In this document: piece by piece, positions 1-38,783 of the stretch
Position numbering within the stretch: position 1 is the stretch's first letter
How the letters are laid out: the number at the start of each line of letters is the position of its first letter
Origin: Acinetobacter bereziniae
GTDB taxonomy: Bacteria > Pseudomonadota > Gammaproteobacteria > Pseudomonadales > Moraxellaceae
DNA length: 38,783 nucleotides
Reading direction: 5' to 3'
Assembly (NCBI GenBank): GCA_009912575.1
Contig: WNDP01000025.1
Coordinates: forward strand, 1-38,783
Notes under the pieces: generated by a model
Database searches by the model: none
Seen by the model: only the letters and a program-made list of their open reading frames with translations
Told to the model about the DNA's origin: nothing
Made by a program: the position numbers and the translations under genes

Positions 1-180
1 CAATTTATACCTGTCAATCTCACTACATCAGTAGATTTATTCACGATTTGTATCTTTAGCTTTGAACGAATGGTTATTGAGCGATTGCTGTTTTGAAAAT
101 AATTTGCCTAAGGTTTATTCGGTATTTATGGTTTATAATTTAACCTAGAACGAGAGCCATAAAAATATACAAGCGAATGC

Positions 181-461
181 AACACAACTTTCTTATTTCC
201 GCTTGGCTATTCTTCAATATTTATTAGCTGGACAGTAGGCGCAAGTTTTGATGGTCAAAGTATAGAATTAGAAGCAATATTAAAAAACTCGGATTTAATA
301 AACCCAGTATGGCAAGTTTAAATGATTTCTCAGTTTCTTCTGTAAAAAGAAAGAATAAAGTAAAGATGGACGAATATCCTGATCGTTGGGAGCAATATAC
401 TTATCGTTTAGACTTAGCAAAACAATATGATGAAGAAAAATATGGGAAAAAACCGTATTAA
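181..461 (+). other. Decayed coding fragment(s), unrecognised
   Basis: No intact gene fills the first 484 bases. Two overlapping plus-strand frames look protein-like. One runs from about 181 and stops near 321 (contains SFDGQSIELEAILKNSDLINP). The other is open from 252 to a TAA at 459-461 and could start at ATG 309, giving 50 residues ending in KYGKKPY. Joining the first frame to the second near 303-309 would give a continuous tail of a protein, so this may be the 3' remnant of a frameshifted gene. I do not recognise the family. There is no convincing ribosome binding site before ATG 309. The region lies downstream of, and converges with, the minus-strand lipid operon. Confidence 0.25.
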
Positions 462-484
462 GTAACCACCCAGTTGTTGGCAGA

Positions 485-1429
485 TTAACTCCACCAATAT
501 CTTAAAATATGGAAAAAGATCGGTGCTGAAAAACAAATAGAATCAATACGATCTAGCATACCACCATGGCCATGGATCAATTGTCCCCAATCTTTAACAC
601 CACGATCACGTTTGATCGCAGACATAACCAAACCACCGAAGAAGCCAAAAATACACACCACAAGACCAATAAATGCAGCCTGTAAATAACTAAACGGAGT
701 TAGCCATGCCATAGCAACACCTAAAGCCGTGGCTAAGATGATACCACCAAGTAAACCCTCGACAGTTTTAGACGGAGATAAAACAGGGGCAACCTTATGT
801 TTACCAAAAAGCTTTCCGCACACATATTGCAAAACGTCAGAAGCCTGCACAACCATAATCAACCAGATTGCCAGCCAAATCGGTTCACCCTTAAAACCGT
901 GTAATTTTAAATTGAGTAGTGCAGGAACATGCGAAATACAGAAAACACAGACCATCAAACCCCATTGAATTTTTGAACTACGTTCAAGAAAATGTTTGGT
1001 ATCTTCTTGTTTTAAACTGGCAATCGGAATCAGTAAAAATACATACAATGGAATAAAAATAGAATGTAAGCCATACCAGTCGATAGCGATTAAATAGTAT
1101 TGATATGGAATCACAAAATAAAAAGCAATTAACAGCGGAAAGTAATCACCACGCCGTGTCGGCAATAAACTGGTAAACTCACGCAATGCAAAAAGTGAAA
1201 TAATGCCAAATAAGATAATAAATGCAGTTTGACCAAGCAGAATTGCTGCACCAATGACAATTAACATCACCCACCAAGCATTGATTCGTGCATTTAAATT
1301 ATCAATGACTGGCGCAGGCTGATGTCCAGCTTTTTGTTTAAGAATAAATCCGACAGAGGAGGCAAAAACCAAAATGCCAGCAAAAATACCAAATAAAAGA
1401 TAGGTCTTGTGTAGATTATCAAGAATCAT
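485..1429 (-). CDS. ynbB: Phosphatidate cytidylyltransferase-like protein (CdsA family, YnbB-like)
   Basis: A 314-residue multi-pass inner-membrane protein of the CTP transferase family, which makes CDP-diacylglycerol from phosphatidate and CTP. The C-terminal family signature is present at about residues 270-296: SAIKRDRGVKDWGQL followed by HGHGGMLDRID, with the Lys-Arg, Lys-Asp and Asp-Arg-x-Asp residues intact. Hydrophobic segments fill most of residues 8-265. The start overlaps the stop of the upstream acyltransferase by 4 bp (ATGA), so the two are translationally coupled. That partner makes the substrate of this enzyme. The neighbouring YnbA-, YnbC- and YnbD-like genes suggest this is the YnbB-type paralogue dedicated to the local pathway rather than the housekeeping CdsA; this is inference, since the housekeeping copy is not in the window. 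Confidence 0.88.
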   Translation of the reverse strand: MILDNLHKTYLLFGIFAGILVFASSVGFILKQKAGHQPAPVIDNLNARINAWWVMLIVIGAAILLGQTAFIILFGIISLFALREFTSLLPTRRGDYFPLLIAFYFVIPYQYYLIAIDWYGLHSIFIPLYVFLLIPIASLKQEDTKHFLERSSKIQWGLMVCVFCISHVPALLNLKLHGFKGEPIWLAIWLIMVVQASDVLQYVCGKLFGKHKVAPVLSPSKTVEGLLGGIILATALGVAMAWLTPFSYLQAAFIGLVVCIFGFFGGLVMSAIKRDRGVKDWGQLIHGHGGMLDRIDSICFSAPIFFHILRYWWS

Positions 1430-2166
1430 TGATTTTCAACCTCTTTTAATTGCAATAATTGCTTTTGGGCATAGTCGATAAAAGCCGTCTTATCCATCTC
1501 TAAATGTTGTTCTAACGGACAACCAAAACATACTGTAGATAACAGAGGTAAAGGAATAAAAGAGCCTTTAGGCATGACACGTCTTAAGTTTGAAATCCAA
1601 ACTGGAACAATTTCAATTTCTGGAAATTGCTTATGTAGGTTATATAGACCACTTTTAAATGGCAGTAACTCAACATCATCATCTAAATTACGTGTGCCTT
1701 CAGGAAAGAAGATAATCGAGTATCCTTGTGCAAGTGCATCTTTTACAGGCTGTAATGGATCAGAACCATCCTCACGATTGCGTTGAATGGTGACTCCATT
1801 AAAAGTATCTTTAATCAAAAATTGGCGGAAACCATCTTTCAGCCAATAATCTGATGCTGCAACAGGTTTGGTCTTGCGACGCATTAATTTTGGCAGTGAA
1901 GACCACAATAAAATAAAGTCGATATGACTGTTATGATTGGCATAATAGATTCGTTGTTTCATTTCAGGCTGACAACCAATCCACAAACTACGTGCACCTG
2001 TAATCAAGCGCGCACCACGTCGGGTTAGAAATGCGATAAAACGAGCAATAGAGCTTGAAGCCAAATTTCCACGAGGTGGCTGCAAAGTCTGCATCTTGTT
2101 TTGTACAGGCGCATTATTTTGTGTTTTTTTATCTTGTTCGGGACGCTGTTCAGGTAACTGATTCAT
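1426..2166 (-). CDS. 1-acylglycerol-3-phosphate acyltransferase-like protein (PlsC family)
   Basis: A 246-residue acyltransferase of the PlsC/AGPAT family, expected to move an acyl group to lysophosphatidate at the inner membrane. Motif I is NHNSHID with the catalytic His78 and Asp83 in the HX4D arrangement. Motif III is FFPEGTR at residues 153-159. The first 40 residues are polar and Gln/Pro-rich, an unusual extension before the membrane-associated segment at about 40-65. The gene is followed without a gap by the CdsA-like gene (4-bp overlap), so the pair could form phosphatidate and then CDP-diacylglycerol. No strong Shine-Dalgarno sequence is seen before ATG 2166. The PlsC member is not part of the E. 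coli ynb set as I know it. The acyl specificity cannot be told from the sequence. Confidence 0.88.
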   Translation of the reverse strand: MNQLPEQRPEQDKKTQNNAPVQNKMQTLQPPRGNLASSSIARFIAFLTRRGARLITGARSLWIGCQPEMKQRIYYANHNSHIDFILLWSSLPKLMRRKTKPVAASDYWLKDGFRQFLIKDTFNGVTIQRNREDGSDPLQPVKDALAQGYSIIFFPEGTRNLDDDVELLPFKSGLYNLHKQFPEIEIVPVWISNLRRVMPKGSFIPLPLLSTVCFGCPLEQHLEMDKTAFIDYAQKQLLQLKEVENQ

Positions 2167-2498
2167 TGTTTAAGCCAATTGATATTAAATCATTTTTTGT
2201 ACTATTCATACGAATATTGAAATGATGAAAATGTAAATTTCTACTTTTTAAAAGAACAGAATAATATTGAATTTAACGATCTATTGATGAACGATTTTAA
2301 ATTAACAGTTTTGAATAAAAAGTAAAAATCATTTATATCTGTATCATAATTTATCATTTTTACTTTTTGAATCATAGCTTAATTTAAAGCAATTTTTTAT
2401 CTTAGTCTTTCAAATATAGGGATTTTCACTTCTGAGTAGTGGTCTAATTTAAAACTAAAATTAAGCAATCAAGCACAAATTTAAGTTGAAGGATTAAC
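2167..2498. other. Gene-free, very AT-rich spacer in the lipid operon
   Basis: There is no plausible coding frame on either strand in these 332 bases. The left end must hold the promoter or translation signals for the minus-strand acyltransferase gene, but I cannot single out a confident -35/-10 pair in such AT-rich sequence. The right end contains the perfect inverted repeat at 2479-2504. Confidence 0.5.
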
Positions 2499-2504
2499 TT
2501 AAAT
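2479..2504 (-). terminator. Perfect inverted repeat at the end of the 142-residue gene, possible weak terminator
   Basis: ATTTAAGTT (2479-2487) pairs perfectly with AACTTAAAT (2496-2504) around an 8-base loop. It overlaps the stop codon of the minus-strand gene at 2499. The stem is A/T-rich and the following minus-strand T run is short (ATTTG), so termination would be weak. It could separate the ynbA/C/D-like genes from the acyltransferase/CdsA pair. Confidence 0.35.
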
Positions 2505-2927
2505 GATTCGATAAATTAAAACAGTTAACACAAGATATTGTATGAACAATAGTGCAATTTGTAGTTTGATCAAACGAAAACAACCTGCAAAACGTAATGT
2601 CCAATCACGACCAACTTTGTGTTCTGGAAGGAGTTTCATCTCGAATAGTGTTTGATCAAATTGCTGAGTAAGGTTTTCAATAGTCTCTACTTTAGATTGG
2701 ACCGCCATCATTTCTATCAATTGAGCGTCAAATTTGACGCGGAATGAAAGGTAATGATGTAATACCATCAGCAATAATGTAATGACAATGAATATCCAAA
2801 GCTCTATCGTTTGCCAACCTTTAAATAAAATCGCAAAAATAGATAAAGCAAAAGCAACATAGCCAGAAAGTAGCAAACTACAAGTTGCAGATAGAAGTTT
2901 GGCAACGATGAAAAATTTCATTTTCAT
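2499..2927 (-). CDS. Small inner-membrane protein of unknown function
   Basis: A 142-residue protein I do not recognise. It has hydrophobic segments at about residues 6-35, 42-62 and 118-141. A polar amphipathic stretch at about 70-100 (KFDAQLIEMMAVQSKVETIENL onward) is likely cytoplasmic and coiled-coil-like. The start overlaps the stop of the PAP2/dual-specificity phosphatase gene by 4 bp, which implies translational coupling and a role in the same lipid pathway. A poorly conserved subunit or chaperone of the membrane enzymes is a reasonable guess, but nothing in the sequence shows activity. Confidence 0.75.
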   Translation of the reverse strand: MKMKFFIVAKLLSATCSLLLSGYVAFALSIFAILFKGWQTIELWIFIVITLLLMVLHHYLSFRVKFDAQLIEMMAVQSKVETIENLTQQFDQTLFEMKLLPEHKVGRDWTLRFAGCFRLIKLQIALLFIQYLVLTVLIYRII

Positions 2928-4279
2928 GGCGCCAAACCTTTGAGCTTAAGCTGATAAATTTGTAACTCTTCAATTTGCGGTGCTTTTAATACCACCCACG
3001 GGCGTGCCTTGCGGATGATTTCAACTACTTCTTCAACAGTGCTATCTTGGTTTTGTTGCATTAACCAAGCACTGAGTAGTGCGCTGCTTCTTGAATATCC
3101 AAGGGCACAACAGATGAGAATACTTTGTGATGGCGTGTCATCAATTTTTATCAGTAACTGATTGAGTTGATTTACTGCATACTCCAGTTGATTGGCTTGC
3201 AAAGGAATCAAATCAAGACTTGGATACTGTTGATATTCAGATTCACTGTTTAAGGGTAATTCTGCAACACAGTCAAATACTGCGGTATATTTTTCACTGT
3301 CTTTTTGAGTGGGGATACGCCCAATAAAGATTTTTCTATGCTCTGAATCAATGACCAATGAATCTTCAGGATGTTTTTTAGTCCACAATCGGCTATTGAG
3401 CCATGCAAAAATAAGATACGGTGCAAGTAGAATCAGTGCAGCGATGGTCATTTTTCCATTGGTTTGCTTTTGGAAAAAATGAGGACGTACAAAACTATAA
3501 CTATGTGCAACGATAAATAAGCTGACCGCTGGATAGATCAGCCATAATCCCCAAGGGTTTAATTCATAGGCTAAGATCAAGAAAATTACAGCACCGCACA
3601 GGTAGTAACTGCCTAATTTTAAATGTTTTGCTGTTAGCTGTTGTAAGCCATCTTTTCTAAATGGTGATTTGGCTGTAATCGGGAATAACCACAAACACAA
3701 AGCACCGACTAAAATTCCTGTAGGAAGGTCAATAAAATGATGTTGCCATGTTGTGAGAATGGACAGTCCGATCAATGCACTCCAAAAGTCTACCAAGTAT
3801 TTCCATGAACCTTGTACATGTCTACGATAAAAATCCCAAAGAATGACCAACAAAACGATATGCAAAGAAGGTGCTTGGTTAAAAGGTTTGTCAAAACCCA
3901 TCAGCACATCAAACCATAGTCCAAAAAAACCATCCAAGGCAGGGCGTTCAAAACTAAATTTTAACGGGAACAATAAAAAGCAACTGATCGAGATTACTTG
4001 TGCTAAAAACAGTCTGAGTGCCTGTTGTTTGAGTTCAAATTTATTCCAACACAGTAACAGGGATAGACCATAAAACAGGTCAATTGACCAGTAAGGCACA
4101 ATAGTCCAAGGCCAAAGCGGAATATTCTTTTCCCAGTCAAAAACAATACTTGGAACATCACTAAGACCTGATGCGTATTGATTGGCAAAGCCATAAGTGA
4201 GGAAAAAGAAAGGAGCAAGGAGCACCAAGCAAAGTAAGCCCCATTTCCAAGTTCCTGTTTCTTTGATGAGTATTGGCAT
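2924..4279 (-). CDS. ynbD: Membrane PAP2-like / dual-specificity phosphatase fusion (YnbD-like)
   Basis: A 451-residue fusion. Residues 1-300 form a multi-pass PAP2-type membrane domain. They include a K-x4-RP element at 107-113, PSLH at 137-140, and a third block with His180/His181 and Asp184 (TWQHHFID). Residues about 310-451 form a cytosolic dual-specificity (tyrosine-phosphatase-like) domain with the P-loop CALGYSRS: nucleophile Cys391 and Arg397. The residue before the nucleophile, usually His, is Cys390. Either half could dephosphorylate a lipid headgroup; the PTPMT1 family of this fold is a phosphatidylglycerophosphate phosphatase. Length and architecture match E. coli YnbD. It lies between the YnbC-like gene (77-bp gap with a hairpin) and the 142-residue gene (4-bp overlap). 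Confidence 0.85.
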   Translation of the reverse strand: MPILIKETGTWKWGLLCLVLLAPFFFLTYGFANQYASGLSDVPSIVFDWEKNIPLWPWTIVPYWSIDLFYGLSLLLCWNKFELKQQALRLFLAQVISISCFLLFPLKFSFERPALDGFFGLWFDVLMGFDKPFNQAPSLHIVLLVILWDFYRRHVQGSWKYLVDFWSALIGLSILTTWQHHFIDLPTGILVGALCLWLFPITAKSPFRKDGLQQLTAKHLKLGSYYLCGAVIFLILAYELNPWGLWLIYPAVSLFIVAHSYSFVRPHFFQKQTNGKMTIAALILLAPYLIFAWLNSRLWTKKHPEDSLVIDSEHRKIFIGRIPTQKDSEKYTAVFDCVAELPLNSESEYQQYPSLDLIPLQANQLEYAVNQLNQLLIKIDDTPSQSILICCALGYSRSSALLSAWLMQQNQDSTVEEVVEIIRKARPWVVLKAPQIEELQIYQLKLKGLAP

Positions 4280-4309
4280 ATAACATCCATTATTATTTTA
4301 TAGCATAGA

Positions 4310-4336
4310 TGGCTGGATCATATTGATATCCAGCCA
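4310..4336 (-). repeat. Perfect 9-bp stem-loop between the ynbC- and ynbD-like genes
   Basis: TGGCTGGAT (4310-4318) and ATCCAGCCA (4328-4336) are perfect inverted copies around a 9-base loop. On the minus-strand transcript the hairpin falls in the 77-base intercistronic gap. No T run follows it, so it is not a classic intrinsic terminator. It may be an mRNA-stabilising or processing element, or a binding site. Confidence 0.5.
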
Positions 4337-4356
4337 CGAGTTTTAATGACAGTTTT

Positions 4357-6105
4357 TTATAGCTTTTGTGCCACTGAAACGGTAAATATTCCAAACTCAT
4401 CAATACACTGGTCCACCTTTTTAAAGCCTGCTGCTTCAACGAGTGCATCCATTTCTGCTTGAGAACGTAAACGCATCACCCATGCATCACCTTGACGATG
4501 TGAAGTAAGGGCACGGGCAATAAACTCTTGTTGTGGGTGCCAGATTTGACCTGTATAAATCAAGTAACCATCTTTTAGAACAGCTTTGCTTAAACCATCG
4601 AGTGACTGGCGTAACAAATCATTATCACTAAATAACTCATATAAACCAGATACCACAGCGAGTGATGGTTTTGGTTTTACCGATGCCAGTGATTGAGTAT
4701 CAAAAGCATCTGCTTGAATAAATTCAGCAATATCAGTTAAGCCACGTTCAGCAATCATTTTCTGTCCAGCAGCTACATTAATGTCACTATAGTCACGGAG
4801 CAGAATTGACTCAGGCTGTTTTGGCAATTGAGCAACCGCATCTAAAATATAGCGCCCATGTCCAGATGCAATATCCATAATTCGAAGTGGTTTACGCTTT
4901 TTAATCAGAATATCAGCGTATTTTTGTAGTAAGGATTCAATATTTTGTTTGCGTACTCGGATACCACGCCAACCAATCGCATTCAGATATTGACGATCAA
5001 TTATTTTACCAATCGGGTTGCTACTTTCGGTTTGATTGCGGTAGACAAAGTCTAAGGTGCTGCCTGAGTCATAACCTGTATCTTCACCAATTTTTAAACC
5101 TTGAGATAAATGACTACCTATTTTTAGGTTCTTTTTGGTCATTTCCCAAAATGCATTCTTGATAGATTTAGCCGGTAATGGTGAACTGAGATCTTCTGCA
5201 ATTGCGCAGCTTGGACCAATTTTATCTGCATTTAAAACATCAGGTGCCTGATATGCTGTTGCAAAGCATTGTTGGATAAAGCGGCGTATTTTCTCTGTTG
5301 CAATATGTCGGTCTTTTTCACCTAAAGTGTCGTGAAAGAAACCATCTAAAATATGCAATTCTTTTTTAGGATGTGGAAGCTTTTGATAAAATTCACGTTG
5401 CGGTTTCTGAAATACCACAAAATCTGAGCCTGAACATAATACTTGGGTTGGTACAAAAATATTTTGTGAGTCAGCAACAATGCGTTTTGAGGCATCATAA
5501 AGCCCGAGTAACATTCTTACCGAAATCGCTTTGGCAATCTTTGGGTCAGTATCATAGCTTTGCGCTCGATCTTCGTCGTGAGTCAGCATTTTGGCTTTGA
5601 CATAACTTTGAATAAAGAAGTTACCACGTAGCTTTTCCATGACTCTTAAGCTAGGTTCAGCAAAGGGGACATACAGCTTAATATCAAATGCTGGCGAAGC
5701 TAAGCACAAGGCACGAATTTTAGGAGCATAATCGTGCACCCATGTGGCTGCAAGTACCGCGCCCACACTTTGTGCAACAACTGCAATATTCTCTGGATCA
5801 ATTGCATAGTTTTGCTGAATATGTTGGACAAAGTATTGAATATCTTTAACACAAGCAGAAAAACTTGGGGCATCTCCACGTTCACCCGCTGAGTCGCCAT
5901 GACCTCGGGCATCCCATGCAAAGAAATCAAATTCACTGAGATTGAGTTCTTCGACCAAATGCGCCATACGTCCAGAATGTTCATGACCACGGTGAAATAA
6001 GATAATGGCTTTTTTTGTTTCTGATGGTGCTTGTGTTGCCCAGTGTTGATAGAACAATGCTGTGCCATCGTGACTGGTGAAGGTGTGGTGACTATTGTTA
6101 TACAT
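4357..6105 (-). CDS. ynbC: Alpha/beta hydrolase - SAM methyltransferase fusion (YnbC-like)
   Basis: A 582-residue two-domain protein. Residues 1-280 form an alpha/beta hydrolase of the monoglyceride-lipase type: HRGHEHSGRM oxyanion region at 38-47, DARGHGDSAG at 65-74, nucleophile Ser113 in AQSVG (the usual first Gly is Ala), probable Asp228 in SGSDFV, and His258 in GFFHD. Residues about 330-582 form a class I SAM methyltransferase with motif I IMDIASGHGRY at 409-419. Length and domain order match E. coli YnbC (about 585 residues). It probably acts at the membrane surface on the lipid made by its neighbours, possibly hydrolysing an ester and methylating a product. The substrate is unknown. 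The gap to the upstream ynbA-like gene is only 29 bp. Confidence 0.9.
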   Translation of the reverse strand: MYNNSHHTFTSHDGTALFYQHWATQAPSETKKAIILFHRGHEHSGRMAHLVEELNLSEFDFFAWDARGHGDSAGERGDAPSFSACVKDIQYFVQHIQQNYAIDPENIAVVAQSVGAVLAATWVHDYAPKIRALCLASPAFDIKLYVPFAEPSLRVMEKLRGNFFIQSYVKAKMLTHDEDRAQSYDTDPKIAKAISVRMLLGLYDASKRIVADSQNIFVPTQVLCSGSDFVVFQKPQREFYQKLPHPKKELHILDGFFHDTLGEKDRHIATEKIRRFIQQCFATAYQAPDVLNADKIGPSCAIAEDLSSPLPAKSIKNAFWEMTKKNLKIGSHLSQGLKIGEDTGYDSGSTLDFVYRNQTESSNPIGKIIDRQYLNAIGWRGIRVRKQNIESLLQKYADILIKKRKPLRIMDIASGHGRYILDAVAQLPKQPESILLRDYSDINVAAGQKMIAERGLTDIAEFIQADAFDTQSLASVKPKPSLAVVSGLYELFSDNDLLRQSLDGLSKAVLKDGYLIYTGQIWHPQQEFIARALTSHRQGDAWVMRLRSQAEMDALVEAAGFKKVDQCIDEFGIFTVSVAQKL

Positions 6106-6134
6106 AGCAATTTACCCTGAAAGATGAAACTATT

Positions 6135-6770
6135 TTATGAAGCTGTTTTTAAACTATTTTTAATTCGGTTATAGATTGTTAAAGCGAGTAACACACCCAT
6201 AAGGCTGAGTATGCCATTACAGATTAAACTGAGTAGTTGTAAATTTGTATTGAACATTGGAAAAACCACAATGATAACTGTAATTAAACTGAACCAAAAT
6301 GCACGGTCACTTTTCCCCATAGGGCCATCATAACGACGCTGTTGTCCTATTAGGGGAGCCATTACACCTGTGTATTCACTTAAAATAGCGAGAAAAGCCA
6401 CCAATAACAGTAATTTTGCATGGATAAAAGCAAAAGTAATTAGACAGACATAGAGTGCTGTATCTGCAATAACATCACTTAATTCATTGTAAAAAGCACC
6501 TAAATTGGATTGTTGATTGAATTCCCGTGCCAACATTCCATCAATCGCATTGAAAGCCATTCGAATTAACATCCAAAGTGGAAACAATAATAACCACCAA
6601 TTCACAGGATGATTCAAATAATAATGATATAAAAACAAGCTTAAACCCAATGAAATAAACATTGCAAAAAGAGTGACTTGATTAGCAGTTACACCTCGCT
6701 TAAATAGCCATTGTACTAAGGGGCGAAGTAAGTTTTGAAATGCTGGTTTTAATTGATAGATAGATGGCAT
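6135..6770 (-). CDS. ynbA: CDP-alcohol phosphatidyltransferase (YnbA-like)
   Basis: A 211-residue membrane enzyme of the CDP-alcohol phosphatidyltransferase family, which transfers phosphatidate from CDP-diacylglycerol to an alcohol. The family signature runs from Asp77 to Asp99: DGMLAR, eight residues, then GAFYNELSD. The third of the four usual acidic metal ligands (D-G-x2-A-R-x8-G-x3-D-x3-D) is Asn95. As far as I recall, YnbA-type members share this Asn, so it may mark the subgroup rather than inactivity. Six hydrophobic segments follow the family pattern. It is the first gene of the minus-strand operon, and its product would use the CDP-diacylglycerol made by the CdsA-like enzyme. The acceptor alcohol is not known. 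Confidence 0.88.
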   Translation of the reverse strand: MPSIYQLKPAFQNLLRPLVQWLFKRGVTANQVTLFAMFISLGLSLFLYHYYLNHPVNWWLLLFPLWMLIRMAFNAIDGMLAREFNQQSNLGAFYNELSDVIADTALYVCLITFAFIHAKLLLLVAFLAILSEYTGVMAPLIGQQRRYDGPMGKSDRAFWFSLITVIIVVFPMFNTNLQLLSLICNGILSLMGVLLALTIYNRIKNSLKTAS

Positions 6771-6863
6771 TGTTCTATTAAAATAAAGTCTTTGTCGTGA
6801 TTTTAATCAGGTTGTTCAAGATTTTACAAGTGATAATTTTAAGCAATCAATCTTGAAAACAAA

Positions 6864-6892
6864 TTTAAAATTCTTAAGAATCGTCCTATAAT
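6864..6892 (+). promoter_or_regulatory. Candidate sigma-70 promoter for ybaK
   Basis: A perfect -10 hexamer TATAAT at 6887-6892 lies 17 bases after a weak -35-like TTTAAA (6864-6869). The ybaK start is at 6930, about 37 bases downstream of the -10. The opposite-strand promoter for the ynbA-like operon must share this 159-bp divergent gap, but I cannot define it. Confidence 0.5.
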
Positions 6893-6929
6893 TTCATTAT
6901 CTTTTTAATTTCCGTCTCTTGTTGATCAT

Positions 6930-7396
6930 ATGACACCAGCTTGTAAAGTTTTAAAATCAAATAAAATTGAATTTTCTATTCATGAATATGAACATGATGT
7001 CAATGCCAAGAGCTTTGGTTTAGAAGCTGCCGAAAAACTTGGATTAAATGTTGAAGAAGTGTTTAAAACGCTGATGGTAAGTGATGACAAAAATTATTTT
7101 GTTGCAGTGCTTCCAGTAAATCATCAACTGAATTTAAAAAAAGTGGCAAATGCTTTTGGCTGTAAAAAATTGCATATGGCGGATCCTAAAGATGCTGAGC
7201 GTTTAACGGGCTATTTAGTCGGTGGTATCAGTCCTGTTGGTCAAAAAAACGTTTAAAAATAGTTATAGATGCAAGTGCTGAGACATTAGAGAAAATTTAC
7301 GTGAGTGGTGGAAAAAGAGGTCTGGATATTGGACTCAAGCCGCAGGATTTAGCCCAAATTTTGGGAGCAAATTTTGTGGATGTTTTGGATGTCTAA
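6930..7396 (+). pseudogene. ybaK: Cys-tRNA(Pro)/Pro-editing deacylase YbaK, frameshifted
   Basis: YbaK/EbsC-family editing enzyme that hydrolyses mischarged Cys-tRNA(Pro). The first frame (6930-7256, 108 residues) covers the family N-terminus through [13 protein letters not shown]. It then goes out of frame in a run of seven A at about 7234-7240. With one more A the reading continues as [10 protein letters not shown], through [15 protein letters not shown], to the stop at 7394-7396, giving about 156 residues, the normal family size. Both halves look under selection, so the break is recent or a homopolymer read error. It is monocistronic, divergent from the lipid operon. Confidence 0.85.
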
Positions 7397-7704
7397 GCTT
7401 TTTTTGAGGAGAATTAAGAAATGTTATTTATGATATTTTTTTAACTCTTTTCTGAAATTTGCTTTTTGTATAAGCAGAATAGCCAACAGTTCAAACTTTT
7501 TTCTTAAGGAAAAATAATTTTTTGAGTCGATTTATATTCATCGTTAAAACAGAACTAACATGAAAAAATATAAAAAATTAGATGATTGTTGTTGCTTGAT
7601 GTGCTGCTCGTATTTTTTGATTTATGATTAATCAAAGATGAATTAATAAAATTAAAGATGAATAATTTTTATTCGAAATTTCACTTCATACAGGAATAGA
7701 TCAA
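7397..7704 (+). other. Intergenic, no supported gene
   Basis: An AT-rich 308-base gap. The only frame I noted is a 23-codon cysteine-rich one (7560-7631) with no ribosome binding site. The ribosome binding site of the next gene (AGGA, 7692-7695) lies at its right end. Confidence 0.4.
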
Positions 7705-8232
7705 GTGACCATAAATAATCATCAGATTTTTAATTTTCCTATTTTTGTTGGGTTCATTATTTTTTTAGGAATTAGCAATGTTTATGCTGAGGGTAATTGT
7801 CCATCAGGATATTATCCAATCGGTGGGCAAGGTGTTCAAGGTTGTGCGCCGATTCCAAGCGGAGGCGGTGGGAATTATAATCAAAATCCAACATTGTATC
7901 CTATGGCTGAAAACTTATGGGGAGCCATTGCGGAAGAAAAAGGCAGAGAACTAAAGGGACGTTCAGTGGGTTTCTCAAAAAACCATACATCCAAAGACGC
8001 AGCACAATCTGATGCATTAACAGCATGTCAGCAACATGCTGTACAGAAGTGTGAGCTATCCTATACTTATAAAAATGGTTGTGTTGCTGTGGCTGATCCA
8101 ATCAATGGCGGTCAAAAATCTGAAATCAAATATAATGTTTCAGAGGATAAGGCCAAAGAAGCGGCACAACTGTTTTGTTCTTTAGGTAATCAACAATCTT
8201 GTCGTATTATTTATTCTGGATGTAGTTTGTAA
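7705..8232 (+). CDS. Secreted DUF4189-type protein
   Basis: A 175-residue exported protein. The start is GTG 7705, preceded by AGGA at 7692-7695 (9-base spacing). A long hydrophobic signal sequence (about residues 11-28) ends at NVYA-EGN. A Gly/Pro-rich linker with GGGGNYNQNP follows. The C-terminal half is a DUF4189-like domain with WGAIA at about 69-73, an SKDAAQSDALTACQ block, and paired cysteines (ACQQHA...KCEL, NGCVAV, LFCSLG, SCRIIYSGC) that probably form disulfides in the periplasm. The function of the family is unknown. It stands alone, followed by another small exported protein about 140 bp away. Confidence 0.82.
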   Translation: MTINNHQIFNFPIFVGFIIFLGISNVYAEGNCPSGYYPIGGQGVQGCAPIPSGGGGNYNQNPTLYPMAENLWGAIAEEKGRELKGRSVGFSKNHTSKDAAQSDALTACQQHAVQKCELSYTYKNGCVAVADPINGGQKSEIKYNVSEDKAKEAAQLFCSLGNQQSCRIIYSGCSL

Positions 8233-8368
8233 AACTATAACTAAAGTTGAACAAAGCACATAATTTTCAAAATGCTCTTTATTTCATTTCATTATTCTAG
8301 CGAAAATAGTTCTGATAGCATCCTTCATCACATGCATTATTTTTAAATTTAAATAAAAGGTTAACCTT

Positions 8369-8791
8369 ATGAAAAACAAAATTATGGCCTTGATTTTCCT
8401 TACTGCACTTTCAAGTTTACATGCAGCTTATGCATATAACTTCATCAATCGGTTGATTATGGGGAAAAATGGTATGGTTGTGGATGAAGATGTATTTTTT
8501 ACTCCAAGAATTCAGCCGGAATGGATTGTACCCGTCAGCCCTCAATTTAGTCCTGAAGATGCTGAATATGTTCACCAGACAGCGAAACAAGCAAATTATT
8601 TTGTGGAGCTTGAATTTTGGGTCAATGAGAAAGGTGATGTCATTGATGTTCAAATCTTGAATGCCAATATCGATGATTTTAAAACTGAAGAAATATTGAG
8701 CGCCGCAAAAAAAGCCAAGATGACTTATAATTTTAAACCCAATACACATTTTCCATTTCGATTCATTTCTTCTTTCTACTTTTTAAATTAA
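8369..8791 (+). CDS. Small exported protein with a TonB-C-terminal-like fold
   Basis: A 140-residue protein with a clear signal peptide (MKNKIMALIFLTALSSLHAAYA, cleavage after AYA at about residue 22). The mature part has the pattern VELEFWVNEKGDVIDVQILNAN at about 77-98, followed by a helix and an FKPNTHFPFRF strand. This resembles the C-terminal domain of TonB-like energy-transducer proteins, but without a membrane anchor or Pro-rich linker. The assignment rests on pattern only. The role is unknown. The next genes, after 330 bp, are the siderophore operon, but the spacing and the Fur boxes argue for separate transcription. Confidence 0.72.
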   Translation: MKNKIMALIFLTALSSLHAAYAYNFINRLIMGKNGMVVDEDVFFTPRIQPEWIVPVSPQFSPEDAEYVHQTAKQANYFVELEFWVNEKGDVIDVQILNANIDDFKTEEILSAAKKAKMTYNFKPNTHFPFRFISSFYFLN

Positions 8792-8863
8792 TTAGTGATA
8801 TTGGACATGCAACTATACAAATAATGCAATTTGATGAAAATTTTCATGAAATCTATCAATCCT

Positions 8864-8883
8864 AAATGAGAATATTATCATTT
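8864..8883 (+). promoter_or_regulatory. Fur-box-like site 1 upstream of the siderophore operon
   Basis: AAATGAGAATATTATCATTT is close to a perfect palindrome and fits the Fur 7-1-7 pattern (TGAGAAT-A-TTATCA). It lies about 240 bp before the first siderophore gene. Iron-dependent repression is expected for such loci; the site itself is seen directly. Confidence 0.6.
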
Positions 8884-9000
8884 ATTACAATTGAAAATTT
8901 TAAGATATAAATGCGCAAAAAAAATATAAATTGCCATAAAAATTTAGAGAATCATCAAGTTAACCTTAAAAATACATGAAGAATACAAAATTGCATTCTT

Positions 9001-9019
9001 AAATGAGAATTATTAACAT
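9001..9019 (+). promoter_or_regulatory. Fur-box-like site 2 upstream of the siderophore operon
   Basis: AAATGAGAATTATTAACAT shares the AAATGAGAAT half with site 1. A weak -35/-10 pair (TTGCAT at 8991-8996 and TAACAT at 9014-9019, 17-bp spacing) would be covered by this site, which suits a repressor blocking RNA polymerase. The start codon is about 105 bp downstream. Confidence 0.55.
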
Positions 9020-9125
9020 AAGGATCGATTTGTGCTGAGCATGACAGCATGATCCAAGAAAAAACATAAATTAAATTTAGAGCTTTTTAGTGCAGTAAAA
9101 AGTCTTGTACAGAGGATATGGTCAG

Positions 9126-10913
9126 ATGAGAGAGCTTGCCAGCCGATTGGCGATGCAGCACCTAATCAATGCATACTCACAAGAAACAGGTAGTGGAATT
9201 TTACTTGAAAAATATCAACAAAATTCTACTCAACTCACGTTTAGCCAAGGCTTGACGTTGTTAATGATTCCTTTGGAATCGATTCAATCCCAATTATTTG
9301 TCCCGTTGTCGTATAGCAGTTTTGTTGGAAGACACAGAATTGCCAAACTACCACAAGTTTTTAGCAAAGGACAAATACAACAGTTTAGTGCAATTGCGAT
9401 TGTAAGCTTACTGTTAGAAGAGTTGGTACAAAACGCTTCAGAAACATTAGACGCAGCATCACTAGTAGAAAAGTGGATTCAAAGTCGTGATGCTCTGCTT
9501 CAATTCTTGACACATCGACAGCCAGACTTTGATTGTTTGATTCAAGCTCAACAGGATTTCATTCAATCAGAACAAGCATTAATTCTTGGACATAGTATGC
9601 ATCCTGCTCCTAAAAGTAGGTTGGGATTTATTCACGAAGACTGGTTGAAATTTTCTCCAGAACACAAAGGTCAAACTCAGTTGTATTACTGGTTGGTCGC
9701 GCCTGAGTTTGTTGCAGAAAGTAGTGCTTCAGATGATCAGCACATCACCACACAACTAAAACAAGAGATGCAATGGCACTTAAATGAAGCTGAATTGACT
9801 GTGCTGAATACCTATTCTAGCTATAAATTATTGGCATTACATCCTTGGCAAGCACGCTATTTACAGAGTAAGGATTGGTACAAAGAACTGAAAATTAAAA
9901 ATAAGTTGATTGATTTTGGAGAAAAAGCTTGGCAATTTTCACCAACCACCTCAGTCAGAACTTTAGCAAGTTATGCGGCACCGTGGATGGTCAAGCCTTC
10001 ATTATCGGTGATGATCACCAATTCAATTCGAATAAATTTAGCCAAAGAATGCCATCGTGGTGAAATGACTCACCAGTTGTGGAATGGGAAGATGGGACAA
10101 TCAATTGTTAAACATTGTCCTACACTCAAAGCAGTGAACGATCCCGCTTGGACTGCTCTAAAGCTTGACGACAACATTGTCAATGAAACCATCTGTATTT
10201 TTAGAGATCAACCTTTTGACAAAGCGCAGCAGGTCACCTGTATTGCATCTTTATGTCAAGATCATCCTGAAAAAGATTTAAATCGTTTTGATCATTTATT
10301 TGAACTAATTGCACAAGCCGAACCTCAGCACACTCTTGAACAGATTGCATTAAATTGGTTTAAGCAATTCTTAGAAATCAGTTTAGTGCCGATGATGTAT
10401 CTCTATCATCGTTACGGCATGGCTTTTGAATCCCATCAACAAAATGTCTTGGTCGAATTGGAAAATGCCTACCCTAAAAACATATGGTTAAGAGATAATC
10501 AAGGTTTTTACTATATTGAAGAATATGCCGCTGAAATATTAAAAGAGTTTCCTGAACTTGATGAAAAAGCGCATGCTGTTGGACCAAAGTCTTTTGTCGA
10601 TGAAAGATTTAGTTATTATTTCTTTGGGAATACCTTATTTGGCATTATCAATGCAATTGGTGCTACGGGCAGTATTGCTGAGCAAACATTAATTCATACA
10701 TTGCAAGATAAATTATCTGGTTTGCTTCAGCAGTATCCAGAAAGTAGTTTGCTTCATGCTTTGTTGTATCAGCCGACATTGCCTTATAAAGGTAATTTAC
10801 TGACTCGACTGTATGAGCTGGATGAGTTGATTGCACCTGTTGAACTGCAATCTGTGTATGTCCAATTGCCAAATCCTTTATGTATACAACAGAAGGATGC
10901 CATCTATGCTTGA
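9126..10913 (+). CDS. NRPS-independent siderophore synthetase (IucA/IucC family), first copy
   Basis: ATP-dependent amide synthetase joining a carboxyl of citrate to an amine-bearing hydroxamate arm. I place the start at ATG 9126, because AGAGGA (9111-9116) sits 9 bases upstream; the frame is open to TTG 9105. The protein is 595 residues, normal for the family. Visible motifs are GHSMHPAPKSR near residue 155-165, a later LHPWQARYL block, PTTSVRTL, and the C-terminal RYGMAFESHQQNVLVELE with RDNQGFYY. It overlaps the monooxygenase gene by 8 bp. With the second synthetase downstream it suits a symmetric citrate dihydroxamate such as acinetoferrin, where each enzyme adds one arm. Which synthetase acts first is not visible. 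Confidence 0.9.
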   Translation: MRELASRLAMQHLINAYSQETGSGILLEKYQQNSTQLTFSQGLTLLMIPLESIQSQLFVPLSYSSFVGRHRIAKLPQVFSKGQIQQFSAIAIVSLLLEELVQNASETLDAASLVEKWIQSRDALLQFLTHRQPDFDCLIQAQQDFIQSEQALILGHSMHPAPKSRLGFIHEDWLKFSPEHKGQTQLYYWLVAPEFVAESSASDDQHITTQLKQEMQWHLNEAELTVLNTYSSYKLLALHPWQARYLQSKDWYKELKIKNKLIDFGEKAWQFSPTTSVRTLASYAAPWMVKPSLSVMITNSIRINLAKECHRGEMTHQLWNGKMGQSIVKHCPTLKAVNDPAWTALKLDDNIVNETICIFRDQPFDKAQQVTCIASLCQDHPEKDLNRFDHLFELIAQAEPQHTLEQIALNWFKQFLEISLVPMMYLYHRYGMAFESHQQNVLVELENAYPKNIWLRDNQGFYYIEEYAAEILKEFPELDEKAHAVGPKSFVDERFSYYFFGNTLFGIINAIGATGSIAEQTLIHTLQDKLSGLLQQYPESSLLHALLYQPTLPYKGNLLTRLYELDELIAPVELQSVYVQLPNPLCIQQKDAIYA

Positions 10914-12375
10914 TTTTATTGCTGTGGGTTTAGGACCTTTTAATTTAAGTTTAGCCAGTTTGTTGCATCAAAAATCTGATTTGCAATATCTCTTTTTTGA
11001 GAAAAAAGAGCAGTTTGATTGGCATGCAGGTATGCAGTTGCCCAATACATTATTGCAAGTTCCATTTATGGCAGATTTGGTTTCAATGGTAGATCCAACC
11101 AGTCCATTTAGCTTCCTTAATTATTTAAAAGATCAGCAAAGGCTTTATAAGTTTTATTTTCTAGAGCAACCACATATTCCTCGTAAGGAATATAATCATT
11201 ATTGTCAATGGGTTGCAGACCAGTTGCAGTGTGTTCAGTATTTGTCTACGGTGACGGATATTGTGCCGAAAGTATTTGGTTTTGAGGTGACTGTCCTACA
11301 AGATGGTATTCAGCAACGTTATAATTGTCGAAACCTTGTATTGGGTGCAGGTAATGTCCCATATGTTCCGCAATGCATGCGTAAGTTTATGCAAGAGCAT
11401 CCTGAGCGTTGTAAGCATTCAGCAGATTATTTAGAACATGCGATGCAAGACTTGCAAGGTAATGTGGTGGTTTTAGGTTCTGGTCAGTCGGCAGCTGAGA
11501 TATTTTTGGATTTATTTGATCGACAGTATCAATTTGATCAAGTGTCTAAACCACAGTTCAACTTAAATTGGTTGACACGTGCCAATGGCTTTTTCCCGAT
11601 GGAATATACGCCTTTAGGCTTAGAACACTTCAGTCCAGACTATATCCGGCATTTTTATAAATTTGATGATTTAAATAAGGATTTGCAGTTAGGCAAGCAG
11701 GCTTATCTTTATAAAGGCATCAGTGCGCGAACGATTAAAGAAATTTATAAAAAACTTTATCATCGTGAAATTGCCAATCAGCAACTTGCTACACATTTGC
11801 ATAGCCAATCGAATCTAATTGATGCTGTACTGACGGATCAAGGAAAAATTAAGCTGATTTTTCAAGACCGAGTTAGTCTGAATCAGTTCAGTATTGACAG
11901 TGATTATGTTGTTTGTGCGACAGGATATAAGAGTCCTGAGTTTGAATTTTTAAAGCATGTTAAACCTCATATTCAGACCAATGCACAGGGACGTTGGGAT
12001 ATTACTGTCGATTATCGTACTGAATATGCAGGTAGCGGCGAAATCTATGTACAAAATATGGAAATGCACAGTCATGGTGTAGGCACACCTGATTTGGGCT
12101 TGGGTGCATATCGGGCAGCAACGATTGCAAACCAGCTATTGGGCTACGCGCTCTATGATCTTCCTGAAGCATCGCAATGTTTCCAGCATTTTGATCCTTT
12201 CCAAAATCCACAAGTGCAATCCATTCAGAAAAATCCAGCAATACAGTCTTATAGACCGTCTAAAGAGATTGAGCATCCAGCAAAAAATCTGAATATGACA
12301 ACACAAACATTGCCGCAAAGTTCGTCACACAAACAAAACCAACAAAGATATTCAAATATTGAGAAAAGCATATGA
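10906..12375 (+). CDS. Siderophore amine N-monooxygenase (IucD/PvdA/RhbE-type)
   Basis: FAD- and NADPH-dependent N-hydroxylase that prepares the hydroxamate amine. The start is ATG 10906, with AAGG at 10893-10896; an upstream in-frame ATG at 10897 touches that site and is unlikely. The protein is 489 residues. Motifs are the FAD site GLGPFNLSLASLL at about residues 7-19, the NADPH site VVLGSGQSAAEIF near 190, and the late CATGYKSPEF. The C-terminal 40 residues are Gln/Ser-rich and probably disordered. In acinetoferrin-type pathways the substrate is 1,3-diaminopropane. No diaminobutyrate aminotransferase or decarboxylase gene is in the window, so that amine would have to come from elsewhere. 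Both gene borders overlap (8 bp and 4 bp). Confidence 0.92.
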   Translation: MLDFIAVGLGPFNLSLASLLHQKSDLQYLFFEKKEQFDWHAGMQLPNTLLQVPFMADLVSMVDPTSPFSFLNYLKDQQRLYKFYFLEQPHIPRKEYNHYCQWVADQLQCVQYLSTVTDIVPKVFGFEVTVLQDGIQQRYNCRNLVLGAGNVPYVPQCMRKFMQEHPERCKHSADYLEHAMQDLQGNVVVLGSGQSAAEIFLDLFDRQYQFDQVSKPQFNLNWLTRANGFFPMEYTPLGLEHFSPDYIRHFYKFDDLNKDLQLGKQAYLYKGISARTIKEIYKKLYHREIANQQLATHLHSQSNLIDAVLTDQGKIKLIFQDRVSLNQFSIDSDYVVCATGYKSPEFEFLKHVKPHIQTNAQGRWDITVDYRTEYAGSGEIYVQNMEMHSHGVGTPDLGLGAYRAATIANQLLGYALYDLPEASQCFQHFDPFQNPQVQSIQKNPAIQSYRPSKEIEHPAKNLNMTTQTLPQSSSHKQNQQRYSNIEKSI

Positions 12376-14213
12376 GTTTTGCACAGTTACAAATTAATCA
12401 AAAGCAGTGGCGAAGTGCAGGACAACGCCTAATTGAAATGGCCATCGCAGAGTTTTTATATGAGGAAATTATCCAAGTTGAAAACTTAGAGGGCGATTTA
12501 TTTCAGTTGATACTGGATGACCGCCGTTATCAGTTTAATGCCAAACAATATTTGTTAGGACATTGGTTGATTGAAGAAGGCTCAGTACGTGATTTGAATG
12601 AAGACGCCACACAAGCGGCTTGGAATCTACATCAATTTATTGCAGCATTTTCAAATCAGGCTGAAGTAAAGCCATTTACCAAAGCTTATTTGATCAAAGA
12701 AATGAATAATACGTGGTTGGCAGAAGCGCATGTCTTTGATGAAAATCGCTTAAATAGTACAGCGGTACTCACAGAATCACACCATAAGATTGAAGGGATG
12801 TTGCGTGGCCATCCATGGTTAATTATGAGTAAAGGGCGTATGGGGTTTGGTTATGACGACTACCTTAGCGCTGCACCTGAGGTTTCACCTACAGTCAAAT
12901 TACTTTGGTTGGCTGTACATCGTGATTTGGCTGAGTTTCGTTCAACTACTGAATGGCAAGCAGGAGACCTGTATCTGCATGAATTTGATGCTGAGGAACT
13001 GAATAAATTTCGTGAAACAATGCAAAGACATGCTTTGAATGCCGAAGATTATTATTTAATCCCTGTGCATGCTTGGCAATGGCATCAATGGATTGTACCG
13101 ACTTATAGCAACGAAATTGTCCATCAGCGAATTGTGGAACTTGATATTGGTCAAGATGATTATGTCCCAATGCAATCTATCCGGACATTATGCAATACAT
13201 CAAACACACAACGTCATTACATTAAACTGCCAGTGAGTATTTTTAATACAGCAGTTTATCGAGGTTTACCATCAAAACGAAACTTAGCTGCACCTGCTGT
13301 GACTGAGTGGCTAAAAAACTTACTCAAACAAGATGCTGATTTACAAAATACGGGTGTGGTCTTTCTAGGTGAAGTTGCAACTTTAACTATTCAGCAACCT
13401 TGTTATGATCAGATTGAAGGTGCGCCTTATCAATTCAAGGAATTATTTGGCTGTTTGTGGCGTGAAAGTATCGATCCTTTTGTAAAAGATCATCAGCAAG
13501 TGCTATCTCAAGCTGCGTTATTGCACCGAGATATTCACGGGAAATCTATTCTAGACGTGCTGGTTCAAGCATCAGGCTTAACCCCTTTGGCATGGCTAAA
13601 ACAATTCGCAACAGTCAGTTTAAAACCTTTACTCATTTGCTTATATAAATATGGTCTTGCATTTTCTCCACATGGTGAAAACACCATGCTGATTCATGAA
13701 AATGGTGTACCTAAAGCCATGGTTCTGAAAGACTTTATCGATGATATTAATCTGGTAGATGAAGATTTCCCTGAGCTTTCAGAGCTTCCAGAAGAAGGAA
13801 AAATTTTACTTCGTCATTCAGCTTTGGAACTCAGTCACTTTATATTTACAGGCTTATTTATGGTGCATTACCGTTATATCAGTAATGTATTTCTACAAGA
13901 CTTTCCAGAGCATAACGAAGTGGAGTTTTGGCAAACAATTTCGGATGTGATTGCTGAATTTCATCAACAACACCCTGAGCTTTCAGCACGTATTGAAAAG
14001 TTTGCCATGTTTAGAAGTCAATACGACAAGATTTGTTTAAATCGTGTGCGCTTATTTACCACCAGTTATAACGATGAAGCTGAACGTCCTGTACCTGTCT
14101 TTTTAGATTTAATTGCCAATCCTGTAAGCCCATCCACATTACAACAGTGGGCAGAGAAACAATCGCAACAACAGCATTTATCTCAAAAGCTTTCAGCAAG
14201 TCTGTCTGCTTAA
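12372..14213 (+). CDS. NRPS-independent siderophore synthetase (IucA/IucC family), second copy
   Basis: A 613-residue synthetase, translationally coupled to the monooxygenase by an ATGA overlap. It carries the family blocks KIEGMLRGHPWLIMSKGRMGFG at about 138-159, PVHAWQWHQW near 228-237, a SIRTLCNTS block, and the C-terminal KYGLAFSPHGENTMLI followed by KDFIDDINL. The GENTMLI/KDF ending differs from the ESHQQN/RDNQG ending of the first copy. The two are therefore different NIS subtypes and not a recent duplication, consistent with consecutive condensations on citrate. The reading frame is intact. Confidence 0.9.
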   Translation: MSFAQLQINQKQWRSAGQRLIEMAIAEFLYEEIIQVENLEGDLFQLILDDRRYQFNAKQYLLGHWLIEEGSVRDLNEDATQAAWNLHQFIAAFSNQAEVKPFTKAYLIKEMNNTWLAEAHVFDENRLNSTAVLTESHHKIEGMLRGHPWLIMSKGRMGFGYDDYLSAAPEVSPTVKLLWLAVHRDLAEFRSTTEWQAGDLYLHEFDAEELNKFRETMQRHALNAEDYYLIPVHAWQWHQWIVPTYSNEIVHQRIVELDIGQDDYVPMQSIRTLCNTSNTQRHYIKLPVSIFNTAVYRGLPSKRNLAAPAVTEWLKNLLKQDADLQNTGVVFLGEVATLTIQQPCYDQIEGAPYQFKELFGCLWRESIDPFVKDHQQVLSQAALLHRDIHGKSILDVLVQASGLTPLAWLKQFATVSLKPLLICLYKYGLAFSPHGENTMLIHENGVPKAMVLKDFIDDINLVDEDFPELSELPEEGKILLRHSALELSHFIFTGLFMVHYRYISNVFLQDFPEHNEVEFWQTISDVIAEFHQQHPELSARIEKFAMFRSQYDKICLNRVRLFTTSYNDEAERPVPVFLDLIANPVSPSTLQQWAEKQSQQQHLSQKLSASLSA

Positions 14214-14267
14214 CTTGAAGATTAAATCTAAAACACTGAAGTATAAAATTTTAGCAAGGTGACACCA

Positions 14268-14921
14268 ATGAAAACGCTATCACAACAATTACCTGATTTT
14301 TATGAATATTATGAAGGTGATACACAATTTTATCTTCGCCAAGTGAAATATCCTGATGATATGGCACTTTTGCATAAGTGGATGCATGAACCTCATGTTA
14401 TTCCGCAATGGCAATTGGATAAATCAGAACTTGAACTCAAAGTATATTATGAAAAACATTTGGCTGATGACCATCATCGTTTGCTGATCGTCGGTGTAGA
14501 CGGTCAAGATGTAGGTTATACCGAAATTTATGAGGGAAAACGTGATAGATTGGGGCGTTATTACCTAGGGCATGAATTAGATTTAGGTTGGCATCTGCTT
14601 TTTGGTGAAAAATCGGCATTTGGTAAAGGCTATTTAAGAGCAGTCATGCGTTTATTGAGCTTTTATATTTTTGAAAATGCAGGTTCATTAAAAATAGTGG
14701 GTGAACCTGACTCTAAAGTCAAACCTTATGCAGCAGTCGTAGAAGACATGTGCTATGAAGCTCAGGGTATAATTCCAATGCCAGAGAAAGATGCCATGCT
14801 GTATTATTGCTATAGAGAAACCTTTTATCAAAAATTTGGTGATTATCTAACGCAATCTCAGCAGTATCTTGCGCAAAAGAAATTTCCGAATCAAACAGAA
14901 CGAGTTGAACCCTCCATATGA
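14268..14921 (+). CDS. GNAT acyltransferase of siderophore biosynthesis (IucB/RhbD-like)
   Basis: A 217-residue GNAT-fold enzyme expected to acylate the N-hydroxylated amine. The start is ATG 14268, with AAGG at 14256-14259; a GTG at 14259 is in frame but overlaps that site. Recognisable parts are the RQVKYPDDMALLHKWMHEPHV opening typical of siderophore acyltransferases, the central beta-strand region VGYTEIYEG, the acyl-CoA loop FGKGYLRAVMRLL, and EPDSKVKPY. At this length it resembles RhbD-type short forms more than the longer IucB. In acinetoferrin the acyl group is a medium-chain unsaturated acid; the specificity here is inferred only from the cluster. It overlaps the next gene by 4 bp. 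Confidence 0.87.
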   Translation: MKTLSQQLPDFYEYYEGDTQFYLRQVKYPDDMALLHKWMHEPHVIPQWQLDKSELELKVYYEKHLADDHHRLLIVGVDGQDVGYTEIYEGKRDRLGRYYLGHELDLGWHLLFGEKSAFGKGYLRAVMRLLSFYIFENAGSLKIVGEPDSKVKPYAAVVEDMCYEAQGIIPMPEKDAMLYYCYRETFYQKFGDYLTQSQQYLAQKKFPNQTERVEPSI

Positions 14922-15298
14922 GTTACCAGTCTACACATATTCAAATTATGAATATGACGTTTTCAAAAGATGTATCAATTGCTGAATTTGAGCAGTGGCT
15001 CGCAGAAGTTGAAAACTTTTTGCATCATCAACAAAATTTTGCACTGGTGATGCAAAGTCTAGATGGTACGACTTTCCCTGAGGAATACCGCCAAGTTCAA
15101 GCAGCTTGGTATAAAAAAAACAAAGCTAATTTTTTTAAATATTGTGTAGGCTTGGTGCGGATCGCTGTTGATGAGGCAGATCAACAGCGTTTAAATTCAC
15201 CAGCTTTGCATGTGGCTTGGCGTGTTCCTTATTACGTTACTTTAGATCATTCTGATGCACTACAGTGGGCGGTGCAGAGGTGGATATGCAGAAGATAG
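14918..15298 (+). CDS. Small uncharacterised siderophore-cluster protein
   Basis: A 126-residue soluble protein without signal peptide or membrane segment. I do not recognise the family. It starts within the stop of the acyltransferase (ATGA) and overlaps the start of the permease gene by 13 bp, so it is firmly embedded in the operon. Visible features are an N-terminal stretch ending SKDVSIAEFEQWLAEVENFLHHQQNFALVMQSL, which could be a helix followed by a strand, a central WYKKNKANFFKYCVGLVRIA, and a Trp-rich tail (AWRVPYY, LQWAVQRWICRR). It might be a helper or stability factor for the acyl-transfer or uptake steps; this is a guess from position. Confidence 0.75.
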   Translation: MSYQSTHIQIMNMTFSKDVSIAEFEQWLAEVENFLHHQQNFALVMQSLDGTTFPEEYRQVQAAWYKKNKANFFKYCVGLVRIAVDEADQQRLNSPALHVAWRVPYYVTLDHSDALQWAVQRWICRR

Positions 15299-16545
15299 AG
15301 AATCAAAAAAATACATCAATTACACAACAGATTTCAGTTCTAAGCTTAAGTGTTGTGATTGTTCTGTATTTGGCACATGCTTTGCCTTTGTATTTTTACA
15401 ATGTAGCATTGCCAGCAATTTTAAGGCATCAAGGGGTTGATTTACGCTGGATTGGGATGTTGTCATTGTTATATATCCCATGGGCTTTTAAATTTTTTTG
15501 GGCACCATTGATTGATCGCATTTATGTAAAAAAATTAGGTAAGCGAAAGACATGGCTGCTGTTTACACAAATTGCATTAGTGCTTGGAGTATTGGCACTT
15601 GCGTTTACCCAGTTTTCTTATGGTTTGGCTGTATTTGTTGTGATCGGACTTTGGATCTCTACATTTGCCGCAACACAAGATATTGCTATAGATGGCTATA
15701 CTGTAGAAGCATTCTCTGAACAAGATTATCGCTTTGGCAGTATGGCACAAAGTATTGGTGTTGCCATTGGGAGTATGCTGGGTGGCGCTGCGACATTATG
15801 GATCTATCAATATCATGGTTGGCAAACAGCATTGACATGTTTAGCGGTGATGACGGCTTTAACTATGGTGGCTGTATTTCAAATCAAAGAAAAACCCAAA
15901 GAACATATTGCTCAAAATCCTCCTAGTTTGATTCGAGCATTTAAACGACCAGAAATTCGTTGGGCTTTATTGTTAATCGTTTGCTATCGCTTTGTCGAAG
16001 CGCCTGCAATGGCTATGCTCAACCCAATGCTGATTGATCAAAATTGGTCACTCTCACAGATTGGTGTATTAATGTCTGTGGTAGGGGCTGGTGTGGGGTT
16101 ATTGGCTGCAATTTCAGCAGCATTATTATTGAAAAAAATAAAAGCAACACAATTGCTGGTTTGGGCGGGCTGGCTACGAACTTTAATTTACGGATTATTG
16201 GGACTTGCTATTTTGCTCGGTTGGCTTAATCAGTGGCATTTATTACTGGGGGTTTTTGTCATTGCATTTCTTGCAATTCGATATATTGCAATGACTTCTC
16301 TTTATGCATACTTCATGCAAAATAGCTCAAAAGAACAAGCAGGAACTGATTTTACAATTCTGGTGTGTTTTGAATTGTTGGTCTATTTCATTGGTGGGGC
16401 AGGCTCAGGTTTTCTTGCCAAATCATTAGGCTATGGCAATTTTTATATTGTTCTGGCCGTAGCATCTGTAGTGAGTGTAATTTTATCGCATCTCATTATT
16501 TCAAAATCACAAATAAATCCAAAATCAAAGATTATGGAAGGATAA
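15286..16545 (+). CDS. MFS ferric-siderophore importer (RhtX/FptX-like)
   Basis: A twelve-segment major facilitator protein of about 419 residues, located in the inner membrane. The start is ATG 15286, preceded by AGAGGTGG; the frame is open to GTG 15265, inside the previous gene. The N-terminal loop GVDLRWIGMLSLLYIPWAFKFFWAPLIDR followed by KRKTWLL is typical of RhtX/FptX single-polypeptide siderophore permeases and of the related AmpG group. It sits three bases before the TonB-dependent receptor, so the pair can carry the ferric siderophore across the outer and then the inner membrane without an ABC transporter. Function is from family and context. Confidence 0.82.
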   Translation: MQKIENQKNTSITQQISVLSLSVVIVLYLAHALPLYFYNVALPAILRHQGVDLRWIGMLSLLYIPWAFKFFWAPLIDRIYVKKLGKRKTWLLFTQIALVLGVLALAFTQFSYGLAVFVVIGLWISTFAATQDIAIDGYTVEAFSEQDYRFGSMAQSIGVAIGSMLGGAATLWIYQYHGWQTALTCLAVMTALTMVAVFQIKEKPKEHIAQNPPSLIRAFKRPEIRWALLLIVCYRFVEAPAMAMLNPMLIDQNWSLSQIGVLMSVVGAGVGLLAAISAALLLKKIKATQLLVWAGWLRTLIYGLLGLAILLGWLNQWHLLLGVFVIAFLAIRYIAMTSLYAYFMQNSSKEQAGTDFTILVCFELLVYFIGGAGSGFLAKSLGYGNFYIVLAVASVVSVILSHLIISKSQINPKSKIMEG

Positions 16546-16548
16546 CAC

Positions 16549-18804
16549 ATGAAAAAAAAGTCAATACACATGCAACTGACCTGTTTAAGTCTAGCTGTAT
16601 GTACTCAACTTTATGCGCAAGAGCCTGCGAATAATAATGACAATGCCGTATCAGAAGTGAAAAGCTTGGCACCAATTGTAGTTACCGCTACACGCTCTGC
16701 AAAAAGTATTTCCGAAATTGCTGGAACAGTGTACAGCATTGACCATGCAGAAATCGAAAAGCAAGCCAATGCAGGTAAAAGCACCGCAGATATTTTAGGC
16801 TTGTTGGTACCATCATTAACTCCAAGTACAGGCACAACATCAAACTACGGTATGAGTATGCGTGGACGTGTGGTGCAATATATGATTGATGGCGTACCTC
16901 AAACAGGTTATCGAGATGGTTCTCGACAACTTAATAGCATCAGTCCATCTATGATTGAGCGAATTGAAGTAGTTTCAGGCGCAAGCAGTATTTATGGCTC
17001 TGGCGCAACAGGCGGAATCATCAATATCATCACAAAAAATGGTGGTGAAGAACCTTTAAGTTTTGAAACTAAAGTCGGTATCACATCTGGCAACAATTTT
17101 AAAAGTGATGCAATGGCTTATGAAGCATCACAAAGTATTTCATTCAATCAAGATGCTCTAAAAGGAACATTGGGTATTGGCTATGCTAAACGTGGTGAAA
17201 TTCAAGACAGTCATGGTGATCGAATTGGACCTGAAGTTGCGCAGATAGATCGCCAAGATACTGAAACGATCGATGTGAATGGGCGTTTAACTTGGAAAAT
17301 TGCTGATGGTCAAAGTCTCAGTTTTGGTGGGCAATATTACAATGATGAACAAGACAGTGATTATGGACCAGACTACGGTCCAGGACTTGCCGTCTTATTT
17401 GGCGCTCAACCGAGCCAAAAAGCGATTAAAGGATTACAGCTCGATGATCAGCCAAGAACCAAACGTTATAGTTTTAATACCCAGTATCAAAATGATGACT
17501 TCTTTACACAGATTTTAAATGCTGAATCTTACTATCGTAATGAGCAAGCCCGTTGGTTTCCAGCAGTAAGTCCAATTGTTCATACTGCATTGCCAGCGCC
17601 AGGTAGCCAGTATTTAGTTTATCAATCTGATACAGATATTGATGTTTGGGGTGCTCGACTTGCCTTACAAAAGGATTTTAATTTACAAGGTCGTAAGTTA
17701 GGATTGACGTATGGTGTAGATTATGAAAATGAGCAAGATCGTCAAGATATGCAACGTTATGATTTAGCGAGTTTTATGGCGAGTAATGGTTTATCTCATA
17801 AACCACTTAAACGTTATCAATTTGGCCCAGATGTTGAAACAAGTAAACTCGGTTTTTTTGCGCAAAGCCAATTGGATATCACTGATCGTATTGATTTACA
17901 AGCGGGCATACGTTATGAACGTGTTGAGAGTGATGTTGATTCTTCAACACCTTATTCTGAAGCAGTCGTCGCTGATATCGTTCCAAATTATCAGGCGAAG
18001 ACTTTAAATGGTGGCACAGTTAAACATGATGCAACACTGTTTAATATTGGTGCGGTCTATCATCTGACCGATGCACAACAGGTTTTTGCTAATTTCTCAC
18101 AAGGTTCAAATTTACCAGACATACAACGTATGTTGCGTGATGTACCTGCAAACTTTGTAGTGAGTAGTCAAACGATTGATCCAATTAAAGTTAATAACTA
18201 CGAGTTAGGTTGGAGAATTCAAGGTGCCAAAGGTTTAAATGCAGGTATTACTGCATTTTATAATGATTCAGACAAGAGTCTGAAATTTGGACCACCTAAT
18301 TATGCTATAGAGGTTATTGACACGGATGAACGTGTTTATGGTGCAGAAGCTAATCTCTCTTATCCAATTTCATCGAATTGGACTGTCGGCGGAACAGCAG
18401 CATATACCACAGGGCAATATAAGAATACCCAAGGTAAATGGCAAGAATTGGATGCGATCCGAATCGCACCTTTAAAAGGAACAGTCTACTCAGATTGGCA
18501 ATTTGATGATGGCATAGGTCTGCGTATCCAAGCTTTAGCCATAGGTGGGACAGATAAAGCTCGTCAAGATGCCATCGACAGTGGTTCAACTCGTCCACCG
18601 GCTGAGATTAAAGGATTCACAACGATGGATGTAATTACCAATGCCAAAGTTGGACCTGGGACACTTGGTTTTGGTGTGTATAATGTCTGGAATGCAGATT
18701 ATAAATCAGTATATAGCCAAGCTGTTTCAGCTGTTTATGGTGCAATCTCAAGCTTACCTGCGCAAGGCCGTACCTATGGTCTAAGCTATAGCTTGAAGTA
18801 TTAA
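16549..18804 (+). CDS. TonB-dependent siderophore receptor
   Basis: A 751-residue outer-membrane receptor. It has a signal peptide ending about YAQ at residues 22-24. A TonB box region LAPIVVTATRSAK at about 40-52 leads into the plug domain (GYRDGSRQLNSISPSMIERIEVVSGASSIYGSGATGGIINIITK within 120-165), and a 22-strand barrel fills the rest. The last strand ends YGLSYSLKY, with a terminal aromatic as needed for BAM recognition (Tyr instead of the more common Phe). It is cotranscribed with the permease (3-bp gap) and is followed by a strong terminator, so it closes the main operon. The expected ligand is the ferric citrate hydroxamate made by this cluster. Confidence 0.93.
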   Translation: MKKKSIHMQLTCLSLAVCTQLYAQEPANNNDNAVSEVKSLAPIVVTATRSAKSISEIAGTVYSIDHAEIEKQANAGKSTADILGLLVPSLTPSTGTTSNYGMSMRGRVVQYMIDGVPQTGYRDGSRQLNSISPSMIERIEVVSGASSIYGSGATGGIINIITKNGGEEPLSFETKVGITSGNNFKSDAMAYEASQSISFNQDALKGTLGIGYAKRGEIQDSHGDRIGPEVAQIDRQDTETIDVNGRLTWKIADGQSLSFGGQYYNDEQDSDYGPDYGPGLAVLFGAQPSQKAIKGLQLDDQPRTKRYSFNTQYQNDDFFTQILNAESYYRNEQARWFPAVSPIVHTALPAPGSQYLVYQSDTDIDVWGARLALQKDFNLQGRKLGLTYGVDYENEQDRQDMQRYDLASFMASNGLSHKPLKRYQFGPDVETSKLGFFAQSQLDITDRIDLQAGIRYERVESDVDSSTPYSEAVVADIVPNYQAKTLNGGTVKHDATLFNIGAVYHLTDAQQVFANFSQGSNLPDIQRMLRDVPANFVVSSQTIDPIKVNNYELGWRIQGAKGLNAGITAFYNDSDKSLKFGPPNYAIEVIDTDERVYGAEANLSYPISSNWTVGGTAAYTTGQYKNTQGKWQELDAIRIAPLKGTVYSDWQFDDGIGLRIQALAIGGTDKARQDAIDSGSTRPPAEIKGFTTMDVITNAKVGPGTLGFGVYNVWNADYKSVYSQAVSAVYGAISSLPAQGRTYGLSYSLKY

Positions 18805-18814
18805 TCAAATCTTC

Positions 18815-18852
18815 AGCCTCTTTTACCAATCAAAAGGTGAAAGGGGCTTTTT
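18815..18852 (+). terminator. Intrinsic terminator of the siderophore operon
   Basis: A 13-pair stem joins AGCCTCTTTTACC (18815-18827) and GGTGAAAGGGGCT (18836-18848), with two G-U pairs and an 8-base loop. It is followed by TTTT, starting 10 bases after the receptor stop codon. Confidence 0.88.
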
Positions 18853-18933
18853 AATTTGACCAACATAGAAATGCGTCTCAATTGCAAAATAAATTTTACG
18901 ATCTACCCACTGTGATATTCGAATAAGGTCTAA

Positions 18934-20184
18934 ATGAATAAAAATAACATGATTTTATTGACAGCCAGTCTCGCAAATGGAATGAGTTTTTCCATGATAT
19001 TGCCTTTGCTTGCACCTTTGATTCGGCAGCTTAAAATGTCCGAACTTCAGGCCGGCTTATTGGTTTCTGCAAGTGCATTGCTTATGAGTTTAACGGCAAT
19101 GTGGATCTCTAAAAAAACTCAATTACAAAATCAATATTATCTACTTAGTCTGGGTTTTATTGGTATGACCATCACATGGGGACTGTTCTCAGGTGTACTC
19201 AGTTATGGACTGAATTATAGTGTACCAGCAGGACTGTTATTTGCTTTACTGTTATTGAGTCGAAGCAGTACAGGTGTCTTTATGGCAATGCCACAGATTG
19301 CTTTACAAAGTTATGTGATGACACGCTATGAAGAAGAAAAACAGCGCAGTCAAATGATGGCAAAGTTTGGTGCATTCAATAGTTTGGGCTTAATTTTAGG
19401 CCCATTTCTGACTACATTATTGATCGTTTATGGCATATTGATTCCCATGTGGTTGGCTGTGGTGATTCTCGCAATACTGAGTATATTGATCGTATTTTTT
19501 TATCAAAAAAATAATCATAATTCGTTCGAATTTCTAGAAAACCCACATCAAAATCCTACAGATTTAGTCAATAAAACACTTGATCTCAATGAACAGGCTC
19601 TAGCAGCGAATCAAAACAATCCTCAATTAAACAAAGCTTTTATATGGTTGATCTTAGGATTCAGTTTATATATCGCCATTGTAACTCTCAATCTTACGGC
19701 TGGTTTTTATATCCAAGACAAATTTAAGTTTAGTATTGAACAGAGTGCATTGTATTTTTCGCAATGTTCATTGATTGTCGGCATTGCATTGGTCGCCATG
19801 CAAATTGCCATTTCGAAATGGCTAAAATGGTCTTTACAACTTCTTTTAGTGATTGGTTTATCGGCAATGTTGATGGGGTTGCTGATGTCGATCTATACCC
19901 AAAAGATCATCATCTTTCAGCTTGCTTATATTTTTTATGGGATCGCCGTGGCGTGTTTAATGCCTGCATTTACCACAGGTGCATCACAATCTGTCTCACT
20001 TAATGATCAAACGAAAATAGCGGCACTATGCACGATGGTACAGGCGCTCAGTTTAGTGGTTGCGCCTTTGTTGAGTACGGCACTGTATCAATTCAACATA
20101 ATTTTTCCATATTATTTATTGATTGGCATTTTTGCTGTATTTTATGTTTATTTCATTGTTTTTAAATGGAATAGAAGGAAATAA
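18934..20184 (+). CDS. MFS transporter, probable siderophore exporter
   Basis: A 416-residue, twelve-segment major facilitator protein. The N-terminus MNKNNMILLTASLANGMSFSMILPLLAPLIRQL resembles drug-exporter-type (DHA1) members. It lacks the PWAFKFFWAP loop of the importer upstream. A hydrophilic central loop of about 60 residues (near 190-235) separates the two halves. It follows the receptor gene after the terminator and an 80-bp gap, so it has its own promoter or depends on read-through. AAGG lies upstream of ATG 18934. Export of the newly made siderophore is the likely role by context; the substrate is not shown by sequence. Confidence 0.78.
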   Translation: MNKNNMILLTASLANGMSFSMILPLLAPLIRQLKMSELQAGLLVSASALLMSLTAMWISKKTQLQNQYYLLSLGFIGMTITWGLFSGVLSYGLNYSVPAGLLFALLLLSRSSTGVFMAMPQIALQSYVMTRYEEEKQRSQMMAKFGAFNSLGLILGPFLTTLLIVYGILIPMWLAVVILAILSILIVFFYQKNNHNSFEFLENPHQNPTDLVNKTLDLNEQALAANQNNPQLNKAFIWLILGFSLYIAIVTLNLTAGFYIQDKFKFSIEQSALYFSQCSLIVGIALVAMQIAISKWLKWSLQLLLVIGLSAMLMGLLMSIYTQKIIIFQLAYIFYGIAVACLMPAFTTGASQSVSLNDQTKIAALCTMVQALSLVVAPLLSTALYQFNIIFPYYLLIGIFAVFYVYFIVFKWNRRK

Positions 20185-20193
20185 TTTCGATAA

Positions 20194-20215
20194 AGTCATA
20201 TCAGTGTCATATTAT
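20194..20215 (+). promoter_or_regulatory. PhoB box upstream of the phytase-like gene
   Basis: Two 11-base direct repeats are adjacent: AGTCATATCAG (20194-20204) and TGTCATATTAT (20205-20215). This matches the Pho box pattern of TGTCA-type halves repeated every 11 bases. The gene start is 45 bp downstream, fitting replacement of the -35 element by PhoB. Confidence 0.72.
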
Positions 20216-20252
20216 TGGACTAGTTTCTTCGGCATTTAGTCCGATATGACAC
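20204..20252 (+). repeat. Long imperfect hairpin abutting the phytase-like gene start
   Basis: GTGTCATAT (20204-20212) pairs with ATATGACAC (20244-20252), and GGACTA (20217-20222) pairs with TAGTCC (20237-20242). The outer arm is a third copy of the PhoB half-site in the opposite orientation. It ends 7 bases before ATG 20260, where a Shine-Dalgarno sequence would be expected but is not seen. Confidence 0.55.
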
Positions 20253-20259
20253 CTTGCTG

Positions 20260-21858
20260 ATGAAAAATTTAAAAATTAAACATTCTTTCTTTATTTGTTT
20301 AGCCTCCAGTTTATCGCTTACTGCCTGTAATGATGGTACGGACAATAAGCACCCGACTGAGACACTGCCACCAACAGAAAGTTCGCTGTATTTACAAACC
20401 AAACAGCCGTATCAGGCGCAACAAAAATTAGCAAGCTACGAAGCACTACCAAACGGATATAACGTAGTTTTTACTGAACTTGTTGCACGTCATGGTTCAC
20501 GAGGTTTATCCAGTATTAAATATGATTTAGCACTTTACAACATGTGGCTTAAAGCCAAACAAGAAAATGCGTTGACACCTTTAGGCGAAAAACTCGGTGC
20601 TGATTTAGAAGCAATGATGAAAGCCAATATTTTACTAGGTTATGGTGTGGAAGGTATTCGCCAATTTGGCTACGGCAATGAATCCTCTATGGGCATTAAA
20701 GAACATCGTGGAATTGCAGACCGACTTTTACAGCGTTTGCCTGACTTATTTAATCAAGCCAATCAACAGGGAAAAACTGTGCAAATCGTAAGTTCAGGGG
20801 TAGATCGTGCTGTAGACAGTGCAAAATTCTTTACCAATGAACTGTTAAAACAACAACCGAACTTAAAAAGTTCAATTACACCTGCGAGTTATCAAAGTTT
20901 AAACAGTGGATCTGTACCGAGTATCGCTGATGGTGGTGTAAATCGTTTTAACTTATATTTCCATAGCTTAAATGCACAGGATGATCTTACCAATCTAAAA
21001 ACTGCTTTAGATAAGCAAGTTTATGATGCAAGTTTAAAATATCAAGATTTTGAAGAGAATGATGTCAACTTAAAACAAAAACTCAAGCAATTAAGCGCTG
21101 ACAATGATGCACAAAAAATTGCAACAGAAGTGTTAACGCCTATTTTTAAAACAGCGTTTATTCAAAAACTGGGGCAAACTGGCTATACCTTTAGTAATAC
21201 AGGATCTTTTACTGTCACCAGTCCTCAAGGTGAGCAAATTACTGAAAAGGGTAAAGGTAAAAACACTATTGCAAGTGCAGTGGATGCGGTGGCTTATTTA
21301 TACGAGTTATATTCCATTACTGGCGGGATGCAAGATGAATTAGGGTCAACAGATTTTAATAAATATATGCCAATCGATGCCGCCAAGTTTTATGCACAAT
21401 ACAATGACGCCAATGATTTCTATAGCAAAGGTCCAAGTTTTGATGCTGGTAAAGCCATCACAACCGATATTGCGCAGTCGCTCAAGCAAGATTTATTTAA
21501 GCAAGTAGATGATGTCATTGATAAGCGTCAAAAGAATATTGCCGTGCTCCGCTTTGCGCATGCTGAAATCATTATTCCTTTAGCCACCAGTTTAGAGCTG
21601 AAAGGCATGATGCAATCTGTTCCATTTACACAGACCTATAATTACAGCAACAGCACATGGCGTGGTGAAGATATTTCCCCAATGGCTGCAAATCTACAGT
21701 GGGATATTTATCAAAATTCACAAGGTCAAACCTTGTTAAAAATGTTATATAACGAAAAAGAGACCACTTTCAAAAAAGACTGTGATTATGCACGTTATAA
21801 AACCAACAGTTACTACTATGATTATTTAAAACTTAAGCAATGCTATAATATTCAATAA
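20260..21858 (+). CDS. Histidine acid phosphatase lipoprotein (MINPP/phytase-like)
   Basis: A 532-residue branch-2 histidine phosphatase. ATG 20260 gives a lipoprotein signal with the lipobox LTAC (Cys23). Catalytic RHG is at 77-79 in VARHGSRG (nucleophile His78); the usual RHGxRxP ending is changed to RG-L. The proton-donor tripeptide is HAE (434-436), the form found in multiple inositol-polyphosphate phosphatases, where most acid phosphatases have HD. It probably removes phosphates from phytate or other organic phosphates in the periplasm or at the cell surface. The PhoB box upstream supports use under phosphate starvation. It is monocistronic between the siderophore locus and the cobalamin genes, with its own terminator. 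Confidence 0.85.
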   Translation: MKNLKIKHSFFICLASSLSLTACNDGTDNKHPTETLPPTESSLYLQTKQPYQAQQKLASYEALPNGYNVVFTELVARHGSRGLSSIKYDLALYNMWLKAKQENALTPLGEKLGADLEAMMKANILLGYGVEGIRQFGYGNESSMGIKEHRGIADRLLQRLPDLFNQANQQGKTVQIVSSGVDRAVDSAKFFTNELLKQQPNLKSSITPASYQSLNSGSVPSIADGGVNRFNLYFHSLNAQDDLTNLKTALDKQVYDASLKYQDFEENDVNLKQKLKQLSADNDAQKIATEVLTPIFKTAFIQKLGQTGYTFSNTGSFTVTSPQGEQITEKGKGKNTIASAVDAVAYLYELYSITGGMQDELGSTDFNKYMPIDAAKFYAQYNDANDFYSKGPSFDAGKAITTDIAQSLKQDLFKQVDDVIDKRQKNIAVLRFAHAEIIIPLATSLELKGMMQSVPFTQTYNYSNSTWRGEDISPMAANLQWDIYQNSQGQTLLKMLYNEKETTFKKDCDYARYKTNSYYYDYLKLKQCYNIQ

Positions 21859-21875
21859 TTTGCTTTAATATGGTT

Positions 21876-21904
21876 AGGGAGATGAGATATTTGTCTCCCT
21901 TTTT
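21876..21904 (+). terminator. Intrinsic terminator of the phytase-like gene
   Basis: A perfect 7-bp stem AGGGAGA (21876-21882) / TCTCCCT (21894-21900) with an 11-base loop is followed by TTTT. It starts 17 bases after the stop codon. Confidence 0.85.
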
Positions 21905-22452
21905 ATTTGGCTAATAGGTCAAGTGTGAAGTTTCATCAATATATGATTCAAACTTGAGGCAAACCGTCTACTTACTCATGCTTCGATCTAAATCATTTGT
22001 ATTCAATTGGATTTATAATTTTTTAGCATTGATTTTATTGATTAAGTGAAATTATATTTTACTGTCTGAGTTTTGCATCCGACTCACTATATAAACTTGA
22101 ATATAGATAAAATTTTGCTCGATACAGAATGGCTTTGATTTAAAACCTTAAAAAATGTTTCGTTTGAAATGATGCACCTTGAATTTTCACTGGATTATTG
22201 AATGCTATGTTTAGGGCTTATTGTGTTAAGCAATGAATGTCTAGCACAATAATGCTAGGATGAGAATGTTTCTTATCAGCAGATTAGTAACGTGCTGGGT
22301 ATGGCCGATTTTTATTTTGAGTCAAAGAACAATGTTCAAATCATGTTTGGACAATCATCTTGAGTAAAAACCTTTTTTAATTGAACAACACTCATGCAAT
22401 TTAGCAATTAAATCAGTTCATTCCGTGCTTTAATAGTAGCATTAAAACGAAT
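21905..22452 (+). other. Long AT-rich intergenic region before the cobalamin genes
   Basis: No plausible gene is seen in about 550 bases. I looked for a cobalamin riboswitch and found no B12 box. Two adjacent inverted repeats stand out: CTAGCA/TGCTAG (22241-22258, 6-base loop) directly followed by GATGAGAA/TTCTTATC (22259-22277, 3-base centre, one mismatch). The second is only a moderate match to a Fur box. They may be an operator region for the genes that begin at 22453. Confidence 0.4.
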
Positions 22453-23133
22453 GTGAATTTGACTGTGTTTTTACATTCCCAAAGCTCAACCATAGCAACG
22501 CAAGCACACGATTATCCTGAGTGGCACAAAGGGAGGCTATATTATGCGCTTTGGTATATTGAAATTGATCATCCCGAATTGCTCAACTATTTAAAGCATT
22601 TAAGACAAAGTTTTTCGCAATATTTGTTTCAGCCGAACGCTCGTCAGTTTCATATTACACTGTATATCTGTGGTTTTTTAACGAAGTCTAATCCGCATTT
22701 TGATGATGATTTCTCAATACATAAAATAAAGCAGCAATTCCAAGATTTGAAGAAAAGCAATCTTCAAGCATTTAAGCTTAAAACAGGGCAAATCAATAGT
22801 TTTAGCAGTGCACTTTTTGTTGATATTCATGATGAGCAAAATAGCCTAAGCAAAATTAGAACTACATTGGCTAAATCAACACAAGAAATTGCGCCAACCT
22901 GTTATTACCCACATATTACCTTAGGACTTTATAACGATGAATTCAGTTCACAAGAAATTGTAGAGGTTGTAGAAAAAATACCACAACAACAATTTAAAAT
23001 CTCCATTGAGCAACTTCGTTTCGGTATCTACCACGCAAAAGAGCTACAAGGAAGATTATTTGATTTACACTATTATTCACTTAATTCGGGTGGTAAATAT
23101 ACACCTTTGGAGTTGAACGGATGCTGCAATTAA
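22453..23133 (+). CDS. 2H phosphoesterase (2'-5' RNA ligase-like)
   Basis: A 226-residue protein with the two HxT motifs of the 2H phosphoesterase superfamily: FHITLYICG near residues 72-80 and PHITLGLY near 154-161. These act on cyclic or 2'-5' phosphodiester bonds. The start is GTG 22453; no good Shine-Dalgarno sequence is seen, so the N-terminus is uncertain. The C-terminus overlaps the cobU start by 13 bp, so it is translationally coupled to cobalamin assembly. Whether it acts on a nucleotide-loop intermediate of the corrinoid pathway or is simply carried along is unknown. Confidence 0.8.
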   Translation: MNLTVFLHSQSSTIATQAHDYPEWHKGRLYYALWYIEIDHPELLNYLKHLRQSFSQYLFQPNARQFHITLYICGFLTKSNPHFDDDFSIHKIKQQFQDLKKSNLQAFKLKTGQINSFSSALFVDIHDEQNSLSKIRTTLAKSTQEIAPTCYYPHITLGLYNDEFSSQEIVEVVEKIPQQQFKISIEQLRFGIYHAKELQGRLFDLHYYSLNSGGKYTPLELNGCCN

Positions 23134-23633
23134 TATTAGGTGGTGCACGTTCTGGGAAAAGTAAACTTGCGGAACAGATTGCAAAAGATTCACATTTAAA
23201 AGTCATTTATATAGCAACTGCCCAAGCTTGGGATCAGGAAATGCAAGTACGTATAGCGCGCCATCAATCCCAAAGACCAAGTGAATGGCAACTGATTGAA
23301 GAAACCCATCATCTCGCAGAGATATTGAAAAAAAATGACCACAAAGATTATTTGATTCTAGTTGATTGTTTAACCTTGTGGATGAGTAATTTATTACTAC
23401 ATGATGATGAAAAACTACAGATGCAGGAATGCCGAAAACTGTTGGAAGTTCTGCCTGAATTAAACGCTGACGTCATATTGGTCAGTAATGAAACTGGACT
23501 TGGGGTTATTCCTATGGGAGAAATCACCCGTAAATTTGTTGATGAATCAGGGCGTTTACATCAACAATTGGGTCAAATTGCTGATAAAGTTGTGTTTTGT
23601 GTTGCTGGTTTCCCTATGATTTTAAAAGGGTAA
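23121..23633 (+). CDS. cobU: Adenosylcobinamide kinase / GDP-cobinamide guanylyltransferase
   Basis: A bifunctional 170-residue enzyme that phosphorylates adenosylcobinamide and transfers GMP to it, activating the corrinoid for nucleotide-loop attachment. The P-loop GGARSGKS is at residues 7-14. The guanylylated His is His48 in RIARHQSQRP. VDCLTLWMSNLL (near 87-98) and the SNETGLGVIPM stretch are family blocks. Length is normal. It overlaps the 2H phosphoesterase gene by 13 bp and is followed after 71 bp by cobT. Confidence 0.93.
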   Translation: MLQLILGGARSGKSKLAEQIAKDSHLKVIYIATAQAWDQEMQVRIARHQSQRPSEWQLIEETHHLAEILKKNDHKDYLILVDCLTLWMSNLLLHDDEKLQMQECRKLLEVLPELNADVILVSNETGLGVIPMGEITRKFVDESGRLHQQLGQIADKVVFCVAGFPMILKG

Positions 23634-23704
23634 ATCGTGTGGTTGCTGATGAATGAAATGATTAATTGATCAATGTTTAAAAATGACTGAAATGGAGAAA
23701 AACA

Positions 23705-24624
23705 ATGAGTTGGTGGTTAGAAGCATGCAAAGTCCCAAGTGCAGAGATAAAACAACTGGCTGAAGAGCGTCAATCGCAATTGACCAAGCCGACGGGTTCA
23801 CTTGCAGCATTAGAAAATGTTGCTGTGCAGTTAGCGAGTCTACAAAACAATCCTAAACCCAATGTGGAACATCCATGGATTACGATTTTTGCAGGTGATC
23901 ATGGGGTGATGGCAGAAAATGTATCGGCTTATCCACAAGCAGTAACACGACAAATGTTGCAAAATTTCGCAACAGGGGGCGCATGCATTAGTGTGATTGC
24001 CAAAGAATACGCAGCAAAGCTGCAAGTGATTGATTGTGGTACTGTGGGTGATGCTTATGAGTATCAAGGTGTTGAACGTCATTGTATCGCACCAGGCACA
24101 GCTAACTTTGCAAAACAAGTTGCGATGACAGAGGCACAATGTGCCCAAGCTATGGATTTAGGACGTGAAAGTGTTGAAAAAGCCTTGGCCAATCATGCTT
24201 CGATCTACATTGCAGGTGAAATGGGAATAGGGAATACCTGTGCTGCATCAGCCGTTGCAAGCTTTTTATTGAATGAACCCGCAGAGCAACTGACAGGTGT
24301 TGGAACAGGAATTCGTGAAGAACAATTGATACATAAGAAAAATATAATTAAAAATGCTGTTGAAATGCATAAAAATTATGTTAAAAGTGATGTATTTAAA
24401 GCGCTTTGTGCAGTCGGTGGATGTTGTTTGGGCATCAATCTGCTGAATATGGTCACTTACGCATATTACAAGAACTCAATGCTGATCCATTATTAAAATT
24501 GAATTTGCGTTTGGGGGAAGGAAGTGGAGCAGGAGCTTCACTCGGGATCATTAAACTCGCATGTAGCTTACATAACAATATGGCAACATTTGCTGAAGCT
24601 GCTGTGATAGGTGAAAAAGTTTAA
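23705..24624 (+). pseudogene. cobT: Nicotinate-nucleotide-dimethylbenzimidazole phosphoribosyltransferase with internal out-of-frame deletion
   Basis: CobT makes alpha-ribazole phosphate for the lower ligand of cobalamin. The first frame matches the family from the N-terminus (KPTGSLAALENVA, FAGDHGVMAENVSAYPQAVT, GEMGIGNTCAASA) to ALCAVGG, ending at about 24420. The frame then reads unrelated sequence to a stop at 24496. The family continues in a different frame from about 24418 ([36 protein letters not shown]) to 24624. Compared with the usual VGGFDL...SHxSAE spacing, about 44 codons with the LVDGF-type segment are missing. This is a real internal deletion as well as a frame change, so the protein should be inactive. 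The catalytic-Glu block RLGEGSG is kept downstream of the break. Confidence 0.88.
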
Positions 24625-24648
24625 AGCATTCAAAATAAGAGCAGATAA

Positions 24649-25260
24649 ATGAAACTGAGGGTTGATCTATTACGTCACGGCGAAACCACGCTAAGTCATA
24701 CTTTGCGTGGTTCAACCGATGATGAATTGACGGAATTGGGCTGGCAACAAATGCATCAGAGCGTATTCTATGATCAAACCTTAGTTCAAACACGTTGGGA
24801 TTATGTGTTCAGCTCACCTTTGAAACGTTGTGTGCACTTTGCTCAATCACTGTCAGAGCAAGTTCAGATTCCGCTGATGCAGGATCAAAGGCTTCAAGAA
24901 ATACATTTTGGTGACTGGGAAGGCATCTCTGTAGAACAAATTTATACAGATTCTCCAGAACTTTTAGCAAATTTTTGGCAATATCCCACTCTTTTTACCC
25001 CGCCAAATGCTGAAAGATATCTTGATTTTCAAACACGAATCAATCAAGCATTGCATTCGATTCAGCAACAGATGTTGGCCTCAAAAAGTCAAACTGCTTT
25101 AGTGGTGACGCATGGTGGCGTGATCAAATTATTAAAGTGTATGGCACTTCAGCAGTCTTTGGATGATATTTTAAAAATGACCGCTGATTTAGGGCAATTA
25201 AATTGCTTTACTTTGGACAGTGAAACTATGCAATTAGAGCTTTTGGAGGATCATATATGA
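24649..25260 (+). CDS. cobC: Alpha-ribazole phosphatase (histidine phosphatase superfamily)
   Basis: A 203-residue phosphoglycerate-mutase-like phosphatase. The catalytic RHGE is at residues 9-12 (His10). A second conserved Arg lies in SSPLKRC, the acid/base region is EIHFGDWEG, and the second His is in VTHGGVIK. In cobalamin assembly it dephosphorylates alpha-ribazole phosphate or the cobalamin phosphate. It lies between cobT (24-bp gap) and cobS (4-bp ATGA overlap), which supports this role over a general phosphatase. Confidence 0.88.
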   Translation: MKLRVDLLRHGETTLSHTLRGSTDDELTELGWQQMHQSVFYDQTLVQTRWDYVFSSPLKRCVHFAQSLSEQVQIPLMQDQRLQEIHFGDWEGISVEQIYTDSPELLANFWQYPTLFTPPNAERYLDFQTRINQALHSIQQQMLASKSQTALVVTHGGVIKLLKCMALQQSLDDILKMTADLGQLNCFTLDSETMQLELLEDHI

Positions 25261-25997
25261 CTCCATTTTTAATTGCATTGCAATTTTTAACGATCTTCCC
25301 AGTCCATTTAAGCAAGATGCCGTCTCCAAAACAAAATGGGCGGTCATTATTATTTTATCCAATCATTGGATTATTAATTGGCTTGGTGCTTTATGCTGTC
25401 GCCAGCCTTTTACATGTTTTACCCGTTGTTTTACTCAGTACATTTATTTTGGTGATCTGGATCTGGTTAACAGGTGGTCTTCATCTAGATGGTTTAGCTG
25501 ATACTGCTGATGCTTGGGTTGGTGGTTTTGGTGATAAAGAAAATACGCTTAGAATAATGAAAGACCCAGCCAGTGGACCGATTGGCGTTTTAAGCCTGAT
25601 TATTGTTTGTATTATTAAATGGTCCGCATTATATGTTTTGCTTGAACAACAGCTCTACAGTGCTTTGGTACTATTTCCAGTATTTGGGCGTTTAACACCA
25701 CTTTTTTTATTTCTGACGACAGAATATGTTCGTGAAAAAGGTTTAGGTTCTACCATTGCACAGTATATTCCTAAAACATGGTCAATCATTATTTTCAGTA
25801 TCAGTTTGTTGGCGGTGGGATATTTTGTCTGGGTCGGTTTAGCCACTGCAATTATCTTTATTTTGACGCTGATTTATCTTCGACATAAATTTATTCAGCG
25901 TATTGATGGTATTACAGGGGATACGATTGGTGCGAGTATCGAGATTGCAGAAACTGTTTGTTTGCTTAGTTTTGTGATTTTGGGTTTTTATCTTTAA
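25257..25997 (+). CDS. cobS: Adenosylcobinamide-GDP ribazoletransferase (cobalamin synthase)
   Basis: A 246-residue polytopic inner-membrane enzyme that joins adenosylcobinamide-GDP with alpha-ribazole (phosphate). The metal-binding signature GLHLDGLADTADAWVGG, followed by IMKDPASGPIG, sits near residues 76-110, with the Asp-rich pattern intact. Five or more hydrophobic segments surround it. The start overlaps the cobC stop by 4 bp. No corrin-ring genes are present, so the organism probably uses this set to finish salvaged cobinamide. Confidence 0.93.
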   Translation: MTPFLIALQFLTIFPVHLSKMPSPKQNGRSLLFYPIIGLLIGLVLYAVASLLHVLPVVLLSTFILVIWIWLTGGLHLDGLADTADAWVGGFGDKENTLRIMKDPASGPIGVLSLIIVCIIKWSALYVLLEQQLYSALVLFPVFGRLTPLFLFLTTEYVREKGLGSTIAQYIPKTWSIIIFSISLLAVGYFVWVGLATAIIFILTLIYLRHKFIQRIDGITGDTIGASIEIAETVCLLSFVILGFYL

Positions 25998-26174
25998 TTA
26001 TTTTTGATTGGTCTTAGCGTGGGAATATTAATCAAGATATCTTTTGGTTAAGTGATTTCAAAGCAAAAGCTATACTTGATATCTATCGATACCAATGCAT
26101 TGATTGCATGACAAAAATACATAAGGTTTGTGCCAGAATGCTTATTTCATGAGTGTTCATTGTGTTGCTTAGAC

Positions 26175-26225
26175 TGGATTGTGCAGATGATTTTTTCGAT
26201 TCATCCTAGAACACAATCCATTTTT
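26175..26225 (+). terminator. Candidate intrinsic terminator after cobS
   Basis: A perfect 9-bp stem TGGATTGTG (26175-26183) / CACAATCCA (26212-26220) encloses a 28-base loop with an inner GATGA/TCATC pairing, followed by TTTTT. It lies 178 bp past cobS, with T residues only on the plus-strand side. Confidence 0.65.
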
Positions 26226-26260
26226 CGCAGAATTAGCTACATTTTAATCTGAACAAAAAA

Positions 26261-26794
26261 TTACCACATTAAATCATCAGGGATAACATAAGCAGCATAA
26301 GGATCTTCTTCATCTGTGACTTGTTCATTGTTTTCAGAATTATTGACAATGATAAAACCTATCATTTTCTCGTTAATACGCTCAGCTAAAGCTTTGGGCA
26401 GGATTGCATAAGCATCATGATCGTGTGCAATGACCAAACTACCAGAGACTAAAGCATTATAAACTTGCTGATTAATATAGATTTTTTTAATTGACCCATC
26501 AATAAACTGATAGGTGGATTCACCATCTATATCTTTAATTTTATGTTGATTAATCATTTGGATAATAGATGCTTTTAGCGCTTTTTCATCTAATATTCTC
26601 TGCTTTTCTTGATTCAGTGCTTGGTCCTTAGACACTTTTTCTTGTTTGTCCTGTTCAATTTTTGCTTTGAGCTCAGCTTCATTACTTTGACCTGTACGCT
26701 GTTCGTGCTGTGCTTGCTTAGAGAGTTTCTTTGCTTTTTTATTATCAACTAAGCCAGCTTTCAGTAACTGCGCTTGTAATGCATTTTTGACCAT
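26261..26794 (-). CDS. DUF2058 family protein (YaiL-like)
   Basis: A 177-residue soluble, very charged protein. I start it at ATG 26794 (MVKNALQAQLLKAGL), which matches the usual N-terminus of the family; the frame is open to TTG 26806. An N-terminal Lys/Gln/Glu-rich helix with coiled-coil character fills residues 15-80 (KKAKKLSKQAQHEQR, KAKIEQDKQEK). A compact domain follows, with IDGESTYQFIDGSIKKIYIN and YAILPKALAERI, and an acidic tail ends VIPDDLMW. The function is unknown; nucleic-acid association is sometimes inferred from such charge. It follows the DUF1275 gene closely (15-bp gap), so they may be cotranscribed. Confidence 0.82.
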   Translation of the reverse strand: MVKNALQAQLLKAGLVDNKKAKKLSKQAQHEQRTGQSNEAELKAKIEQDKQEKVSKDQALNQEKQRILDEKALKASIIQMINQHKIKDIDGESTYQFIDGSIKKIYINQQVYNALVSGSLVIAHDHDAYAILPKALAERINEKMIGFIIVNNSENNEQVTDEEDPYAAYVIPDDLMW

Positions 26795-26809
26795 AATATT
26801 AACCAACGA

Positions 26810-27484
26810 TTAACTGTGTTTCGAACCATGCCGAAAATAAATAAGCCAATAAATTAAGCTTAATACTAAACTTAATCCAGCAGGAATAAGGAATGCATTC
26901 AATTGTAAATAAGGATGAACTAAACTGGCAATGATTCCGCCCAGAATAAATCCAAAAAGAATCAACAAATGTAGTGTGACACGACGCTTTTCTATACCTA
27001 AGCCACGGAAAAAATAGCCCAATGCCAAACCTAAGTCTGTTAACACACCAGAAAGATGCGTTGTCCGGATGATGGTACCTTTATAGTGGCTGACCATGGC
27101 ATTTTGCATCCCCATTGCTGCAATTGCCCAAAGCAAGCCATATTGAGGATGATCAGGAATAAATAGCCAGCACAATAGAATAAAAATACTGACTAGACTG
27201 AGAGGGACGCCATATCTGCGTCCGAGTTGAAAGTGACTATTACCTAAAATATAGCCACTATAACTTGAACACAGTACATAGCTGATCATAATTAGCAACA
27301 GATACAGAACATGGCTATATTGCTGTTGTACCAGTGCTTCGGCAAATAAACTAGCATTGCCTGTCATATGAGAGATAGACTGGTGTAGAACCGTGATTAA
27401 GCCCAATACATTAATTATGCCTGCATTGACTGCAAGCATAAAAGCACCAAGTTGAATCCAAGCTAGTAAATATTGAAGAGGCAT
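26810..27484 (-). CDS. DUF1275 (YoaK-type) membrane protein
   Basis: A 224-residue protein with about six hydrophobic segments. The family blocks GIINVLGLITVLHQSISHMTGNASLFAEAL near residues 22-52 and the later MGMQNAMVSHYKGTIIRTTHLSGVLTDLG are clear. AAGGA lies just before ATG 27484. The biochemical role of DUF1275 is not established. It lies downstream of sstT on the same strand, 31 bp after it, so a transcriptional unit sstT - DUF1275 - DUF2058 is possible. Confidence 0.86.
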   Translation of the reverse strand: MPLQYLLAWIQLGAFMLAVNAGIINVLGLITVLHQSISHMTGNASLFAEALVQQQYSHVLYLLLIMISYVLCSSYSGYILGNSHFQLGRRYGVPLSLVSIFILLCWLFIPDHPQYGLLWAIAAMGMQNAMVSHYKGTIIRTTHLSGVLTDLGLALGYFFRGLGIEKRRVTLHLLILFGFILGGIIASLVHPYLQLNAFLIPAGLSLVLSLIYWLIYFRHGSKHS

Positions 27485-27515
27485 AATTCCTTCTTTTCTT
27501 CATATACACAGCAAA

Positions 27516-28717
27516 TTACTTTTTCGAAAGGTCAATTGCTGCGGTAAATAAAACGTCTGTAGAAGAGTTTAATGCAGTTTCTGTTGAATCTTGCAATACG
27601 CTGATGACCATACCAATGGCTACTACTTGCATTGAAATTTCTGTTGGAATTCCAAACAAGCCACATGCAATTGGAATCAGTAACAAAGAACCACTGGCAA
27701 CACCTGAAGCACCACATGCAGATAAAACGGATACGATACAGAAAATAACCATGGTAACAGCATCAACATGAATTCCAAGTGTATGTACTGCTGCAAGTGA
27801 GAGTACTGTAATCGTCACTGCTGCGCCAGCCATGTTGATAGTCGCACCTAATGGAATCGCAACATTGGCAGTCGTATCATTTACACCCAAACGTTTCGCT
27901 AAATCAAGATTGACTGGAATATTGGCCGCAGAACTACGTGTAAAGAATGCAGTGATGCCACTTTCCCTCAAGCATTTTAAGACCAATGGATATGGATTTT
28001 TACGCATCACAATCGCCACGATCAGTGGATTAATCACCAGTGCGACAAACAGCATTGTTCCGACTAGAACAGCAAGTAAGTGTGCATAATTCTTTAGGGT
28101 TTCTAGCCCAGCTTGTGCAAAAGTTGCAACCACTAAGCCGAAAATACCAAGGGGAGCAAATGAAATTACAATACGAATAATACTGTTGACGGCATCAGCA
28201 ACATCTGTAATCACCTGTTTTGTTGTCTCTGAACCATGACGAAGCGCAGCGCCAAGTCCAACAGCCCAAGCCAAAATACCAATAAAATTAGCTTCATTTC
28301 ATGTAGTGCGGTGATAGGATTGGTGATAAAACTGAGCAGTAAATTTTTTAATACCTCAGCCACACTTCCCGGTGGTTGTAGAGCTGCATCACTGGCATGC
28401 GTGAAAATAAGTGTACTTGGAAATAATGTACTAATAATTATTGCACTTAAAGCTACCAACAGCATTCCAATCGCATATAAAAAAAGAATAGGTTTTAAGT
28501 TACTGGCACCGCCACCTACTTTAAAGTTAGCGATCGAAGCAAGAACCAATACAAATACTAAAATTGGAGCAATGGATTTTAATGCTTTAATAAAAAGCTC
28601 GCCGAGAATATTGAAATATTCGGCTGAATTTGGAAATAGATACGCGACCAAAAAACCAAGAATAATGGCGATAAGAATACGTGTAACTAAACTTAAACGT
28701 GCTAGGGCAGCAAACAT
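27516..28717 (-). pseudogene. sstT: Serine/threonine:Na+ symporter SstT, frameshifted
   Basis: Dicarboxylate/amino-acid:cation symporter family, SstT type, importing Ser and Thr with Na+. The N-terminal frame starts at ATG 28717 ([23 protein letters not shown]) and follows the family to [10 protein letters not shown] at about 28295. The frame then changes; adding one base near 28289-28297 gives ...[28 protein letters not shown], continuing to 27516. The re-joined protein is about 400 residues, close to the E. coli protein. The C-terminal half keeps [13 protein letters not shown]-type and [13 protein letters not shown] motifs needed for substrate and Na+ binding. The loss is either recent or a sequencing indel (the local context is a run of three T on the plus strand). 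Confidence 0.88.
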
Positions 28718-28934
28718 GTTGAACCTTTATGCCTAAACTGGTCTAAAATCAATGAACAAGCCGGCTATTCTATACCTAAAAGCGAAAACTTAAATAATAC
28801 AATTTCGTCATAAAAAATTAAGATATTAAAAAATATATAGCTTTTTCAATAATGATATTAAAATTTGTTGATAAATTAAACGATTTTTTATCTGAAAGTT
28901 AAAGCATCTAATTCATGCATTGCTTGATAATGCG

Positions 28935-30633
28935 TCAAAATACTCGGCCACTCAGTTCGTCGATCAAATGAGACTGTCTTAAACGATCCATTACAGGACC
29001 TTTAATCTCTGTTAAATGCATCTGAATTTTTAAATTCTTTAATTCATTATTGATTTCTTCCAACGTTTCTAAAGCACTGGCATCAACATTACTGATACTT
29101 GAACAGTTAATCACCACGTGGTGAAGTTCAGGATGTTTACTTACTTCAAAAATTACAAACTCTTTTAAAGTATTAGCATTTAAAAAAGTCAGATTTTCAT
29201 CTATGCGTATCGACACAATATTGGTACTGGTTAAAACCTCATGACGTGAAATATTACGAAAGTGTTGAGTGCCTTCAACTAAACCAATCACAGCAATATG
29301 TGGACGGCTGATTCGCCACAATAACAAAATAAAAGTCGAAATGACGCCAATGATTAAACCTGTAGAAATATCAATACACAGTACACCGAAAAAAGTGACC
29401 CACATTGCAAGACCATCTGCTTTGGAATAACGCCAAGTTTCAACGAAAGGTTTAAAATCAACTAACTTCCAAATAGACACCATAATAGTTGCTGCAAGAA
29501 TTGCCAAAGGCAACTCTTTAAATAAACCCGTAAAATATAAGCTGACAAAGACAATAAAAATCGACGATAAAACCCCAGCCATTGGCGTCTTTGCACCTGC
29601 ATCTGCATTGACTACCGTACGGGATAAACTGCCCGTCACAGGAAATGCAGAAGTGACCCCAGCACTAAAATTGGCAAGACCTAAAGCAATCAGTTCTTGA
29701 TTGCTGTTTAATTCGCTACGTTGTTGAAAAGCGGTGGTTTGGGCAATCGAAATTGATTCAACGAAACTGACCATTGTAATCATGGCTGCGCCTGGAAGAA
29801 GCTGAACCACTAAATCCCAGTTCCAGTAAGGCATGTTAATGGGTGGAAATCCTGAGGAAATTTCACCAACGGTTTTGATTCCATATTGATCGATATGCAA
29901 AAAGTGGATCAAAGCAATCGAAATGAATACCAATATTAAAGGAAGTGCTTTAATCCAAAACTGTATTGAATTGGAAAAGGTTTGGCATATTTTAGATTTC
30001 AAGAATGTTGGCATATAGATCAAGAATAACATTGCAGCTATGCCAAAAACCAAAGTTTCGATGCTGGTAAATCGGAGGTATTGCCAAGCACTTTGGATAA
30101 ACTCAACAATATTTCCTGATTTTAAAGGAATATCCAACATAAACTTAACTTGGCTAAGTGAGATCAATACAGCAGATGCGATAATAAAGCTTTTAATCAC
30201 AGGATGGCTGATTAACCGAATTAAAAAACCAAACCTAAAGATTCCAAGTAATGTGGAAAGTATGCCAACTAAAATTGCCAATAAGCATGCAGCTTGAATA
30301 TAAACAGGCGATCCAACCTCATACAATGGCTCCAGTGTTGCAAAGGTCATCATCGAAATTAATGCAACAGGACCTATAGACAATGTTGGGCTTCCACCCA
30401 CAATGGCATAGACAATCATTGGTAAAATACTGGCATATAATCCTGTGACTGGGGGTAAACCTGCTACCATCGCATAGGCCATTCCTTGAGGGACTAACAT
30501 CGCGATGACGATTAAAGCGGCAAGCAAGTCGGCTCGAAATTTAGGAATACTATAGTCTTGTAACCATTGCCAAGCAGGAAGTATTTTACTGATTTGTAGT
30601 CTGTAGTCTAAAATTTAGCCATTGAAACATCAT
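28935..30633 (-). pseudogene. SulP-family anion transporter with STAS domain, 5' end disrupted by a 7-bp tandem duplication
   Basis: SulP permease (sulfate, bicarbonate or other anion uptake). The membrane domain opens ADLLAALIVIAMLVPQGMAYAM and includes the GLYASILPMIVYAIVGGSPTLSIGPVA core; the last ~110 residues are a STAS domain (INCSSISNVDASALETLEEI). The frame from 28935 is open to 30614, but no ordinary start codon precedes the conserved ISKILPAWQWLQDYS segment. The first usable codon (TTG 30527) would delete it. ATG 30630 (or 30633) reads MFQWLNFRL but is out of frame by one. Removing one copy of a perfect AGACTAC tandem repeat (minus strand; 30596-30609) joins the two as MFQWLNFRLQISKILPAWQ. 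Thus the gene was intact before a slippage event. It precedes sulfur-related genes. Confidence 0.85.
30596..30609 (-). repeat. 7-bp tandem duplication inside the SulP gene
   Basis: GTAGTCT occurs twice head to tail on the plus strand (30596-30602 and 30603-30609). It lies 7-9 codons after the inferred ATG of the SulP gene and shifts the frame by one. Loss of one copy restores the frame exactly. Confidence 0.9.
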
Positions 30634-30748
30634 TATCAAATTTATATATATATTATGCAGAAAAAATGCTAAGAAAAATAGCGACAATACGGGGAGAGGA
30701 TATAAGTTTTTGTTTTTATTTTAGTTTTAGTAATTTATTTATTTGAAA

Positions 30749-31060
30749 CTATATTTTAGGGCAGTAAAGACCGTAAAGCGTCGTTAAAACAGTGGTAAGT
30801 TTTTCATCTTTAATTGAATAATAAATCTGTTTTCCATCTCGACGTGTTGAAACAACATCACTTTTGCGCAACATCATCAATTGTTGCGAAAGAGTCGGTT
30901 GATTAATCTGCGCATGCTCTTCAATTTGAGAGACATTTAGCTCTTGCTGTGTAAGATGACATAAAATTAATAAACGATCTGTATTTGCTAAGGATTTTAA
31001 GATGTTGACAACCGTGGAGGCTGAGTCACGCATTACATCAATTTGAAGTTCATTGGGCAT
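30749..31060 (-). CDS. ArsR/SmtB-family repressor, BigR/SqrR-like (persulfide-type)
   Basis: A 103-residue winged-helix regulator. The HTH region is SQIEEHAQINQPTLSQQLMMLRKSDVVSTRRDGKQIYYSI. Two cysteines are placed as in persulfide sensors of the BigR/SqrR group: Cys34 in LILCHL and Cys100 in LYCPKI. There is no arsenic or metal CxC-type ligand set. Sensing of persulfides by a Cys-Cys polysulfide bridge, relieving repression, is therefore the best inference. The nearby YeeE/YedE genes and persulfide dioxygenase at 32511-34213 are typical targets. It lies divergent to the toxin-like pair, with candidate operators on both sides of the gap. Confidence 0.83.
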   Translation of the reverse strand: MPNELQIDVMRDSASTVVNILKSLANTDRLLILCHLTQQELNVSQIEEHAQINQPTLSQQLMMLRKSDVVSTRRDGKQIYYSIKDEKLTTVLTTLYGLYCPKI

Positions 31061-31085
31061 AAAACGGTTCCATCATTGTTTGGCT

Positions 31086-31099
31086 TAGTATAACTGTGT
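31086..31099 (-). promoter_or_regulatory. Candidate operator/promoter reading toward the ArsR gene
   Basis: On the minus strand the site reads ACACAGTTATACT, with TATACT (31091-31086) usable as a -10. It is an 11-base match, in opposite orientation, to the site at 31200-31210. It lies 26-39 bases before the regulator start, suggesting autoregulation. Confidence 0.5.
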
Positions 31100-31199
31100 C
31101 AGCGCTCGTCGCATGGCTTTTAATATATGTTTTTTGATGAATTTCTAAATCAATTTTGTGAATATGTTGACTCTCAATTTGTATGCTTGCTTTGAGCAA

Positions 31200-31214
31200 A
31201 CACAGTTATAACTG
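31200..31214 (+). promoter_or_regulatory. Candidate operator/promoter reading toward the toxin-like pair
   Basis: On the plus strand the site reads ACACAGTTATAACTG and contains the perfect 12-base palindrome CAGTTATAACTG (31203-31214). TATAAC could be a -10. It is the mirror image of the site at 31086-31099, so each divergent gene has the same element reading toward it. Confidence 0.5.
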
Positions 31215-31293
31215 GTTCTGTTGAATCAATAGACAAAAGTATCTGCTATGTTATGATGACTGAAGCAGCAAAGAATAAGCTGGAGCAAAGTTT

Positions 31294-31551
31294 ATGAGTC
31301 GATTTACTGTCATGAAAACTACAATACGTGAAGAAGCAACGATTCCTGTGCTTGCAATAGAGGCATTTCATGATGCTTTTACTCAGGCAAGTGTTTCTGA
31401 TGCGACTGTGACTTATGTAAAAGATCAACAACTTGTTCAACAGCGACATGGTGAACTTACATTTGTTCAAGATCTATCTGCAGCGTATACGGTACCTAAA
31501 TTAAAACGTAGTGTTTTCAAGCGAAAAAAGAAACAAGAGGTTTTGGCATAA
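31294..31551 (+). CDS. Small protein upstream of a zeta-like ATPase, possible antitoxin
   Basis: An 85-residue protein with GGAG 8 bases before ATG 31294. I do not recognise a domain. It begins MSRFTVMKTTIREEATIPVLAIEAFHDAF and ends with a basic tail (KLKRSVFKRKKKQEVLA). The next gene, an AAA-type zeta-like ATPase, starts 6 bases after the stop, so they form an operon. Position and size suit an antitoxin, but the sequence does not resemble epsilon antitoxins that I know. The basic tail could bind nucleic acid. Confidence 0.65.
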   Translation: MSRFTVMKTTIREEATIPVLAIEAFHDAFTQASVSDATVTYVKDQQLVQQRHGELTFVQDLSAAYTVPKLKRSVFKRKKKQEVLA

Positions 31552-31557
31552 TTTTAG

Positions 31558-32309
31558 ATGCGACAGCCGAGAATAAGAATGTTTGCTGGCCCGAATGGGT
31601 CAGGTAAAAGCACCATCAAAGAATATTTGGCGCCACATCAAATTGGAGCGTACTTAAATGCTGATGAACTTGAAAAAGAATTATTACTCACTCAGCAACT
31701 CTGTTTAAGTGAATATCATCCAGATTTATCAGCGCATGATTTATTGGCATTTTTAAAACAAAATAAACGAAAAAAAAATGAAAAATTAGTTCCTTTGTTG
31801 TGCTCACAACCTCAAATTATTCATGATCAAGTGGTTGTTTTTGAAGTTGTAGAAATTGATTCTTATTTGTGCGCACGAATTATTGATTTTATTCGAATGG
31901 CATTTTTAAAGTTGAAAATAAGTTTTACTTTTGAAACAGTGATGTCGCATGTCAGTAAGGTCGAATTTTTGCGTGAAGCGCAACGTCAGGGTTTTAAGAC
32001 ATATTTATATTATGTTGCAACTGTTGACCCCAAAATAAATATTGCTCGTGTACAGTATCGGGTACATGCTGGTGGACATCATGTACCCGAACAAAAAATT
32101 TATACACATACTATCGTAGTTTAGACTTATTGATGTCAGCCATAGAAGCCTCAGATCGCGCATATATTTTTGATAATTCAAGTTATGGAGAAAAGGCGTC
32201 TTTTATTGCCGAAATTGAGAATGCTGAAGTATTGAAATTGAATCCAGCCGTTCATTATTTTCCGAAATGGTTTGTTGAGAAAGTTTTAAATGAATTTATT
32301 CAAGAATGA
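31558..32309 (+). pseudogene. Zeta-toxin-like P-loop kinase, frameshifted
   Basis: An ATPase/kinase of the zeta-toxin-like group. Walker A GPNGSGKST is at residues 11-19, LNADELEKEL near 33-42, and SFTFETVMSH near 121-130 is the substrate block seen in these predicted kinases. The first frame stops at 32122-32124 after HHVPEQKIYTHTIVV. Adding one base near 32103-32108 continues as YYRSLDLLMSAIEASDRAYIFDNSSYG to a stop at 32307-32309, about 250 residues in all. YxRxLDL-type and FDNS motifs belong to the family, so the break is genuine relative to the family. Zeta toxins phosphorylate UDP-amino sugars; other members are of unknown function. Confidence 0.8.
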
Positions 32310-32469
32310 TATTACATCCGATTTTTGATTGAAATGTGTATCGTTGTATTAGCAAGTGATGAGTTAATCTATTTAAGTTCTTAGATGTTAATTTTGAAAG
32401 ATCAATGATTCATAAGTTTGCTGAAAAAATTATATCTTTATATGACAATCATATTGAATAAAATATATA

Positions 32470-32481
32470 ATAATATATTAT
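32470..32481 (+). promoter_or_regulatory. AT-only palindrome before the YeeE/YedE operon
   Basis: ATAATATATTAT is a perfect 12-base palindrome in a 40-base AT-only tract, 30 bases before the first YeeE/YedE gene. It could be an operator for the ArsR-type regulator or just part of an AT-rich promoter. Confidence 0.3.
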
Positions 32482-32510
32482 AAAAAAATATATTGTTTGA
32501 ATTCTAAGTC

Positions 32511-32927
32511 ATGCATGATTTTATTTTTGCTTTTATAGGTGGTGTTTTACTGGGGCTGGCTGTGGTCGGTTACTTATATGTGAATGGCCGTATTGCTGGA
32601 ATTAGTGGTTTAATTGCGCAGGTGCTTGACCCTAAAAAGCTGTTTAAAACGCCTGCTTTATGGTTTTTACTGGGCTTATTCATAACGCCATTTATTTATC
32701 AATTTATCTTTAATCCTGAAATAGTCATGGTCACTACACATCCAATTTTATTGATCATTGCAGGATTATTGGTTGGTTTTGGTACCCGACTTGGTTCAGG
32801 GTGTACCAGCGGACATGGTATTTGTGGTATTAGCCGTTTATCTAAACGTTCATTTCTTGCAACCTGTACATTTATGTTGGCTGGATTCATCACAGTCTAT
32901 GTAATGCGTCATGTGATGGGAGCTTAA
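32511..32927 (+). CDS. Half-size YeeE/YedE sulfur transporter, first subunit
   Basis: A 138-residue membrane protein of the YeeE/YedE (DUF395) family with four hydrophobic segments. The signature GFGTRLGSGCTSGHGICGISRLSKRS at about 89-114 contains the paired Cys residues thought to pass thiosulfate or persulfide sulfur. It is half the size of full YeeE and is followed by a second half, two bases downstream. Together they should form one functional permease. The persulfide dioxygenase gene completes the operon. Confidence 0.9.
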   Translation: MHDFIFAFIGGVLLGLAVVGYLYVNGRIAGISGLIAQVLDPKKLFKTPALWFLLGLFITPFIYQFIFNPEIVMVTTHPILLIIAGLLVGFGTRLGSGCTSGHGICGISRLSKRSFLATCTFMLAGFITVYVMRHVMGA

Positions 32928-32929
32928 AC

Positions 32930-33340
32930 ATGAAAAATATATATGCTTTTCTTTTTGGTGGTTTATTTGCAATTGGTTTAATGCTTTCAGGTATGTCGAA
33001 TCCCGCAAAAGTGATTGGTTTTTTAGACATATTTGGACAATGGGATCCAAGTTTGGCTTTTGTAATGATCGGTGCGATTATGTTTGCTTTTTTACCATTT
33101 CAAAAAGCAAAACATCAGCCTGTAACCGTATTTAATGAGACAATTGAGTTGCCCACCCATACACAAGTCGATGCAAAACTGATCATGGGCGCATTTATTT
33201 TTGGTACAGGATGGGGAGTCGCAGGTATTTGTCCCGCACCAGCATTTACACTGATTGGTTTGGGAAACTATCAAGCTTTTTATTTTATTATTGCGATGTT
33301 CGTTGGTGTACTTATCCACCGTAAATTTGTAGGAGTATAA
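32930..33340 (+). CDS. Half-size YeeE/YedE sulfur transporter, second subunit
   Basis: A 136-residue membrane protein, the C-terminal-type partner of the preceding gene. Its motifs are LMLSGMSNPAKVIGFLDIFGQWDPSLAFVM at about 19-48 and GTGWGVAGICPAPAF near 101-115, with the conserved Cys. The gene starts 2 bases after the previous stop and ends 6 bases before the dioxygenase, so the three are one operon. Such pairs accompany BigR-type regulators and persulfide dioxygenases in other bacteria. Confidence 0.9.
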   Translation: MKNIYAFLFGGLFAIGLMLSGMSNPAKVIGFLDIFGQWDPSLAFVMIGAIMFAFLPFQKAKHQPVTVFNETIELPTHTQVDAKLIMGAFIFGTGWGVAGICPAPAFTLIGLGNYQAFYFIIAMFVGVLIHRKFVGV

Positions 33341-33346
33341 ACGCTC

Positions 33347-34213
33347 ATGAATCCAATTGTTGAAGCGTTTTTTGATGAAAGTAGTAACACATTTAGTTAT
33401 GTCGTGACTGATCCTGCAAGTAAGTGTTGTGCAATTATCGATAGTGTATTGGATTATGATACTGCATCTGCAAGCACAAGTACGGTGCAAGCGGATAAAA
33501 TAATTCACTATATAAAGCAACAGCAACTTTATGTTGAATGGATTTTAGAAACCCATGTACATGCAGATCATTTAACAGCCTCACAATACTTAAAACAAAA
33601 GCTCGGTGGTCAAATTGCAATGAGCGAAAAGATTAGCATTGTACAAGGTATTTTTAGCCAAATTTATCATCTTGATTTAAAGACCCTAAATTCACATCAG
33701 TCGTTTGATTATCTGTTTAAAGACCACGAGCTATTTAAAATTGGCGAATTAGAGGCTTACAATATCCCGACACCTGGTCATACACCTGCTTGTTTGACTT
33801 ATGTGATTGGAGATGCTGCTTTTGTTGGCGATACATTATTTATGCCTGATTATGGTACTGCTCGTTGTGATTTTCCGAAAGGTAGTGCATCACAACTCTA
33901 TGATTCCGTGATGCAGATTTATCAGCTTCCTGATCATACTCGAATGTATTTATGTCATGATTATCTCTCTGAATCGAGGCAAGATTTTGTATGTGAAACG
34001 GATATCAAGACGCAGCGTGAAGAAAATATTCATATCCATACAGGGATTAGCAAAGCATCCTTCATTCAAATGAGAGAACAACGTGATGCAACTTTAGCGA
34101 TGCCTAAATTGATTCTTCCTGCAATTCAAATCAATATGGATGCAGGTAAATTTCCTGAAGCAGAAAGTAATGGAATTCGTTATTTAAAATTGCCTCTCAA
34201 CTATTTTAAATAG
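33347..34213 (+). CDS. Persulfide dioxygenase-like metallo-beta-lactamase-fold protein
   Basis: A 288-residue enzyme of the ETHE1/Blh group, oxidising glutathione persulfide to sulfite with a mononuclear iron. The metal motif HVHADH begins with His70, His72, Asp74 and His75. GHTP is near 144-147, GDTLF with the metal Asp near 161-165, and LCHDY near 200-204. These match persulfide dioxygenases more than glyoxalase II. There is no rhodanese domain. Cotranscription with the two YeeE/YedE genes and the adjacent ArsR-type sensor define a sulfide/persulfide detoxification unit. Confidence 0.9.
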   Translation: MNPIVEAFFDESSNTFSYVVTDPASKCCAIIDSVLDYDTASASTSTVQADKIIHYIKQQQLYVEWILETHVHADHLTASQYLKQKLGGQIAMSEKISIVQGIFSQIYHLDLKTLNSHQSFDYLFKDHELFKIGELEAYNIPTPGHTPACLTYVIGDAAFVGDTLFMPDYGTARCDFPKGSASQLYDSVMQIYQLPDHTRMYLCHDYLSESRQDFVCETDIKTQREENIHIHTGISKASFIQMREQRDATLAMPKLILPAIQINMDAGKFPEAESNGIRYLKLPLNYFK

Positions 34214-34514
34214 CGAGAGCTGGCTAAAAATTAAACAAAAAACTTAAGTTGATTGTTGTTGAAAATCGTGTCAAATTAAAATAAAGATCATCAACTAGAA
34301 AAATATCAGACCAAACAGAACAACAGAAATAATGCGATAAATTGCATTTTATTTAACAAATAAATATTAAAAGTGTGACTTTTATCAAATTATTGTTCGA
34401 TAAATGAAAGAGTTAACATTTCTATTAATGATCGTAAAACATACATATGTCTAAAATATACAACCTAAAAAAAGAGTTTATATTGATTTTGCATTGATAT
34501 TATAGGATTAATTT
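34214..34514 (+). other. AT-rich spacer before the GGDEF-EAL gene
   Basis: No gene is seen in these 301 bases. A weak hairpin AATGC/GCATT (34331-34348) followed by TTATTT could end the persulfide operon. AGGA at about 34504-34507 is the ribosome binding site of the next gene. Confidence 0.35.
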
Positions 34515-36658
34515 ATGGCTGGTGCTCATTTACCTTTTGATCCAAATTTGAATCGGGTGGATTCGCCTCAGCATTCTATAAGGCCTCAAACTGTACATTT
34601 TTCGAATGAGGTTAAATTTGCTTTAGATCAAATTCCACATCTGATTTGGATGACTAAATTCAGTGAGGGATATTACAACAGTGCTTTTAAACAATTTACT
34701 GGGATTGAAAATAATGACATCGACCATCAAGAGTGGATGCATTTTCTACATCCAGAAGACCTAGAGTATGCCCAACGCCTTTGGAACAGTGCGCAGAAAA
34801 CTGGACAGCGTTTTGAATTAGAGTGCCGTATTCGTCGTTTTGATGGGGAGTATCAATGGTTTTTACTGATCGCTCAAAGTGCAAATGAACAACAAAAATA
34901 CCGAGATTGGACAGTCACATGTAGCAATATTCATGAACAAGTTTCACAACTACGTGACACCCGTGAATCTTTAAAAGCCAATACAGACATGCTAGATGTC
35001 AGCGTTGACTGTATTAAAATCATTAGTCCTGATGGTTATGTTTCACATATGAATAAGTCAGGCTGTCTTGCATTACTTGGGCAAGAAAAAGTTACAAGTT
35101 TTGGTATGGAATGGTTGGGGCTTCTTCCCCCTGAAGTGCGAGAGCAAGGTAAAAAAGCCATCAAAGAAGCAGCCAAAGGAAAAAATGCACGTTTTGCTGG
35201 AAAAAGCGTTTTTGCCAATGTCACGATGTATTGGGACAATATATTAACCCCAATCGTCAATGAGGAAGGGGAAACGACCAGCATTTTATGCGTATCTCGA
35301 GATATCACCAAACAACGCATAGCTGAGGAAAAACTCAGGTTGAACAGTGAATTTGATGAAATGACGAGCTTAATGAATCGTCGTGTATTCAAGAAAAGAC
35401 TAAAATCTTCGATTAGCAAAGCCAAAGAATCTCGTGGAAAAATCGGGTTACTGTTAATCGACTTAGACCATTTTAAACATATCAATGATACTTTGGGACA
35501 TTCTGCGGGAGATCATTTACTCAAAGTTTTATCGAAACGACTGGCCAATTGTTTAGATGAATATGCCTATATTGCAAGATTGGGTGGGGATGAATTTGCT
35601 GTTGTGGTTGAAGATATCGAAAACGATCAGCAGATTGAAGTCGTTTCTAAAAAATTATTAAAACAGTTAGAAGCACCGATTACATATAGCGGAAAATTGT
35701 TAAATGGTGGTATGAGTATTGGTGGGGTCATCTATCCTGATGATGCGAAAGATGGTTCTGGACTTTTAAAATGTGCAGATACTGCTTTAAATGATTTAAA
35801 AGAGCGTGGACGGGGTGGTGTCCGTATGTTTGGTGCAGATATGTTTGAAATCGCTCAGGACAAAGCGAAACAATTGCATACTGCACGTCAAATGATTCGA
35901 AGTAATCAAGTGGAAGCATTTTATCAACCCAAAGTAAAATTGGTTGATTGTTCGATTATCGGATTTGAGGCATTACTCAGATGGCGAGATGTAGAAGGTG
36001 AGGTTTATTTTCCATCTACAGTTGCAGAGGCTTTTAATGATTTCGAATTGGCCACTAAAATCAGCGAAATCATGCATGATCGAATTTTTACCGATATGTC
36101 GGAAAGTGGATAGGGTTAGGCTTAAAAGTTGTTCCAATTTCAATTAATGCCTCTCCCGTTGAGTTTATGCGGGACAACTATGCTGAAATACTATTAAAAC
36201 GCTTGGTACACTATGCAATACCTGCTCATTTGATTGAAATCGAGATTACCGAACATGTACTTGCGGATCGTGGGTATGAATACGTGGTTCGTGCATTGAA
36301 AAAACTCAAAAATGCAGGCGTACGTATTGCTTTGGATGATTTTGGAACAGGGCATTCTTCAATGTCACACATCCGTGATTACCCAGTAGATAGCTTAAAA
36401 ATTGACTATAATTTTGTCAATCGTATGCATGAAGAGGACTCAATCAAGGCGATCGTTGAAGGAATTGCCAAGCTTGGTCCAATTTTATCTTTAGATATAG
36501 TCGCTGAAGGAATTGAAACTGTGCAACAGTTGAATAGCTTGATCGCAGTGGGTTGCAAATTTGGACAAGGTTTTTTATTTAGTCAGGCGATTGGTGCAAA
36601 TCAAGTTAAAAAAATGCTGAGCAAACAATTTTTAGTTTCTCCTATTGGATGCCATTGA
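34515..36658 (+). pseudogene. PAS-PAS-GGDEF-EAL cyclic-di-GMP protein, frameshifted in the EAL domain
   Basis: A cytosolic bifunctional-type c-di-GMP enzyme. PAS 1 is at about residues 35-145 and PAS 2 at about 150-280. GGDEF is at 357-361 with RLGGDEF intact and no RxxD inhibitory site (DEYA in its place). The EAL domain begins near 470 with FEALLRW at 484-490. The first frame stops at 36111-36113. One added base near 36105 restores WIGLGLKVVPISINASP and then the EAL residues: IEIEITEH, DDFGTGHSS, LKIDYNF, VAEGIET and GQGFLF, to 36658. The whole would be about 714 residues. As read, the protein keeps a complete diguanylate cyclase but loses the phosphodiesterase. AGGA sits 8 bases before the ATG. 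Confidence 0.88.
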
Positions 36659-36720
36659 GTCTGTGCTTAATTCAATCATTGGGGTGGATTAAATAACATC
36701 AAAATATTTTTAAAAATAGC

Positions 36721-36749
36721 TTGAAAAGTGATGACACAGCGAGTATTGT
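36721..36749 (+). promoter_or_regulatory. Promoter of the aromatic leader / DAHP synthase gene
   Basis: TTGAAA (36721-36726) and TATTGT (36744-36749) are separated by exactly 17 bases. Transcription would start near 36756, just before the first leader peptide. It lies 62 bp after the GGDEF-EAL gene end. Confidence 0.7.
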
Positions 36750-36768
36750 GAATTCAAGATAGATTTTT

Positions 36769-36840
36769 ATGAACGACATGAAGATGTTAAAGCAACCTGT
36801 AATCGCTACTTCTTATTATTTCTGGCAATTCTTTAGATAG
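36769..36840 (+). CDS. Aromatic leader peptide 1 (attenuator)
   Basis: A 23-codon frame starting ATG 36769 (other in-frame ATG at 36778 and 36784) and ending TAG 36838-36840. Its end reads SYYFWQFFR: six aromatic residues in the last eight (two Tyr, three Phe, one Trp). The stop codon sits just before the first stem of the attenuator hairpins. This matches the classic layout in which ribosome stalling at scarce aminoacyl-tRNA controls termination. The Shine-Dalgarno sequence is weak. Confidence 0.75.
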   Translation: MNDMKMLKQPVIATSYYFWQFFR

Positions 36841-36841
36841 T

Positions 36842-36919
36842 TGCCTGAAGTCGTTCGGGCACTGAAATGGTTGCCCATCAAAGTTAATACCTGATCGGCA
36901 ACACCGATCAGGTTTTTTT
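36842..36919 (+). terminator. Attenuator: pause hairpin, antiterminator and intrinsic terminator
   Basis: Several alternative stems are visible. Pause stem: TGCCTGAA (36842-36849) with TTCGGGCA (36854-36861), one G-U pair. Alternative: GGGCA (36857-36861) with TGCCC (36872-36876). Antiterminator: GTTGCCCATCA (36870-36880) with TGATCGGCAAC (36892-36902), one mismatch. Terminator: CCTGATCGG (36890-36898) with CCGATCAGG (36904-36912), perfect, followed by seven T (36913-36919). The antiterminator uses the 5' arm of the terminator, so the two exclude each other. Translation of the leader peptide would decide which forms. Confidence 0.82.
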
Positions 36920-36975
36920 ATGCCTTAATGCTTACCATTTAAAATAGATTGAATTTAAAGTTTTTGGAGAATGTC

Positions 36976-37080
36976 ATGATGAAATTTAACACTGTATATT
37001 TTAGTAACTTTTATTGGTTTTACTTTGGTCAAATGAACAATCTTATTGCCCATTTGAATAGATCCCATACGCTCAAATAA
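36976..37080 (+). CDS. Aromatic leader peptide 2, directly before the DAHP synthase gene
   Basis: A 34-codon frame (ATG 36976, second ATG 36979) ending TAA 37078-37080. GGAG (36966-36969) gives it a strong ribosome binding site, better than that of leader 1. It contains VYFSNFYWFYFGQ: eight aromatic residues in thirteen (four Phe, three Tyr, one Trp). It is reached only by read-through of the terminator unless a separate promoter exists. The DAHP synthase start is 36 bases after its stop. Confidence 0.68.
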   Translation: MMKFNTVYFSNFYWFYFGQMNNLIAHLNRSHTLK

Positions 37081-37086
37081 AAGTTA

Positions 37087-37110
37087 GGACTGAGTTAGAG
37101 TCCAAAGGAA
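37087..37110 (+). promoter_or_regulatory. Hairpin and ribosome binding site of the DAHP synthase gene
   Basis: GGACT (37087-37091) pairs with AGTCC (37099-37103), next to the AAAGGAA ribosome binding site (37104-37110) of ATG 37117. CCAAAG (37102-37107) can alternatively pair with CTTTGG inside leader 2 (37023-37028), which would cover the start of that site. Confidence 0.4.
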
Positions 37111-37116
37111 TACATT

Positions 37117-38172
37117 ATGAATGCTTTAAATATTGCTTTACAACAAAATCAAACGATAGAAACTCAGCTTGCTTTGCCTTTTGAGTTAAAAGAAAAATTT
37201 CCATTAGAACATAAACTTGCTTTTCAAGTTGCTGAGCAACGTCAAACAATTCAAAACATTCTCAATGGTTTAGATCATCGCTTACTTGTGATCACAGGTC
37301 CATGCTCAATTCATGATGAAAAATCTGCGCTTGAATATGCAGATCGCTTAGTCCAATTACAAGAAAAAGTATCAGATCATATTTTTTTAGTAATGCGTGC
37401 TTATATCGAAAAACCACGTACAACAGTCGGTTGGAAAGGTTTTTTATATGATCCTGATTTAGATGGTTCTGCAAATATGCAGTTGGGTTTAGAGAAGTCA
37501 CGCCAACTCTATTTACAAATTATTGAAAAAGGTTTACCGATTGCCAGCGAAATTTTGAGTCCGATGGCAACAGCTTATTTTGATGATTTATTGGCTTGGG
37601 GTGCAATTGGTGCACGTACCAGCGAATCACAAATTCACCGTGAAATTTCAAGTCACATGCCGTTCAGTATTGGCTTCAAAAATGGTACAGATGGTTCGAT
37701 TCAAATTGCTTTAGATGCAATCCAATCTGCTAGCCATCCTCATCAATTCCTTGCCATGAGTCAAAAAGGTACACCGTCCATCATACATAGTCAGGGCAAT
37801 CCTTTGGCGCATATTATCTTGCGTGGTTCTAACAAAGGAACCAATTATGATGCTGCATCGATTCAACAGATTCGCCATCAACATCAAGGAAAATTGCCTG
37901 CGCTGGTGATTGACTGTAGTCATGGTAACAGCAGTAAAGATCCTTTAAAGCAACCGTTGGTTTTACAGCAAATTATTGAAGAAAGACATTTAACTCACGT
38001 TCGTGGAGTGATGTTGGAAAGTCATTTGGTCGATGGCAATCAAAAAATTTCTTGTGATATAACTTATGGTCAATCGGTTACGGATGGCTGTTTAGGTTGG
38101 AGTAAGACTGAGCAGTTGCTATTAGAAGTTGCTGAACAGCTCTCTGAAAAGACTTTAGCGTGTACGGCTTAA
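37117..38172 (+). CDS. aroG: 3-deoxy-D-arabino-heptulosonate 7-phosphate synthase, class I (AroF/G/H type)
   Basis: A 351-residue cytosolic enzyme condensing phosphoenolpyruvate and erythrose 4-phosphate, the first step of aromatic amino-acid synthesis. The metal ligand is Cys63 in TGPCSIHD; later ligands lie in IDCSHGNSSK (His), MLESHLVDGNQ (Glu) and SVTDGCLGW (Asp). The MRAYIEKPRTTVGWKGFLYDP and GAIGARTSESQIHRE substrate blocks are intact. Which aromatic amino acid inhibits it cannot be read with confidence, so the paralogue letter is tentative. Control by the upstream aromatic leader peptides is strongly indicated. It is monocistronic, closed by a bidirectional terminator. Confidence 0.93.
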   Translation: MNALNIALQQNQTIETQLALPFELKEKFPLEHKLAFQVAEQRQTIQNILNGLDHRLLVITGPCSIHDEKSALEYADRLVQLQEKVSDHIFLVMRAYIEKPRTTVGWKGFLYDPDLDGSANMQLGLEKSRQLYLQIIEKGLPIASEILSPMATAYFDDLLAWGAIGARTSESQIHREISSHMPFSIGFKNGTDGSIQIALDAIQSASHPHQFLAMSQKGTPSIIHSQGNPLAHIILRGSNKGTNYDAASIQQIRHQHQGKLPALVIDCSHGNSSKDPLKQPLVLQQIIEERHLTHVRGVMLESHLVDGNQKISCDITYGQSVTDGCLGWSKTEQLLLEVAEQLSEKTLACTA

Positions 38173-38203
38173 CAAGTTGTTGAGTTAAAATAATTTTTAA
38201 TAT

Positions 38204-38241
38204 GCAATAAAAAGACCAGAACATTCTGGTCTTTTTATTGC
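38204..38241. terminator. Bidirectional terminator between aroG and gcvH
   Basis: A perfect 17-bp stem: 38204-38220 (GCAATAAAAAGACCAGA) and 38225-38241 (TCTGGTCTTTTTATTGC) with a 4-base loop. The A and T runs inside the arms allow termination from both converging genes. Confidence 0.92.
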
Positions 38242-38260
38242 TGCGTTTAAAATTTGAAAA

Positions 38261-38635
38261 TTAAAGCCCAGCTTCATATTCAGCGTTACTGAGTAACTTT
38301 TCAACATCTGCAATATTGTCTGGTTTAATCTTATAAATCCAACCTTTGCCATATGGGTCATCATTGACAAAATCTGGATCATCTTCAAGAGCGGTATTTA
38401 CTTCGACCACTTCACCTGAGACAGGAGCATGAATATCAGAAACAGTTTTCACTGATTCAACGACACCTGCCTGAGCACCAGCAGTTACACGACTACCTAC
38501 TTCTGGAGCTTCAACATAAACAAGGTCACCCAAAGCATCTTGAGCATGATCTGAAATACCAGTAATCACGAGATCACCCTCAATTTTTGCCCATTCATGT
38601 GTTGCTGCATACTTCAAATCAGAAGGATGATTCAT
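38261..38635 (-). CDS. gcvH: Glycine cleavage system H protein
   Basis: A 124-residue lipoyl carrier of the glycine cleavage complex, shuttling the aminomethyl group between the P, T and L proteins. The lipoylated Lys63 lies in [19 protein letters not shown]. The N-terminal [13 protein letters not shown] and C-terminal GWIYKIKP blocks are typical, and the length is normal. Other gcv genes are not visible; they may lie beyond the right edge or elsewhere. It converges with aroG. Confidence 0.95.
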
Positions 38636-38783
38636 AATGACTCCATTAATCCATTTATTTTTGCCACGAGTTATACCGCTTTTTCAAACAAAACAAAAAG
38701 CAGAGATACTGATAAACTTATTCATATAAATCAATAATCAGTGTAAAGCATATTATAAGTAAGGATCTTTACGCCAACTGCTA

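Follow-up and report, generated by a model that had tools for sequence, protein, structure and literature searches.

The DAHP synthase gene aroG of an Acinetobacter genome is preceded by two aromatic-rich leader peptides in series, and the whole region is read here as a probable two-stage aromatic controller (to which we give a probability of roughly 0.6), in which a transcription attenuator would be followed by a second, translational leader. The stretch of DNA analyzed, 38,783 nucleotides long, is referred to as the window. On the same strand of the window, the order from 5′ to 3′ is leader 1, hairpin and terminator, leader 2 and aroG (table 1). The window belongs to Acinetobacter; a search with its aroG protein gave 141 relatives, and the best 80 of these, the named loci (some sharing one species), are all titled Acinetobacter.

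Table 1. Features of the two leaders and of aroG in the window
Feature	Position	Strand	Evidence
Leader peptide 1, MNDMKMLKQPVIATSYYFWQFFR	36769..36840	+	ORF table; sequence
Attenuator hairpin 1:2, GCCTGAA/TTCGGGC, directly 3′ of the leader-1 stop	36843..36860	+	Fold and conserved blocks
Candidate antiterminator, GTTGCCCATC (36870-36879) with GATCGGCAAC (36893-36902)	36870..36902	+	Complementarity
Intrinsic terminator, 10-pair stem 36889-36913, T run to 36919	36889..36919	+	Fold and terminator scan
SD-like GGAG, 6 nt before the ATG of leader 2	36966..36969	+	Sequence; alignment
Leader peptide 2, MMKFNTVYFSNFYWFYFGQMNNLIAHLNRSHTLK (ATG 36976, stop TAA 37078-37080)	36976..37080	+	ORF table, conservation, synonymous constraint, chance control
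Putative helix A, 5′ arm UAUUUUAGU, codons Tyr-Phe-Ser, candidate antisequestor	36997..37005	+	Averaged pairing probability
Putative helix A′, AACUUUUAUU with AAUAAAAGUU (37076-37085)	37006..37015	+	Window fold; alignment
Putative helix B (sequestor), leader-2 arm, in the window CUUUGG with CCAAAG (37102-37107)	37023..37028	+	Sequence; duplex energy
Putative helix A, 3′ arm GCUCAAAUA, at the leader-2 stop, highly conserved	37071..37079	+	Alignment
Hairpin P, GGACU (37087-37091) with AGUCC (37099-37103)	37087..37103	+	Pairing probability and covariation
SD of aroG, AAAGGA	37104..37109	+	Sequence and alignment
aroG (DAHP synthase), start codon ATG at 37117	37117..38172	+	NCBIfam NF009395/PRK12755, 478.9 bits (cutoff 343)

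In the neighborhood of these features, gcvH is located downstream of aroG in convergent orientation (38261-38635, minus strand). A PAS-GGDEF-EAL type c-di-GMP gene is divided into two ORFs in different frames (34515-36113 and 36167-36658), the second being the remainder of the EAL part. This is either a broken gene or a sequencing error.

As the preliminary description had it, and in agreement with the sequence and the ORF table, leader 2 is a frame of 34 codons with the GGAG spacing described, 8 aromatics in 13 residues (VYFSNFYWFYFGQ) and 36 nt between its stop and the aroG ATG. In the ORF table, the frame begins further upstream, at a TTG (36949). GGAG or GGA-type sites precede leader 2 in the alignment. 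When the ATG ORFs of the window with 10-60 codons were screened for at least 7 aromatics in 13, two were obtained, of which only leader 2 has an SD-like site. In the flanks of 80 related loci (359,272 bp), 11 ORFs with at least 7 aromatics in 13 were found, none of them with an SD-like site. The leader-2 observation is real and more than chance. The peptide had no match at E ≤ 1 in NCBIfam and Pfam, nor did the Rfam scan of the window at gathering give a match for leader 2, and its assignment to a known peptide or RNA family was therefore rejected. Rfam matches to snR54, IS102 and DicF (E 1.5-4.6) were taken as chance.

In the case of leader 1, the last eight residues hold six aromatics. A short ORF with a run of end-product codons and an intrinsic terminator before the structural gene are both present, and leader 1 with its terminator looks like a classical (trp/phe-type) transcription attenuator. 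The fold of 36835-36928 has a z of -3.74. The candidate antiterminator contains one C-C mismatch and overlaps the 5′ arm of the terminator, and both of its blocks are well conserved in the alignment, a pattern consistent with a switch between antiterminator and terminator at leader 1. Leader 1 was found in 80 of the 80 named Acinetobacter loci (best 80 of 141 relatives), or 81 of 81 by script when the window is included. A terminator follows it in all 81, as would be expected of the upstream transcriptional switch proposed earlier.

Both leaders, in the same order, are present in all 80 named loci (again the best 80 of 141). The 27 weakest, shortest or oddest matches of the genus were also fetched; two of these (L118 and L125) are named loci again, and in the 25 new divergent loci leader 2 likewise comes after leader 1. 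When 5 aromatics in 13 were required, 27/27 of these matches carried both leaders, and in several of the divergent ones the leader-2 sequence differs widely from the type form. In most Acinetobacter, the leader-2 motif SYFSNxYWFYF is strongly conserved. Phe and Tyr occur in every leader 2 of the 81 aligned loci and Trp is absent only in L040, the locus of A. baylyi; among the 27 divergent loci, Trp is absent from six (L131, L133 with the nearest ATG, L134, L135, L137 and L138). Since Phe and Tyr are always present in the aligned loci and Trp is sometimes missing, the first two are the steadier signals in Acinetobacter leader 2.

The segment from the leaders to aroG was matched in 170 of the 176 genomes of the genus. 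Of the unmatched six, G117, G129, G130, G149 and G169 gave only one DAHP synthase match each, a distant one, and G148 gave two, the best with E 1.6e-87. On this evidence, the leaders and aroG appear to go together.

A separate observation concerns six divergent loci (L112, L113, L117 and L121-L123), in which the synthase is only ~53% identical to that of the window and leader 2 overlaps its start codon. In these loci, the regulatory region and the gene have evolved at a different pace.

In 14 other genera of the host family, 26 loci were recovered with only a paralogue of 45-51% identity. The two aromatic leaders were not found before these 26 paralogues and before the second DAHP synthase of the window genome; in four of these 27 loci, some ORF with 5 or 6 aromatics in 13 exists (three TTG and two ATG starts). 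The survey of the wider order, which covers only homologues at E ≤ 1e-110, gave a match in 19 of 291 sampled genomes outside the genus, with 52-56% identity and in three families. One of these families was covered by 119 genomes, of which 85 gave a match. A set of 86 outside loci was assembled from 83 genomes (75 from one family and 8 from the two others), and a script search gave leader 1 in all but one of them (85) and leader 2 in 84, the leader patterns being permissive and adjusted beforehand to earlier loci. When the requirement was simply 4 aromatics in 13, 30/30 outside loci had both leaders in one count and 14/16 had leader 2 in another, the remaining two (L173 and L178) having the ORF in place with few aromatics. 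Outside the genus, leader 1 is of the type ...YFFYGYWFSQRRA and similar, and leader 2 of the type ...YYRNSDWRFSS... and similar. These loci are called Pseudomonas-type below, a label which rests on the P15 match.

The serial layout, which the preliminary description had pointed out for one gene, is thus kept in the 80 named loci (of 141) and in three other families, and it is not peculiar to the window. Because both leaders are present in these three families of the order, the layout, as judged from the sequences, is older than the genus, and the peptide sequences have turned over. On the same comparison, it is present in at least four families of one order.

Upstream of the orthologous DAHP synthase gene, in most of the non-Acinetobacter loci scanned, the leader-1 region (L167-L212) is matched by Rfam RF00627, the Pseudomonas sRNA P15. 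At gathering, the matches amount to 32 of 38 loci (2/2, 10/16 and 20/20), in a set where three genomes (G440, G533 and G408) were scanned twice. In L185, where leader 1 is located at 968-1138 or 1004-1138, the match (1096-1216) runs from the last leader-1 codons to the terminator stem. This is the reason why P15 looks like, and probably is, the terminated leader of an attenuator. Reportedly, P15 was found by prediction and northern blot and was noted upstream of DAHP synthase with no function assigned. The family covers stage 1 only, under the name of an sRNA, and the likeness to the present system lies in its position upstream of the orthologous gene. The respective region of the window (36810-36914) scored 24.6 bits against RF00627 (E 0.0049), and was rejected as a member since this is below the gathering score of 70 bits. 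RF00627 had no match at gathering in the Rfam scan of the whole window or in three other Acinetobacter sources (one of which is the window's own locus, L139), and none at E ≤ 0.05 in eight other Acinetobacter loci.

The comparative alignment, which had been named earlier as a check, showed that leader 2 and its codons are conserved in the relatives. In detail, the codons of leader 2 were compared with those of aroG in the same loci, L076 being counted in the wrong frame; these counts, like the permutation, pair and opening-energy figures given below, treat related loci as independent. At Phe positions 2 and 10, TTT was found 160 times and TTC never, compared with 268:225 in aroG. The Tyr of position 6 is encoded by TAT in 57/57 cases and that of position 9 by TAC in 64/78 (TAC makes up 28% in aroG). 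Similarly, the Ser of position 3 is AGC in 67/71 (18.5% in aroG) and the penultimate Leu, in the tail, is CTC in 70/76, against 4.4% of the Leu codons in aroG. These figures point to a strong constraint on the synonymous codons of leader 2 at the RNA level. Pairing could fix the opposite choices of the two Tyr codons, and amino-acid sensing alone would not. In the pairing context, TAT faces CCAAUG and the C of TAC faces the SD.

Three elements of RNA structure were considered in and after leader 2. Hairpin P is placed between the leader-2 stop and the SD of aroG, and its five pairs have a mean probability of ~0.9. In the alignment, 475 of 526 cells are paired (never above 44% when the register is slid) and six of seven pairs show double changes (one to four when slid). 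By inspection of folds, P-like hairpins occur in most divergent Acinetobacter loci and in Pseudomonas-type loci, and not in the six loci with an overlapping leader 2.

Putative helix A joins, in the genus, leader-2 UAUUUUAGC with GCUCAAAUA at a mean pairing probability of ~0.3; 83% of its cells are paired in register, compared with 21-50% when slid, and only one pair has a double change. Helix A′ is clade-dependent and stronger in some clades (84% paired vs. 33-60% slid). In several loci of the lwoffii group the energy of helix A is positive or near zero, and in the window its duplex (-3.4) is no better than the null. The commoner form of putative helix B pairs leader-2 UAUUGGUUUUACUUU with the SD and start of aroG (AAAGGAAAGACCAAUG in many species), also with a probability of ~0.3; 75% of its cells are paired in register vs. 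42-61% slid, with one pair showing a double change. For helices A and B, double changes are no more numerous than in the slid controls, so that the case for the two is one of conservation and modeling and covariation gives it no support. Because the two helices cross, they would be alternatives to each other.

Against the null, the mean duplex in the genus (n = 69) was -5.15 vs. -2.69 for helix A and -9.6 vs. -8.2 for helix B, with p ≤ 0.05 individually in 13/69 and 11/69, respectively. Own leader-2/RBS duplexes were also stronger than swapped ones (-9.6 vs. -9.1, permutation p 0.0026, N 69), and own helix B was better than the average partner in only 39 of the 69. Loci with a poor helix B are L020, L027, L040, L076 and L080.

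In L009-type loci (haemolyticus and relatives), a change of leader-2 Asn AAC to Lys AAG coincides with a change of Thr ACG to Leu TTG in the tail. Together, the two changes lengthen helix A (AGCAAG:CUUGCU, about -9.6 kcal/mol).

For 77 distinct sequences, a ribosome footprint was moved along leader 2 and the cost of opening the aroG RBS was computed; the anchor of L043, here and in the duplex computations, was an upstream ATG, 9 nt from the conserved start. Without a ribosome, the mean cost was 5.5 kcal/mol; it was 2.8-4.4 when the footprint covered the aromatic motif and 6.2-6.9 when it covered the last eight codons. The opening difference (D) had a mean of 3.03 kcal/mol, compared with 0.79-1.38 in 24 synonymously recoded sets (control mean 1.1); it exceeded its own null mean in 58 of the 77 sequences, and p was ≤ 0.05 in 32. 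With a longer segment, D was at least 1 in 19 of 24 loci outside the window's subclade, 14 of these 24 being named loci again. On the average of the genus, a ribosome on the aromatic codons of leader 2 is predicted to open the aroG site.

The preliminary description had assigned the same role to a pairing of CTTTGG with CCAAAG. This pairing is located where it was placed, at the SD end of helix B, but, of the 78 distinct aligned rows, only four (the window, L002, L003 and L025) have CTTTGG there in the aromatic run, and the bare string occurs elsewhere in four others. As a general pairing it was rejected, since many species match UAUUGGUUUUACUUU with AAAGGAAAGACCAAUG instead. In the window, the start-codon half of helix B is lost because the spacer before the aroG start is ATACATT; the SD half is extended to CUUUGG:CCAAAG, which competes with hairpin P for two C's (the CC of CCAAAG). 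The best leader-2/RBS duplex of the window is -11.1 kcal/mol (p 0.147 vs. the synonymous null). No stall-dependent opening was predicted when the window RNA was modeled (D 0.4 vs. a null of 0.5, and -0.4 with the longer segment). Among its near relatives D ranged from -0.9 to 1.6, and only L004 (the same segment is in L087) was positive, at 1.6. The release of the aroG site by a stalled ribosome, as first proposed, thus fits the folding model for the genus on average, but not for the window's own RNA, and the proposed succession of a transcriptional and a translational switch is likewise supported for the genus on average. In the window's subclade, the predicted partner of the aroG start is instead the start of leader 2 (UCAUGAUG), and it is a speculation that a queue of ribosomes behind the stalled one could free the aroG start. 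We infer that stage 2 would also hold in this subclade, where the B pairing has drifted.

The recurrence of TTGCCCAT in both leaders, which had also been pointed out, is correct for the window (36871-36878 and 37046-37053), but it is not conserved. Among the 78 distinct rows, the leader-2 copy is found only in the window and L002; it looks coincidental and was rejected as a functional repeat.

Outside the genus, the paired segment of leader 2 differs among several lineages and the complementarity is kept. For instance, in many Pseudomonas-type loci the spacer from SD to ATG contains GCCAGUC or something close to it, which pairs with leader-2 GACUGGC (Asp-Trp-Arg codons). Leader 2 and spacer pair as CUGUUUUCC:GGAAAACAG in L197 (and the near-identical L247) and as AUUUUGCU:AGCAAAAG in L211 and L213 (partly in L227). 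The pairing is CUCGGGUU:AACCCGA in L219 and L224, and CCUCGGC:GCCGAGG in L203. The best duplex includes the Trp codon in 49/69 loci, and it is weak in others (e.g., L171, L173, L181, L212 and L223). In 69 of the 86 loci, own pairs had -13.6 vs. -12.2 kcal/mol for swapped pairs, with 0 of 20,000 permutations as low; own pairing was better than the partner average by >1 kcal/mol in 32/69 and worse in 10/69. Synonymous recoding of the Pseudomonas-type loci gave 2.59 vs. 1.96, with 1 of 20 replicates higher and 15/29 loci above the null, a weak separation, behind which there is perhaps the single, non-recodable Trp codon.

According to the proposed mechanism, a ribosome starved on the Tyr, Phe and Trp codons of leader 1 would favor the antiterminator and the polymerase would pass. 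On the read-through mRNA leader 2, an ORF directly upstream of the aroG RBS as in translational attenuation, would then be translated. Its run of aromatic codons would double as the 5′ arm of the long-range helix B over the SD and start of aroG. A ribosome stalled on this run would mask that arm and leave the aroG site free, whereas a ribosome reaching the leader-2 stop would mask the competing helix A/A′ and helix B would form. Hairpin P may hold the geometry or bring the SD to the helix B arm. The translation of leader 2, the stalling, the direction of control and the A/B switch are steps that we infer.

Coupling, TnaC-like arrest and a Rho effect, each described below, are less likely than two-stage attenuation. 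In the coupling explanation, only leader 1 senses aromatics and leader 2 is a coupling cistron, with ribosomes that end at its stop opening hairpin P and reinitiation at aroG raising basal translation. The geometry would suit this: in 81 loci, the distance from the end of leader 2 to the aroG ATG is 29-45 nt (29 nt in L043, measured to the ATG upstream of the conserved start), with hairpin P in between, and six divergent loci have a leader 2 that overlaps the start of aroG; reinitiation at leader peptides is proposed in general terms in passages of PMC4833913. However, coupling leaves unexplained why the aromatic codons persist in both Acinetobacter and the Pseudomonas type although the rest of the peptide has turned over, and why leader-2 codons are complementary to the RBS, and under it starvation would lower aroG. 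It is considered unlikely, even as the strongest of the competing explanations.

The conservation of the aromatic motif in most Acinetobacter would also be expected of a TnaC-like nascent-chain arrest peptide, sensing free Phe or Tyr by its amino-acid sequence. Nevertheless, much of the conservation falls at synonymous sites, and the sequence is wholly different in the Pseudomonas type and in several divergent Acinetobacter, where only the aromatic content and position are kept; an arrest peptide is thus quite improbable. Marginally less probable is that leader 2 governs Rho-dependent termination or mRNA decay before aroG and not initiation, since the complementarity is focused on the SD and AUG; on the plus strand of the window, no intrinsic-terminator-like site was found after leader 2, a result silent on Rho. 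That leader 2 is a chance ORF, or a functionless relic of leader 1, would agree with its AT-rich region and with the fold of the window's leader-2 region, which is no better than shuffles (z -0.05). It is hardly credible in view of the conservation across families, the SD-like site, the synonymous constraint and the chance control.

Amino-acid attenuators are usually taught as single-layer switches. The trp/phe-type attenuators of Enterobacteria share the codon run of leader 1, the alternative hairpins (candidates here) and the intrinsic terminator with the present system, which differs in having a second aromatic leader after the terminator, before the same gene, and in that this gene is the DAHP synthase of the common pathway. 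Translational attenuation of the erm/cat type relies on ribosome stalling at a leader, by which a sequestered RBS is made accessible. There the stalling is drug-induced and no terminator attenuator is known in front, whereas here amino-acid limitation would be the cause.

Closer relatives in the literature are each similar in part. A "translational attenuator" is predicted for the trp operon of Shewanella in a passage of PMC5343134 (citing Panina et al. 2001); it shares RNA-level translational control of an aromatic biosynthesis operon in a gamma-proteobacterium and differs in the gene. The LEU element of actinobacterial leuA, described from comparison only in passages of PMC1262725, has a leader codon run which pairs with the SD and an alternative structure. 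The amino acid, the phylum and the structure are different, and these passages describe no serial upstream transcription attenuator. In our case there is no Leu-codon leader before leuA, both gene and codons being others, and the likeness lies only in a codon run that would pair with the SD. Tandem attenuators with two short ORFs in one leader mRNA are reported for Salmonella mgtCBR in PMC3641672, where both ORFs act on transcription and sense ATP and proline, whereas here both leaders are aromatic and the second is proposed to act on translation. Two leader peptides are also mentioned for ErmB in PMC8274638.

The literature search was limited to titles and abstract openings, with most subscription papers outside it, and in it no description was found of two leaders before a DAHP synthase, or of one biosynthetic gene with two serial aromatic leaders, one transcriptional and the other translational. 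The main text of PMC8297930 (on P. aeruginosa 3′ ends) does not contain "aroF," "DAHP" or "leader peptide"; PMC4263517 has PA1750 only as a pulled-down protein; and "Acinetobacter," "aroG" and "tandem" do not occur in PMC4833913.

In its wider form, toward which we lean slightly, the two-stage reading holds that in at least four families one mRNA would respond twice to one signal, the shortage of aromatic aminoacyl-tRNA, first in transcription and then at the RBS, with P15 as the discarded product of stage one. If true, having the two leaders in series would make the response sharper, or amount to an AND gate that also controls mRNAs already transcribed. Such a conserved arrangement, in which transcriptional and translational leaders answer to one signal on one biosynthetic gene, would be a new regulatory logic, and it suggests a role for the RNA P15. 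DAHP synthase is the entry step for aromatics, and its control matters for metabolic engineering in Acinetobacter and Pseudomonas-type bacteria.
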